In this document: positions 1-47,826 of the stretch, piece after piece
Layout: the number at the start of each line of letters is the position of its first letter
How positions within the stretch are numbered: the stretch's first letter is position 1
From: Oscillospiraceae bacterium
GTDB lineage: Bacteria > Bacillota > Clostridia > Oscillospirales > Oscillospiraceae
NCBI GenBank assembly: GCA_017519005.1
Contig: JAFWTG010000074.1
Coordinates: 1-47,826, forward strand
Direction of reading: 5' to 3'
Length of the DNA: 47,826 bases
Notes under the pieces: generated by a model
Told to the model about the DNA's origin: nothing
Seen by the model: only the letters and a program-made list of their open reading frames with translations
The model's database searches: none
Made by a program: the position numbers and the translations under genes

Positions 1-103
1 ATCTGCTTTAATTAAGGTCTGCTGTTTATCAAGATACCGCTCAAATTGATTTCCTGTTCGTGATATAGGGGTATTTGCTAAATCTTCTTTCGCTTTATCT
101 GAT
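1..103 (-). other. AT-rich segment with an alien open frame at the window edge
   Basis: This stretch is visibly more AT-rich than the rest of the window. Read on the minus strand it is open for about 34 codons without a stop, with a polar, charged composition like ordinary protein coding (it reads S-D-K-A-K-E-D-L-A-N and onward). That frame differs from the cyclophilin frame it abuts, and the two meet at a GATC tetramer at 101-104. It is probably part of a gene from another replicon or organism joined here by assembly or recombination. I do not recognise the protein. Confidence 0.5.
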
Positions 104-265
104 CATAAAGCCCTTGATGACCCGATGGAAGATCAGGCCGTCGTAGAAGCCCTTGTTGGCCAGGTCAATGAAGTTATAGACGCTCTGGGGCGCGGTCTCT
201 GGATAGAGCTCGCCCTTCATCACGGCGCCGTTTTCCATGGTGATGGTGAAAATAGGATTGGACAT
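95..265 (-). pseudogene. Truncated cyclophilin-type peptidyl-prolyl isomerase
   Basis: The reading frame encodes the start of a cyclophilin, an enzyme that isomerises X-Pro peptide bonds. MSNPIFTITMENG leads into a Y-P-E-T-A-P-Q-S-V-Y-N-F stretch and the family signature around F-H-R-V-I-K-G-F-M-I. At the point where cyclophilins continue with Q-G-G-D, this one reads R followed by a stop, so only 56 of about 170 residues remain. The ATG at 265 has a GGAAAGG ribosome binding site and lies 18 bases downstream of smpB, so it was probably co-transcribed. The break falls on the GATC at 101-104, where base composition also changes. The gene itself may be intact and the break an assembly artefact. 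Confidence 0.75.
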
Positions 266-283
266 GTGTTTTTTCCTTTCCGA

Positions 284-748
284 TCAGTGGTTTCGTTCTT
301 TCATGGCTCGGTCAATCTGCCGTTTGGCGTCACGGGCCGCCATATCGTCCCGCTTGTCGTAGAGCTTCTTGCCGCGGCAAAGCGCAATCTCCACCTTGAC
401 CCGTGAGTTCTTGAGATAGACGGAGAGCGGAACAAGGGCGTATCCGTCCTGCTTGACCTTGCCGTAGAGGCGATTGATTTCCCGCTTGTGCATCAGAAGG
501 CGGCGGGGACGCAGGGGGTCCTTATTGAAAATATTGCCCTTTTCATACGGCGCGATATGCAGCTGCTTGATGAACATCTCGCCGTCCTTGATCTGACACC
601 AGGCTTCCTTGAGAGACAGCGTTCCGGCCCGGATGGATTTGACCTCCGTGCCGACCAATTCGATCCCGGCCTCAAAGGTCTCGTCGATGAAGTATTCATG
701 CCGGGCCTTTTGATTTTTTGCCATTACCTTGACGCCGGTGCCGGCCAT
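284..748 (-). CDS. smpB: SsrA-binding protein SmpB
   Basis: SmpB binds tmRNA and brings it to stalled ribosomes for trans-translation in the cytoplasm. The 154-residue product has the family layout: an N-terminal K-A-R-H-E-Y-F-I motif, [15 protein letters not shown], the P-Y-E-K-G-N core, D-P-L-R-P-R-R-L-L, and a basic tail ending in [10 protein letters not shown] chose the ATG at 748 because GAGGTGA lies seven bases upstream. The ATG at 724 is possible but has a poorly placed site, and a longer frame upstream overlaps the promoter. No tmRNA gene is visible nearby. The truncated cyclophilin follows in the same direction. Confidence 0.93.
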
Positions 749-788
749 GAAATCACCTCGTTCCCCCGCTCTTCCAAGCTGGATGTTT

Positions 789-817
789 ATTATAACATAG
801 CCGCCTGACGCGCGCAA
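789..817 (-). promoter_or_regulatory. Sigma-A-type promoter of smpB
   Basis: On the minus strand TTGCGC (817-812) and TATAAT (794-789) are separated by 17 bases. The predicted transcript start lies about 35 bases upstream of the smpB ATG. Confidence 0.7.
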
Positions 818-865
818 GTCTTTTTCTGGCAATTCAAAAATATTTTTGATTTCATTGAAAAAGGC

Positions 866-894
866 TTTACCTTTTCCCTTCCATATATTATAAT
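866..894 (+). promoter_or_regulatory. Sigma-A-type promoter of the Gate-domain gene
   Basis: TTTACC (866-871) and TATAAT (889-894) are 17 bases apart. The ATG at 895 touches the -10 element and so cannot be the translation start of a transcript from this promoter. This supports the GTG at 934. Confidence 0.65.
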
Positions 895-933
895 GTGTAT
901 GGCATTTCTATCCCCGAAGGGAGCGTCTTTCAA

Positions 934-2451
934 GTGAAAACCAAAACTATCAGCAACATCTACGTCAAAGCAGTGATCTGTCTGGTGTGCTTCATCGGTT
1001 TTTTCTGCATTTTCGCCATCCCGATGGGATTGGGCAACGCGCTGAACACCCTGATGAACACCGCCTATGAGCTGCTCACAGGCACCGTCTTCTACATTAT
1101 GGCGATTGCCGTCATTGCCGGCGCGCTCTCCGGACTGCTGACGGAATTCGGCGTGGTCGCCCTTCTGAACAAGCTGCTTTCTCCGCTGATGAAGCCGCTG
1201 TTCGGGATGCCCGGCGCGTCCGCGCTCGGCATGGTTTCCACCTATCTTTCCGACAACCCCGCCATTCTCGCTCTGGCGGACGACCGGCAGTTTCGACGCT
1301 TCTTCAAGGCCTACCAGATTCCGGCCCTGACCAATCTTGGCACGGCCTTCGGCATGGGACTCATCGTCACCAGCTTTACCCTTGGCATGAGCAGCAATCT
1401 GGGCAGCCAGGTCTGGATCGCCGCGGTCTGCGGCAATCTTGGCGCTGTGATCGGCGCGATCATCTCCACCCGGATTATGCTGCACTTTATGAAAAAGGCA
1501 TACGGAACAGATCGGCCCGCGCTGGATGAGGTCATTGCGGACACCGAGGATCAGAAGGCCTTCCACCACAAGGGCTTCCTCCACGTGCTCGACGCGCTGA
1601 TGGAGGGCGGTAAAAAGGGCGTGGAGATGGGCCTTGCCATCATCCCCGGCGTGCTGATCATCTGCTCCATCGTCATGATGCTGACCAACGGCCGTCCGGC
1701 GCCGCAGTACAAATTTGCCGTCGTGCAGTGCATCAACGAGGACGGCTCCATCGCAGCCTCCACGGACCTGATCCTGATTCCCGATACCGGCAGCTTTCTG
1801 GTTGGCTTTCAGGATGGCAGCACCAACGCCAACTGGCTGAAGTTCGACAGTGAAGAAGAATACGGCGTCTATTCTCCCAATAACGGCCGCGTCTTCCGGG
1901 AGGATGAACTGATCCACGTGAAGCTCCCGCCGGCCGAGTGGGGCGACGAGAGCTCCGGCTACCGCCTGATTTTATACAAAGCGGATGAATCCACAAAAAC
2001 CACCCTGGAGCTCGTTCCCGAGGAGGACGACGGCTCCGGACGGATTTACTCCGGCACGATCCCCAAGGAGTCTTACCGCGGAAACGCCGGAGAAGGCGTC
2101 GCGATTCTCCCATGGATTGCAAATCTGATCGGCTTTATTCTCAAGCCGCTGTTCGGATTCTCCAGCGCCGAGGCCATTGCCGTCCCCGTCACCGCCCTGG
2201 GCTCCGCCGGAGCCGCGCTGGGTCTGATTCCCGGCTTTATCAACCAGGGCCTTGTCACCATCAACGATATGGCGGTCTTTACCGCCGTCTGTATGTGTTG
2301 GAGCGGATACCTCAGTACCCACGTCTCCATGATGGAGGTGCTGGGCTGTCGGGAGCACACCGGAAAGGCCATTATCAGCCACACCATCGGCGGCTTCTGC
2401 GCCGGCGTGTCCGCGCACTGGCTGTTTATGCTGTTTTCGTTGATATTCTAA
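934..2451 (+). CDS. Nucleoside-recognition (Gate) domain membrane protein with a soluble insert
   Basis: This is a multi-pass membrane protein of about 505 residues. The N-terminal half contains the hydrophobic Gate-type block (A-V-I-A-G-A-L-S-G-L-L-T-E-F-G-V, then P-G-A-S-A-L-G-M-V-S-T-Y-L-S-D-N-P). The C-terminal half has a second such block (V-P-V-T-A-L-G-S-A-G-A-A-L-G-L-I-P). Between them is a hydrophilic segment of roughly 120 residues (about residues 260-380), rich in Asp, Glu and Ser, which looks like a folded extramembrane domain. Gate proteins are linked to solute transport or spore maturation, but the substrate is not readable here. The start is taken as GTG 934, with GAAGGGAG 11 bases upstream. 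Three plus-strand genes follow with short gaps. Confidence 0.7.
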   Translation: MKTKTISNIYVKAVICLVCFIGFFCIFAIPMGLGNALNTLMNTAYELLTGTVFYIMAIAVIAGALSGLLTEFGVVALLNKLLSPLMKPLFGMPGASALGMVSTYLSDNPAILALADDRQFRRFFKAYQIPALTNLGTAFGMGLIVTSFTLGMSSNLGSQVWIAAVCGNLGAVIGAIISTRIMLHFMKKAYGTDRPALDEVIADTEDQKAFHHKGFLHVLDALMEGGKKGVEMGLAIIPGVLIICSIVMMLTNGRPAPQYKFAVVQCINEDGSIAASTDLILIPDTGSFLVGFQDGSTNANWLKFDSEEEYGVYSPNNGRVFREDELIHVKLPPAEWGDESSGYRLILYKADESTKTTLELVPEEDDGSGRIYSGTIPKESYRGNAGEGVAILPWIANLIGFILKPLFGFSSAEAIAVPVTALGSAGAALGLIPGFINQGLVTINDMAVFTAVCMCWSGYLSTHVSMMEVLGCREHTGKAIISHTIGGFCAGVSAHWLFMLFSLIF

Positions 2452-2486
2452 TATTTTAATCGCAGTTTTGCGGAAAAGGAGGAGCC

Positions 2487-3563
2487 ATGTCGCAGATTCT
2501 TGAGTACAAATGCCCTTGCTGCAGCGGCATCATTGAGTTCGACTCCGCCTCGCAGATGATGAAGTGCCCCTATTGCGAGACGACGTTTGATCCGGCTGCC
2601 CTGCAGGAAATGGACGAGGCGCTGAACAATGCCCCGCCGGATCAACTGGACTGGGAAACCCCGCAGACGCAGTTCGACGACGCCGATCTCTCTTCCATGC
2701 AGGTCTATTCCTGCAAGTCTTGCGGCGGTGAAATTATTGCGGACGCCACCACCGGCGCGACCCATTGCCCGTTCTGCGGAAATCCGGTGGTTCTGACCAA
2801 CGTCTTTGCCGGAGCTTTGAAGCCGGATCTGGTGATTCCCTTCAAGATCAGCAAGGAAGAGGCCAAGGAAGCGCTGAAAAAATTTGCCAAGGGCAAAAAG
2901 CTGGTCCCAAAGTTCTACAGCTCCGAAAGCCATCTGGACGAGATCAAGGGCGTCTACGTTCCATATTGGCTGTACTCCACGGACGTTGACGCGCATATCA
3001 ACTACCGCGCCACCCGGACTCGATCCTGGCGGACAGGCGACCGTCAATATACGGAAACCTCCCATTTCCGGCTGGAACGGCAAGGCAGTCTCAGCTTTGA
3101 CAACGTACCGGTGGACGGCTCCACCAAGGTGGACGATACGATGATGGAGTCCATCGAGCCCTACGATCTGAACGAGCTGAAGCCGTTCCAGACTGCCTAC
3201 CTCTCCGGCTACTGCGCGGACAAGTATGACGTTGACGCGGAAACCAGCGTTGCGCGAGCCAACGAGCGGATCAAAGCCAGCACGCTCAGCACCTTCCAGC
3301 AAACGGTCGGCGGCTATATCGCCCCGACTGCGGAGTCCAGCTCGATCAGTCTGCAGAACAACAGCTGCCGTTACGCCCTGCTTCCTGTCTGGCTTCTGAA
3401 CACCAGCTATGAGGGCAAGGTATATCCCTTCGCCATGAACGGTCAGACCGGAAAGCTGGTCGGAAACCTGCCCAGCGGAAAGAAAGAATACTGGACCCGC
3501 TATCTCCTCAGCGCAGGAGTCTGCACGGGGATCGTCTTCCTGATCTCCTTGCTGTTCCGTTAG
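2487..3563 (+). CDS. Double zinc-ribbon protein with C-terminal membrane anchor
   Basis: The 358-residue protein starts with two zinc-ribbon modules. The first pairs C-P-C-C (about residues 9-12) with C-P-Y-C (about 28-31), and the second pairs C-K-S-C with C-P-F-C (about 76-97). A long soluble region follows with a Y-V-P-Y-W-L-Y motif and a repeated L-L-P-V-W-L-L motif. One hydrophobic helix lies at the extreme C-terminus, so it is probably a tail-anchored cytoplasmic protein. The AAGGAGGAG ribosome binding site is ideal. The TPM-domain gene starts 16 bases after its stop, so the two are probably co-transcribed and work together, perhaps in envelope or membrane-protein quality control. The function is unknown. 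Confidence 0.75.
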   Translation: MSQILEYKCPCCSGIIEFDSASQMMKCPYCETTFDPAALQEMDEALNNAPPDQLDWETPQTQFDDADLSSMQVYSCKSCGGEIIADATTGATHCPFCGNPVVLTNVFAGALKPDLVIPFKISKEEAKEALKKFAKGKKLVPKFYSSESHLDEIKGVYVPYWLYSTDVDAHINYRATRTRSWRTGDRQYTETSHFRLERQGSLSFDNVPVDGSTKVDDTMMESIEPYDLNELKPFQTAYLSGYCADKYDVDAETSVARANERIKASTLSTFQQTVGGYIAPTAESSSISLQNNSCRYALLPVWLLNTSYEGKVYPFAMNGQTGKLVGNLPSGKKEYWTRYLLSAGVCTGIVFLISLLFR

Positions 3564-3579
3564 AAAGGGGGCGGATGCA

Positions 3580-4470
3580 ATGAAGCAAGTAACACAACGT
3601 ACGCTTGCCCTCGCGCTTGCCCTGCTTCTGCTGGCGGCCTTCTGTTCTCTGACTGTCTTCTCCACCGATCAGGCAGCCGGTCTGAGCGGCAATCCCCTCA
3701 TCGCGGATCAGGCGGGTCTGCTCAGCGAGAGCGAAGTCCAGACGCTTGAAAATCGAGCGCGCTCGATTTCTCTCGCCCACGGCTGCGAGGTCATCATCCT
3801 GACCGTCAACGGAACCGACGGCAAGACGCCGGAGCTGTATGCGGAAGATTATTTCGTAGACCACAATTACGGCTTCGGCACAGAGCACTCCGGCATCATG
3901 CTGCTCCTGGATATGGAGGCCCGTGACTGGCACATCGCAACGCGCGGAAGCGCCATTGACGCCTTCCACGATGATCCCACGGATTTCCTGGTGTCCCGCT
4001 TCCTTCCCGATCTCTCCAAAGGCGCGTATTACGAAGCGTTCCGAACCTATCTGGATTATGCCGAGCAGTTCCTCGGCGTCTACGACCAATCGCTTTCTCA
4101 GGACGTTGTGGACGATCTGAACGAGGAATACAGCGACTACGTGAACGGAACGGAATCGAAGCCGAACTACGTAAAGAAGGGCATTTTGTCCGTCGTCCTT
4201 GGCGCGCTGCTCGGCTTCGTGCCTGTCGGCATTCAGAAATCCTCGCTGAAAACCGTTCGCAAGCGCCGGGACGCCGCCGGATACGCGAGACCGGGCAGCC
4301 TGAATCTGAACGTCAACCGCGACGTGTACCTCTTCTCCAACGTGACCTCCCACGTGATTCAGCGTCAAACTACCAGCAGCGGCGGCGGCCACAGCATCAG
4401 CAGCGGCTCCAGCTCCACGCATACCCACTCCTCCGGCGCTACTTTTGGCGGTCACGGCGGAAAGTTCTGA
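3580..4470 (+). CDS. TPM-domain (TLP18.3/Psb32/MOLO-1 family) membrane protein
   Basis: The 296-residue product has a signal peptide (about residues 1-30) followed by a TPM domain. Its start, L-I-A-D-Q-A-G-L-L-S-E-S-E, is the usual opening of this family, and the H-S-G-I-M-L-L-L-D-M-E and R-D-W-H-I-A-T-R-G-S-A motifs follow. A transmembrane helix lies near residues 195-215. The tail is rich in Gly, Ser and His and ends in G-G-H-G-G-K-F, as in many TPM proteins. Family members have been linked to phosphatase activity and to membrane-complex repair, but the role here is not known. It ends at a strong hairpin shared with the converging SLH gene. Confidence 0.8.
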   Translation: MKQVTQRTLALALALLLLAAFCSLTVFSTDQAAGLSGNPLIADQAGLLSESEVQTLENRARSISLAHGCEVIILTVNGTDGKTPELYAEDYFVDHNYGFGTEHSGIMLLLDMEARDWHIATRGSAIDAFHDDPTDFLVSRFLPDLSKGAYYEAFRTYLDYAEQFLGVYDQSLSQDVVDDLNEEYSDYVNGTESKPNYVKKGILSVVLGALLGFVPVGIQKSSLKTVRKRRDAAGYARPGSLNLNVNRDVYLFSNVTSHVIQRQTTSSGGGHSISSGSSSTHTHSSGATFGGHGGKF

Positions 4471-4490
4471 TTCAAGCTTCTATTCGTTAA

Positions 4491-4524
4491 GAAACCCCTG
4501 GCTGTTTTCACAGCCAGGGGTTTC
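4491..4524. terminator. Terminator between converging genes
   Basis: A perfect 14-bp inverted repeat (GAAACCCCTGGCTG and its complement) has a six-base loop. A T-rich run follows on the plus strand. It lies between the TPM gene and the minus-strand SLH gene and may serve both. Confidence 0.85.
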
Positions 4525-4549
4525 CTTGCGTTTATTTTCTTTTGGAGGG

Positions 4550-7500
4550 TCAGTCCGTCAGACGGGCGTCTTCGACCATGAAGCGGTACAGCCAGAGCAC
4601 CAGCATCTCGCGGGGGCACTTGCCGGCGCCGTCAAATACGCCGTTGCTGCCTCTGTCAATGCCGATCTCGTAGCCCCACACGGCGGCGTCACGCCACCAG
4701 GAGCCTTCGGTGTCGCTGTAGGGGTTCTGCGTCTGCGGATTCAGCGTCGTTGCAGGCTTGCCCTGCCAGGCATACAGGAAGAGCATCATCTGGCCGCGGC
4801 TCATCTTGATATCCGGGCCGAAGGCGCCGTCACCAACGCCGCTGGTAATACCCTTCTGAACCGCCCAAAGCACGGCGTCATGGAACCAGATTCCATCCGG
4901 TACGTCGTTGAACGGATTTGCAGCGCCCTGAACGCCGGGCTTGCCGGCAGCGGCCCACAGGAAGACCACAGCCTGCGCTCTGGTCATTTCCATGCCGGTG
5001 CCGAAGAGGTTGCCGCCGACGCCGCCGGTGTAACCGTTGCTGTAGGCCCAGTCAATGGCCTCATGCTCGGGCGTGCCGTATTCCGGCATATCCGTAAACT
5101 CGGCGCAGGGGCAGTCGTGCAGCTTGTCGATCGGAACAGTCTTCACGTCGGTATACTCGGCGTCGTTGAAGGTCACCTTGGCGGTGAGCTTCTTCTGGCC
5201 TTCCGCTTCAACGGTGGGCTCCAGAACGACCTCTTCCGTAATCACGGCGTTCAGGATCTGCTCGTCGCCGCAGTTCGCGCAGGTGAATTTCGCGGAGGCG
5301 GCGTCCAGCGCCTCGGTCCAGGTCCAGACAGGATCGCCGTAGGCGTGACCGGTGGCTTCGATCACGTGCTGGGTTCTGCTGATGGGCGCACCGCAGACCG
5401 TGCAGTAAACGGCTTCCTCATAGCTGCCGTTCTGCGTGCAGGTGGGAGCGATCTCGTTTTCTCTCACAGGCTCGCCGGGCGTATGATCCACGACGGGGAT
5501 TGCGTAGTGCTCGCTGCTCAGGATCGCGTTGCAGCGCTGGCAACGGGTCACAAGATCGTAGGAGCCGGGCGTTGTGCAGGTCGGCTCGACCTCATTCTCG
5601 CGGGCAGGCTCGCCGGCCAGATGTCCCAGCGCGGGGATCTCTCTGGTTTCCGCAAATCCGCAGACGGTGCAGACACGCTTTTCGGTGCCGGGCTCGGTGC
5701 AGGTGGGAGCGGCGGATACCGTCCAATCGCCGAAGCTGTGCTCCTCGCAGACGGTCTTGCTCTTCGGGTTGGTGGTGAACCAGGTGGTGCCGTCGCCGGC
5801 GGAGTAGAGAGAAATCTGCTGCTGGCCGGAGGCATAGCAGCGGAAGAGCTTCGCCTTGTCGTTGAAGCGAATGGAACGGGTGTTGTACTCGAGGTTGGCG
5901 ATCTTGACGCCGGCAGGCTCATAGCTCAGGGTCCACTTGGCGTTGGTCTTGTTGCTGCCCGTGGCGGTCATCAGCGCATTGTTGTTGCTGGTCAGCGCCA
6001 GGTAGACGTCGTGCTCCTTCATCTTCAACGCATAGGCGCCGTTGCCTGCGGGCTCGAATGTGTAGATATACTCGTCTGGGATGTTATAGAGGACATTGCC
6101 CTCCAGCGTGCCGCCGATCTCCTCCAGATCGTGGGCAGCGCGGCTGCCGCCGATGCTGGAGCCGGTAATCTCGCCGGTAGCGTCGAGAACCTTTGTGAGG
6201 GAATCATCATGGTAAACGATGACATAGTCGCCGGCCCAGGAGGCAGGCGCCTGGGTAACCAGGGTGAAGCTGCCTTCGGTAACGCCGTCGGCTGCGACGA
6301 AGTACTTATACAGGGCGTAGTAGGTGGCGCTGGCCTCGGTGACGGTCAGGGATTCGCCGGCCTTGTGGAAAATCGGCATTTCCTGGCTGTCCTCGTCCAG
6401 AGCTGCCTCGGCCCAGCCCAGGAAGCGGTAGTGGTAGGCGTCGGCAATGGGCTCACCCTCGGGATTCGGGAAGCTGATTACGTCGTTGACGTAGCCGTTG
6501 AAGTTCTCAACGCTCACACCCTCGGGGGCAACAAAATTGACGGTCGCGGGAACGCGTGCGGCAAAGTTGATGCGAATCTCGCAGTCGGACTCAGCCTGAA
6601 CCTGGAAAATATTCCCGTTCTGGGTCACGGTGCAGGTGCCGGAAAGAACGTCGTAACCGACGACTTCATAGCCGACGGCCGGCATCGCGGTGATCTGACG
6701 GCCGGAGACGGTGACGGTGCCCCAGGCGTCGTTGTTGGAGCTGGCTGCAATGTTGAACTGGGTGAACAGAGTCCAAAGAGAGTTCGGGACCTGGATCACG
6801 TCCACGTTGCCGTGGCCGAGATAGGGATCCTCAGAGGAGGAAACGATGGGGAAGGCAACATGGTTGGCAACCGCCTGGCTGTAGGAATAGCTGCTGTAGG
6901 CGGGGTCCCAGTCGCAGTTGGACTTGGTCTTCATGTAGGCGCAGGCTTCCGCCACGGTGTGGTCCTGGCACATGTAGGGCCAGAAGAAGCCTTCGAACTT
7001 GTAGTCGCCGGTGAAGGTGACGGACTGGGAGTAGCCGTACACGACCTCAGCGCCGCGGCTGCGGAAGGGGGCTTCCAGGCCGTCGGTAGCCATGCCCAGG
7101 CAAATGGCCATCCAAACAAGACTGTTGGGGGCGGTGCCGGTCATGTGGTTGGTGATGGCGGTGCCGTCCACGGCCCAGTCGCCGCCGCCGAGGCTGAAGG
7201 CATGGTAATAGGTACCGAACTCACCCTGGGCGGAAGCCTTATCCGCGTTGGTGATGCCGGTGCTAGTGGTCAGGCAGAGGTAGGAGGAGTTGGCTTGGGA
7301 GGTGTAATCATTCCATCCGTCGTAGTCGGTGGTGCCGTGAGAGTCGAAGATCACAACGCCGCAGGTGTCCAGGGCATGACCCAGGTTGTTGACGTTGGCG
7401 TTGCTGGTCTTGTAGGTGGTGCCCACGCCGCCGGTGGCCTGTGCGATGGCGTTGCAGCGATTCTCATACTGCGCGGTGAAGGAGCCGTCGATGCCAATGT

Positions 7501-7945
7501 AGGGCTGGAAGGCGGCGATATCCACGGAGGAGGGAGAGCCGCCCTTGACGCCGTAGTTCACGATCTCGATTGCGGCATAGTCCTCCGGCTCAGCGCCGGG
7601 AACGGCCCCGATGTGGCGCTTTGCGCGGTAGCTGGGAGAATAGCCGTTGGGATCGCCCTTGTCGTCCACCCAGAAGAAGAAGTTTCCGTGACGCTCCAGC
7701 GTACCGGGAACGTAGTGGGAGGAGGAGGTTACGGCGTCGATGATCTCGTCAACTGCGCTGCTGTAAACTGCAGTCAAGGAATCAACGGTCGTCGAATTGG
7801 TTTGCTCGGCAGCATTCCGCTCGATCTCCGAGATCAGATCCCAGATTTCAGGCTCCGCCGACACGCCGGTGCTTCCGGCAAAGGCCAGCGGGGAAACGGA
7901 AAGCGTCAGAATCAGGGCAAGGATAAGCGCGATGATTTTTTTCAT
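4550..7945 (-). CDS. Secreted clan CD (caspase-fold) cysteine peptidase-like protein with three SLH domains
   Basis: The 1131-residue protein has a signal peptide ending near A-F-A-G. A caspase-fold-like domain spans about residues 90-370: V-V-I-F-D-S-H-G gives a His203-Gly204 dyad, and W-M-A-I-C-L-G gives Cys282. After the Cys come G-L-E-A-P-F-R-S-R-G-A-E-V-V-Y-G and T-V-A-E-A-C-A, as in gingipain- and CHAT-type domains. Next come an InlB-repeat-like segment, a beta-rich module, and three CxxC repeats of the form P-T-C-T-x-x-G-x-Y/T...C-x-x-C. The last 190 residues hold three SLH repeats for binding cell-wall polymer. The start has AAGGAGGT eight bases upstream. Peptidase activity is inferred from the His-Gly/Cys pattern. 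SLH anchoring is secure. Confidence 0.8.
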   Translation of the reverse strand: MKKIIALILALILTLSVSPLAFAGSTGVSAEPEIWDLISEIERNAAEQTNSTTVDSLTAVYSSAVDEIIDAVTSSSHYVPGTLERHGNFFFWVDDKGDPNGYSPSYRAKRHIGAVPGAEPEDYAAIEIVNYGVKGGSPSSVDIAAFQPYIGIDGSFTAQYENRCNAIAQATGGVGTTYKTSNANVNNLGHALDTCGVVIFDSHGTTDYDGWNDYTSQANSSYLCLTTSTGITNADKASAQGEFGTYYHAFSLGGGDWAVDGTAITNHMTGTAPNSLVWMAICLGMATDGLEAPFRSRGAEVVYGYSQSVTFTGDYKFEGFFWPYMCQDHTVAEACAYMKTKSNCDWDPAYSSYSYSQAVANHVAFPIVSSSEDPYLGHGNVDVIQVPNSLWTLFTQFNIAASSNNDAWGTVTVSGRQITAMPAVGYEVVGYDVLSGTCTVTQNGNIFQVQAESDCEIRINFAARVPATVNFVAPEGVSVENFNGYVNDVISFPNPEGEPIADAYHYRFLGWAEAALDEDSQEMPIFHKAGESLTVTEASATYYALYKYFVAADGVTEGSFTLVTQAPASWAGDYVIVYHDDSLTKVLDATGEITGSSIGGSRAAHDLEEIGGTLEGNVLYNIPDEYIYTFEPAGNGAYALKMKEHDVYLALTSNNNALMTATGSNKTNAKWTLSYEPAGVKIANLEYNTRSIRFNDKAKLFRCYASGQQQISLYSAGDGTTWFTTNPKSKTVCEEHSFGDWTVSAAPTCTEPGTEKRVCTVCGFAETREIPALGHLAGEPARENEVEPTCTTPGSYDLVTRCQRCNAILSSEHYAIPVVDHTPGEPVRENEIAPTCTQNGSYEEAVYCTVCGAPISRTQHVIEATGHAYGDPVWTWTEALDAASAKFTCANCGDEQILNAVITEEVVLEPTVEAEGQKKLTAKVTFNDAEYTDVKTVPIDKLHDCPCAEFTDMPEYGTPEHEAIDWAYSNGYTGGVGGNLFGTGMEMTRAQAVVFLWAAAGKPGVQGAANPFNDVPDGIWFHDAVLWAVQKGITSGVGDGAFGPDIKMSRGQMMLFLYAWQGKPATTLNPQTQNPYSDTEGSWWRDAAVWGYEIGIDRGSNGVFDGAGKCPREMLVLWLYRFMVEDARLTD

Positions 7946-7979
7946 ATTGTACCTCCTTCGTACAAATTTTATTGGATAT

Positions 7980-8009
7980 ATTATAACACAGAATCAGTGA
8001 TAATTGCAA
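7980..8009 (-). promoter_or_regulatory. Promoter of the peptidase-like SLH gene
   Basis: On the minus strand TTGCAA (8009-8004) and TATAAT (7985-7980) are 18 bases apart, about 35 bases upstream of the ATG. The AT-rich stretch 8010-8160 shows no gene. Confidence 0.7.
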
Positions 8010-8160
8010 CATAATTACATAATTTTCTGACGGAGAATTTCCACTTTTTTTCGTACAGCTTTTTCACAGTTTCTAGATTTGTTCTATATATTATTTTTAT
8101 AATAAGATAAACTTTTACCGTCTTTTCAGAAATCTTTTGACCACTTTTCATAAATTTCAG

Positions 8161-8198
8161 TTTACAATCGCTGCTTTTTTTGCTATGATTATCATAGC
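8161..8198 (+). promoter_or_regulatory. Promoter of the first NhaC gene with an overlapping palindrome
   Basis: TTTACA (8161-8166) and TATGAT (8184-8189) are 17 bases apart. The -10 element sits inside a perfect inverted repeat, GCTATGA-TTA-TCATAGC (8182-8198). This looks like an operator through which a repressor could block the promoter. The regulator is not identified. Confidence 0.6.
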
Positions 8199-8239
8199 GC
8201 GTTATCGTTAAACTTATCACAGAAAGGCAGCGCGATTCC

Positions 8240-9805
8240 ATGGAACTGAAAAACTATCCGAAAGATTTAGAGGAGTATGAACAGGATACGCAGCAGGATA
8301 CACAGCCGGATGAACCGGAGCTCCAGGTCCATCCCGTTATCTCTGTCATAAAATTTCTCCCTCTGGTTTTATTCGCGTCGCTTGTCCTGTTTCTGAAATT
8401 CGACCTTCTTCTGGCGGCGCCGATTTCGACCTTTGCCGCGATCCTCGTTTATATGCTGACTACCAAGGTCTCCTTCGAGGGCGCTTTTGATCAAGGCATA
8501 GAAGCTACAAAAAAAATCATCTTGATTTTCTTTATCCTGATGTTTGCCACCACCGTAGCGGAGTGCTTTATGCGAACAGGCGTCGGCGCGTCGATGATCA
8601 AAATCGCCCTGCTGCTCGGTATTACCGGGCGAAGCGTCGCGGTCGTATCCCTGTTGGTCACTTGTATCATTTCCTTTGCTACCGGCTCCTCCTGGGGTAC
8701 GTTTGCAGCCTGCGCGCCAATCTTTCTTTGGCTGAGCCATATTGTCGGAGGCAATCCGATCCTGACCGTCGGCGCGATCGCCGGCGGAGCCTGCTTCGGC
8801 GACAATATCGGCATGATCTCCGACGTCACGTTCCTGAGCTGCCATATGCAGGACGTCAAAATTATCGCCCGTGTAAAGCATCAGATCTTCTGGTCTCTGG
8901 GTTGTGTCCTGATCTCCGCAGTTGTCATCTACCTTTTCAGCCTGCAGCTTCCCAACACAGCCGGAGATCCCTCCGGGATTTTCTCCACCATTCCCGAGCA
9001 GACCTTTGCGGATCTGGAGGCCGAGCGTCCTTCCGCCGCGATCATGCTGACGCAGGTTCGTGACGGCGTCCCTTATTACATGGTCATTCCCGTGATTATC
9101 GTAATCGGGCTCAGCTTTATGGGCTGCCACACTCTGCTGTGCCTCGGCTCCGGCATTCTCTCTTCCCTTCTGCTGGGCACGCTGGCCGGTACCGTCAGCT
9201 TCTCCAGTTGGTTTGCTTCCGACGGCCCGATCTACTCCGGTTTTGAGGACGCGGGCAGCTGGGTCATCATCATGGTCATGTGGGTCTCCGTCTTCGCCGG
9301 CGTCATGAACGCCATGAAGACCTTTGAGCCGCTGAAGCGGCTGGTCGTTCGGATGTCACGCAACGTGCACCATCTGATGGGCTGGTGCTCCGTTCTGTGT
9401 CTGCTGGGCAATGCAGCCCTGGCAGACGAGAGCGCTCAGGTCACCACGATGTCTCCCATTATCCGGGAACTGGTAGAGCAAAACACCGAATGCGATAGCA
9501 TGGAAGACGCCTACAAGCTGCGGGTCAAGCTGGCAACCTTTACCTCCTCCATGGGCATCTATGGCTCAGAGCTGATTCCCTGGCACTGCTTCCCGGTTTT
9601 CTTTGCCTCCATCGCAACCACGGTGTATCCTCTTTATAACTTTACTCCGATGGATATCATTCGGCTGAATTTCACCAGCTTTATCATGATCGGCTCGATC
9701 CTGATCCTGACCTTTACCGGCTGGGACCGCTTCGTCCCGAATTTCGGTCTTCCCAAGTCGGCAAGGCTGAAAGCGCGCTCCGCCGCGGGCCCGAGTCGGA
9801 CCTGA
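8240..9805 (+). CDS. NhaC-family Na+/H+ antiporter (first copy)
   Basis: This 521-residue membrane protein has about a dozen hydrophobic segments after a short acidic, Gln/Asp-rich N-terminal tail. It carries the family hallmark S-F-A-T-G-S-S-W-G-T and the later G-A-I-A-G-G-A-C-F-G-D-N-I-G-M-I-S-D motif, where the conserved Asp residues lie. NhaC antiporters exchange sodium for protons; some relatives swap organic or amino acids such as malate/lactate or lysine. The substrate cannot be told from the sequence. The start has an AGAAAGG site and a promoter with a palindrome on its -10. A second NhaC copy follows in the same direction after 118 bases. Confidence 0.85.
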   Translation: MELKNYPKDLEEYEQDTQQDTQPDEPELQVHPVISVIKFLPLVLFASLVLFLKFDLLLAAPISTFAAILVYMLTTKVSFEGAFDQGIEATKKIILIFFILMFATTVAECFMRTGVGASMIKIALLLGITGRSVAVVSLLVTCIISFATGSSWGTFAACAPIFLWLSHIVGGNPILTVGAIAGGACFGDNIGMISDVTFLSCHMQDVKIIARVKHQIFWSLGCVLISAVVIYLFSLQLPNTAGDPSGIFSTIPEQTFADLEAERPSAAIMLTQVRDGVPYYMVIPVIIVIGLSFMGCHTLLCLGSGILSSLLLGTLAGTVSFSSWFASDGPIYSGFEDAGSWVIIMVMWVSVFAGVMNAMKTFEPLKRLVVRMSRNVHHLMGWCSVLCLLGNAALADESAQVTTMSPIIRELVEQNTECDSMEDAYKLRVKLATFTSSMGIYGSELIPWHCFPVFFASIATTVYPLYNFTPMDIIRLNFTSFIMIGSILILTFTGWDRFVPNFGLPKSARLKARSAAGPSRT

Positions 9806-9923
9806 CTGCTTCCACGCACCGATCGGGAATATCGTTTCTATAAAGATCATTTGGCACTGTTCAGGCTTGCGATCAAAAGGCCTGTTTGGAAAAATACAAA
9901 CGGAAAGGTTGGTTTCTCGCTTT

Positions 9924-11492
9924 ATGGATGAAAAGAAAGAAGTTGTGAAAACGAAACGGACGCCGCAGCCCAAGTTTTGGCACGCGCTCGTCGTCCTGGT
10001 CATCACGGTGGGGATTATAGCGTATTCCCTGATTATTGCCAAGTCCGACAGCGTCCACGTGGCCCTGTTCCTCGCCACCTGCGTGGCGGTCCTCATGTCC
10101 CTTGCCATCGGCTTCAAGTGGTCGCATCTCGAACAGTTGATGATCGAGAGCATCAAGAAGTCCCTGCAGTCCATCATGATCCTGCTGGTCATCGGTATGC
10201 TGACCGGCGTCTGGATGCTCTCCGGCGTCGTCCCCTCCATGATCTACTACGGTCTGCAGATCATGCGGCCTTCCTTCTTCCTGGCCGCGGTCATGATCAT
10301 CTGCTCAATCTGCTCCGTCGCCACCGGCTCCTCCTGGAGCACGGCCGCCTCCATGGGCATCGCCTTTCTGGGCATCTCCCACGGCCTGGGCATCAATCCC
10401 GCCATCACCGCCGGCGCTATCATCTCCGGCGCCTACTTCGGCGATAAGCTGTCTCCCCTCTCCGACACCACCAATCTGGCCCCCGCCATGGCCGGTACGG
10501 ACGTCATGACCCACGTCAAGTTCATGCTGATCCCCACAGGCATCACCTATGCGTTCACCCTCGCGGCCTTCGCGCTGATGCCTCTGGTCGCTAATTGGAT
10601 CCCCGGCTTTCACAGCGTGCTCTATTCCGGCAATGCCGGTATCGGCGATATGAGCTCCGCCAAGGCCCTGGGCGAAGCGATCAAGGATAACTTCACGATC
10701 AGCCCCCTTCTGCTGCTGCCTCCTCTGGTGGTCATCGTCGCCATCGCGCTGAAGCTCCCCGCCATCCCCGGCATCACCCTTGGCGTCTTTGCCGGTGCTG
10801 TCATGGGCCTGATTTTCCAGAAGGGCTGCACCGTCGGCGACATCCTCAACGTGAGCTTCGGCGGCTATGCCCTGAAGGAAGGCTACGTGTTCACGTCTGC
10901 CGCTTACTCAGAGGATATCCGCGGAGGTGTGACCGATGCCGTCTGGGCCCTGCTTGACGGCCGCGGCGGTATCAGCTCCATGGGCGATACCATATCCCTG
11001 GTACTCATCGCCATGATGTACGGCGGCGTCATGGAAGGCACCGGTATGCTGGCCAAGTTTGTGGGTTGGGTCAAAAAATTTGTTAAGACTCCGGGCTCTG
11101 TGGTTGCCCTCACCGAGGGAACCTGTATTTTCTCCAACGTGGCCATGCCCGACCAGTACGTCTCCATCGTCGTCGGCGGCCGGATGTACGGCGAGGATTA
11201 CGAAAAGATGGAGCTCTACCCGGCGGCCCTGTCCAACGCCCTCGAAAGCTCCGCCACCATCACCTCGGCCCTCGTTCCCTGGAACACCTGCGGCGCTTAT
11301 ATGACGAAAACCCTGGGTGTCCCGATCTGGGGGCTCGGCGGCTACGGCCCCTGGGCCATCTTCAACTGGCTGATGCCGATCATGAACGTCATTCTGGCCT
11401 ACATGGGCATCTCCGTCGCCGACAAAAACGGCGTCCGCCTGCGCAAGAAGAAGAGACTCGCCAAAAAAGCGCAGATGCGTCAAAAGCACTGA
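9924..11492 (+). CDS. NhaC-family Na+/H+ antiporter (second copy)
   Basis: This 522-residue paralogue of the upstream antiporter has C-S-V-A-T-G-S-S-W-S-T and G-A-I-I-S-G-A-Y-F-G-D-K-L-S-P-L-S-D-T-T-N. The latter is closer to textbook NhaC than the first copy's version (G-D-N-I-G-M-I-S-D). The two probably differ in substrate. The ATG at 9924 (M-D-E-K-K-E) is preferred. An upstream in-frame TTG at 9867 has no ribosome binding site, though the GGAAAGG before 9924 is also rather distant (about 16 bases). The C-terminus is strongly basic (R-K-K-K-R-L-A-K-K). A hairpin follows the stop. Confidence 0.85.
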   Translation: MDEKKEVVKTKRTPQPKFWHALVVLVITVGIIAYSLIIAKSDSVHVALFLATCVAVLMSLAIGFKWSHLEQLMIESIKKSLQSIMILLVIGMLTGVWMLSGVVPSMIYYGLQIMRPSFFLAAVMIICSICSVATGSSWSTAASMGIAFLGISHGLGINPAITAGAIISGAYFGDKLSPLSDTTNLAPAMAGTDVMTHVKFMLIPTGITYAFTLAAFALMPLVANWIPGFHSVLYSGNAGIGDMSSAKALGEAIKDNFTISPLLLLPPLVVIVAIALKLPAIPGITLGVFAGAVMGLIFQKGCTVGDILNVSFGGYALKEGYVFTSAAYSEDIRGGVTDAVWALLDGRGGISSMGDTISLVLIAMMYGGVMEGTGMLAKFVGWVKKFVKTPGSVVALTEGTCIFSNVAMPDQYVSIVVGGRMYGEDYEKMELYPAALSNALESSATITSALVPWNTCGAYMTKTLGVPIWGLGGYGPWAIFNWLMPIMNVILAYMGISVADKNGVRLRKKKRLAKKAQMRQKH

Positions 11493-11510
11493 TCCATTCA
11501 TAATCGATTC

Positions 11511-11544
11511 GGAAACCGGGGTTTTGAAAAAAACCCCGGTTTCC
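11511..11544 (+). terminator. Hairpin after the antiporter genes
   Basis: A 14-bp inverted repeat (GGAAACCGGGGTTT and its complement) lies 19 bases after the stop. An A-rich run rather than a T-run follows it on the plus strand, so terminator strength is uncertain. Confidence 0.6.
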
Positions 11545-11556
11545 AGAAAAAAAGGC

Positions 11557-11584
11557 TTGACATTTCAATATTTTTTGCTATAAT
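11557..11584 (+). promoter_or_regulatory. Promoter of tRNA-Thr
   Basis: Consensus TTGACA (11557-11562) and TATAAT (11579-11584) are 16 bases apart, about 20 bases before the tRNA. Confidence 0.85.
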
Positions 11585-11604
11585 AACGAAGCTGACTGCG
11601 AAAC

Positions 11605-11680
<76 letters not shown>

Positions 11681-11681
11681 A

Positions 11682-11715
11682 AAATCGCGCGTTTTCGAGA
11701 GAAAACGCGCGATTT
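11682..11715 (+). terminator. Terminator of tRNA-Thr
   Basis: A perfect 15-bp inverted repeat (AAATCGCGCGTTTTC) with loop GAGA starts two bases after the tRNA. Confidence 0.85.
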
Positions 11716-11775
11716 CTTCATTTCGTCCCTTGATCAGTCACTGCTTGACCCACAAAAGACCCACGTCTTTGTGGT

Positions 11776-12042
11776 TCAAAGGAAAGCAGCGGAAAGCTCC
11801 GGAAAGGTTTTTCCGCCCTCAAAAAAATGACCCACAAAGATCACTCTGCCCTCTCCCCGGCAGAGTGATTTTTTGTCCTCTTTGATTAGCGTATCAATCT
11901 GCTGCGGGATGGGCTCCATTCGGATAGAAGTTGAAGTCTTGGGTCTGGTGACCTTCACGCCTCCGCCTTTGGCGCGGGTGGTCTGTTTGTTGATGGAGAT
12001 GTTTTTGTTCTCGATATCCAGGTCCTCTTCATTATATTTCAT
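11776..12042 (-). pseudogene. Remnant of a tyrosine recombinase (integrase)
   Basis: The minus-strand frame begins K-Y-N-E-E-D-L-D-I-E-N-K-N-I-S-I-N-K-Q and continues K-T-S-T-S-I-R-M-E-P-I-P-Q-Q-I-D-T-L-I-K-E. This resembles the stretch of a phage/ICE integrase catalytic domain between the W-x-D-I-D-F-E-N-K and K-T-x-x-S-x-R-T-I-P-L motifs. The catalytic R-H-R-Y residues are absent, a stop lies 12 bases upstream of the start, and the similarity ends about 30 residues before the stop. A tRNA gene is a classic integration target, so this is probably the scar of a lost element. No second copy of the tRNA 3' end is visible to mark an att site. Confidence 0.55.
11840..11874 (+). terminator. Rho-independent terminator next to the integrase remnant
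   Basis: ATCACTCTGCC and its perfect complement flank an eight-base loop and are followed by a run of six T on the plus strand. No plus-strand gene lies just upstream, so it may be left over from a deleted gene. The sequence GACCCAC recurs around it (for example just before 11840 and near 11750-11760). Confidence 0.7.
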
Positions 12043-12055
12043 CGTATCGTACTAA

Positions 12056-12090
12056 ATTCTTCATAATATCTTAGATTATTCTTCATAATA
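12056..12090 (+). repeat. Pair of 13-bp direct repeats upstream of the RiPP-like operon promoter
   Basis: ATTCTTCATAATA occurs at 12056-12068 and again, identical, at 12078-12090. The spacing is 22 bp (two helical turns) and the second copy ends 12 bases before the -35 element. A degenerate copy (10 of 13 matches) starts at 12024, 32 bp further upstream. Tandem sites two turns apart are typical of response regulators of the LytTR type and of other dimeric activators. The regulator is unknown. Confidence 0.65.
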
Positions 12091-12102
12091 GTGTAAAATC
12101 TC

Positions 12103-12131
12103 TTGCAATCTATATGAATATCTGCTATAAT
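12103..12131 (+). promoter_or_regulatory. Promoter of the RiPP-like operon
   Basis: TTGCAA (12103-12108) and TATAAT (12126-12131) are 17 bases apart. Transcription would start near 12138 and leave a leader of about 150 bases before the first gene. Confidence 0.75.
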
Positions 12132-12176
12132 ATATTGTATATAGTGTGGGAAGTTTGGGCATTTTACACATTTCGT

Positions 12177-12247
12177 CTTTTCACGTCCCTTTGGCAGCTT
12201 TTCAAGCTCCATTCTCAAGCTTTTCACACCATATTAACAGCTTTTCC
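12177..12247 (+). repeat. Four phased CTTTTC repeats in the operon leader
   Basis: CTTTTCA occurs at 12177, 12198 and 12220, and CTTTTCC at 12241, giving steps of 21, 22 and 21 bases. Copies two to four share the longer AGCTTTTC. They lie downstream of the predicted transcript start, so they could be DNA sites on one face of the helix or RNA-level sites in the leader. Confidence 0.6.
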
Positions 12248-12287
12248 TCATTATCAACCGGAAGTCAGAGAAAGAGGGTGCGCTTCT

Positions 12288-12560
12288 ATGCGTTTGATAC
12301 CCGGGTTTCAGCTTCGTCAGATCGGGAATGAATATTTAGCGGTTCCGTCCGGCGCCGCAGCCTCCCGGTTCAACGGGCTGATGATGCTCAACGAGACAGG
12401 TGCGTTCCTGTTTCGCTTCATGCAGGAGGATACGGACCGGGCAACGCTTCTGCATCGCTTGGAGGAGGAATACGAGGCGCCGGAGGCACAGCTCCGGGCG
12501 GACCTTGAGTCCTTCCTGTCTCAGATGCGGGAGGCGGGTCTGTTGGAGGAAGCGGTATGA
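12288..12560 (+). CDS. PqqD-like peptide-recognition (RRE) protein
   Basis: This 90-residue protein has the PqqD fold pattern: G-F-Q-L-R-Q-I-G-N-E-Y-L-A-V-P, then M-M-L-N-E-T-G-A-F-L-F-R-F-M-Q, and a helical C-terminus with L-L-H-R-L-E-E-E-Y and L-E-S-F-L-S-Q-M-R-E-A-G-L-L. PqqD-like proteins bind the leader of a ribosomal precursor peptide and present it to the modifying enzyme, usually a radical SAM protein. Both a candidate precursor (21201) and a radical SAM/SPASM enzyme (22391) are in this operon. The ATG at 12288 follows an AGAGGGTG site. The stop overlaps the next start by four bases (ATGA), which indicates translational coupling. Confidence 0.85.
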   Translation: MRLIPGFQLRQIGNEYLAVPSGAAASRFNGLMMLNETGAFLFRFMQEDTDRATLLHRLEEEYEAPEAQLRADLESFLSQMREAGLLEEAV

Positions 12561-13405
12561 GACGCCGTCGTTGGGCAGCCGCGGTCCTGGTGCTTTTCCT
12601 GCTGAGCGGCTGCACGGAGCCCGAAGCCTCCCCATCTGTGGGCAGCACCCAAGAGCTGCCAACGCCGACGCAAGCCCGCTCCGAAGCGTCGATCCCGGGA
12701 ACGACAGAGGTTCTGAGCGAAGCGACAGGCACGGCTGATTATACGGAGCCCCGCGCTGATTCCACAGCATCCTCTCAGCCGGAGCCGCCCGAAACAGCGT
12801 CCGACGGATCGCAATCGGTCCCGACGGAGCCGATTGCGCCGGAGCCCGCTCCCACCGAGGCCGCCGAGGTCCGGCCAAGAGTCCTCTCTCTGGGCCTTTA
12901 CACTGGCCCCTATCCGGAGGACGGCAGCGGCGAGCCCGTGGACAGCGTCGCGGTCATTCTGGTGGAAAATGACTCCGACACCCAGCTCCAGTTTGCGGAG
13001 CTCCACTACAGGATCGACGAACGGGATGCCCTGTTCCGGGTCTCGGAGCTGCCCCCGGGGGAACGGGCCCTGGTGGTCGAGCATTCCCAGCTGGTGGCGA
13101 CCCCGGTCTCCGTCTGGAAGGCCGTGCCGGAGGAGGATTTGCTCGTATATCTGGCCGCTGAAGCCTCGGACGGGTTGGAGCTCCGGTATGAGAAGGCCGG
13201 ATGGCTGCGCGTTATGAACAAAGGCAGCAAGGCCGCAAGCTTCGATCTGATCTACAAGCAGCGGGGCGAGGACGGGGTCTATACCGGCGGCATTGCCTAC
13301 CACGTGGCAGTTCCGATCCTGAAGCCGGGTGAGAGCGCTGATCTGGAGGCCCCGCATTACACAGAGGCCTCCGTGGTCGTCCGGATCACGGCAAAAGTTC
13401 CGTAA
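12557..13405 (+). CDS. Lipoprotein of unknown function in the RiPP-like operon
   Basis: The 282-residue product starts with a basic signal sequence and lipobox L-L-S-G-C (Cys19). A low-complexity Ser/Thr/Pro/Glu linker (about residues 20-110) would span the wall region. A globular domain of about 170 residues follows, beginning R-V-L-S-L-G-L-Y-T-G-P-Y. It has an immunoglobulin-like, beta-rich pattern (V-A-V-I-L-V-E-N-D-S-D, then L-P-P-G-E-R-A-L-V-V-E-H, and I-L-K-P-G-E-S-A-D-L-E-A). I recognise no enzyme motif. It overlaps the PqqD-like gene by four bases and precedes the giant SLH protein, so a role in assembling or anchoring the surface product outside the membrane is plausible but inferred. 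Confidence 0.75.
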   Translation: MRRRRWAAAVLVLFLLSGCTEPEASPSVGSTQELPTPTQARSEASIPGTTEVLSEATGTADYTEPRADSTASSQPEPPETASDGSQSVPTEPIAPEPAPTEAAEVRPRVLSLGLYTGPYPEDGSGEPVDSVAVILVENDSDTQLQFAELHYRIDERDALFRVSELPPGERALVVEHSQLVATPVSVWKAVPEEDLLVYLAAEASDGLELRYEKAGWLRVMNKGSKAASFDLIYKQRGEDGVYTGGIAYHVAVPILKPGESADLEAPHYTEASVVVRITAKVP

Positions 13406-13491
13406 CGAACAAGCGCAGGTCGTGCCTGCACCCATGTCAATCTGTGATTTATCGCCGCGGAGTCCGCGACGTTGGAAAGGGAGGAACCATT

Positions 13492-16400
13492 ATGAAACAA
13501 AGCTTGAAGCGATGGACAGCTCTGCTCCTGGCGCTGGTCATGACGGTAAGCCTGCTTCCGGTCGTCTCGCTGCCGACCTCGGCGCAGCAGGACACCGTCG
13601 GCACGCTGGACCACACCGACATCATCTCGCTGCCCATCACCATCCGCAACCATTCCGCCGACGGCATGCTCTTCGAATGGGACGGTCTGGGGAACAACGA
13701 GTACGAGGAAAAGCCCTTCCGCAACCCCTACAACACCAGCGACATCACCGAGCCCATCCCCTTTGTCGGCGTGAACCTCGCCGTGGGCCAGCTCTTCTGC
13801 AACGATTGGGACGTCAGTCTCGAAAACCTGAATCGGAACCGCACCGGCTTCGAAGAGGGCCTGAGCTACCATTACGGCGAAACCTGTGACTCCCGCTACG
13901 CGCATATTCAGCCAAACAACAAATCGTGGCGAGAGTATCCCGTCTGGGACAGCACGGTGGAGCATGGCGACGACACCAGCTACATGATCATCCGCTTTCG
14001 GACCAACGGCACGGTCTTCGAGGATACGCTCTTCGTCAAACGCTATAAGAATAACAACGATTACTGGCAGTCCGGTGTGAATCTGACCGCCACCAACGCC
14101 TACGGCCCTTACAAGCTGGTGGGAATCGAGGATGGCTGGACCACCATCGCGGTGGACCTGAATGACGAAGACGTGAACCCGATCTTCCACAACTCGTCGA
14201 ATAACACGAATTCAGAAGGCTATCCGGGAAGAAATGACAAGATCAGCAAGATCTCCATCGGCTTCAACAACAATAGCGACCATGATTATCAGTTGGATAT
14301 CAGCTTCATCGCCTTCTTCATCCGTCTGCTGGACAATTCGGGAGGCGGCAGTCTGTACCACAATCCTTTCCGCTATTGCGGCTATGACTTCATCAACCAG
14401 GACTACTGCTTCCGGATGAACGATCCCACCATCACCGTGGTGGAGCCCAGACCCGCCATCGGCATCAACCTGCTGCTGGATTGGACGACGGGAAATCTGA
14501 GCATTTCGGGAACCGGCGCCCATCTGGACAACCACGCCTCCGCCGACACGGAGCCTGGGTCTGACTGGGACAAATACATTACGATCAGCGCCGGCTCCGA
14601 GCCGGCCACGGCAACCCTGTGGGCCTCGTCCAGCTCCGAGGACTACTATCCCGCGGGTATGGCCCGCTATGCGGCACTCCGCTGCAAGGCGGACTTCAAC
14701 GCGGAGCTCACAATCCTCGCCAACGGCAGCGAGGTGGTCACCAGCTTCAACCCCGCCACGGTGACAGAGGGCGGCGACGTTCTGGACATCCAGACCGATA
14801 CCACCACGGAAAACGGCGCGACGGTGAGCTGGAAAACCGTTATCATCGACACGCATTACGACGGGAGCGTGGTCAGCATGGAGCTCCAGGTCCCCGCCGG
14901 AAAGAGTCTGGATCTGGCCTACGCCGGTCTGTTCCGGGACTATGACCCGACCTTCACCAGCGGCTATAACTACGCCACCGACGCCCGGGTCTTCGTCTTC
15001 GAGGACTACAGCTACCGCCACGACCGGATTGCCTACTACACCCCCATCGAGCACTACAAGGTCTGGCGTGACAACAGCGAAACCAACAGCGTCGTTCACT
15101 TCAAGGACAATGACGGCGCGTCCTTCGACCCCAACGCCGTCGTCAACATCGAGCACGAATTCTATGCCGGCGGAACCGCCTGCGGATTCAGCGACGACAA
15201 CCCCCTTAGCGCGGAAAACGGCACCGTCCAGCTCGTAACCGACAACAACGGCAACAAATATATGCGCTTGACCGATACGGGCAGCGAGCGGGGCATCGGC
15301 CTGCGGTCGATCCTGATGACCGGCGTCAACAAGCCCGCCAATCAGCTCCGCTACGCCGTGGTCTCCTACAAGGTGGAGAGCAAGGGCAGCGCCACAGGCG
15401 ACACCGTCCCCATGTACGTCATGCTGGACACCGCCGGCAGCGGCTTTGACTACAGCACTGTGACCCTCGGCTTCTTTGACGCCGTGGCCGACGACGCCTG
15501 GCACGTGGACGTGCTGGACCTCTCCGAATGCGTCAGCCGCGCCCCCAACGGCGAGACCTACAAATACAAGCACGACACCTTCACGAATAACAGCAACATT
15601 CAGCGCATCGGCATCGCCGACGGCTGGGCTGTCTACGGTGCCGAGCTCCACCTGGCCTACCTGGCCCTCTTCGACAGCGCGAAGAAGGCCGAGCAGTACG
15701 GCAACGCCTACTCCGAGGCCTACAAATCCATCCGTAACTTCCCTACCAGCGAAACCGGCGCAGCGAGCTTCGCCGTTATGACCAACGCCTACACCGCCGA
15801 TCTGGGCCAGGTGCAGGACGATCTGTATAAGCTCAACAACGGCGAAAAGGAGTACTGGGAGGGCGCCAACGGCAGCAAGCGCTTCCGCGTGGGCTCCAAC
15901 AACGGCTTCGAGCTGCTGGACCCGGATTACGCCTACAATAACAACAGCTTCTATCACGCCGACACCAACGGCTACGACAGCTACAACCAGAAGTACGTAC
16001 CCAACTACTACAAGGACATGGGCTTCGGCGAGTATGTCAAGAACAACAGCACTTATACGAACTACAACGTGGGCCCCAACGGCCAGCTCAGCTACTACAA
16101 CGACGATCACCGCCGCGACATCAGCTCCACCAACGGCGCATCCGGCATCTGGGGCAAATCCGTTGACACCTACGGCTACATCATGGGCCTGACGGAGCGG
16201 CAGCTGGCGGAAGTGGGAGATCAAAAATATATCCGCTACCGGCAGGAGGTCGTGACGTACCTGGCCCAGCTCCTGCAAAACGCCCTGAACGTGCCCCGGA
16301 CCTTCATGTGGTACGACATCCAGTTCTACAGCGCCAACTACGTCCAGGGCGACGTGGACGGAGATCGCTTCGGCTACTATGACGAGCTGCTGGAGGACGG

Positions 16401-19400
16401 GTCCGAAAACGTCAACGCCATGTTCCCCCGGGACTACGCGGGCTGGCTGCGTTACAAGCTGGGCGTCACCGAGCGGGACGGCAGCCTGACCGGAAGCCGC
16501 GGCAAACTGGGCAGCTGGGCTCTGACCGAGCCGAGGGGCGAGGCTCTGATCGCCGACCGGGAGCAGATCGAGACCTGGACCGATGCTGCCTACTACATGC
16601 TCAACACCCTCTTCCTGCCCTCTGCCGGCGAGGAGGTCCCCGAGTACAAATATCTCCAGCTGGTCCGCGAGACCCCCGCCGGCGGCAGCGAGGAGGACAG
16701 CTACTACGTCTTCGACACCCGCTACACCAACGTCATGTTCGACTTCGACCGGGGCATCATCGGCAACAACGGTATCTACGAGAACCCGGACACCTCCATC
16801 AAGGACACCACCAACGGTCAGGTCGCCACCTACGCCTTCCTGCCCATCCTCCGGGAGCTGCCGGAGTTCCAGGCCACCTTCCCTTATCTGCGGGATAACG
16901 GCATCGCCAACAAGGACGACGGGGCCGACAGTTACTACAACCGTGACTACAACTTCACCCTGGAGTGCCACGGCACCTTCACCTACTATGCGGACAAGGA
17001 CCTGTTCTTTGAGTTCGACGGCGACGACGACGTGTATCTGTACGTGAACGGCACCTGCGTCCTGGACCTGGGCGGCGCCCACCGGGCCACCAACCAGCTC
17101 GTCAGGATCAACGACTACGTATCCAAGGGCATTCTCAATCTGGAGGAGAACACGGAGTATCCCTTCGACTTCTACTTCATGGAGCGCCACGGCACCGGCT
17201 CCAACCTCCGCATCCAGACCAACATGGAGGTCTTCAGCGATAACATTCAGACCGAAAAGACCGCCAGCCAGACCATCGATGGCGTCACCACTGAGCTGCC
17301 TGACTACAGTATTGCGGACTTCACCAAGCCCGTCAGCTACAGCTTTGCCATCACCAACAACTTTGATCCGGTGGGCAAGCTGACCAACTTCTCTTTCAAG
17401 GACAGCGACATCAATTTCTACGCCGGCTATGACAGCGTCGCCCTGGGCAGCGTCACCGCAGATACACCCCGCCAGGTCACAGATCTGACTGTGACCGTCA
17501 AGGACAGCGGCGGAAACATCGTGTTCTCAGATACCCCGGAAAACACCGATCAGTTGCAGATTATGCTGAGTAATCCCGGCGGACGGGGCGGCCTGGCCTA
17601 CGGCGAAACTCTGATTCTCTCCGGCGTCCAGTACGTGATCGGCGAGGGTCACTCCGCCTTCTCCAACACGGTGATCTCCCGTGCGGGCAAGCACTCCGGC
17701 GTCGCTTATCACCACCTGCTCAGCGGCACCAGCCCCATCCACTACTTTGCTTGGAAGGGCCACGATCTGGAAATTCCTATTTCGGAGATCATCGCGTTGA
17801 AGGATCCCCAAGATACCGGAAACTGGAGCGACATCTACCGCTGCAATGACAGCCTCAACGCTCTGAACACCGGCGACGTGATTGTGGACCGGGGCAGCGG
17901 TGTGATCAAGGTCAACTACAGCAGCACAGGCACCCGCCGTCTGAACTTCACCAGCGATACCAGCCTTCCCTCGCGCTATCCCATCAGCGTGGATATCCAC
18001 GTGCTGGACGCGGCGGACAACGTCTATGTGCTGGATTTCGACGGCAGAACCAATCTGGGCAAGGATGTCGAGCACAACAATCAATACAGCTTCGCACAGA
18101 ACGATGTGTACTCCCTGCCCGGCGTCAAGGCCAAGGTGCGCTATGAGGCCTTTACCGACGAAGCTCCCAGCTACTCCGAAAACCACCTCAGCTTCGAGAG
18201 CGATCCCTGGTACAAGGATTATCTTACAAATCCCAGCGCCAAGGTCCTTGTGACCATTGACAGCGACAAGTCCTATCGGGATCCCGCCGGCGGTGCGCTG
18301 GAGCAGAGCGTTACCGTCGGGCAGCCCATGGTTGACGTGATCGTGCATCCGACGAACCCCTTCAGCCATCCGCTTTCCGCTCCCAGCATCGATCCGTCCG
18401 ACGGCTCCGGTATAACCGCGACGCAGATTCATAACCGTCTGTATCTGGAGGCAGGCGGCTGGTGGCTAGATGCCGACGCAAGCACAAAGATACGATTCTG
18501 CGATTCCAGTGATAATGCTGATGCCAATGATTCCACCTTCGTTCCCATGAATGAGATCAGCTCGGACAACAACGTAAAGCGTTATTGGATTGATATCCCA
18601 GCGAACGGCAATTATACACATTTCAGAATCGTCCGATACGGCTTCAAAGACAACCGCTGGCAATATTGGAATGCAAGCGGGGCAATTGCGCTGGACGGCA
18701 ACAACGTCTACCGGGTAAACAACGGCGACGTCTCGCAGCTCAGCAATACCAGCGGCGCCTCCTATATGATCTCCGGTTCGCCCACCTGCAATACCGCAGT
18801 AAGCTTTAGCGGAACCGCGACCGCCCCTGCAGTCGAAACGCATCCCGATCCGGTAAGCCCTCCCTACTACTTCAAGGAAGGCGAGCGGGTGAGTCTGTCC
18901 TGTATCGACAATGACGGCCTTGAGATGGGCACCAACAGCAGCCAGGGCACCTTCACCGTGAAGCTGCCGGATAACTCCGACGAGCTGCCCACTCTGTATT
19001 ACCGGCCCAAAAACATCATGGACGGCGCGTCCATGATTTGGCTGACCTCCCGCGTCTATGAGGATAAGACCGGCGTGGAACCCAGCGAATACCTGGGCAA
19101 CGCCGATCCCCATAAGGAAGTGGAGATGTTCCAGCGCATCACCGTAGTCCCCGCCAACGTGGTCTACTACGAGGACGTCAACGATGGCATCGTCTATCAT
19201 CAGGAAAACGAAGCAGGCAGCAATGAATATCAGGAATATCAACCCACAGTGACCTGGACCCACGGAGAGGGCGCAGCGCCCCTGTCTCCCGATCAGACTG
19301 CAGACCAATCCACCCCGTATGGCTACGACCCCGCCTACACCGGCGCCGGCCATTACAGCGGCAACGGCGCGACGAAGATCACCTTCAAGGGCAATGTCAC

Positions 19401-21204
19401 ACTGGCCGAATTCGACTTCCAGGGCACGGGCTTTGACCTCTTCAGCCGCTGCATGAGCGACGCCCCCACCGTGATGGCCAAGATCTACGAGCACTCCGAC
19501 GAGCCGCAGCACGAATACACGGAGCAGGAGCTGTTGAAAACCGCCTACGTCATCACCGAGTTCAACAACAACGCGATCAGCGAAGGCGAGGTCATGTACC
19601 AGGTTCCCGTCCTTTCCATCCACGATCTGGACTGGGACAAGTATCACGTGGTCCTCGACGGCATCGGCCACGTGGATATGAGTCACTGGAGCATTGTCAG
19701 GGAAAACGGCAGCTATTATATGGTCAAGGACAGCGATCCTCCCGAAAAATGGAAAATCCTGATCAAAGAAAACCCCGTGCAATATCAAAAGGTGCAGAGC
19801 GAGGGCCAGCCTGAGATCATAACAACCCTGAACCCGGCCTCCGTAGATACGGAGTTCTGGCTGGATGGTCTGCGGGTCTACGGAGCACTGCAACCACAAG
19901 ATCAGGATCTGTACTACAACCCCAACGAGGCCAACGCTTCCTTTGTTGAGGTCCGCGACTTGCTCACAAACAAGAAGGGCATCGCCGTCAACTACACGAA
20001 CGATCTGACCCAGATTTCCAACGGCAGCTTCACCTCCATTGTTGAGCTCCGCAACGAAACCGCCGACGACGATCTCCAGCTCGATGAAAACGGCAACGCC
20101 AATCTGAGCGCTTACTTCCTGGTCGGTCCCAACAACGAGCTCTACCTGAAGAGCAGCCCGGCGGCGCAGCAAGCCGTGGCCTTCACCCTTTCGCTCGACG
20201 CTGCGTACAGCGGAACGAGGACCTTCCAGATCGCCGCTAAGCTGTTGGATACTTCGAGCTTCGGAACTCCCGACAGCCCCCGCGAGCTCTCCTATCTGAC
20301 TGCCGCCAACACCTGGAAGTCTCTTGGCACGATCCGTTCCGGCACGGAGCTGTATTACGAGCTGGATCCTACCCTCTGTCCGCAGCTGGACGGCGCTTTT
20401 ATCGTCATCATCGGCGTTCCCTATCCCGCGGAACCCCAGGGCGGCGATTCGCAGACGGAGAACGTTTCCCTGGTCTCCCTGACCAAGGTAAAGTACAAGG
20501 GGTGGAACATCGAAGAGAAGTATTCCGATGAAATGAACTTCCTCTATTACAACAACGATCCCTCCACCGGCATCATCATCGGCGTTACGCCCGAAGGCAG
20601 CGAACAGCTCGGCGCCGTTATCCGTCTGCTCGCAGCCGCCCGGCCGCCAAAACCCGCGCTTCCCTTCAGTGACGTCCCCGCCGACGCCTGGTACGCCGAT
20701 CCGGTGGCCTGGGCTTACAGCAACGGAATCACGGCCGGCGTCTCCTCCGACAGCTTCGGACCCGACCTGGTCTGTACCCGCGCGCAGGCGGTTACCTTCC
20801 TCTGGAAGGCTGCCGGCGCACCTGCGCCCGCCCAGAGCGTTTCCTTTACCGACGTTCCCGACAACAGCTGGTATGCCCAAGCTGTGGCCTGGGCCTATGA
20901 GAACGGGATCACCGCGGGCACCTCGGAAAGCACCTTCAGCCCCGGAGCCGTGTGTACAAGAGCCCAGGTCGCAACCTTCCTCTGGCGCTGTGCCGGTTCT
21001 CCGGTGAGCGACTGGGACTCCGGCTTTATCGACGTTGCTTCTGACGACTGGTACGCGCCTGCCGTGCGCTGGGCCGCGGAGAACGGCATTACCGCCGGCA
21101 CCTCTGCAAATACCTTCAGCCCCACTCGGAACTGCAGCCGGGCGGAGATCGTGACCTTCCTCTACCGCAGTGCGGATTTCATCATTGGAGGCGAACAGGA
21201 ATGA
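13492..21204 (+). CDS. Giant SLH-anchored surface protein with a fibro-slime domain
   Basis: This 2570-residue secreted protein has a signal peptide (M-K-Q-S-L-K-R-W-T-A-L-L-L-A, cleavage near T-S-A-Q-Q). Long beta-rich regions of unknown fold follow. A fibro-slime/PA14-like domain lies at about residues 1155-1250: T-Y-Y-A-D-K-D-L-F-F-E-F-D-G-D-D-D-V-Y-L-Y, then N-G-T-C-V-L-D-L-G-G-A-H. More beta modules come next, and three SLH repeats at about residues 2390-2560 contain the A-V-A-W-A-Y-E-N-G-I-T-A-G type motif. The start with G-G-A-G-G upstream is preferred over an earlier GTG. Its stop overlaps the start of the small peptide gene (ATGA), so the two are translationally coupled. The protein is probably a matrix or adhesin partner of the peptide. 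Confidence 0.85.
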   Translation: MKQSLKRWTALLLALVMTVSLLPVVSLPTSAQQDTVGTLDHTDIISLPITIRNHSADGMLFEWDGLGNNEYEEKPFRNPYNTSDITEPIPFVGVNLAVGQLFCNDWDVSLENLNRNRTGFEEGLSYHYGETCDSRYAHIQPNNKSWREYPVWDSTVEHGDDTSYMIIRFRTNGTVFEDTLFVKRYKNNNDYWQSGVNLTATNAYGPYKLVGIEDGWTTIAVDLNDEDVNPIFHNSSNNTNSEGYPGRNDKISKISIGFNNNSDHDYQLDISFIAFFIRLLDNSGGGSLYHNPFRYCGYDFINQDYCFRMNDPTITVVEPRPAIGINLLLDWTTGNLSISGTGAHLDNHASADTEPGSDWDKYITISAGSEPATATLWASSSSEDYYPAGMARYAALRCKADFNAELTILANGSEVVTSFNPATVTEGGDVLDIQTDTTTENGATVSWKTVIIDTHYDGSVVSMELQVPAGKSLDLAYAGLFRDYDPTFTSGYNYATDARVFVFEDYSYRHDRIAYYTPIEHYKVWRDNSETNSVVHFKDNDGASFDPNAVVNIEHEFYAGGTACGFSDDNPLSAENGTVQLVTDNNGNKYMRLTDTGSERGIGLRSILMTGVNKPANQLRYAVVSYKVESKGSATGDTVPMYVMLDTAGSGFDYSTVTLGFFDAVADDAWHVDVLDLSECVSRAPNGETYKYKHDTFTNNSNIQRIGIADGWAVYGAELHLAYLALFDSAKKAEQYGNAYSEAYKSIRNFPTSETGAASFAVMTNAYTADLGQVQDDLYKLNNGEKEYWEGANGSKRFRVGSNNGFELLDPDYAYNNNSFYHADTNGYDSYNQKYVPNYYKDMGFGEYVKNNSTYTNYNVGPNGQLSYYNDDHRRDISSTNGASGIWGKSVDTYGYIMGLTERQLAEVGDQKYIRYRQEVVTYLAQLLQNALNVPRTFMWYDIQFYSANYVQGDVDGDRFGYYDELLEDGSENVNAMFPRDYAGWLRYKLGVTERDGSLTGSRGKLGSWALTEPRGEALIADREQIETWTDAAYYMLNTLFLPSAGEEVPEYKYLQLVRETPAGGSEEDSYYVFDTRYTNVMFDFDRGIIGNNGIYENPDTSIKDTTNGQVATYAFLPILRELPEFQATFPYLRDNGIANKDDGADSYYNRDYNFTLECHGTFTYYADKDLFFEFDGDDDVYLYVNGTCVLDLGGAHRATNQLVRINDYVSKGILNLEENTEYPFDFYFMERHGTGSNLRIQTNMEVFSDNIQTEKTASQTIDGVTTELPDYSIADFTKPVSYSFAITNNFDPVGKLTNFSFKDSDINFYAGYDSVALGSVTADTPRQVTDLTVTVKDSGGNIVFSDTPENTDQLQIMLSNPGGRGGLAYGETLILSGVQYVIGEGHSAFSNTVISRAGKHSGVAYHHLLSGTSPIHYFAWKGHDLEIPISEIIALKDPQDTGNWSDIYRCNDSLNALNTGDVIVDRGSGVIKVNYSSTGTRRLNFTSDTSLPSRYPISVDIHVLDAADNVYVLDFDGRTNLGKDVEHNNQYSFAQNDVYSLPGVKAKVRYEAFTDEAPSYSENHLSFESDPWYKDYLTNPSAKVLVTIDSDKSYRDPAGGALEQSVTVGQPMVDVIVHPTNPFSHPLSAPSIDPSDGSGITATQIHNRLYLEAGGWWLDADASTKIRFCDSSDNADANDSTFVPMNEISSDNNVKRYWIDIPANGNYTHFRIVRYGFKDNRWQYWNASGAIALDGNNVYRVNNGDVSQLSNTSGASYMISGSPTCNTAVSFSGTATAPAVETHPDPVSPPYYFKEGERVSLSCIDNDGLEMGTNSSQGTFTVKLPDNSDELPTLYYRPKNIMDGASMIWLTSRVYEDKTGVEPSEYLGNADPHKEVEMFQRITVVPANVVYYEDVNDGIVYHQENEAGSNEYQEYQPTVTWTHGEGAAPLSPDQTADQSTPYGYDPAYTGAGHYSGNGATKITFKGNVTLAEFDFQGTGFDLFSRCMSDAPTVMAKIYEHSDEPQHEYTEQELLKTAYVITEFNNNAISEGEVMYQVPVLSIHDLDWDKYHVVLDGIGHVDMSHWSIVRENGSYYMVKDSDPPEKWKILIKENPVQYQKVQSEGQPEIITTLNPASVDTEFWLDGLRVYGALQPQDQDLYYNPNEANASFVEVRDLLTNKKGIAVNYTNDLTQISNGSFTSIVELRNETADDDLQLDENGNANLSAYFLVGPNNELYLKSSPAAQQAVAFTLSLDAAYSGTRTFQIAAKLLDTSSFGTPDSPRELSYLTAANTWKSLGTIRSGTELYYELDPTLCPQLDGAFIVIIGVPYPAEPQGGDSQTENVSLVSLTKVKYKGWNIEEKYSDEMNFLYYNNDPSTGIIIGVTPEGSEQLGAVIRLLAAARPPKPALPFSDVPADAWYADPVAWAYSNGITAGVSSDSFGPDLVCTRAQAVTFLWKAAGAPAPAQSVSFTDVPDNSWYAQAVAWAYENGITAGTSESTFSPGAVCTRAQVATFLWRCAGSPVSDWDSGFIDVASDDWYAPAVRWAAENGITAGTSANTFSPTRNCSRAEIVTFLYRSADFIIGGEQE

Positions 21205-21470
21205 AAAAGACCTATCAAGCTCCCAGAGTCATCATGGAGGCGTTTGATGTGACGGCACAGGCAGCCAGCTGCAATGCAGTCCAGATCAGCTCCGCAGACG
21301 CGATGTGCGTTATACAGGACTCTGACTCCACCCCCGGTATGATAGACTTTGCCTTCTTCGGCGGCTTCCTCTACACGCCAGGCTGCACGATTCCTGTCCC
21401 GGATTATGATCAGAATACCGGTGACAGTCTCTGCTATCACACCAGCGTCGCCATGGTCTTCACCAGCTGA
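21201..21470 (+). CDS. Candidate RiPP precursor peptide with four cysteines
   Basis: This 89-residue protein has no transmembrane segment. Its basic/aromatic start, M-K-K-T-Y-Q-A-P-R-V, followed by E-A-F-D-V-T-A-Q-A-A-S-C, looks like the leader of small clostridial peptides. Four cysteines (24, 36, 62, 78) are spread through an uncharged core rich in Gly, Thr, Ser and Pro. The chain ends in F-T-S, a C-terminal serine. It lies between the giant SLH protein (four-base overlap) and the kinase and radical SAM genes. Its size, leader-like start, Cys content and position make it the likely substrate of the modifying enzymes. It could instead be a structural accessory of the SLH protein. Confidence 0.65.
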   Translation: MKKTYQAPRVIMEAFDVTAQAASCNAVQISSADAMCVIQDSDSTPGMIDFAFFGGFLYTPGCTIPVPDYDQNTGDSLCYHTSVAMVFTS

Positions 21471-21473
21471 GCG

Positions 21474-22340
21474 ATGGGCTGCACGCTGAATATCGCGGGA
21501 CTGGGCTTTCATCTTGAAAGCCCGGTCCCCCTGGACCTGCATCCCCACTATATTCCCTATCTGGACGAGAGCAAGGACCCGGATGTGTTCATCCGGGTCC
21601 TCTCCGACCCGCCGGAATATCCCTCCGACGCGCCGGTGTTCTTTAACGGCAGAATGGCCGTGTATCAGACTTCCCAGGGCTGGTTCCGGGAGCATCGGAT
21701 CTGGAAGTGGGCAGAGAAGGACCCTGAAAACCCCTGCCTGATTCCCGAGTCCGACGGCAGCTATTCCCTTCGAGTCCCCCCGGCGCGGCTTCCCTTTCTG
21801 GCAAATCAGTGTGAGTTTCTGTGGCTCCTGGCCCCGGAGGCCCGTCTGGCCGAGCGCCGACGGCTGATTCTGCATTCCGCCTCAGTGGTTCTCGACGGCA
21901 AGGCCTATGCCTTTTTCGGTCCAGCCCGTATCGGGAAGTCCACCCATGCGGCTCAGTGGACCACGACCCTGTGCGCTGCCCCCCTGACCGGCGACCGTAC
22001 GGTTCTCGAATGGCGGGAGGACGGAAGCTTCCTGGCCTACGGCTCCCCGTTCTGCGGCTCCTCCGGCCTCTGTCTGCAGGAACGGGCTCCTCTGGGGGGA
22101 CTCTGCCTGCTGGGTCAGGCCGCAGAAAACCGGATCGAGCTGCTTTCTCCCGCCCGGGCTTTCCGGGAGCTCTATGCCCAGACCATTGTCAACACCTGGG
22201 ACAGCGCACAATCCTCCCTGCTCTGCGACGAGCTCACCGCCTTGATTGAGACGTATCCCATCTATCATCTGGACTGCCGTCTCGGACCTGAAGGCGCTCT
22301 GCTCTGTGCCGGCGTACTGCGGAGCGGGAAGCTCGCATAA
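21474..22340 (+). CDS. HprK-like P-loop kinase of a peptide-modification cluster
   Basis: This 288-residue protein resembles the HPr-kinase-related proteins found with PqqD-like genes. The Walker A loop is G-P-A-R-I-G-K-S-T (residues 149-157), preceded by R-L-I-L-H-S-A-S-V-V-L-D-G. The later motifs T-G-D-R-T-V-L-E, Y-G-S-P-F-C-G-S-S-G and A-P-L-G-G-L-C-L-L-G follow the order seen in that family. HprK-like kinases in lasso-peptide clusters phosphorylate the C-terminal serine of the precursor, and here the candidate precursor ends in serine. That link is inference. The gene starts three bases after the peptide stop, with no clear ribosome binding site of its own. Confidence 0.75.
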   Translation: MGCTLNIAGLGFHLESPVPLDLHPHYIPYLDESKDPDVFIRVLSDPPEYPSDAPVFFNGRMAVYQTSQGWFREHRIWKWAEKDPENPCLIPESDGSYSLRVPPARLPFLANQCEFLWLLAPEARLAERRRLILHSASVVLDGKAYAFFGPARIGKSTHAAQWTTTLCAAPLTGDRTVLEWREDGSFLAYGSPFCGSSGLCLQERAPLGGLCLLGQAAENRIELLSPARAFRELYAQTIVNTWDSAQSSLLCDELTALIETYPIYHLDCRLGPEGALLCAGVLRSGKLA

Positions 22341-22390
22341 CTCCCCCCGCAGGGGGAAATCTCATTTTTGCTTTCCCGAAAGGAACCGCT

Positions 22391-23488
22391 ATGAAACAAG
22401 ACTATCCCATCCGTCAGATGCTGCTGCAGCGGGCCGCTCTGACCAAGGACCCCATCAGCGGAATTCTGGAGCTGACGCCCCGCTGCAATCTGCGCTGCCG
22501 GATGTGCTATATCCGCATGTCGCCGGAGGAGATGGCTCCCCGGGGGCGGGAGCGTACATTGGCGGAATGGCTTGCCATCGCTGAAGAGCTCCGGAACGCC
22601 GGCGTTGTCTTTCTGCTGCTCACCGGCGGAGAGCCATTGCTCCGCCCGGATTTTCCCCAGCTCTATCGAGCCCTGGCCGGTATGGGCTTTTCCATCTCCC
22701 TCAACACGAACGGCACGCTGATGAACGACGAAATCGCCGCGCTCTTCCGGGAGCTCCCCCCCGCTGCGGTCAACCTGACCCTCTATGGGGCCGGAGAATC
22801 GGCTTACGGACGGCTCTGCGGCGACGAGCAAGCGTTCCATCGGGCCTCAAACGCAATTGCACTGCTCCAGGCCAACGGAACTGCCCTGCGTCTCAACACA
22901 ACCGTGACTTCCTGCAATCAGGAAGAGCTTCCGCGCATCGCTGCGTTTGCCAAGGCGCGGTCTCTGCCGCTCCGTGTCGTCACCTACCTGTTTCCGCCTC
23001 TGCGGCGGGACGGACCCGGAATGGAACGGCTCCCGCCGGAGGAGGCCGGCGCGCTCTCCGCCGAGAGTCGGCGCTGGACCGACGACCCGGAGCTGCTGGC
23101 CGCCCGGATCGCGGCGGTGAAGGCCAGAGTTCCGGAGCCCTGCGCCCCCGGGGAGGACTGTCTCGGAGGAAGCCGGGAGGGCCTGCGCTGCGTCGCGGGC
23201 AACTGTCAGTTCTGGATCGCCTGGAACGGAGAGATGTACCCCTGCGGCATGATGCCTGAGCCGGTGGTCTATCCCTTCCGTGACGGTTTTCTTGCTGCCT
23301 GGCGCGCTCTGACCGGGAGCTGTGCAAAGCTTCCGGTTGCCTTAGACTGTGAAGCCTGTTCGCTGAAGTCCTACTGCCTCGCCTGCGCCGCCGTGGCAAG
23401 AGCCGAGACCGGACGGACCGACGGTATTCCCGACTACGCCTGCCGTCTGACAGAGGCCTATTGCCGCACCCTTGGCAACATGGAATAA
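22391..23488 (+). CDS. Radical SAM/SPASM peptide-modifying enzyme
   Basis: The 365-residue enzyme carries the radical SAM cluster motif C-N-L-R-C-R-M-C (Cys32, 36, 39) right after E-L-T-P-R. The SAM-binding G-G-E-P motif (L-L-T-G-G-E-P-L-L-R) follows. The C-terminal part is a SPASM domain with about ten cysteines, including G-N-C-Q-F-W-I-A-W-N-G-E-M-Y-P-C-G and C-E-A-C-S-L-K-S-Y-C-L-A-C, enough for two auxiliary iron-sulfur clusters. Such enzymes install thioether or C-C crosslinks in peptides. With the PqqD-like protein and the four-Cys peptide in the same operon, the peptide is the obvious substrate. The start has an AAAGGAA site, and a bidirectional terminator follows. Confidence 0.87.
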   Translation: MKQDYPIRQMLLQRAALTKDPISGILELTPRCNLRCRMCYIRMSPEEMAPRGRERTLAEWLAIAEELRNAGVVFLLLTGGEPLLRPDFPQLYRALAGMGFSISLNTNGTLMNDEIAALFRELPPAAVNLTLYGAGESAYGRLCGDEQAFHRASNAIALLQANGTALRLNTTVTSCNQEELPRIAAFAKARSLPLRVVTYLFPPLRRDGPGMERLPPEEAGALSAESRRWTDDPELLAARIAAVKARVPEPCAPGEDCLGGSREGLRCVAGNCQFWIAWNGEMYPCGMMPEPVVYPFRDGFLAAWRALTGSCAKLPVALDCEACSLKSYCLACAAVARAETGRTDGIPDYACRLTEAYCRTLGNME

Positions 23489-23504
23489 CTTGTTCGAAAA
23501 ATGC

Positions 23505-23550
23505 AACAACGCCCGCCGAGCTTCCCTGCGGAAGGTCGGCGGGCGTTGTT
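23505..23550. terminator. Bidirectional terminator between the RiPP-like operon and the sugar importer
   Basis: A perfect 15-bp inverted repeat (AACAACGCCCGCCGA) with a 16-base loop lies between the converging radical SAM and permease genes. On the minus strand it is followed by GCATTTTT, on the plus strand by TGATTG. Confidence 0.9.
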
Positions 23551-23576
23551 TGATTGAAATGCGAAAAGGCGGCGTA

Positions 23577-24434
23577 TCAGCCCTTGACCGCACCGGCGGC
23601 GACACCCTTGATGATGTGCTTCTGGCAGGTGAGATAGAAGATGATGACCGGGATGATGGAAAGCAGAATCAGGGCCATTGTGGCACCCAGGTCCACCGTT
23701 CCGTAGCTGCCCTTCAGATACTGGATGTGGATGGGGATGGTACGATACTCGTTGATGTCCAGCACCAGGTATGGGAGCAGATAATCGTTCCAGACCCACA
23801 TAATCTCCAGAATGCCTACAGAAATCAGGGTCGGCTTGAGCATCGGCAGCACAATGCGGAAGAAAATCCGAATCGGGCCGCAGCCGTCGATGGAGGCGGA
23901 TTCCTCGATCTCAATGGGGATGGATTTGACAAAGCCGACAAACATGAAAATCGCAAGCCCCGCTCCGAAGCCCAGATAGACCACCGGGATGCTCCAGGGC
24001 GTGTTGAGGTGCAGACCGTCTGCGGTCTTCGACAGGGTATACATGACCATCTGGAACGGCACAACCATGGAGAAGACGCAGAGGAAATAGATGAGCTTGC
24101 AGAAGAAGGAATTGACCCGGGCGATATACCAGGCGGCCATGGAGGTGAAGAGCAGAATCAGGAACGTGGAGGACAGCGTGATAACGACGCTGTAGACAAC
24201 ACTCTTCCAGAAGGGATAGTTGCCAAAGGTCATGCCCTTGATAAAATTCCCCAGACCGTTCCAGCTCTCCCCATTGGGCAGGGCAAAGGTTTCAGATTTT
24301 ACAAAGGTATTCTGCTTGAAGGAGTTGACCACGACGGTCAGCACCTGAAGAACGTAGATGATGCAGATGACGGCCAGAACAACGCTCAGGATCACCTTAC
24401 GGCTGCGCTCGCCGGACAGCGTAGTTTGTTTCAT
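23577..24434 (-). CDS. Carbohydrate ABC transporter permease (MalG type)
   Basis: The 285-residue inner-membrane protein has six hydrophobic segments. The cytoplasmic EAA loop near residues 185-210 reads E-I-E-E-S-A-S-I-D-G-C-G-P-I-R-I-F-F and then L-P-M-L-K-P; it contacts the ATPase. It belongs to the CUT1 sugar importer class. Its ATG overlaps the stop of the upstream permease gene (TAATG), so the two permeases are coupled and form a heterodimer. No ATPase gene lies in the locus. CUT1 systems in Gram-positives often share one MsmK-type ATPase encoded elsewhere, which probably applies here. The sugar is unknown. Confidence 0.9.
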   Translation of the reverse strand: MKQTTLSGERSRKVILSVVLAVICIIYVLQVLTVVVNSFKQNTFVKSETFALPNGESWNGLGNFIKGMTFGNYPFWKSVVYSVVITLSSTFLILLFTSMAAWYIARVNSFFCKLIYFLCVFSMVVPFQMVMYTLSKTADGLHLNTPWSIPVVYLGFGAGLAIFMFVGFVKSIPIEIEESASIDGCGPIRIFFRIVLPMLKPTLISVGILEIMWVWNDYLLPYLVLDINEYRTIPIHIQYLKGSYGTVDLGATMALILLSIIPVIIFYLTCQKHIIKGVAAGAVKG

Positions 24435-25333
24435 TACTGCTGCACCTCCCGTTTGCGGGTATAGCTGAGCTGGATCAGGCCCAGCGCGGCTACAAGGACA
24501 AAAAATAGTACGGCCTTCGCCTGGGCCACGCCGGGGGACGTATTGCTGGAGCCGTAGAAGGTATTGTAAATATTCAGGGCCAGCATTTCAGTGGTCTTGA
24601 CTGCTGAGCCGTCCGACTGGATGATAAAGGGCTGACCGGCTGTCAGAGCCATGTTCTGGTCGAAGAGCTTGAAGCCGTTGGTGAGGCTCAGGAAGGTGCA
24701 GATGGTGATGGACGGCATCACGTTGGGGATGGTGACCCGGAAAAGGGTCTGCCAGCGGTTCGCCCCGTCGATGCGGGCCGCCTCCAGCATGTCCTCCGGG
24801 ACCGACTGGAGACCGGCGATGTAGATAATCATCATATATCCGATCTGCTGCCAGAGCATAAGGATGATCAGGCCCCAAAAGCCGTAGCGCGTTTCCATCA
24901 GGATGGAGGTCCCAAAGCGAGAGAGAATTCCGTCAAAGATCATCGACCAGATATAGCCGAGGACGATGCCGCCGATCAGATTTGGCATGAAGAAGACGGT
25001 ACGGAAGAGGTTGCTGCCCTTGATGCCCTGGGTCAGGGCGTAGGCCACGGCAAAGGCCAGCACGTTGATGAGCACCAGGCTCACCACAGCAAAAAGTGCC
25101 GTGTACCAGAAGGCGTGGCGGAAGCTGGGGTCCTCCAGCGCCTGGATATAATTGCCGAGGCCAATAAACTTGGCGTCCGAAATCAGCCGGAATTTGCAGA
25201 GGGACAGCCAGATGCCCTGAACAAAGGGCCAGACAAAACCAATGGCAAAGGCCGCCACGACCGGTCCGAGGAACAGCAGGGCCCAGCGTCGGGTCGGGTT
25301 CTTCCAGAGTTTTTTAAGCGGATTCAGATACAA
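24434..25333 (-). CDS. Carbohydrate ABC transporter permease (MalF type)
   Basis: The 299-residue membrane protein pairs with the MalG-type permease. It has a basic N-terminus (L-K-K-L-W-K-N-P-T-R-R-W), six transmembrane segments, and the EAA loop M-L-E-A-A-R-I-D-G-A-N-R-W-Q-T-L-F. It starts at TTG (25333), supported by AAAGGGAG about nine bases upstream. A G+C-rich hairpin lies between this gene and the binding-protein gene, so the permeases are probably made at a lower level than the binding protein, as is usual for such operons. Confidence 0.88.
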   Translation of the reverse strand: MYLNPLKKLWKNPTRRWALLFLGPVVAAFAIGFVWPFVQGIWLSLCKFRLISDAKFIGLGNYIQALEDPSFRHAFWYTALFAVVSLVLINVLAFAVAYALTQGIKGSNLFRTVFFMPNLIGGIVLGYIWSMIFDGILSRFGTSILMETRYGFWGLIILMLWQQIGYMMIIYIAGLQSVPEDMLEAARIDGANRWQTLFRVTIPNVMPSITICTFLSLTNGFKLFDQNMALTAGQPFIIQSDGSAVKTTEMLALNIYNTFYGSSNTSPGVAQAKAVLFFVLVAALGLIQLSYTRKREVQQ

Positions 25334-25364
25334 GGCGCTTCGCTCCCTTTCTTAGAAATAAACA

Positions 25365-25386
25365 GGGCGGACGATATCGCCCGCCC
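25365..25386 (-). terminator. Attenuating hairpin between binding protein and permeases
   Basis: A near-perfect 11-bp inverted repeat (GGGCGGGCGAT read on the minus strand) is followed by TGTTTATTT. It is a weak terminator that may let part of the transcripts through to the permease genes. Confidence 0.6.
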
Positions 25387-25425
25387 CGCGCTTGGATCGC
25401 GTTGGTCAAAGGATGACGTGACAGA

Positions 25426-26715
25426 TTACTTGTTGGCAGCAGCGTATTGGGTGGCCCAGCCGTCCACGAAGGCGGTCTTGACAGCTTCCCAGTTCGCCGC
25501 AGACTGATCGGCGTTGTACTGGTTCAGCGCGGCGACCAGGGCAGCGCGGTAGTCGTCCACATTGGGCTGGTAGTTGGTGGCCCAGTCCATGACGTAGCAG
25601 CCATTGTCGGTGTACTTGGCAGCGTCGTTCAGGAAGCCGTTGGAGGAGGCGACAGCCTTCTTGTAGGGCATGATGCCCAGCTGCTCCACCATCTTGGCGG
25701 AGGCGTCGGCGTCGGTGACCAGCCAGACCATGAAATCAATGGTCGCCTGCTGATCGGCGGCGGAAGCCTTGGCGTTGACAGCCCAGCAGTTTTCGGTGCC
25801 GCAGTTCAGGCCGGCCTTCTCTTCGCCGTCCACGCCGCAGTAGTAGTGAATCATGGTCGCGTTGGGCACCGTCTCGGAAACGGCGGAGTACTCCCAGGAG
25901 CCGTTGACAAAGAACGCGGCCTTGCCGGTCTTGAACTCGTTCTCAGCGTCATGGCCGCCGGTGGCGAGGTCGGTGGGAGCGGTCAGGGAGTTGTTGATGC
26001 ACAGATCGTACAGGTTCTTGAAGTTCTCCATGTACTTGCCGGTGAGAGAAGCGGGGCACTCGGTCCAGCCGCCGGCGTCGCGCTCTTCATAGAAGTACTC
26101 CAGGTTGGCCATATGACCGGTAAAGCGCCAGGAGGAGGAGCCGTCCATGTCGGAAGAGGAGAAGGCATCGAAGCCCAGCTCCCCGGCGCGGGCGTGGATG
26201 TCCTCGGCGACGGCCTTCAGGCCCTCGAAGTTCTTGAGCTCGTCCATGCTGTGGCCGGCCTTCTCGATGAGGGTCGGATTCACGATGATGCCGTAGCACT
26301 CGTAGCAGTAGCCGATGGAGCAGAGCTTGCCGCTCTCGTCATAGAGGTTGTAGGCGTCGGTGGACAGTTCCTTCTCAATGGCGGTTCCCTTGAGGTCCAT
26401 GGCGTAGTCCTTCCACTGCTTGACGCCGGCCTGGTTGCCGATGATAAACAGGGTGGGAGCGCCGGACTTGTCCATCTCGGAGGTCAGGGTCTGGCTGTAG
26501 GTGCCGGAGGCGGCGGTGACGATCTTGACGGGTACGCCGGTCTTCTCGGTGTAGGTCTTGCCCAGGGCCTGGATGGTCTCGTCCAGCTCGGGCTTGAAGT
26601 TCAGCCAGTAGACGGAACCCTTTTCCCCGTCGGCAGGCTTGTCGGTCTCCGAGCAGCCCACGAAGAGGCAAAGAACCATGACGGCGGCCAGCAGGATTGC
26701 GAGTGTTTTTTTCAT
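25426..26715 (-). CDS. Extracellular sugar-binding lipoprotein of the ABC importer
   Basis: This 429-residue family 1 solute-binding protein has a lipobox signal peptide (L-C-L-F-V-G-C, Cys21) and a mature domain starting with an acidic linker. It then shows the usual pattern Y-W-L-N-F-K-P-E-L-D-E-T-I-Q-A-L-G-K-T-Y, G-A-P-T-L-F-I-I-G-N and the later G-K-A-A-F-F-V-N-G-S-W-E-Y. The C-terminal Q-L-G-I-M-P-Y-K-K and W-A-T-N-Y-Q-P segments fit sugar-binding relatives. Several cysteines (G-Y-C-Y-E-C-Y, L-N-C-G-T-E-N-C) might form disulfides. It is anchored outside the membrane and hands the sugar to the two downstream permeases. The ATG has an AAGGAG site. Confidence 0.9.
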   Translation of the reverse strand: MKKTLAILLAAVMVLCLFVGCSETDKPADGEKGSVYWLNFKPELDETIQALGKTYTEKTGVPVKIVTAASGTYSQTLTSEMDKSGAPTLFIIGNQAGVKQWKDYAMDLKGTAIEKELSTDAYNLYDESGKLCSIGYCYECYGIIVNPTLIEKAGHSMDELKNFEGLKAVAEDIHARAGELGFDAFSSSDMDGSSSWRFTGHMANLEYFYEERDAGGWTECPASLTGKYMENFKNLYDLCINNSLTAPTDLATGGHDAENEFKTGKAAFFVNGSWEYSAVSETVPNATMIHYYCGVDGEEKAGLNCGTENCWAVNAKASAADQQATIDFMVWLVTDADASAKMVEQLGIMPYKKAVASSNGFLNDAAKYTDNGCYVMDWATNYQPNVDDYRAALVAALNQYNADQSAANWEAVKTAFVDGWATQYAAANK

Positions 26716-26751
26716 GTTGCATTCTCCTTTTTCGATTTTTAATTTTCCATT

Positions 26752-26788
26752 TATTTATTACGTCTGTTCGACGCAAATCAACGATTTG
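26752..26788 (-). promoter_or_regulatory. Probable promoter and inverted repeat upstream of the binding-protein gene
   Basis: On the minus strand TTGATT (26781-26776) and TAAATA (26757-26752) are 18 bases apart. A perfect inverted repeat CAAATC-AAC-GATTTG (26774-26788) overlaps the -35 box and could be an operator. It differs from the LacI-type palindrome at 27839-27856. Confidence 0.45.
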
Positions 26789-26805
26789 ACAGAGCCAGCT
26801 TCGGA

Positions 26806-27816
26806 TCAGAGCTGTCGGACGCTCTGGCCGAAGCGCGGGACCGCGTTCAGCACAATCTGACGATTGGGTCCGCGCCCTTCGATGAGATCTATCAGGGTCT
26901 GGACAGCGGTGCAGACGATCTCCTTCTGTGGCTGAACAAAGGTGGTCAGGGACGGGATCGTGTACCGGGTCAGCGCGATGCCGTCCACGCTGACGACCGA
27001 GCAGTCCTCCGGGACGCTTCGGCCCGCCTCGTGCAGCGCCCGGATGGCGGCGATCGCCATGGCGTCGGAGACGGCAAAGAGCGCGGTGAACGCCTCACCG
27101 TCGGCCAGCAGCTTTTTCGTTCTGCTGTAGGCCCCGGCCATATCATAGGAGACAGTCTCGGCCAGCAGGGCCGGGTCGAAGGGAACCCCAGCTTCCTCCA
27201 GTGCCTCGCGGAAGCCCATCCAGCGCAGCTCGCTGACAGAGCGGTCGCGGATAGAATCCAACAGAATGGCAATACGCCGGTGTCCCCGTTCCAGCAGAAG
27301 CTTCGCGGCGGCACAACCAGTCCTGCGGTCGTCGATGGTAACGGAGGAATACTGCTCCGGCGTGAGGTTTCCAAAGCTGTTCGTATAGGTACAGAGCACA
27401 AAGGGAACGTCCAGCGCGGCGATCTGTTCCTGGGTATAATCGTTGCTTCCACCCAGAAGAATCAGACCCTTCAGCCGCTTTGCACGGGCCAGCTTTGCTG
27501 CCGCGTCGAGCTCGTCCATGTCGGAGCGGATCTGATGCAGGATCGGCGTGTAGCCCGCGTCGAGAATGAGCTGGTCCATGGTCGGTATAAGCTCCGCAAA
27601 AAAGCTGTTCGCAATGCCTCGAAGCACCAGCCCCACCGCGTCGGATTCGAGCTTTACCAGGTCCCTGGCGCTGCCGTTCGGCACAAAATGGTGCTCCCGG
27701 ATGGCGCACAGCACCTTTTCCCTTGCTGCTTCACTGACATTCGGATGGTTGTTCAACACCCGTGAAACTGTGCTGACGGACACGCCGCAGCACAGTGCGA
27801 TATCCTTGATCGTCAT
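26806..27816 (-). CDS. LacI-family transcriptional repressor
   Basis: The 336-residue regulator has an N-terminal helix-turn-helix (M-T-I-K-D-I-A-L-C-C-G-V-S-V-S-T-V-S-R-V-L-N-N). The hinge helix normally reads Y-x-P-N-x-x-A-R; here it is F-V-P-N-G-S-A-R. A periplasmic-binding-protein-like effector domain follows (V-G-L-V-L-R-G-I-A-N-S-F-F, D-D-R-R-T-G-C-A-A-A-K, S-V-D-G-I-A-L-T). It probably senses the sugar taken up by the adjacent ABC importer and represses that operon. An 18-bp palindrome just upstream of its own start suggests autoregulation. The short gap to the binding-protein gene, with no terminator seen, allows read-through. Confidence 0.9.
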   Translation of the reverse strand: MTIKDIALCCGVSVSTVSRVLNNHPNVSEAAREKVLCAIREHHFVPNGSARDLVKLESDAVGLVLRGIANSFFAELIPTMDQLILDAGYTPILHQIRSDMDELDAAAKLARAKRLKGLILLGGSNDYTQEQIAALDVPFVLCTYTNSFGNLTPEQYSSVTIDDRRTGCAAAKLLLERGHRRIAILLDSIRDRSVSELRWMGFREALEEAGVPFDPALLAETVSYDMAGAYSRTKKLLADGEAFTALFAVSDAMAIAAIRALHEAGRSVPEDCSVVSVDGIALTRYTIPSLTTFVQPQKEIVCTAVQTLIDLIEGRGPNRQIVLNAVPRFGQSVRQL

Positions 27817-27838
27817 GATCCTGCCTCAGTTTTTGTAT

Positions 27839-27856
27839 ATTGGAAACGTTTCCAAT
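27839..27856. promoter_or_regulatory. LacI-type operator upstream of the repressor gene
   Basis: ATTGGAAACGTTTCCAAT is a perfect 18-bp palindrome with the central CG typical of LacI/CcpA-family operators. It lies 23 bases upstream of the repressor ATG and fits autorepression or carbon-catabolite control. Confidence 0.8.
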
Positions 27857-27934
27857 TTATATTTACACTATATCAAAAAACACATGAAAAAGCAATTATT
27901 CAATATCCACAATTAATGATCTTCTGTTTCGTGC

Positions 27935-28053
27935 AAAACCTACAATGCCGCAGATTCCGTCATGCGGACCCCGGCCATTTATGATACCGCAGCAGGACGC
28001 TGTGACTCACACGAGCCCGGTCACATGGTACCGATTCACATATTGTAGGTTTT
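27935..28053. repeat. 119-bp element bounded by 12-bp perfect inverted repeats
   Basis: AAAACCTACAAT (27935-27946) and its complement ATTGTAGGTTTT (28042-28053) frame a 95-base centre with no gene. The wider gap 27857-28227 otherwise holds nothing I can name. From 28050 to about 28210 one plus frame stays open to a stop at 28211 (V-L-T-D-A-F-E-K-A-V-D-K-F-K) and could be a decayed gene end. Confidence 0.5.
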
Positions 28054-28227
28054 GACGGATGCGTTTGAGAAAGCGGTTGACAAGTTCAAGCCTGCCGGAT
28101 ATACTGGACTTGGAAGGACTGGCCGCAGCCTTCCGCCGCGGTTTCTGCGAAAAGGCAATGAGATGTCCCGGCCGATGGCGGCAGCCATAAACAATCGGTC
28201 AAATAGACTGTGACAAGAGTTCTGATT

Positions 28228-28649
28228 ATGAAATTCGATTCCAATTGTTCCTACTGCGCGGAGGGAAAGCTGCTGGACGCCTTTGGCATCATGATCGGCG
28301 AGTTTCCATGTCCAAAGTCATCCTCTTCAAGGAGCAGAGCCACCGGGGCCGCTGCATCGTGGCCTGTAAGCGCCATGTGGACGACATCACCGACTTGAGC
28401 AAAGAGGAGCGTCTCCAATTTATTGAGGATGTGAACCACGTAGCGGAGATTCTCCATCTGCTGTTCAAGCCGGACAAGCTCAACTTCGGCGCCTATGGCG
28501 ATACCATGCACCACCTCCACGTACACTTGGTCCCCAAGTACAAGGACGGTTTTGAATGGGGCGGCGTGTTCCAGATGAAACCCCACGCACTGGAATTGGA
28601 CGAGGCGGGATACGACGAACTGATTCGCATGATCCGCGAAAAGCTCTGA
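28228..28649 (+). pseudogene. HIT-family protein interrupted by a one-base frameshift
   Basis: Two overlapping frames together make a complete histidine-triad hydrolase-like protein of about 140 residues. The first frame gives M-K-F-D-S-N-C-S-Y-C-A-E-G-K-L-L-D-A-F-G-I-M-I-G-E-F-P, with a zinc-type C-x-x-C. The second continues S-K-V-I-L-F-K-E-Q-S-H-R-G-R-C and carries the triad H-H-L-H-V-H-L-V-P-K-Y and the G-F-E-W-G-G-V-F motif. The join lies at 28303-28309 (TTTCCAT), where one extra C would restore the frame. This may be a true mutation or a sequencing error. The ribosome binding site is poor. HIT proteins hydrolyse nucleotide conjugates; the substrate here is unknown. Confidence 0.75.
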
Positions 28650-28673
28650 TCGTACGGGTTCCGCTTCACTGCA

Positions 28674-28721
28674 ACAGAGGGGCTTGCTGCAAAACAAACG
28701 AATTGCAGCAAGCCCCTCTGT
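28674..28721. terminator. Bidirectional terminator between the HIT gene and rhaD
   Basis: A perfect 19-bp inverted repeat (28674-28692 with 28703-28721, core AGAGGGGCTTGCTGCAA) has a ten-base loop and is followed by ATTTCTT on the plus strand. The stretch from here to 28804 holds no gene. Confidence 0.85.
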
Positions 28722-28804
28722 ATTTCTTCCGGACTCTGTTCGGAGAAGATTTGGCTCTGGATACGCCCCTTCTGCGAAACAGCTTGCCTTGGGGTATGTC
28801 CGAC

Positions 28805-29659
28805 TTATTTTGCTTCTCCTCGTACGTCTGGCCCAGACCGGAGCTCCGGAGCGAGCCAGCCTTCCCGCGCCTTGACGCCGAAGCGAACTTCCAATTGATG
28901 CAGGGCCTCGTCGGAAATGGTGTTCACAAGGGGCAGGTGCGCGATTTTCAAATAGATTTCGGCGGCTTTTTCGGCTGTCTCGATCAGACCGAAGGTCTCG
29001 TCCAGGTCCCTGCCGGCGGCGTAGATGCCGTGCTGTGCCCAGACCACGAGGCGTGCGGTCTCCATCTTCCGCGCGGTGGCCTCGCCGATCTCGTTGGTGC
29101 CGCAAAGCATCCAGGGCAGGACATTGACGCCGTCGGGAAAGACGATGATACACTCCGTACACATCTGCCAGAGCGTGCGCGTGAACGCTCGTTCATCCAG
29201 GCTGTGTACATAGGTCATAGCGAGCAGATTGGCCGGGTGGCAGTGCATGACGACGCGGTTTTTCGGATCGACCTTCCGTCGCGCCGCATGGCTCATCATG
29301 TGGGCCGGGAACTCGGAGGTAAAGCTTCCGCCGTCGCTGAAGCCCCAAAGCAACTCCGCGTTTCTTCCGCCGTCTCTCAGGCGGACAATCCCAAGATTGA
29401 CGTCCGGAGCGTACTGCACGTTCCTGAAATACTTGCCGGTACCGGTGACCAGGAAGCACTTCCCCTCCAGCTCCGGCGCGGCAAAGCCGGTGGAAATCAC
29501 GCGGAGCGCATGAACGGCAGGCAGATATTCCTTCCATTCATTTTCATCCAGAAGCACAGACACGTTGCCGCCGTTGCGCTCGTCCCAGCCATGGTCGTAC
29601 ATGTTGGTGACGATCCGGATCATTTCCACCATAAAGGGAGCGCGCATCAGTTCTTTCAT
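28805..29659 (-). CDS. rhaD: Rhamnulose-1-phosphate aldolase
   Basis: RhaD is a cytoplasmic zinc class II aldolase that splits L-rhamnulose 1-phosphate into dihydroxyacetone phosphate and L-lactaldehyde. The 284-residue product shows G-W-D-E-R-N-G-G-N-V-S near the start, then T-G-T-G-K-Y-F, the metal-binding M-H-C-H-P-A-N motif, and the later V-V-W-A-Q-H-G-I-Y motif. The length matches the E. coli enzyme. I chose the second ATG (29659) because GGAGG lies five bases upstream. The first ATG at 29671 has no site. No other rhamnose genes are visible here, so the enzyme works alone in this neighbourhood or with genes elsewhere. A clear promoter precedes it. Confidence 0.9.
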   Translation of the reverse strand: MKELMRAPFMVEMIRIVTNMYDHGWDERNGGNVSVLLDENEWKEYLPAVHALRVISTGFAAPELEGKCFLVTGTGKYFRNVQYAPDVNLGIVRLRDGGRNAELLWGFSDGGSFTSEFPAHMMSHAARRKVDPKNRVVMHCHPANLLAMTYVHSLDERAFTRTLWQMCTECIIVFPDGVNVLPWMLCGTNEIGEATARKMETARLVVWAQHGIYAAGRDLDETFGLIETAEKAAEIYLKIAHLPLVNTISDEALHQLEVRFGVKAREGWLAPELRSGPDVRGEAK

Positions 29660-29688
29660 GTTTTCCTCCATCCAGTGTGATTTGGATT

Positions 29689-29717
29689 ATGATAGCACAC
29701 TTTCAGAGAAAATACAA
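29689..29717 (-). promoter_or_regulatory. Promoter of rhaD
   Basis: On the minus strand TTGTAT (29717-29712) and TATCAT (29694-29689) are 17 bases apart, about 30 bases upstream of the start. Confidence 0.65.
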
Positions 29718-29762
29718 GCCGCTTCGTATCTTCCACATTGATTGCCTTATGGAGTGTTCCCG

Positions 29763-29809
29763 CGGGCAGGAAGCTGTCTGTTATTCAGTAACAGACTGCT
29801 CCCTGCCCG
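29763..29809 (-). terminator. Hairpin after the 57-residue protein gene
   Basis: A long imperfect inverted repeat pairs CGGGCAGG with CCTGCCCG and GTCTGTTA with TAACAGAC around a short loop, just downstream of the small minus-strand gene. There is no T-run, so termination is uncertain. Confidence 0.6.
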
Positions 29810-29821
29810 GTTCTTACAGTA

Positions 29822-29995
29822 TTAGTTGGCGCTTCCGCAAACAGCGTTTTTAGCGGATTCTACTGCGTTTTCGACGGAATCCGCGGCCTTGGAAACCGCC
29901 TGGCGGACGCAAGGCTGTTTGGGAAGCACGGTTGCCGCAATCGCGCCTCCTGCCATCCCTAAGCCGAGCGCGAAAGCAATCCCCTTGATCGTCAT
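29822..29995 (-). CDS. Small protein of 57 residues with an N-terminal membrane segment
   Basis: A short frame with an excellent AAAGGAGGGAG ribosome binding site encodes a 57-residue protein. It starts M-T-I-K-G-I-A-F-A-L-G-L-G-M-A-G-G-A-I-A-A-T-V-L-P, a Gly/Ala-rich hydrophobic segment. An amphipathic Ala/Glu/Lys/Ser helix follows (Q-A-V-S-K-A-A-D-S-V-E-N-A-V-E-S-A-K-N-A-V), then a short tail. Two cysteines (29 and 53) flank the helix. It resembles small YtxH-like membrane proteins in general pattern, but I do not recognise a family. It is transcribed towards rhaD, separated from it by a hairpin and the rhaD promoter, and diverges from the pyrF-like gene. Confidence 0.7.
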   Translation of the reverse strand: MTIKGIAFALGLGMAGGAIAATVLPKQPCVRQAVSKAADSVENAVESAKNAVCGSAN

Positions 29996-30048
29996 AGAAA
30001 TCTCCCTCCTTTCGCCCGTATTTTACCCAAAAAAATCAGAAAAAACTC

Positions 30049-30077
30049 TGTAATTCTTTTCCGTTTTCTGCTATAAT
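30049..30077 (+). promoter_or_regulatory. Promoter of the pyrF-like gene
   Basis: TATAAT (30072-30077) is a perfect -10. The matching -35 (TGTAAT, 30049-30054, 17-base spacing) is poor, so this may be a weak or activated promoter. Confidence 0.5.
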
Positions 30078-30106
30078 AGGAAAAAAGCTAAGGCGAGGTG
30101 TTTTCT

Positions 30107-31027
30107 GTGTCGATTGACGGTTTGCAAAACAAGATCCGAAAGCTCAAGACGCCGATCATGGTCGGGCTGGACCCGTCTCGCGAGCTGATTCCCCCGGAGC
30201 TGCTTGCAGCCTGCGCGGAAAAGGCCGGCGTCGGTCCTGAGGCCGAGGCCGCTAGCTATCTGCAGTTTTGCAGGGGGCTTCTGGACGCTTTGAAAAAGTA
30301 CGTTCCCGCTGTGAAAATCCAATCTGCCTGCTTCGAGGCTCTGGGCTGGCAGGGCGTCAAGGCCATGCAGGAGGTCCTTGCCTACGCGAAAAAGCTCGGC
30401 TACTACGTCCTGCTGGAGACTATGCGGACAGACGTGGAGCATATCGCGGCCCTGAGCGCGCAGAGCGTCTTCGGCGGCCTGCAATACGGAGAGACGCGCA
30501 GCTTCCCCTACCCCTGCGACGGCCTGGTGCTGAACGGCTATCTGGGCAGCGACGGGGTCCGCCCGTATCTGCCCTATCTGCGGGGAGAGGACCCCAAAAA
30601 CCTCTTCATTGTGGTGAAATCCTCCAACAAATCCTCCCCGGAGGTGCAGGACCTTCTCTCCGGCGATCGGGTGATCCATACCGCCATGGCGGACCTGACC
30701 CTGCGCTGGAGCACGGATCTCTTCGGAAAATGCGGCTACGGCGAAGTTGGAGCCGTGGTGGGTCTCAGCAGTCCCGGCGCGATCCAGGCGCTGCGCAAGC
30801 GCTATGACACGCTGTTCTTCCTGGTTCCCGGCTACGGGGCCCAGGGCGGCGTGGCCAAGCACGCAAGCTACGCCTTTGACCGCCTGGGTCACGGCGCCGT
30901 TGTCTGCGCTTCGCGCAGCATCATCGGAGCCTGGCGTGAGCAGCCGGGTACGGACTGGCCGGAGGCCGCCGTGCAGGCGGTGGAAAAAATGAAGCGGCAG
31001 CTGGAAAGCTACGTGACGGTGCTGTGA
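30107..31027 (+). CDS. PyrF-like (type 2 orotidine-5'-phosphate decarboxylase family) protein lacking the catalytic lysine
   Basis: The 306-residue protein follows the long-form OMP decarboxylase layout. It has I-M-V-G-L-D-P-S near the start, V-K-I-Q-S-A-C-F-E-A-L-G-W-Q-G, and the phosphate-loop segment F-L-V-P-G-Y-G-A-Q-G-G. True enzymes have D-x-K-x-x-D (D-A-K-R-G-D-I) after the second strand. Here the same place reads L-E-T-M-R-T-D-V, with Glu104, Met106 and Asp109, so the essential Lys and first Asp are missing. It may be a non-catalytic relative or have a different reaction. The GTG at 30107 is chosen from its GAGGTG site. No other pyrimidine genes are adjacent. The phosphatase fusion begins two bases downstream. 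Confidence 0.75.
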   Translation: MSIDGLQNKIRKLKTPIMVGLDPSRELIPPELLAACAEKAGVGPEAEAASYLQFCRGLLDALKKYVPAVKIQSACFEALGWQGVKAMQEVLAYAKKLGYYVLLETMRTDVEHIAALSAQSVFGGLQYGETRSFPYPCDGLVLNGYLGSDGVRPYLPYLRGEDPKNLFIVVKSSNKSSPEVQDLLSGDRVIHTAMADLTLRWSTDLFGKCGYGEVGAVVGLSSPGAIQALRKRYDTLFFLVPGYGAQGGVAKHASYAFDRLGHGAVVCASRSIIGAWREQPGTDWPEAAVQAVEKMKRQLESYVTVL

Positions 31028-31028
31028 T

Positions 31029-32042
31029 ATGACGAAGCTTTATCTGATCCGCCACGCGGAGGCCGAGGGGAATATCTTTCGACGGATGCACGGTCAGTAC
31101 GACTCGCTGATTACCCTGAACGGCCTGGCGCAAATTCAGGCGCTTGAACGGCGCTTTGCGGAGACTCCCATTGACGCGGTCTACGCCAGCGATCTTTACC
31201 GAACCCGGCGTACCGCGCAGGCGATCTGCGGACCAAAGAGATTGCCCCTGCATCCGGACCCGCGGTTCCGGGAGGTCTGTGTGGGTAGCTGGGAGGACCT
31301 CCCCTTTGGGGAATTGGAGCGCCGCTGGCCGGAGGAGCTGGCCGCCTTCAGCAGAGACCCCGAGCGGTGGATGATCCCCGGGGCGGAAAGCTACGAGCGC
31401 TACGCCGGACGCTTTGCCGCCGGCCTGACGGAGATTGCGGAAGCGCATCCCGGGCAGAGCGTCGCCGTCTTTACCCACGGCTGCGTGCTCTCCGGCGGCC
31501 TGCACAGGCTGCTGGGCATCCCCCACGACTCCACGCTGAGCGACAATACCGCGGTCTGTCTGCTGGAATATGAAGCCGGTCGCTTCTCCCCTGTCTATCT
31601 GTATGACAATTCCCATCTGAGCGAGGCGATCTCCACCCGGGCCCGGCAGCGCTGGTGGCGGAAGCAGGGCGGAAAATTCAATCTGTGGTTTCGCGACCCG
31701 GAGCCGGCGGACGCCGCGCTCTACGACCCGAACTGGGCTCCCGCGCCGGGCGACCGGGTCTGGATCGCAATGCTGGAGGAGGAAGCTGTCGGATACGCGG
31801 CCATCACGGACACGAATCTCTCCTGCCTCTGGCTGCGGCCTGAATACCGGCACAGACGTTTTGGGGACCAGCTCTTCGGCCAGGCTGTCATCGCTCTGCG
31901 GGCAAAGCGCGTCCGGGCGCTGAATATCGGCGTGCCGACGGCAGCTCTGGAAGCCCTGGCCTTCTTTGCCCATCTCTGCGGCAGCCCGGTCCAGATGGAC
32001 GACGTCTATACCGTCTATCACATGGATATTGCCGTAAATTAA
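31029..32042 (+). CDS. Histidine phosphatase fused to a GNAT-like acetyltransferase domain
   Basis: The 337-residue protein begins with a phosphoglycerate-mutase-type phosphatase (about residues 1-200). The R-H-A-E-A-E-G-N motif holds the catalytic His9. Y-A-S-D-L-Y-R-T-R-R-T-A-Q follows, then the acid E-V-C-V-G-S-W-E-D-L-P, and F-T-H-G-C-V-L-S-G. About residues 240-330 form a second domain like the GNAT core: W-I-A-M-L-E-E-E-A-V-G-Y-A-A-I, then L-W-L-R-P-E-Y-R-H-R-R-F-G-D-Q-L. The fusion is unusual and the substrates are not known. It starts two bases after the PyrF-like stop, so the two are co-translated. The end lies about 60 bases before fba, which has its own promoter. Confidence 0.82.
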   Translation: MTKLYLIRHAEAEGNIFRRMHGQYDSLITLNGLAQIQALERRFAETPIDAVYASDLYRTRRTAQAICGPKRLPLHPDPRFREVCVGSWEDLPFGELERRWPEELAAFSRDPERWMIPGAESYERYAGRFAAGLTEIAEAHPGQSVAVFTHGCVLSGGLHRLLGIPHDSTLSDNTAVCLLEYEAGRFSPVYLYDNSHLSEAISTRARQRWWRKQGGKFNLWFRDPEPADAALYDPNWAPAPGDRVWIAMLEEEAVGYAAITDTNLSCLWLRPEYRHRRFGDQLFGQAVIALRAKRVRALNIGVPTAALEALAFFAHLCGSPVQMDDVYTVYHMDIAVN

Positions 32043-32045
32043 GAC

Positions 32046-32073
32046 TTGTATTTCTTCGGAAATATGATATAAT
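32046..32073 (+). promoter_or_regulatory. Promoter of fba
   Basis: TTGTAT (32046-32051) and TATAAT (32068-32073) are 16 bases apart, about 33 bases before the start codon. Confidence 0.7.
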
Positions 32074-32105
32074 GTCCACGACAAACTTATAAAGGAGTGT
32101 GTACT

Positions 32106-33074
32106 ATGCCTCTGGTAACTACTACCGAAATGTTCAAGAAGGCCTATGACGGCGGCTACGCCATCGGCGCCTTCAACGTCAACAACATGGAGATCGTGCA
32201 GGGCATCACCGAAGCCTGCAAGGAAGAGCATGCCCCCGTCATTCTCCAGGTCTCCAAGGGTGCCCGCGCCTACGCCAACCACACCTATCTGGTAAAACTG
32301 GTGGAAGCGGCTGTCATCGAATGCCCCGAAATCCCCATCGCTCTGCATCTGGACCACGGCCCCGACTTTGAAACCTGCAAGTCCTGCATCGACGGCGGCT
32401 TCACCTCCGTCATGATCGACGCCTCCTCCAAGCCCTTTGCCGAGAACATCGAGATCACCAAGAAGGTCGTGGAGTACGCCCATGACCACGGCGTCGTGGT
32501 CGAGGCCGAGCTGGGCACCCTGGCCGGCGTGGAGGACGAAGTGAAAGTCTCCGCCGCCGATTCCTCCTACACCCGCCCCGAGGACGTGCAGGAGTTCGTG
32601 GAGCGCACGGGCTGCGACTCCCTGGCCATCGCCATCGGCACCAGCCACGGCGCGTTCAAGTTCACCGCTGCCCAGTGCACCCGGGACGCCAACGGCAAGC
32701 TGGTTCCGCCTCCCCTGCGCTTTGACATCCTGGAGGAGGTCAGCCGCCGCCTGCCCGGCTTCCCCATCGTGCTGCACGGCTCTTCCAGCGTGCCCCAGGA
32801 GTTCGTGGACATCGTGAACCGCTACGGCGGGAAAATGCCTGACGCCGTGGGCATTCCCGAGGAGCAGCTGCGGAAAGCCGCAGCCATGAGCGTCTGCAAG
32901 ATCAACATCGACTCCGACCTGCGCCTGGCCCTGACCGCCTGCATCCGCCAGCACTTCGCCGAGCACCCCGAGCACTTTGACCCCCGCCAGTACCTCAAGC
33001 CCGGCCGGGAGGCCATCAAGGCCATGGTGGAGCACAAGCTGGTCCACGTCCTGGGCTGCAACGGAAAAGCCTGA
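32106..33074 (+). CDS. fba: Class II fructose-1,6-bisphosphate aldolase
   Basis: The enzyme reversibly splits fructose 1,6-bisphosphate into glyceraldehyde 3-phosphate and dihydroxyacetone phosphate in glycolysis. The 322-residue product carries the zinc-binding H-L-D-H-G motif, I-D-A-S-S-K-P-F, V-E-A-E-L-G, I-G-T-S-H-G, and V-L-H-G-S-S-S-V-P. The start at 32106 (M-P-L-V-T-T-T-E-M-F) has AAAGGAG eight bases upstream. Codon use is strongly G/C-ending and uniform, as expected for a highly expressed gene. A terminator hairpin follows. Confidence 0.95.
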   Translation: MPLVTTTEMFKKAYDGGYAIGAFNVNNMEIVQGITEACKEEHAPVILQVSKGARAYANHTYLVKLVEAAVIECPEIPIALHLDHGPDFETCKSCIDGGFTSVMIDASSKPFAENIEITKKVVEYAHDHGVVVEAELGTLAGVEDEVKVSAADSSYTRPEDVQEFVERTGCDSLAIAIGTSHGAFKFTAAQCTRDANGKLVPPPLRFDILEEVSRRLPGFPIVLHGSSSVPQEFVDIVNRYGGKMPDAVGIPEEQLRKAAAMSVCKINIDSDLRLALTACIRQHFAEHPEHFDPRQYLKPGREAIKAMVEHKLVHVLGCNGKA

Positions 33075-33091
33075 ACAACAGCATAACCGCC

Positions 33092-33130
33092 AAAAATGGA
33101 GGCGCTTCCAAGCGAAGCACCTCCATTTTT
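33092..33130 (+). terminator. Terminator of fba
   Basis: AAAAATGGAGG and its complement CCTCCATTTTT enclose a second GCTTC/GAAGC stem with one mismatch. The hairpin ends in a T-run. Confidence 0.85.
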
Positions 33131-33374
33131 CCATAAAAAATCCCAAATCCCCCGTTGCCTCGTAGAGTTTCGTGCCCGCAGGCGCGGAAAAAATTAAATC
33201 CATTTTTGCCGGAAACCGCGTTTTCGGCAAAAATTCTTTTCGCGGAGCGAGTGCGCCCTCCCCCGCGCCACCGCGCTCGCGCAGCGCCCTCTTTTTCAGA
33301 CAAAGTCCCAAAGACTTTGTCTGAAAGTTTCCCGCTATTTCCGAACGGAATAAGAGAAGACTCAACAGCGCACT
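33131..33374. other. Gene-free stretch with two hairpins between fba and spoIIE
   Basis: No plausible gene is visible. The stretch holds an inverted repeat TTTTTGCCG...CGGCAAAAA (about 33202-33233), a very G+C-rich CGCG-containing block (33238-33290), and a hairpin TCAGACAAAGTC...GACTTTGTCTGA (33296-33324). The density of inverted repeats suggests a dispersed intergenic repeat element, but no second copy lies in the window. Confidence 0.5.
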
Positions 33375-33408
33375 GTGACAGCTTTTCCAGAGGGGGCAAA
33401 CCTATAAT
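33375..33408 (+). promoter_or_regulatory. Candidate Spo0A-type promoter of spoIIE
   Basis: GTGACA (33375-33380) and TATAAT (33403-33408) are separated by 22 bases, too far for a normal sigma-A promoter. The Bacillus subtilis spoIIE and spoIIG promoters have just such a wide spacing and need phosphorylated Spo0A. No clear Spo0A box (TGTCGAA) is seen, so this remains tentative. Confidence 0.45.
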
Positions 33409-33440
33409 CTACTTACACTTTTTGGACAGGGGGAAGGAGC

Positions 33441-35774
33441 ATGAAATGGAAAAACATGGTCTCGGCGCTCCGGGAGGCGCTGGTCAGCGGGGATCTGAGC
33501 CGTCAGCGGCCCCAGCTCGCCCAGGTGCTGAGCTGGGGTCTGAATCTGCTGTTGGGGCTGGTGCTGGCCATGGTGCCGTTGCTGGACGGCTGCGCGCCCT
33601 TCGGCGTGGCCATCGTGGCCCAGGCGGGAGCGGACGCCTCGGCAATCCTCTGCGGCATTGGGGCGGGCCTGGGCTATCTGCTGGCCTTCGGCTTTGAGAC
33701 GGGCATTCGTTATGTGGCGGCCGTGGTGCTGGTGCTGACGGCCGCCTTCGCTTTCCGGGAGTGGAAGCTGGCCCGTTCGCTCTGGTTCATGCCCCTGGTG
33801 GCGGCCTGCTTCACCCTGCTCACCGGGGCGCTGGGAGCCATATCCGTGGTGCGGGGGCACTACGCGGTGGTGCCGCTGCTGCTGCAAACCTGCTTTGCCT
33901 TCGGCGGCTGCTATTTCTTCCGGGAGGCCCTGCGGGACGCGCCCAGGGACACGGAGACCGCCGAGATCCGGCACATGGTCTCCCTGGCGGTGCTGAGCGC
34001 CTGCATCCTGATGAGCCTTTCCGGCGTGCGCATCGCCGGGCCCTTGTCCCTGGGGCGGCTGGTGGCCGTCCTGGCGGTCATGCTGGCGGCCTACAAGGGC
34101 GGCGCGCTGGGCGGCTGTGCCATTGGAGTGACACTCGGCCTTGCCATGGACGTCGTGACCTATCAGACGCCCTTTTTCGCCATGGCCTACGGGGTTTGCG
34201 GCCTGGTGGCGGGCATTTTCTCCCGCCACGGGCGGCTGATGTTCCTGTCGGGCTTTGTGCTGACGGCGGCCACGGTGATGGTCTGCGCCTCCTATCCGGG
34301 ACTCCGGCAGGAGCTGCTGATGGAGACGCTGCTGTGCGTCCTGGTCTTCGCCCTGGCCCCCCGGCGCATCCTGAGCCAACTGGGCAACGCCATCCGGCCC
34401 ATCCCGGCCACGGAGGGGGAGAGCGGCCTGCGCCGCTACACCGCGAGAAGGGTGGCGAAACTGGGGGAGGCCTTTGAGGACCTCTACGCCACGGTGGACG
34501 CCCTGCTCAGCCGGGAGCAGGACGACGAGGACCTGTCCCGCATTTTCGACCGGGCCAGCGAACAGGTGTGCAGCCGCTGCAAGCGGAAAAACGAGTGCTG
34601 GAACGCCCGTTTTCTGGACACCCTGACCGCCTTCAACGACGCGGTGCCGGAGATGCAGCGCCGGGGCCTGCTGCTGCGCAAAGACCTCCCGGCCCACTTC
34701 CTGGAACAGTGCGTGGGGGCCGACGCGCTGGTGGGGGCGATCAACGGGGAACTGCGGGGGCAGATGTACCGCAAGCGCTTTCTGGAGCGGCTGAGGGAGA
34801 ACCGCAGCGCGGCCTACAGCCAGTATCTGGACATGGCCCGGGTGCTGACGGACGTGTCAGAGGAATTGCACAATGCCTACGGCCCGGACGTCCTGGCCCG
34901 GCGCAGGCTCCAGCGCTATCTGGACGGGCTGGACCTGGACGCGGACATCGCCGTGTTCCGGGACCGCTCCGGGCGGCTGCACATCGTCCTGGAGAGCGCC
35001 CGGCTGAAAAACCTGCTGGACGGCCCCGGCTACCTGGACCGCCTTTCCGCCGTGGTGGGCCTTCGGCTCTGTCGTCCCGGGGGAGAGCGGGAAGGGGAGG
35101 GGCGCATCACGCTGCTGGAAGCCGAGCCCCTGAGCGCCTCCGTGGGCATCGCCACGCTGAAAAAGCAGGGGGAGTCCGTCTCCGGCGACCGGGGCACCTA
35201 TTTCAAGACCGAGCAGGGCGTGCTGTGCATCATCCTGTCCGACGGCATGGGCAGCGGGGAGGACGCGGCGCGGGAGAGCGTGGCGGCGGTGCGCATCCTG
35301 GAGCGCTTTCTCCGGGCGGGCATGGACCCGGCCACGGCCATGAAGATCCTGAATTCCATGATGCTGCTGAAAAACGAGGACGACTGGGGCTTTGCCACGG
35401 TGGACCTGATGACCATCGACCTGTTCACCGGGGAGGCGGTCTTCTACAAATACGGCGCGGCCCCCAGCTATGTCCGCAGCGGGAAGACGGTCAAGCGCAT
35501 CCGCAGCGAGACCCTGGCGGCGGGTTTGCAGAGCGGGGCGGAGGCCATGCCGGACGTGGTGCGGCTGCGGCTCAAGCCCGATACCCTGGCCATCATCGCC
35601 AGCGACGGGGTCATCGCCGAGACGGACGACGGCTGGATCCGCACGCTGCTGGCGGAATTCGACGGGGAGGACACCAAGAGCCTGGCGCGGGAGACTTTGC
35701 AGACGGCGCTGCACCAGTACGGGCGCGGGGACGACATGACCGTGCTGGCTGTGCGCATCGCCGGGCGGGCCTGA
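33441..35774 (+). CDS. spoIIE: Stage II sporulation protein E, membrane serine phosphatase
   Basis: SpoIIE sits at the asymmetric division septum and dephosphorylates SpoIIAA, which activates sigma-F in the forespore. The 777-residue protein has an N-terminal membrane region of about ten helices (residues 25-330), a cytoplasmic middle domain with the cysteine cluster V-C-S-R-C-K-R-K-N-E-C-W, and a C-terminal PP2C phosphatase domain. The PP2C motifs are I-L-S-D-G-M-G-S-G-E-D-A-A-R-E-S, F-Y-K-Y-G-A-A-P-S-Y and I-I-A-S-D-G-V. The ATG has GGAAGGAG upstream. Its presence shows the organism comes from a spore-forming line. A small membrane-protein gene follows. Confidence 0.95.
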   Translation: MKWKNMVSALREALVSGDLSRQRPQLAQVLSWGLNLLLGLVLAMVPLLDGCAPFGVAIVAQAGADASAILCGIGAGLGYLLAFGFETGIRYVAAVVLVLTAAFAFREWKLARSLWFMPLVAACFTLLTGALGAISVVRGHYAVVPLLLQTCFAFGGCYFFREALRDAPRDTETAEIRHMVSLAVLSACILMSLSGVRIAGPLSLGRLVAVLAVMLAAYKGGALGGCAIGVTLGLAMDVVTYQTPFFAMAYGVCGLVAGIFSRHGRLMFLSGFVLTAATVMVCASYPGLRQELLMETLLCVLVFALAPRRILSQLGNAIRPIPATEGESGLRRYTARRVAKLGEAFEDLYATVDALLSREQDDEDLSRIFDRASEQVCSRCKRKNECWNARFLDTLTAFNDAVPEMQRRGLLLRKDLPAHFLEQCVGADALVGAINGELRGQMYRKRFLERLRENRSAAYSQYLDMARVLTDVSEELHNAYGPDVLARRRLQRYLDGLDLDADIAVFRDRSGRLHIVLESARLKNLLDGPGYLDRLSAVVGLRLCRPGGEREGEGRITLLEAEPLSASVGIATLKKQGESVSGDRGTYFKTEQGVLCIILSDGMGSGEDAARESVAAVRILERFLRAGMDPATAMKILNSMMLLKNEDDWGFATVDLMTIDLFTGEAVFYKYGAAPSYVRSGKTVKRIRSETLAAGLQSGAEAMPDVVRLRLKPDTLAIIASDGVIAETDDGWIRTLLAEFDGEDTKSLARETLQTALHQYGRGDDMTVLAVRIAGRA

Positions 35775-35909
35775 GGGATGCACGCGCTGCACACGCTGCT
35801 GCGGCGGATGCGCCGCACCCGGCCCGCTCGGACGCAGCGGTATCAGGCGCTGCCAAAGTGGTTAGACTGGGAACAACTGGAATCACGTCCAAGGCAGGAG
35901 GAGAGAACG

Positions 35910-36191
35910 GTGGTCAAAGGAACCAGCAAACGTGTTGTGGTGGTCAAGTCGCCGGACCCGAAGGTGTTCGAGCAGGCTTTCTTCATCGTGCGGGAAGACT
36001 TCGCCGGGGGCAAGGGGGGTCCAAGGCATGAGATCCTCCGGGAGGCGCAGGAGGTGGCGGACCGCTATCTCCACAGCGTCAGCCCGCCGGGGGGCAAGCG
36101 CCGGGGCAGACTGCGGCTCATTCTGTGCCTGGCCGGGGCGCTGCTGCTGGCCGGGGGCGCGGCCCTGGTGCTGTATCTGCTCCAGGGCTGA
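35910..36191 (+). CDS. Small conserved-looking membrane protein downstream of spoIIE
   Basis: The 93-residue product begins V-V-K-G-T-S-K-R-V-V-V-V-K-S-P-D-P-K-V-F-E-Q-A and continues F-F-I-V-R-E-D-F. A basic stretch (G-G-K-R-R-G-R-L-R-L) then leads into one C-terminal transmembrane helix, so it is likely tail-anchored with its domain in the cytoplasm. The GTG at 35910 follows GGAGGAG at six bases. A longer frame from ATG 35778, right after the spoIIE stop, has no usable site and a low-complexity Arg-rich start. I do not recognise a function. Its position after spoIIE makes a sporulation link possible. Confidence 0.65.
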   Translation: MVKGTSKRVVVVKSPDPKVFEQAFFIVREDFAGGKGGPRHEILREAQEVADRYLHSVSPPGGKRRGRLRLILCLAGALLLAGGAALVLYLLQG

Positions 36192-36228
36192 GGGCGGCGC
36201 TTTTCCGCGCTTTGTCGCAGATTTGTGG

Positions 36229-36257
36229 TTGCCAAGCCGGGCGAAAGATGCTAAACT
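36229..36257 (+). promoter_or_regulatory. Promoter of the adenosylhomocysteinase gene
   Basis: TTGCCA (36229-36234) and TAAACT (36252-36257) are 17 bases apart. The start codon lies about 43 bases downstream. Confidence 0.6.
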
Positions 36258-36300
36258 GTGTGGTAGTTTTGTGAAAAGAGAATCGAAAGGAGGCCCCGCC

Positions 36301-37536
36301 ATGAGCGCGATCGCCGATCTCTCTTTGGCCCCCTCCGGCGAGCGGAAGATCCGCTGGGTCATGGACCACATGCCCCTGCTGAACTCCATCGCCGCCGACT
36401 TTGAAAAAACCCGGCCCCTGGAGGGTGTGAAGATCACCCTCTCGGTGCATCTGGAGGCCAAGACGGCCTACCTCTGCCGGGTACTGGCCCTGGGGGGCGC
36501 TGCAATGTCCGTCACCGGCTCCAACCCCCTGTCCACCCAGGACGACGTGGCCGCCGCGCTGGTGCGGGGCGGGCTGGAGGTATTCGCCCACCACGGCTGC
36601 TCCGATGAACAGTACTGGGACGATCTGCGGGCGGCATTGGCCTTTGGCCCCAACGTCGTGGTGGACGACGGGGGGGACCTGGTCCACTTGCTCCACACGG
36701 AGCGGACCGACCTGCTGCCCGGCGTTCTGGGCGGCTGCGAGGAGACCACCACCGGCATTCACCGTCTGCGGCAAATGGCCAGGGCGGGGACGCTGCGCTT
36801 CCCCATGGTGATGGTGAACGAGGCGGACTGCAAGCACCTGTTTGACAACCGCTACGGCACCGGCCAGTCGGTCTGGGACGGCATCAACCGCACCACGAAC
36901 CTGATCGTGGCGGGCAAACGGGTGGTGGTGGCCGGATACGGCTGGTGCGGCAAGGGCGTGGCCATGCGCGCCCGGGGCATGGGCGCCCGGGTCATCGTGA
37001 CGGAGGTGGACCCCGTCCGGGCCATCGAGGCCCACATGGACGGCTATGAGGTTCTGCCCATGGCCGAGGCCGCCCCCCTGGGGGACGTGTTTGTCACCGT
37101 CACCGGCTGCAGCGGCGTCATCCGTCCGGAGCATTTCGTCACCATGCCCGACGGCGCGATCCTGACCAACGCCGGACACTTCGACGTGGAGGTGGACATG
37201 GCGGGACTGCGGGAGCTGGCGGAGGAATCCTGGGAGGCCCGGCAGAACATCCGGGGCTATCGGCTGCCCGGCGGCAAGACCCTCTACGCCATCGCCGAGG
37301 GCCGTCTGGTGAACCTGGCCAGCGGAGACGGGCACCCGGCGGAGATCATGGACATGAGCTTTGCCATCCAGGCCCTGTCCGTGTTGTATCTGGTGCAGAA
37401 CCGGGGCAAACTGGCCCCGGACGTGATCCCCGTCCCGGCGGAGACGGACCGGCTGGTGGCCTTCCGCAAGCTGCAAACCCTGGGGATTGAGATCGACAGA
37501 CTGAGCGCGGTGCAGAAAGCCTACCTCGGCCTGTGA
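36301..37536 (+). CDS. ahcY: Adenosylhomocysteinase
   Basis: The enzyme hydrolyses S-adenosylhomocysteine to adenosine and homocysteine, clearing the by-product of methylation reactions. The 411-residue product is the short form common in bacteria and archaea. It shows the H-L-E-A-K-T-A-Y-L opening, G-S-N-P-L-S-T-Q-D-D-V, D-D-G-G-D-L, the NAD-binding V-V-V-A-G-Y-G-W-C-G-K-G-V-A, and N-A-G-H-F-D-V-E-V. The GAAAGGAGG site fits the ATG at 36301. mgtE follows after 29 bases and may be co-transcribed. Confidence 0.93.
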   Translation: MSAIADLSLAPSGERKIRWVMDHMPLLNSIAADFEKTRPLEGVKITLSVHLEAKTAYLCRVLALGGAAMSVTGSNPLSTQDDVAAALVRGGLEVFAHHGCSDEQYWDDLRAALAFGPNVVVDDGGDLVHLLHTERTDLLPGVLGGCEETTTGIHRLRQMARAGTLRFPMVMVNEADCKHLFDNRYGTGQSVWDGINRTTNLIVAGKRVVVAGYGWCGKGVAMRARGMGARVIVTEVDPVRAIEAHMDGYEVLPMAEAAPLGDVFVTVTGCSGVIRPEHFVTMPDGAILTNAGHFDVEVDMAGLRELAEESWEARQNIRGYRLPGGKTLYAIAEGRLVNLASGDGHPAEIMDMSFAIQALSVLYLVQNRGKLAPDVIPVPAETDRLVAFRKLQTLGIEIDRLSAVQKAYLGL

Positions 37537-37565
37537 GCGCATGAGAGAGAAAGGGGGGAGCCCCC

Positions 37566-39008
37566 ATGTCCGAGCTGGACGAAAGGGAAGAAGTGCTGGA
37601 GGAGCTTTCCGAGGAGGAAGACTCTTTTGCCTATGAGGCGCTCCGCGACAGCCGCATCGAAGAGCTGACGGAGCTGCTGGAACAGAAGAAGATGAAGCCG
37701 CTCCAAAAGCTTTTGGAGGAGACGGAGGAATTTGAAGTCGCCGCCTTCCTCACGGAGCTTCCGGAGCAGCAAATGGCCATGGTGTTCCGTATGCTCTCCA
37801 AGGAACAGGCCGCCGCCGTGTTTGCGGAGCTGGATTCCCAGGAGCAGGAGTACATCATCAACTCCATCACCGACACGGAGCTGGGCGGCATTCTGGACGA
37901 GCTGTACCTGGACGACACCGTGGACATGATGGAGGAACTGCCCGCCAACGTGGTCAAGCGCGTGATGCGCATCGCCACGCCCCAGACCCGGGCGCTCATC
38001 AACCAGTATCTGCGCTATCCCGAAAACTCCGCGGGCAGCATCATGACGGCGGAGTACATCGACCTGAAAAAATACATGAACGTCCGGGAGTCCTTCGCCT
38101 GCATCCGGCGCATCGGCGCGGACAAGGAGACGGTGTACACCTGCTTTGTCACCAGCGCGGACCGCAAGCTGGAGGGCATCGTCACGGTGCGGGACCTGAT
38201 CATGGCCGACGAGGACGCGGTGATCGCGGACATCATGGACGACCATGTGATCTTCTGCACCACCACCGACGACCAGGAGGACGTGTCCGGGATGTTCTCG
38301 GACTACGACCTGCTGGCCATCCCCGTGGTGGACCGGGAGAACCGCCTGGTGGGCATCGTCACCGTGGACGACGTGATGGACGTCATGGAGCAGGAGGCCA
38401 CGGAGGACATGGAGATCATGGCCGCCATCACCCCCTCGGACCGCCCCTATATGAAGACCGGCGTGTTCGAGATCTGGAAAAACCGCATCCCCTGGCTGCT
38501 GCTGCTGATGGTCTCCGCCACCTTCACGGGGATGATCCTCACCTCCTTCGAGGACGCCCTGGCGGTGCAGGTGGTGCTCACGGCTTTCATCCCCATGCTG
38601 ATGGACACCGGCGGAAACTCCGGCAGCCAGGCCAGCGTCACCGTGATCCGCAGCCTGTCCCTGGGGGACGTGGAGTTTTCGGACCTGGGCCGCGTCATCT
38701 GGAAGGAGATCCGCGTCTCCGTCCTCTGCGGCGCGACCCTGGCTGCCGCCACCTTCGGCAAGATCATGCTGGTGGACTACCTGATCATGGGCAACGAAAA
38801 GGTGACGGTCCTTGTGGCCGCCGTGGTCTGCCTGACCATGTTCCTCACCGTGGTCTGCGCCAAGGTGGTGGGCTGCACCCTGCCCATGCTGGCGGACAAG
38901 CTGAAACTGGACCCCGCCGTCATGGCCAGCCCCTTCATCACCACCATTGTGGACGCCATCTCCCTGCTGATCTATTTCACCATCGCCAAGACCCTGCTGC
39001 ATTTTTGA
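37566..39008 (+). CDS. mgtE: Magnesium transporter MgtE
   Basis: This 480-residue magnesium channel has the standard three parts. The first is an acidic N domain (residues 1-160). A pair of CBS domains (about 165-285) carries I-M-T-A-E-Y-I and V-V-D-R-E-N-R-L-V-G-I-V-T-V-D-D-V. Five transmembrane helices follow, with the pore motif M-D-T-G-G-N-S-G-S-Q. The N and CBS domains close the pore when cytoplasmic Mg2+ is high. The start has an AAAGGGGGGAG site. Two tRNA genes with their own promoters follow. Confidence 0.95.
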   Translation: MSELDEREEVLEELSEEEDSFAYEALRDSRIEELTELLEQKKMKPLQKLLEETEEFEVAAFLTELPEQQMAMVFRMLSKEQAAAVFAELDSQEQEYIINSITDTELGGILDELYLDDTVDMMEELPANVVKRVMRIATPQTRALINQYLRYPENSAGSIMTAEYIDLKKYMNVRESFACIRRIGADKETVYTCFVTSADRKLEGIVTVRDLIMADEDAVIADIMDDHVIFCTTTDDQEDVSGMFSDYDLLAIPVVDRENRLVGIVTVDDVMDVMEQEATEDMEIMAAITPSDRPYMKTGVFEIWKNRIPWLLLLMVSATFTGMILTSFEDALAVQVVLTAFIPMLMDTGGNSGSQASVTVIRSLSLGDVEFSDLGRVIWKEIRVSVLCGATLAAATFGKIMLVDYLIMGNEKVTVLVAAVVCLTMFLTVVCAKVVGCTLPMLADKLKLDPAVMASPFITTIVDAISLLIYFTIAKTLLHF

Positions 39009-39026
39009 TGGACCGGAAAAAAACTC

Positions 39027-39055
39027 TTGCCTTTTCCGTCGCTTTGCTTTATAAT
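39027..39055 (+). promoter_or_regulatory. Promoter of tRNA-Arg
   Basis: TTGCCT (39027-39032) and TATAAT (39050-39055) are 17 bases apart, 37 bases before the tRNA. Confidence 0.75.
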
Positions 39056-39092
39056 AGCCTACGCGCCGGACGGAAGCGCCCGGCGCGGATAT

Positions 39093-39169
39093 GCGGCTGT
39101 AGCTCAGTTGGATAGAGTGCCAGACTCCGACTCTGGAGGTCGTGGGTTCGAGTCCCGTCAGCCGTACCA
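39093..39169 (+). tRNA. tRNA-Arg (anticodon CCG)
   Basis: A 77-base cloverleaf: acceptor GCGGCTG with CAGCCGT (first pair G-T), D-arm with AGCTCAG, anticodon stem CCAGA/TCTGG around CTCCGAC, T-arm with GGTTCGAGTCC, and encoded ACCA end. The anticodon CCG reads the arginine codon CGG. Confidence 0.93.
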
Positions 39170-39172
39170 AAC

Positions 39173-39210
39173 ACAAGAGTCCTGTCGAACGAGCTCGGCA
39201 GGATTCTTGT
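39173..39210 (+). terminator. Hairpin after tRNA-Arg
   Basis: ACAAGAGTCCTG pairs with CAGGATTCTTGT (one G-T pair), three bases after the tRNA. A weak T-rich tail follows. Confidence 0.7.
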
Positions 39211-39247
39211 TGTGCCGTTTCAGCGGCGGCGGAGCAGGAAAAAGCGC

Positions 39248-39276
39248 TTGACAGAACGGCCTTTTGACAGTATACT
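39248..39276 (+). promoter_or_regulatory. Promoter of tRNA-Pro
   Basis: TTGACA (39248-39253) and TATACT (39271-39276) are 17 bases apart. A second TTGACA just before the -10 is in the wrong place for a -35. Confidence 0.8.
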
Positions 39277-39306
39277 GTTGGAGCGTCTGAAAAGCGCGGC
39301 GTTTTC

Positions 39307-39382
39307 CGGGGTGTAGCGCAGATGGTAGCGTGCTTGGTTCGGGACCAAGAGGCCGCGGGTTCAAGTCCCGCCACTCCGACCA
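39307..39382 (+). tRNA. tRNA-Pro (anticodon CGG)
   Basis: A 76-base cloverleaf with the C-first acceptor typical of tRNA-Pro (CGGGGTG with CACTCCG), anticodon stem CTTGG/CCAAG around TTCGGGA, T-arm with GGTTCAAGTCC, and encoded ACCA end. The anticodon CGG reads the proline codon CCG. Confidence 0.93.
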
Positions 39383-39429
39383 AAAAAGTGTTCTTACAGG
39401 ATCTGAGGATTTTGTAAGAACACTTTTTT
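39383..39429 (+). terminator. Terminator of tRNA-Pro
   Basis: AAAAAGTGTTCTTACA and its complement form a perfect 16-bp stem ending in six T. Because it is A/T-flanked it can also act on the minus strand, for the Gx gene that ends at 39456. Confidence 0.9.
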
Positions 39430-39455
39430 ATGCTTTCAGTTGCAGGAGCGGCCTT

Positions 39456-39983
39456 TCAATCGGGCCGCTCTTTTTCCATGTCCGACCTGTTCTGCTCCCT
39501 TTGCTCCATGCGGCGCACGACGTACTGTGCGCTCAGCCCCGTGAGGGTCCCGGTGACGACGGCGCTCAGCAGCAGCACCGGGAGATAAAAGGCGACGGCA
39601 AACGTGCGGTAGATCAAAATCGCGGCGGCGGTCTGGCCCAGGTTGTGCGCCACCGCGCCCAACACGCCGCAGACCCAGATCTGACGCAGGCTCAGAAGCC
39701 GCCGCAGCGGCAGCATCAGCAGATAGCACAGCAGCCCGCCCGCCAGAGAGAACAGCATGGCGCTGACAGCGCCCGCGAACACGCTGCCCAGGAAGATGCG
39801 CGAGAGCAGGATCGCCAGCGTGTCCTTTGGCCCAAGCCGGAACATGGCGTACACGGTGATGATGTTGGCCAGACCCAGCTTGAGGCCGGGGATCGGGACG
39901 GGCGGCGGGATCTGCGCCTCCAGCACGAAGATGATCAGCGCCAGGGCCGTGAGCAGCGCCGCGTGGGTGATGCGCTTCGTCAT
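39456..39983 (-). CDS. Gx/Hpre_diP_synt_I-family membrane protein (EetB-like)
   Basis: The 175-residue hydrophobic protein has about five helices and the start T-H-A-A-L-L-T-A-L-A-L-I-I-F-V-L-E. The loop P-P-P-V-P-I-P-G-L-K-L-G-L-A-N-I, which names the family, follows. Such proteins are labelled heptaprenyl diphosphate synthase component I or Gx transporter. A relative, EetB, belongs to the flavin-based extracellular electron-transfer locus of Listeria. It overlaps the apbE stop by four bases (ATGA), so it is translationally coupled to the FMN transferase. This fits a role in the same redox pathway. The molecular activity is not established. Confidence 0.8.
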   Translation of the reverse strand: MTKRITHAALLTALALIIFVLEAQIPPPVPIPGLKLGLANIITVYAMFRLGPKDTLAILLSRIFLGSVFAGAVSAMLFSLAGGLLCYLLMLPLRRLLSLRQIWVCGVLGAVAHNLGQTAAAILIYRTFAVAFYLPVLLLSAVVTGTLTGLSAQYVVRRMEQREQNRSDMEKERPD

Positions 39984-41014
39984 GCCGCGCCCTCCCGCTC
40001 CAGCGTCTCGATCCGATAGTTCAGGCCCTCCGCCGGGGTGAAACCCTCCGCCAAGCCAGGCGTCAGCAGCAGTCTGCCGTCCTCCGTGACCAGCGCCAGT
40101 TCAAAGTCCCCGTGGGCGCGCCAGTAGTCCGCCGCCCGCTCCGTGCCCATGACGAACAGCGCGGTGGAGAGCGCGTCGCAGAGAAGGCCCTCCGTCCCCA
40201 CGACGGTGACGGAGATCAGGCCGTTTTTCGCGGGCATCCCGTCGGCGGGGTCCAGAATGTGCCAATAGACCGTCCCGTCCGCGTCCAGGAAATAGCGCTC
40301 ATAGCCGCCGGATGTGACCACCGCACAGTCCCGGACGGAGACCACGCCCAGCAGCCCCGCGCCCTGGGGGTCCCGGATGCCCACGCGCCAGGCGCTTCCG
40401 TCCGGCTTGCCGCCCAGCGCCTGTACGTTCCCGCCCAGATCCAACAGGGCGCTATTCACGCCGCCGGTGCGCAGCAGGGCGCAGAGCTTGTCTCCCACAT
40501 ACCCCTTGGCCACGCTGCCCAGGTCGAGCTGCATCCCCGGGTCAAGCGACACGGTTCCGGCCTCGTTCAGCTTCACCCGGCGATGGTCCACCAGCGTCAG
40601 CAGCGCTTCCAGCTCCGACGGGGCGGGGACGCGGTAGTCGCCTGTGGTGAAGCCCCAGGCCCGCAGCACCGGATAGACGCTGAGATCAAGCGCCCCGCCC
40701 GTCTCCGCGCAGAGCGCGAGACCCCGGCGCAGCAGCTCCGCCGTCTCCGCGTCCAGCGTGCCCGTCCCGTTGCGGTTCAGCGCGGCGATCTGGCTGTCCG
40801 GGTCCGTGACGGAGATGCGCCGCTCCAGATCCGTGACTGCGGCCTCCGCACGCTCCAGCAGCGCTTCCTCCGCCCCAAAGGCGCGAATGCTCATATAGGT
40901 ATCCATGGCGAAGAAACTGCGCTCCCGCTCCGTGGGCGCGGTGGAAGCGGAGTTCCCGCCGCAGCCGCTCAGCAGCAGAAAGCTGAGACAGAGAAGGCAG
41001 GCGGCCCGTCGCAT
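39980..41014 (-). CDS. apbE: FAD:protein FMN transferase (ApbE) lipoprotein
   Basis: ApbE attaches FMN through a phosphoester to Thr or Ser in extracytoplasmic proteins with a D-x-x-S/T-G-A-T motif. The 344-residue product has a lipobox (L-L-L-S-G-C-G) for anchoring outside the membrane. F-F-A-M-D-T-Y-M-S follows, then L-D-L-G-S-V-A-K-G-Y-V-G-D-K, G-G-N-V-Q-A-L-G, and the C-terminal C-D-A-L-S-T-A-L-F-V-M-G. The ATG at 41014 has AAAGGAGGGG. A frame from an upstream TTG is rejected because it includes this site. A likely target, with D-G-V-S-G-A-T, is encoded nearby at 43367-44926. The promoter region carries a DtxR-type palindrome. Confidence 0.93.
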   Translation of the reverse strand: MRRAACLLCLSFLLLSGCGGNSASTAPTERERSFFAMDTYMSIRAFGAEEALLERAEAAVTDLERRISVTDPDSQIAALNRNGTGTLDAETAELLRRGLALCAETGGALDLSVYPVLRAWGFTTGDYRVPAPSELEALLTLVDHRRVKLNEAGTVSLDPGMQLDLGSVAKGYVGDKLCALLRTGGVNSALLDLGGNVQALGGKPDGSAWRVGIRDPQGAGLLGVVSVRDCAVVTSGGYERYFLDADGTVYWHILDPADGMPAKNGLISVTVVGTEGLLCDALSTALFVMGTERAADYWRAHGDFELALVTEDGRLLLTPGLAEGFTPAEGLNYRIETLEREGAA

Positions 41015-41036
41015 TCCATCCCCTCCTTTTTTCAAG

Positions 41037-41054
41037 AGTTAGAAAAAACTAACT
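41037..41054. promoter_or_regulatory. DtxR-type operator upstream of apbE
   Basis: AGTTAG-AAAAAA-CTAACT is a perfect inverted repeat with the GTTAG/CTAAC half-sites of iron-dependent DtxR/IdeR regulators. It lies between the apbE promoter and start codon, placed for repression. Confidence 0.75.
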
Positions 41055-41067
41055 TCCCGTATGATTT

Positions 41068-41097
41068 ATTGTAAATCCGCGGTGTTTTGTTTGTCAA
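41068..41097 (-). promoter_or_regulatory. Promoter of apbE
   Basis: On the minus strand TTGACA (41097-41092) and TACAAT (41073-41068) are 18 bases apart. The DtxR-type palindrome at 41037-41054 lies just downstream. Confidence 0.7.
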
Positions 41098-41113
41098 GCT
41101 GGAAATTTGGGGA

Positions 41114-41142
41114 TTGACATTTCTGCGCGTTGCTGTTATACT
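41114..41142 (+). promoter_or_regulatory. Promoter of the SLH repeat protein gene
   Basis: TTGACA (41114-41119) and TATACT (41137-41142) are 17 bases apart. The promoter diverges from that of apbE. Confidence 0.8.
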
Positions 41143-41159
41143 CCAACACGTCGCCGTGA

Positions 41160-41177
41160 TTAGATTAGTCTAACTAA
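41160..41177. promoter_or_regulatory. DtxR-type operator of the SLH repeat protein gene
   Basis: TTAGATTAGTCTAACTAA is close to the iron-box consensus TTAGGTTAG-S-CTAACCTAA. It spans about +12 to +29 of the predicted transcript, so a bound repressor would block transcription. Confidence 0.8.
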
Positions 41178-41218
41178 CGTTAGCGGCTGATAACAAATCC
41201 AGAATGAGAGGTGTTATG

Positions 41219-43294
41219 ATGAATGTGAAAAAGCTCAGACAAACGCTGGGACTGCTGCTCTGCCTGCTGACGCTGATCGGGGCGCTGCCGTCTGCGGCGC
41301 TGGCGGCGGAAGAGACCTATGTCCTGATGAACATCCCCTACGCCGACTTTTATGCATCGGAACTGGGCGAAACGGACAAGGCCGTGGACGCCGTAAGTTC
41401 CTCTACGCTGAATAAGCCCAGGACGGGTACGCTGGCCGGCGGCTCCTACCACGTCAATGCTGACGGCAGTGACATCAGCGGCGTCATCTATCCCGTGCTT
41501 GTCAAGGACTCTGCGGCGCTGGCGGGGCTGAACCGCCTGGACGATACGGCCCGCGTGGAGATCACCGTCGTGAACCGGGGTCAGGAGAGAACCACCGTCT
41601 ATGAGGGCGCGGATGCGTTGTTTGAGGCTCCGAGCTACTCCTACTATGTGTTGAAAGAAAGGCCCGCCTGTTACAAAGAACTCTCCGTCACGAACGGCGC
41701 GCTGCGCTTTTCCGCTGTGCGCGGCGCGGCTTCCACACAGGAGGGCGTCGTCCCCACGCTGACGATGGGCGGACGGCATACAGACATCGAAATCGTTCTG
41801 GAAAACACAGCCGCCATCGCGGCGGATACCGTTGTCAGCGGCGTGGTGCTGACGGCTTCCGACGGCAGCCAATACGGGCTGCGCCACGTTTATAACATCT
41901 GGCGCGGGACGCAGCTGGGCTGGAACCTGGACGAAGGGGCCGCAGGGCTCGCCGGAAAGACGCTCACCAACATTCGATACTATACCCGTGACGCCATTCT
42001 GGACTATCCGGTTCAGTTGACCATCGGTAAGGCAGGCTATGTCCAAATGAACATCCCCTACGCCGAATTCTACGCCGCAGAGTTGGGCGAAGCGGACGCG
42101 CCGGACGCGGTCAGCGCGGCCACCAAAAACAAACGGAGCAACGGAGGCCTGGCCTCCGGCTCCTATCATGTCAGCGCGGAGGGCGACGGCGTAGACGGCG
42201 TCAGCTATCCTGTGTTCGTCCCGGATCTGGATATGCTGGATGCTGCGCTGGAGGTCACCGACGCACGCAGCGTGGAGATCACCACCAGCGCCCGCGGCCA
42301 GACGAATACCGCGACCTATGCGGGCAGGGATTCTCTGTTTGAAGCCCCGGACCATGCCTGGTATGCGCTGTCGGAGAAGCCCGCAAAGTACAAGACGCTC
42401 TCCGTGGCGGAGGACGGCGGCTTCCGCTTCTCCGCAGTGGGCGGGCGCGCCGCAACGGTGGAAGGTGTCAGCGCCACCGTGACCTACAACGGACGGCACA
42501 CTTCCATTGAAATGGTACTGGAAGGCACGGAGGGGATCGCCAAAGGCGACGCCGTCAGCGCTGTGGTGCTGACCACCGAGGACGGCGCGAAATACGGCAT
42601 GGGCCATGTGACGAACATCTGGCGGGCCACGGAGCTGGGTTGGAACCTGGACGAGCCGCTGGCGGCCATCGACGGAAAAACGATTACCAACATCCGCTAC
42701 TACACCCCGTCTGCCGTGCTGGATTTCCCGGTGCAGATCGCCATCGCGGACCTGGGGGCCACCGGATACTACGATGTGCCGAAGGACGCCGACTATGCCG
42801 AGGCGCTGATCTGGGCCAGGAAAAACCGCGTCACCAGCGGAACCGGAAACGGGACCTTCTCCCCGGAACTGACCGTAAACCGGGCGACTCTGGTCACCTT
42901 CCTCTGGAAACGCGCCGGACAGCCGCAGCCTGAATCCGTCGAAACCCCCTTCACGGACATCCGGGAGGACGACTGGTATTGTAAAGCGGTCCTCTGGGCG
43001 GTTGAAAACGGCATCATCGACGGCACGGGCGCGGACCGCTTCAGCCCCATGCAGACCGTGGACCGCGCACAGATCATCGGCGTCCTCTGGAAAGCCGAAG
43101 GACGGCCCGCCCCCGCCGCGCAAAAGGCCTTTGACGATGTGAAGCCCGAGGCCTGGTACCGTGACGCCGCCTCCTGGGCGGCGGAGAAGGGCCTGATCGA
43201 AGCCGGAAGCAGCTTCCGGGCCGAGACGCCCTACACCCGCGCCGAGATCGTGTCCCTGCTCTATGCAACGGCGCGGTCTGATCCACAAAGCTGA
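41219..43294 (+). CDS. SLH surface protein with two tandem repeats carrying flavinylation-like motifs
   Basis: The 691-residue secreted protein has a signal peptide (cleavage near A-L-A-A) and two homologous repeats of about 240 residues. Each repeat starts Y-V-x-M-N-I-P-Y-A-[DE]-F-Y-A-x-E-L-G-E and contains S-Y-H-V-[NS]-A, F-E-A-P, K-T/E-L-S-V, I-W-R-[AG]-T-[QE]-L-G-W-N-L-D-E and K-T-[LI]-T-N-I-R-Y-Y-T. The repeats may be the module called Tp47 domain C in databases (uncertain). Each has a motif near the ApbE target D-x-x-S-G-A-T: D57-A-V-S-S-S-T63 and D296-A-V-S-A-A-T302. Three SLH repeats close the protein. A DtxR-type operator lies upstream. The start with AGAGG seven bases before is chosen. 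Confidence 0.8.
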   Translation: MNVKKLRQTLGLLLCLLTLIGALPSAALAAEETYVLMNIPYADFYASELGETDKAVDAVSSSTLNKPRTGTLAGGSYHVNADGSDISGVIYPVLVKDSAALAGLNRLDDTARVEITVVNRGQERTTVYEGADALFEAPSYSYYVLKERPACYKELSVTNGALRFSAVRGAASTQEGVVPTLTMGGRHTDIEIVLENTAAIAADTVVSGVVLTASDGSQYGLRHVYNIWRGTQLGWNLDEGAAGLAGKTLTNIRYYTRDAILDYPVQLTIGKAGYVQMNIPYAEFYAAELGEADAPDAVSAATKNKRSNGGLASGSYHVSAEGDGVDGVSYPVFVPDLDMLDAALEVTDARSVEITTSARGQTNTATYAGRDSLFEAPDHAWYALSEKPAKYKTLSVAEDGGFRFSAVGGRAATVEGVSATVTYNGRHTSIEMVLEGTEGIAKGDAVSAVVLTTEDGAKYGMGHVTNIWRATELGWNLDEPLAAIDGKTITNIRYYTPSAVLDFPVQIAIADLGATGYYDVPKDADYAEALIWARKNRVTSGTGNGTFSPELTVNRATLVTFLWKRAGQPQPESVETPFTDIREDDWYCKAVLWAVENGIIDGTGADRFSPMQTVDRAQIIGVLWKAEGRPAPAAQKAFDDVKPEAWYRDAASWAAEKGLIEAGSSFRAETPYTRAEIVSLLYATARSDPQS

Positions 43295-43317
43295 GTTTTC
43301 CCACTTCTCCTTTTTGG

Positions 43318-43356
43318 CCGGGGTCGTCCGCCCGTCGGGCGTCCCCGGTGTTTTTT
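43318..43356 (+). terminator. Partial terminator between the SLH and reductase genes
   Basis: CCGGGG...CCCCGG encloses an inner CGCCCG/CGGGCG stem and is followed by TGTTTTTT. Read-through would give less reductase than SLH protein from the shared promoter. I see no separate promoter in the 72-base gap. Confidence 0.8.
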
Positions 43357-43366
43357 ATCCTGGAAC

Positions 43367-44926
43367 ATGGAGGTGCCGTCTTTGGTTTTTCTGATCTCTC
43401 TCGCCCTGGCGCTGCTGCTGGTGCTACTGCTGGGCAAGCAGCTGCGGACCGCGCCGGGGCCGTTTTATCTCTGTGCCGCGCTGCTGTCCCTTGCCGTCGT
43501 GGTCTGCGCCTTTGCCGGGGTCCGCTTCCCGGCCTTTGTCAACAGCTGGATCTGGCCCATTTTCGCCCGGGGCGCGCTGGCGGGTGCGCTGTTTGTGCTG
43601 GTGATGGTGGCCGGAGCCTTCCCCAACGGTTCCAGGGGAGCGCGAACGCTGATGCCCGTCCGCGGGCCTCTGTCCATTCTGGCCGGGATTTTCACCCTTG
43701 CCCACAACGTGGCGTACGGCAAGACCTATTTCGTCCTGCTGTTTACGGACGCCGCCAGCCTGCCCACAGCGACGCTGCTGGCGGCCCTCTGCTCCGTCGT
43801 CATGGATCTGGTGATGCTGCCGCTGTGGATCACCAGCTTCCCTGCTGTCCGAAAAAAGATGCGGCCAAAAGCCTGGAAACGCCTGCAGCGCTGGGCCTAT
43901 CTGTTCTATGCCCTGCTTTGCCTCCACATCCTGCTGCTGACCATCCCCAACGCGCTGCGGGGCCGTCTCGGTTACGGACTGACCGTGTTCGTCTACACCG
44001 CGATCTTCGTCGCTTACGCCGCCTGCCGGATTCTGAAAGCGCTGGCCCGCCGTCGGCAGAGCGAAACGGGGCTGGCGCGCCGCCAGCTGGTCGCCCTTTT
44101 CTTTGCGCGGCTGCTCGCTGCGGCATTGACGCTGGCGGTTTCCGCAGCGCGAGAGGCGCAGGACGGGGAAGGGGCTTCCGCAGCGGCCGTCTCCACGGAA
44201 CCGCTCTCGGCGTCCGAGGCCTCGGAAGCAACGGAGTCTCTGCCGTCACCACCGCCCGCGCCGGAAAGCACGGACGCGTCGTCCACGCCGGAGCCCGACT
44301 TGACGCCGGAAGTGACGCCCACCGCGTCCGTCTCAAGCCCATCCCCGGACCCGGAAGCAAAGGGAGAAGCGCAGCCGGAACCGGAACCCACGGCCACGTC
44401 AGCGCCGACGCCGGAACCGGAGACCGCAGCCGCGCCCGAACCCACGGCGAAACCGGCACCGAAGCCGACGCCGGAACCGACGCCGCAGCCCACGGCGCAA
44501 GCCACCCCGACGCCGGAACCGACGCCGGAACCGACGCAGCAGCCCACCCCGGAACCCACCCCGGAGCCGACTCCGGAACCTACGCCCGAACCTACGCCGG
44601 AGCCGACTCCGGTGCCCACCCCCGAGCCCACGCCTGTCCGGGTCTATCAGGACGGGACCTACAGCGGATCCGGCGTCGGAAACCTGGGTACGGCCGGAGA
44701 CGTGGCCGTATCCGTGACCATCCGGGACGACCGCATTGTGGACATCCGCATCACTGCGTTCAAGGATGACGTGGATTACTTCGACCCCGGCGCAGACGGT
44801 GCGCGGATGATCGCCGCCATGCTGTCCGCGCAGTCGCCGAATGTGGACGGCGTTTCCGGCGCGACCTATTCTTCCGAGGGCCTGCGCGCCGCCGTCCGCG
44901 CCGCTTTGAGCCAGGCCAGGAGATAA
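43367..44926 (+). CDS. Ferric-reductase-like membrane domain fused to an FMN-binding domain
   Basis: The 519-residue protein joins three parts. Residues 1-260 hold about seven transmembrane helices arranged like MsrQ/ferric-reductase haem proteins, with His113 (T-L-A-H-N-V-A-Y-G) and His187 (C-L-H-I-L-L-L-T) as likely haem ligands. Residues 265-425 are an acidic linker ending in Thr-Pro-Glu-Pro repeats, long enough to cross the wall. Residues 428-519 are an FMN-binding domain (D-G-T-Y-S-G-S-G) with the flavinylation motif D494-G-V-S-G-A-T500. It should pass electrons from the membrane through haem to FMN outside. ATG 43367 has no clear site. TTG 43382, eight bases after GGAGG, is a real alternative. 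Confidence 0.85.
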   Translation: MEVPSLVFLISLALALLLVLLLGKQLRTAPGPFYLCAALLSLAVVVCAFAGVRFPAFVNSWIWPIFARGALAGALFVLVMVAGAFPNGSRGARTLMPVRGPLSILAGIFTLAHNVAYGKTYFVLLFTDAASLPTATLLAALCSVVMDLVMLPLWITSFPAVRKKMRPKAWKRLQRWAYLFYALLCLHILLLTIPNALRGRLGYGLTVFVYTAIFVAYAACRILKALARRRQSETGLARRQLVALFFARLLAAALTLAVSAAREAQDGEGASAAAVSTEPLSASEASEATESLPSPPPAPESTDASSTPEPDLTPEVTPTASVSSPSPDPEAKGEAQPEPEPTATSAPTPEPETAAAPEPTAKPAPKPTPEPTPQPTAQATPTPEPTPEPTQQPTPEPTPEPTPEPTPEPTPEPTPVPTPEPTPVRVYQDGTYSGSGVGNLGTAGDVAVSVTIRDDRIVDIRITAFKDDVDYFDPGADGARMIAAMLSAQSPNVDGVSGATYSSEGLRAAVRAALSQARR

Positions 44927-44943
44927 GACCTGTCCATACGAAA

Positions 44944-44987
44944 CCGCACAGTTCTGACATGCCCATCGCGCAGTCAGAATTGTGCGG
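44944..44987. terminator. Bidirectional terminator between reductase and HMA genes
   Basis: CCGCACAGTTCTGAC pairs with GTCAGAATTGTGCGG (one G-T pair) around a 14-base loop. On the plus strand it is followed by CCTTCGTGTTTATTTTT. Confidence 0.85.
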
Positions 44988-44996
44988 CCTTCGTGT

Positions 44997-45248
44997 TTAT
45001 TTTTGAAACCAGCGCTTCTTCTCGTGGGGCGCCGATTCCACGCCCAGGCAGCGGTAGCCTGTGGCGTCAATGGCCTGTCGCAGCAGCGCTCCGTCCACGG
45101 CCTGTTCCGTCAGGAACACCGCCTCCCCCTTGCGCCGGTTGGCGCTGACTTGCCTGGCGGAGGGGATCGCCTTTCGGATCGCCTCGCTGATATGCGCCTC
45201 GCACATGGGGCACATCATGCCGTCGATTTTCACTGTGGTCTTGATCAT
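44997..45248 (-). CDS. Heavy-metal-associated (HMA) domain protein
   Basis: The 83-residue protein is a single ferredoxin-like HMA domain with the metal-binding loop G-M-M-C-P-M-C-E-A-H-I (Cys13 and Cys16). The end reads A-T-G-Y-R-C-L-G-V, like copper chaperones and HMA domains of P-type ATPases. The extra M-C-P-M-C spacing and a later Cys are ordinary variants. The ATG at 45248 has an AAAGG site eight bases upstream. Its promoter carries a DtxR-type palindrome, so it appears to belong to the same metal regulon as the redox and Feo genes. It could carry a transition metal, but which one cannot be told. Confidence 0.85.
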   Translation of the reverse strand: MIKTTVKIDGMMCPMCEAHISEAIRKAIPSARQVSANRRKGEAVFLTEQAVDGALLRQAIDATGYRCLGVESAPHEKKRWFQK

Positions 45249-45279
45249 GTGTCTCACCTTTCCAAAGCTCGTTTCCAGA

Positions 45280-45297
45280 AGTTAGGCTTATCTAATT
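45280..45297. promoter_or_regulatory. DtxR-type operator of the HMA gene
   Basis: AGTTAGGCTTATCTAATT keeps the TTAG and CTAA half-sites of the other three boxes with the same spacing. It lies just downstream of the HMA promoter. Confidence 0.65.
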
Positions 45298-45301
45298 GCT
45301 G

Positions 45302-45330
45302 ATGATAGCACATCTGTTCCCGTTTGAAAA
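45302..45330 (-). promoter_or_regulatory. Promoter of the HMA gene
   Basis: On the minus strand TTTTCA (45330-45325) and TATCAT (45307-45302) are 17 bases apart. The -35 is weak. The operator at 45280-45297 sits where the transcript begins. Confidence 0.5.
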
Positions 45331-45357
45331 GACTTTTTTTTCCGCCGAGACGAAAAG

Positions 45358-45390
45358 CCCTCCGATCCGGCTTCCGCGCAGATCGGAGGA
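45358..45390 (-). terminator. Terminator of the DtxR-type repressor gene
   Basis: On the minus strand a nine-bp stem (CCTCCGATC/GATCGGAGG) with a 13-base loop is followed by GCTTTTCG. Confidence 0.75.
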
Positions 45391-45409
45391 CTTGCATGTG
45401 TGAGAAAGC

Positions 45410-45778
45410 TCAGCGGTACATTTGGGCATGTCTGCGAATGGCCTCGAAGGTCTCCACGCTCAGGTCGTGTTCGATCTTGCAGGCGTCCTGCCGGGCGGTC
45501 TCCGGGTTGACGCCCAGGCCGATGAACAGTTCGGTCAGGAGCTTGTGGCGCTCGTAAATCCGCTCCGCGATCTCCAGCCCCGGAGGGAGCAGCACGATCA
45601 TCCCCGCCGGGTCCAGCGTGATATAGCCGCTCTCCCGCAGGCGTTTGGTTGCGTAGCTGACGCTGGGCTTGGTTACGCCCAGCTTTTCCGCCACGTCGAT
45701 GGAGCGGATGTAGCCCCGCTCCTCCTTGAGCATCAGCATGGCTTCCAGATAGTTTTCTGCGGATTCATGGATCGTCAT
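45410..45778 (-). CDS. DtxR/MntR-family metal-dependent repressor
   Basis: The 122-residue regulator has a winged helix-turn-helix (I-R-S-I-D-V-A-E-K-L-G-V-T-K-P-S-V-S-Y-A) and a dimerisation/metal domain. The metal-site pattern is E-S-A-E-N-Y-L-E-A at the N-terminus plus Y-E-R-H-K-L-L-T-E and K-I-E-H-D-L. No SH3 domain is present, so it is the short MntR-like form. It probably binds Fe2+ or Mn2+ and represses the genes with GTTAG/CTAAC palindromes around it. The ATG at 45778 is chosen for its AGG spacing; ATG 45784 is also possible. It diverges from feoA. Whether it senses iron or manganese cannot be told; the targets argue for iron. Confidence 0.88.
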   Translation of the reverse strand: MTIHESAENYLEAMLMLKEERGYIRSIDVAEKLGVTKPSVSYATKRLRESGYITLDPAGMIVLLPPGLEIAERIYERHKLLTELFIGLGVNPETARQDACKIEHDLSVETFEAIRRHAQMYR

Positions 45779-45807
45779 TTTCATCACCTGCTGAAAAGAT
45801 TACCATA

Positions 45808-45835
45808 AAAATATGCAAAAAGCAAGAAAAATCAA
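45808..45835 (-). promoter_or_regulatory. Possible promoter of the repressor gene
   Basis: On the minus strand TTGATT (45835-45830) and TATTTT (45813-45808) are 16 bases apart. No DtxR-type box is near it, so the repressor may be made constitutively. Confidence 0.45.
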
Positions 45836-45854
45836 AGTGCAGGGAAGTTCGCTC

Positions 45855-45883
45855 TTGACAACAAGAGTTAAGTATGTTAAACT
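45855..45883 (+). promoter_or_regulatory. Promoter of the feo operon
   Basis: TTGACA (45855-45860) and TAAACT (45878-45883) are 17 bases apart, directly upstream of a DtxR-type palindrome. Confidence 0.75.
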
Positions 45884-45890
45884 CCCAGAC

Positions 45891-45908
45891 GGTTAGGAGA
45901 ACCTAACC
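45891..45908. promoter_or_regulatory. DtxR-type operator of the feo operon
   Basis: GGTTAGG-AGAA-CCTAACC is a perfect inverted repeat starting about +1 of the predicted feo transcript. A weaker half-site pair follows near 45924-45940 (AGTTAG...TTAAT). Confidence 0.85.
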
Positions 45909-45973
45909 TTTTGCCGAATCGCAAGTTAGTTTCATTTAATTCTGTGGCACGGTGCAAGGAGGGGGGAAAAGCG

Positions 45974-46186
45974 ATGATGCCGCTGTATCTGTCGGGGGCG
46001 GGGGAGGAAGCCGTCATCCTGCGCCTGGGCGGGACGCCGGAGCTGAAAAAGCACCTGGAGGACATGGGCTTTGTCGTCGGCGGGACCGTCACGGTGCTGA
46101 ATACCATCGGCGGGAACCTGATCGTCAAGGTCAAGGAGTCCCGCGTGGCCCTCAGCCGCGAAATGGCCGGGAAGATCATGGTCTGA
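45974..46186 (+). CDS. feoA: FeoA-family protein (first copy)
   Basis: This 70-residue SH3-like protein begins M-M-P-L-Y-L-S-G-A-G-E-E-A-V-I-L-R-L-G-G. It has the family pattern L-E-D-M-G-F-V-V-G-G-T-V-T-V-L-N and ends K-E-S-R-V-A-L-S-R-E-M-A-G-K-I-M-V. FeoA is a cytoplasmic partner of the Fe(II) transporter FeoB. The site AAGGAGGGGGG precedes the ATG by seven bases. A second FeoA and then FeoB follow, so the operon is feoA-feoA-feoB under a DtxR-type operator. Confidence 0.9.
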   Translation: MMPLYLSGAGEEAVILRLGGTPELKKHLEDMGFVVGGTVTVLNTIGGNLIVKVKESRVALSREMAGKIMV

Positions 46187-46216
46187 TCCAATTTGAATCG
46201 AAAAGGAGCGATGAGG

Positions 46217-46453
46217 ATGAAAACACTCAGAGACGCGAAAGTCGGCGAGACCGTCCGGGTCGTGAAGCTGCACGGCGCGGGCGCGGTCAAGCGGCGGATC
46301 ATGGACATGGGCGTTACGAAGGGCGTAGAGATCTACGTCCGCAAGCTGGCCCCGCTGGGCGACCCGGTGGAGGTGAACGTGCGGGGCTATGAGCTGTCCA
46401 TCCGCAAGGCCGACGCGGAAATGATCGAAGTGGAGGAAAGGAGCGGCATATGA
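46217..46453 (+). CDS. feoA: FeoA-family protein (second copy)
   Basis: This 78-residue FeoA has the typical start M-K-T-L-R-D-A-K-V-G-E-T-V-R-V-V-K-L. R-R-I-M-D-M-G-V-T-K-G-V-E-I-Y-V-R and V-R-G-Y-E-L-S-I-R-K follow. It is closer to textbook FeoA than the first copy. AGGAG lies seven bases before the ATG at 46217. Its stop overlaps the feoB start by four bases (ATGA), so it is translationally coupled to feoB. Confidence 0.92.
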   Translation: MKTLRDAKVGETVRVVKLHGAGAVKRRIMDMGVTKGVEIYVRKLAPLGDPVEVNVRGYELSIRKADAEMIEVEERSGI

Positions 46454-47826
46454 AAACTGGAATTCGCATCGCCCTTGCCGGCAACCCCAACTGCGGCAAG
46501 ACGACGCTGTTCAACGCGCTGACCGGGACCCAGCAGTATGTGGGCAACTGGCCCGGCGTGACGGTGGAGAAGAAGGAGGGCCGCGTGCGCGGCCAGAAGG
46601 ACGTGACCGTCACGGACCTACCCGGCATCTACTCTCTGTCCCCTTACACGCTGGAGGAGGTCGTGGCCCGGAACTATCTGATCGACGAACAGCCCGACGT
46701 GGTGCTGAACATCGTCGACGCCACGAATCTGGAGCGCAACCTCTATCTGACCACCCAACTGGTGGAGATCGGCATCCCCGTGGTCATTGCCCTGAACATG
46801 ATGGACCTGGTGCGCAAGTCCGGCGACACCATCCACACGGAGGAACTGGGCCGCGCCCTGGGTTGCCGGATTGTTGAGATCTCCGCGCTCAAGGGCGAGG
46901 GGATCGACGCGGCGGTCCGCGCCTGCGTGGAGGCCGCCCAGGGGCCGAGGACCGTGCCCCAGCACAGCTTTTCCGGCGTGGTGGAGCACGCCCTGGCCCA
47001 CATCGAGGAGATTACGGTCCACAACATGCCGGAGGAGCGCCAGCGCTGGTATGCCGTCAAGCTCTTCGAGCGGGATGAAAAGGTCCAGAGCAAGCTGGCC
47101 CTCAGCGACGGGATCAAAGCACATATCGAACAGGATATCGCCGCGGCGGAGCGGGAGCTGGACGACGACGCGGAGAGCATCATTACCAACGAGCGCTACA
47201 TCTACATCGCGGGCCTGATGCGCGGGTGCTATCAGAAAAAGAACAGGACCAAACAGAGTACCTCCGACCGGATCGACAAGATCGTCACCAACCGCATCCT
47301 GGCGCTGCCGATTTTCATCGGAGTCATGTTCCTGGTCTACGCCCTGTCCATGGGCACCTCCATCGCCGACGGCGGCATTTCCATCGGCACCTTCCTGACC
47401 GACTGGGCCAACGACGTGCTGGGCGGGGCCTGGCTGACCGACGGCTCCCGCGCCATCCTGGAGAGCTGGAACGCCGCCCCCTGGCTGGTGGGTCTGATCT
47501 CCGACGGCATCCTGGCCGGCGTGGGCGCGGTGTTGGGCTTCGTGCCCCAGATGCTGGTGCTGTTCCTGATGCTTTGCCTGCTGGAGGACTGCGGCTACAT
47601 GGCGCGCATCGCCTTCATCATGGACCGCATCTTCCGCCGCTTCGGCCTGAGCGGCAAGAGCTTCATCCCCATGCTGGTGGGTACCGGCTGCGGCATCCCC
47701 GGCGTCATGGCCTCCCGCACGATTGAAAACGAGCGTGACCGCCGCATGACCATCATGACCACCACCTTCATGCCCTGCGGGGCGAAAATGCCCATCGTCG
47801 GCCTGATCGCGGGCGCGCTGTTCGGC
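46450..47826 (+). CDS. feoB: Ferrous iron transporter FeoB (cut by the window end)
   Basis: The visible 459 residues begin with the GTPase domain: G-N-P-N-C-G-K-T-T (G1), the threonine of G-N-W-P-G-V-T-V-E (G2), D-L-P-G-I-Y-S (G3), N-M-M-D (G4) and S-A-L-K (G5). A helical GDI-like region (about residues 170-265) follows, then the first core membrane helices with the gate region V-G-T-G-C-G-I-P-G-V-M-A. FeoB imports Fe2+ across the cytoplasmic membrane. The frame is still open at 47826, so the C-terminal part lies outside. The position after two feoA genes and a DtxR-type operator is classic. Confidence 0.95.
   Translation, partial: MKTGIRIALAGNPNCGKTTLFNALTGTQQYVGNWPGVTVEKKEGRVRGQKDVTVTDLPGIYSLSPYTLEEVVARNYLIDEQPDVVLNIVDATNLERNLYLTTQLVEIGIPVVIALNMMDLVRKSGDTIHTEELGRALGCRIVEISALKGEGIDAAVRACVEAAQGPRTVPQHSFSGVVEHALAHIEEITVHNMPEERQRWYAVKLFERDEKVQSKLALSDGIKAHIEQDIAAAERELDDDAESIITNERYIYIAGLMRGCYQKKNRTKQSTSDRIDKIVTNRILALPIFIGVMFLVYALSMGTSIADGGISIGTFLTDWANDVLGGAWLTDGSRAILESWNAAPWLVGLISDGILAGVGAVLGFVPQMLVLFLMLCLLEDCGYMARIAFIMDRIFRRFGLSGKSFIPMLVGTGCGIPGVMASRTIENERDRRMTIMTTTFMPCGAKMPIVGLIAGALFG

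Follow-up and report, generated by a model that had tools for sequence, protein, structure and literature searches.

A predicted RiPP-type operon encoded together with a giant exported protein in an Oscillospiraceae bacterium

What does a peptide-modifying pathway do when the gene for its precursor overlaps the gene for a giant surface protein? A RiPP pathway is commonly taken to produce a secreted weapon, a signal or a cofactor. The arrangement considered here was found in contig JAFWTG010000074.1 of an Oscillospiraceae bacterium, analysed over 47,826 nt (the window).

Genes of the operon

An earlier note on this DNA had described a six-gene, same-direction operon with overlaps and an end hairpin; all six genes were found in place, at 12288–23488 of the + strand (the strand of every feature given below). 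A sigma-70-like promoter candidate (TTGCAA-17-TATAAT, 12103–12131) came from a consensus scan only. The strong hairpin at 23505–23550 (folding energy -41.2 kcal/mol, z -7.7) is the probable terminator between convergent genes; it is absent from the output of the terminator scan, probably because its T run is short. At other places in the same genome with PqqD or kinase matches (C2, C28, C40, C47 and C77), no second operon copy was present in the stretches read, and these places were rejected as operon paralogues. A further kinase match in this genome (C57) had an E-value of 0.03.

The first gene (12288–12560) encodes a 90-aa PqqD-like RiPP recognition element (RRE; Pfam PF05402, E-value 3.5e-16). 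It overlaps, through an ATGA, the gene for a 282-aa lipoprotein (12557–13405; family alignment A4) whose lipobox, LLSGC, was recognized by eye and whose residues from about 105 to 282 form, in the model, a tandem pair of Ig-like beta domains, mostly with pLDDT above 90. The third gene (13492–21204) encodes the giant exported protein of 2570 aa, which has a 75% identical orthologue in the sister genome G267. A signal peptide (by eye) and three SLH stretches (Pfam PF00395, approximate span 20662–21168) are those of an SLH-anchored surface protein; the protein also contains a fibro-slime/PA14 domain at residues 1151–1246 (16942–17229; NCBIfam Fibro_Slime, E-value 2.3e-21, and Pfam PA14) and a module of ~500 aa (18877–20538; alignment A3). 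Against G267, the SLH region gives 43 matches in total, ~40 of them at other places.

The start of the precursor gene (21201–21470) overlaps the end of the giant gene, again through an ATGA. The 89-aa product, which matches peptide profile A1 and has an orthologue in L096, carries an MKKxYxxP leader, four Cys and the C-terminal sequence CYHTSVAMVFTS. That the small gene for this four-Cys peptide is real follows from G267 keeping a copy at the equivalent position (72% identity, pN/pS 0.44).

The fifth gene (21474–22340) encodes a 288-aa P-loop kinase with conserved H134, K155 and D174. The kinase itself matched no Pfam family and a single NCBIfam family, at an E-value of only 0.14; its likeness to HprK, claimed earlier, holds through the P-loop and through its relatives, 14 of 15 of which match ScmC (best E-value 2.3e-8) and 14 of 15 HprK_rel_B (best E-value 3.6e-5). 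Within the family, the His (86/86), Lys (85/86) and second Asp (86/86) of the His-Lys-Asp-Asp motif of lasso-peptide kinases are kept, and the first Asp is replaced by Gly (83/86) or Asn (3/86). The family is far broader than the system described here: at E ≤ 1e-10 it occurs in 58 of the 245 genomes searched.

The last gene (22391–23488) encodes a 365-aa radical SAM/SPASM enzyme (Pfam PF04055, E-value 1.9e-24). Its CxxxCxxC motif (C32, C36 and C39) is invariant across the 14 rows of alignment A2, as are C267, C285, C320, C323, C329, C332 and C351. The latter Cys residues fit the SPASM consensus; the Pfam SPASM match is below the cut-off (14.3 versus 21.5 bits). By sequence, SkfB (E-value 2.3e-25) is the closest relative with a solved structure. 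Among the best 25 of 76 NCBIfam matches, the enzyme passed no named maturase model: all of these were far below their cut-offs, with a top score of 84.3 bits against a cut-off of 500 (71.4 against 625 bits for the StsB model).

Recurrence of the gene set

Eighty loci were selected by the radical SAM enzyme profile alone. A kinase gene was present in 73 of them, a PqqD gene in 68, a peptide gene in 56, and the lipoprotein family and a module protein in 45 each; absences are soft in these counts because the scorer used to call genes in relatives (amino-acid and third-position composition) misses some, e.g. around L257. A leader-bearing precursor, an RRE and a modifying enzyme are conserved together, as in RiPP gene sets generally. 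Many gut Clostridia seem to carry a gene set for a small modified, probably phosphorylated peptide.

Both the conservation of the peptide beside the enzymes and the joint recurrence of peptide, lipoprotein family and giant protein, expected in the earlier note, are borne out; 44 of the 45 module loci also hold a peptide gene. In 27 of these 44, as in the window, the giant gene immediately precedes the peptide gene on the same strand, with an overlap or a gap of up to 120 bp. Gene order differs among loci and content persists; L164 has two tandem giant–peptide–kinase–radical SAM units, the first broken by the end of the stretch. All six parts are present at L188, a locus of the cultured Anaeromassilibacillus senegalensis An867. 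Of 394 genomes of the order, 12 contain the module, 13 contain the enzyme (E ≤ 1e-45) and 11, which span four families, contain both (Fisher p 1.2e-18, relatedness ignored). The lipoprotein family is present in just 6 of the 12 module genomes.

The note had coupled the peptide to a giant SLH protein. A giant protein with the shared module does recur, but its SLH and fibro-slime parts are not constant: the parts carried by other scanned partner proteins are of VWA, GH20, GH88, PA14, ricin-B lectin, Ig-like or dockerin type. For this reason, and in view of the many places in G267 that the SLH region matches, SLH/fibro-slime was rejected as the conserved partner. The constant partner of the peptide pathway is the ~500-aa module, not SLH. 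The module is covered by no Pfam or NCBIfam model, and none matches it in the window protein; its first half was modelled as a CBM35/CE2-N-like jelly roll. It is absent from seven exported proteins at other peptide loci, and G275 encodes two module proteins with no peptide gene close by. L182, an unrelated neighbour, was left out before the 41 giants used for module comparison were compiled.

Precursor peptides

The precursors are 71–152 aa long, and four divergent ones occur in G275. The motif [YWF]xxP is present in the leaders of 56/56 peptides, a count that is partly circular because the profile itself includes the motif; the position two after the Pro is L, I or V in 48/56. YxxP serves RREs as a recognition motif (PMC12710340). 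By eye, cores are more variable than leaders.

The last residue is Ser (in the window, codon 21465–21467, the proposed phosphorylation site) in 54 of the 56 precursors, with a profile trained on peptides of which 15/16 had a Ser end. The two that end otherwise are those of L218 (Leu) and L226 (Val); further exceptions in the family are the L124 peptide, which ends in Phe with no kinase near, and the L259 peptide, which ends in Tyr with a kinase near. Ten second peptide matches in the 80 loci were left out of these counts (nine end in Ser; that of L179, E-value 6e-3, ends in Ala), as was a G342 peptide broken by the contig end. Weak profile matches in G145 and G408 have internal stops and end in Phe and Asp.

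The precursor is probably phosphorylated on its last Ser, since precursors of this family end in Ser like the substrates of several lasso-peptide kinases. As a general rule, that a kinase implies a terminal Ser is ruled out by kinase loci without a radical SAM enzyme, where none of six precursor-like peptides adjoining an HprK-like kinase ends in Ser, and by L094, whose peptide, outside the peptide profile, adjoins a kinase, a PqqD protein and a radical SAM enzyme and ends in Pro.

Proposed function

Our favoured reading, with a probability of about 0.6, is a RiPP-type system devoted to a single class of exported proteins, with a peptide that is modified, phosphorylated and exported and works with the module protein. 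The 89-aa precursor would be bound through its YxxP leader by the PqqD-like protein, which would pass it to both modifying enzymes. Its Cys-containing core would be altered by the radical SAM/SPASM enzyme, and its C-terminal Ser phosphorylated by the HprK-like kinase. The leader would be removed, and the product would be exported in trans through an ABC exporter whose gene lies elsewhere. Once outside, the mature peptide, most likely attached or bound to the module of the co-expressed giant protein, may work with that module and with the membrane-anchored Ig-like protein. That the peptide pathway travels with the module protein suggests that the peptide acts with that protein outside the cell. 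The earlier note's reading, in which a crosslinked, possibly phosphorylated peptide is displayed on or matures the surface protein, is partly supported: the conservation and joint recurrence of the genes bear it out, and crosslinks, display and maturation are candidate features.

The earlier claim that an exporter is missing holds for the operon, in whose six proteins domain searches found neither an exporter nor a leader peptidase, but not for the system: an ABC exporter is present in 14 of the 80 relatives within the stretch covered (10 of the 31 loci with long flanks), and a homologue of one is encoded on another contig of the window's genome. No exporter was found in the other 66 relatives, many of whose stretches end early.

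Against the favoured reading we count the operon's lack of exporter and peptidase, the kinase without the first Asp and its broad family, the non-Ser peptide ends, the G275 module proteins without a peptide and the patchy lipoprotein. Results on another kinase count likewise: in BsfA, Ala in place of the Tyr or Leu of YxxPxL leaves phosphorylation by BsfK intact, and the target is Ser3, not the last residue (PMC10368454).

In a bolder form of the favoured reading, the peptides would complete the exported proteins, each module exoprotein having its own modified, Ser-phosphorylated ligand, adaptor or covalent attachment, with the Ig-like protein in a presenting role. This proposal is tentative, and the odds are somewhat against it. 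If it is true, RiPP chemistry would here be surface-protein maturation or anchoring, not a source of a secreted weapon, signal or cofactor.

It is unlikely that the peptide is a weapon or signal of the bacteriocin type, with the giant protein binding targets or delivering the peptide and the Ig-like protein providing self-protection. Ruminococcin C, a Cys peptide that a radical SAM enzyme modifies in a gut Clostridium relative, is anti-clostridial (PMC6779426). A membrane-anchored two-domain protein could serve as an immunity protein, and the variable cores would fit as well; adjoining exporters, on the other hand, are few. We know of no bacteriocin that requires a partner of 1000–4000 aa with one conserved module.

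A little less probable is a peptide that is never exported and, modified in the cytosol, regulates synthesis or secretion of the neighbouring giant protein. The operon without exporter or leader peptidase, the many relatives in which no exporter was found, and the overlap of the peptide gene with its giant neighbour in the window (close spacing in 27/44) would suit such a regulator, whereas the recurring partners are two extracellular ones, the module and the Ig-like protein, rather than a regulator, and exporters do exist in some relatives and, as a homologue, in the genome itself.

We consider it less probable again that the peptide pathway and the giant gene merely share inheritance in one exchangeable surface island, with no mutual action. 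Wzz-like polysaccharide genes lie in 16/80 loci, and the correlation between peptide and module distances over 41 pairs stems mainly from shared ancestry: once the radical SAM enzyme is allowed for, the partial r is 0.18 with the entire peptide and 0.21 with its core. This co-divergence is weak and was not taken as main evidence. Inheritance of this kind is at odds with the constancy of the module rather than the remainder of the giant protein, with its coincidence with the enzyme across four families and with the persistence of locus content under differing gene order. Consumption of the precursor for a small cofactor is very improbable: a PqqD-like protein and a SPASM enzyme are common to PQQ and mycofactocin pathways, but the length of the precursors (71–152 aa), their conserved Ser end, the presence of a kinase and the four divergent precursors in G275 speak against it.

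Comparison with known systems

The operon resembles those of phosphorylated lasso peptides (paeninodin with PadeK, ThcoK, pseudomycoidin with PsmK/PsmN) in its YxxP leader, PqqD-like RRE, HprK-like kinase and C-terminal Ser. PadeK places a phosphate on the last Ser of its lasso precursor, a residue that is kept in precursors encoded with a kinase of this type (PMC9266682). The motif YxxPxL is found in lasso leaders, and BsfK works faster with the RRE (PMC10368454). Here, in contrast, a radical SAM enzyme replaces the lasso cyclase and B2 peptidase (neither an Asn-synthetase-like cyclase domain nor a B2 peptidase domain was found in the six operon proteins), the core is longer and Cys-rich, a surface protein is coupled to the pathway and the kinase lacks the first motif Asp. 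The kinase would extend terminal-Ser phosphorylation from lasso to radical SAM-modified peptides. PsmN is called a nucleotidyltransferase (PMC9266682); homologues of an NTP_transf_5 (PF14907) protein, found in 22/80 loci, are likened to it by description, this common Pfam family being a candidate only.

Like sactipeptide and ranthipeptide systems, the operon has a radical SAM/SPASM enzyme adjoining a Cys-containing precursor, with SkfB as the nearest solved relative; unlike them it has a separate RRE and a kinase, an exporter is seldom adjacent and the best 25 of 76 NCBIfam matches of the enzyme fall far short of their cut-offs. HPr-rel-A systems (TIGR04352/TIGR04353) also combine a PqqD-like protein with an HprK-like kinase. 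Here the PqqD-like protein scores 22.8 bits against a PqqD_rel_X cut-off of 35, the kinase is unmatched by HprK_rel_A at E ≤ 0.1, and a radical SAM enzyme and a module protein are added.

In PEP-CTERM/exosortase systems and T9SS, exoproteins with C-terminal sorting modules are served by a dedicated system. The module proteins are similar in that varied enzymes and adhesins with one conserved module are tied to a dedicated gene set; they differ in that the partner is a peptide-modifying pathway, and Pfam searches of the six operon proteins found no sortase-like or T9SS domain. In the open-access literature we found no description of a coupling between such a pathway and the module protein. The module, the YxxP leader and the terminal Ser are markers by which systems of this kind can be found and tested. 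A widespread pathway of gut Clostridia tied to one module, so far undescribed, that giant surface proteins share would give RiPPs a structural, cell-surface role as well.

Operon and its surroundings

The six genes at 12288-23488 encode a PqqD-like protein, a lipoprotein, a giant SLH/fibro-slime protein of 2570 aa, an 89-aa peptide with four Cys, an HprK-like kinase and a radical SAM/SPASM enzyme. As the earlier note had described, all six lie in a single direction (+ strand), with ATGA overlaps at 12557 and 21201 and otherwise short gaps; a strong hairpin follows at 23505-23550, and no exporter gene was found among the operon genes. Upstream are an antiporter-like gene (9867-11492, read by eye) and tRNA-Thr (11605-11680); downstream genes are convergent and sugar ABC permease-like (read by eye).

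In the sister genome G267 the operon is spread over two contigs, adjoining the same downstream genes. Identity to the window is 75% for the giant protein, 72% for the peptide, 84% for both the kinase and the radical SAM enzyme and 77% for a lipoprotein fragment (the G267 contig does not reach PqqD). The pN/pS values of 0.21-0.54 over these five genes indicate selection on them as proteins.

Recurrence of the gene set

A protein search found the radical SAM enzyme in 13 of 394 genomes of the order (E ≤ 1e-45) and in 10 of the 24 genomes of its genus (E ≤ 1e-20). The surroundings of these matches show that the set extends to further genera and families of the order: loci L125 (genome G326) and L062 (G013) carry the giant protein, peptide, lipoprotein-family protein, kinase, radical SAM enzyme and PqqD all in one run, and L083, L084, L128-L131 and L133 have most of the six parts. 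The kinase matches 58 of 245 genomes at E ≤ 1e-10 and is therefore no marker of the system by itself.

Relatives were picked from named genomes with a profile (A2) built on 14 radical SAM proteins, almost all of them encoded in loci with these parts. At least 591 stretches matched a pattern, 496 encode relatives, and the best 80 of the 496 were kept. Their titles are mostly Clostridia (Oscillospiraceae, Lachnospiraceae and others), including the isolates Anaeromassilibacillus senegalensis, Faecalicatena contorta and Clostridium manihotivorum; the titles of L199 and L215 are Erysipelotrichaceae and Thomasclavelia. The 80 loci cannot be counted as independent, since one genome contributes several of them, L177 and L196 are overlapping stretches of a single contig, and L155 is the contig of G267.

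A kinase was found in 73 of the 80 loci, PqqD in 68, the peptide in 56, the lipoprotein family in 45 and a module protein (see below) in 45, counting a 160-aa fragment in L194; an NTP_transf_5-like gene occurs in 22, an S24-like peptidase in 15 and an ABC exporter in 14. For the kinase, PqqD, lipoprotein and peptide, only genes no more than 10 kb from the enzyme count; the other parts may lie anywhere in the locus. In the 31 loci whose flanks reach 9 kb or more on each side, the numbers are 29, 27, 24, 17, 21, 15, 9 and 10 in the same order. The peptide is conserved beside the enzymes in other Clostridia, which supports this part of the earlier note's reading. Wzz/BY-kinase-like polysaccharide genes lie near the system in 16 of the 80 loci (e.g. 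L158, L177, L193, L207, L224).

A module shared by the giant proteins

All-against-all comparison of 42 large peptide neighbours revealed one region common to nearly all of them. A profile of this region matches 38 of 41 large neighbours (the unrelated L182 neighbour was dropped). In L160 the protein compared was not the true partner, which itself matches the profile. The L189 and L123 neighbours do not match over the stretches analysed, though a search of the L123 genome finds a partial match in that protein. Because the profile was trained on the same 41 proteins, independent genome searching is the proper test. Searched with the alignment of the ~500-aa module (18877-20538 in the window giant), 12 of 394 genomes match, 11 of them among the 13 with the enzyme (Fisher p 1.2e-18, relatedness ignored; both searches are taken to cover the same 394 genomes, since number and handles agree). 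The misfits are G171, with the module at a contig end, G183, whose enzyme gene is on a contig of 3 kb, and G227, where the enzyme lies beside an exporter and an S24-like peptidase and no giant protein was seen. The peptide profile matches 13 of the 394 genomes, eleven of which also have the enzyme.

Among the 18 module matches listed, 14 have a peptide gene either adjoining the giant gene or within its run, two (G171 and G275 contig C14) end at a contig edge, and those on G275 contigs C25 (L253) and C16 (L255) have no peptide gene nearby. G275 has at least one more module protein (L259) beyond these 18. The same genome has four peptide matches elsewhere, one of them (L258) having neither a kinase nor a radical SAM gene alongside. 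In the fetched loci the module profile matches 20 of 783 ORFs of at least 300 aa; it has no match in seven exported proteins (459-2437 aa, one contig-cut) of other peptide loci. In L164, two giant-peptide-kinase-enzyme units stand in tandem, an arrangement that suggests a peptide of its own for each giant protein.

The proposal that the peptide and the SLH gene travel together holds in part: a giant protein recurs beside the peptide, but its constant part is the module, and the rest varies. Outside the module, 12 other giants scanned differ (VWA, GH20, GH88, PA14, ricin-B, Ig-like repeats, dockerin); that of L209 had no domain match there. No Pfam or NCBIfam family covers the module, scattered weak matches occurring in single members only (CE2_N in 2 of 23 members). 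In an AlphaFold model (pLDDT 71) its predicted first half shows a jelly roll resembling CBM35 and CE2 N-terminal domains; the second half is a predicted beta part.

Precursor peptide

The best peptide matches in the 56 loci are 71-152 aa long. All have [YWF]xxP within the first 22 residues (partly by construction of the profile), 41 have four Cys and 54 end in Ser; the kinase is within 10 kb of the enzyme in every one of these loci except L171. Among 21 further complete family peptides from other loci (the window's included) 19 end in Ser, both exceptions being from G275. Weak, interrupted profile matches in G145 and G408 do not end in Ser. In the radical SAM loci that have no kinase (L087-L089 and L091-L093) all six peptides end in Leu or Ile. 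A general rule that a kinase implies a terminal Ser is opposed by six precursor-like peptides in loci with an HprK-like kinase next to them and no radical SAM enzyme, none ending in Ser, and by L094 (kinase, PqqD and radical SAM enzyme; outside the peptide profile), whose peptide ends in Pro.

According to PMC9266682, the terminal Ser of lasso peptides is the residue phosphorylated by PadeK, ThcoK, SyanK and PsmK. For the BsfK system, PMC10368454 describes acceleration of the kinase by an RRE (RiPP recognition element), leaders bearing YxxPxL, phosphorylation unaffected by Ala replacing Tyr or Leu of this motif, and Ser3 as the site. The phosphorylation site is therefore not readable from the family alone.

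Enzymes, lipoprotein and exporter

The radical SAM enzymes retain CxxxCxxC and seven further Cys; the enzyme scores far below named maturases among the matches listed, and its nearest solved structure is SkfB. The PqqD-like protein is above the Pfam PqqD cut-off. Among solved structures, no relative of the kinase was found at E ≤ 1.

In members of the lipoprotein family a conserved region follows a membrane anchor, which by eye is a lipobox or a hydrophobic helix. For the protein of the window, modelling of this region gives two Ig-like domains. No Pfam family is common to more than two of 16 members. The family occurs in 9 of 394 genomes (one marginal), six of them also with the module. Contig C125 of the window's genome encodes an exporter homologue, 40% identical to the L062 exporter over nearly the full length (E 7e-146; E 4.7e-189 against the L045 exporter), with no recognised peptide gene in the surrounding 16 kb.

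Related peptide loci

A second peptide type, with an adjacent radical SAM enzyme and no kinase, occurs in the same genus (L087-L093; G263, G249, G266, G260, G250, G267, G265). Its peptide, seen in all these loci except L090, has an MKFEKPIxEIxKF-like leader and ends in NCL, DCL or DCI; some loci have an exported protein nearby (two tested, both without the module). A related radical SAM gene lies on contig C23 of the window's genome (L095).

Short YxxP peptides near an HprK-like kinase, without a radical SAM enzyme and none Ser-terminal, were found in L048, L050, L053, L055 and L058. In four of these loci the peptide adjoins a large exported protein, and the giants tested do not have the module. 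Most of the five also carry PqqD and an S24-like peptidase, neither being seen in L053.

Longer precursors (about 100-157 aa) occur in L195, L197, L208, L215, L226 and L045, all without the module; leaders have ...ANxxxAxC-like ends, and several peptides end in HPNHS or PNRS. L195, L208 and L045 additionally have an ABC exporter and an S24-like peptidase. These six loci look like an exporter-linked sister type.

After the tandem units of L164 (1-21098, Candidatus Mediterraneibacter) come Wzz/tyrosine-kinase-like genes, an NTP_transf_5 gene and a gene resembling ABC exporters. Contigs C2 (L010) and C40 (L012) of the window's genome have short HprK-like fragments close to PqqD or NTP_transf_5 genes, possibly decayed or contig-cut peptide loci.

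Proposed pathway and comparison with known systems

The operon parts fit a RiPP pathway. Going by family knowledge, the PqqD-like RRE would bind the leader and the radical SAM enzyme would alter the core; the Ser pattern points to phosphorylation of the terminal Ser as a putative third step. Co-occurrence is consistent with export in trans, after which the product may act outside the cell with the module protein and the Ig-like anchor.

We found no description in the open-access literature of a peptide pathway coupled to the module protein. In the kinases of these loci His134 (86/86), Lys155 (85/86) and Asp174 (86/86) are conserved, whereas Gly or Asn takes the place of the first Asp in the lasso-kinase motif. 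The biosynthetic half of the system is a new combination of known kinds, and its constant partner, the module, is new to the libraries searched.
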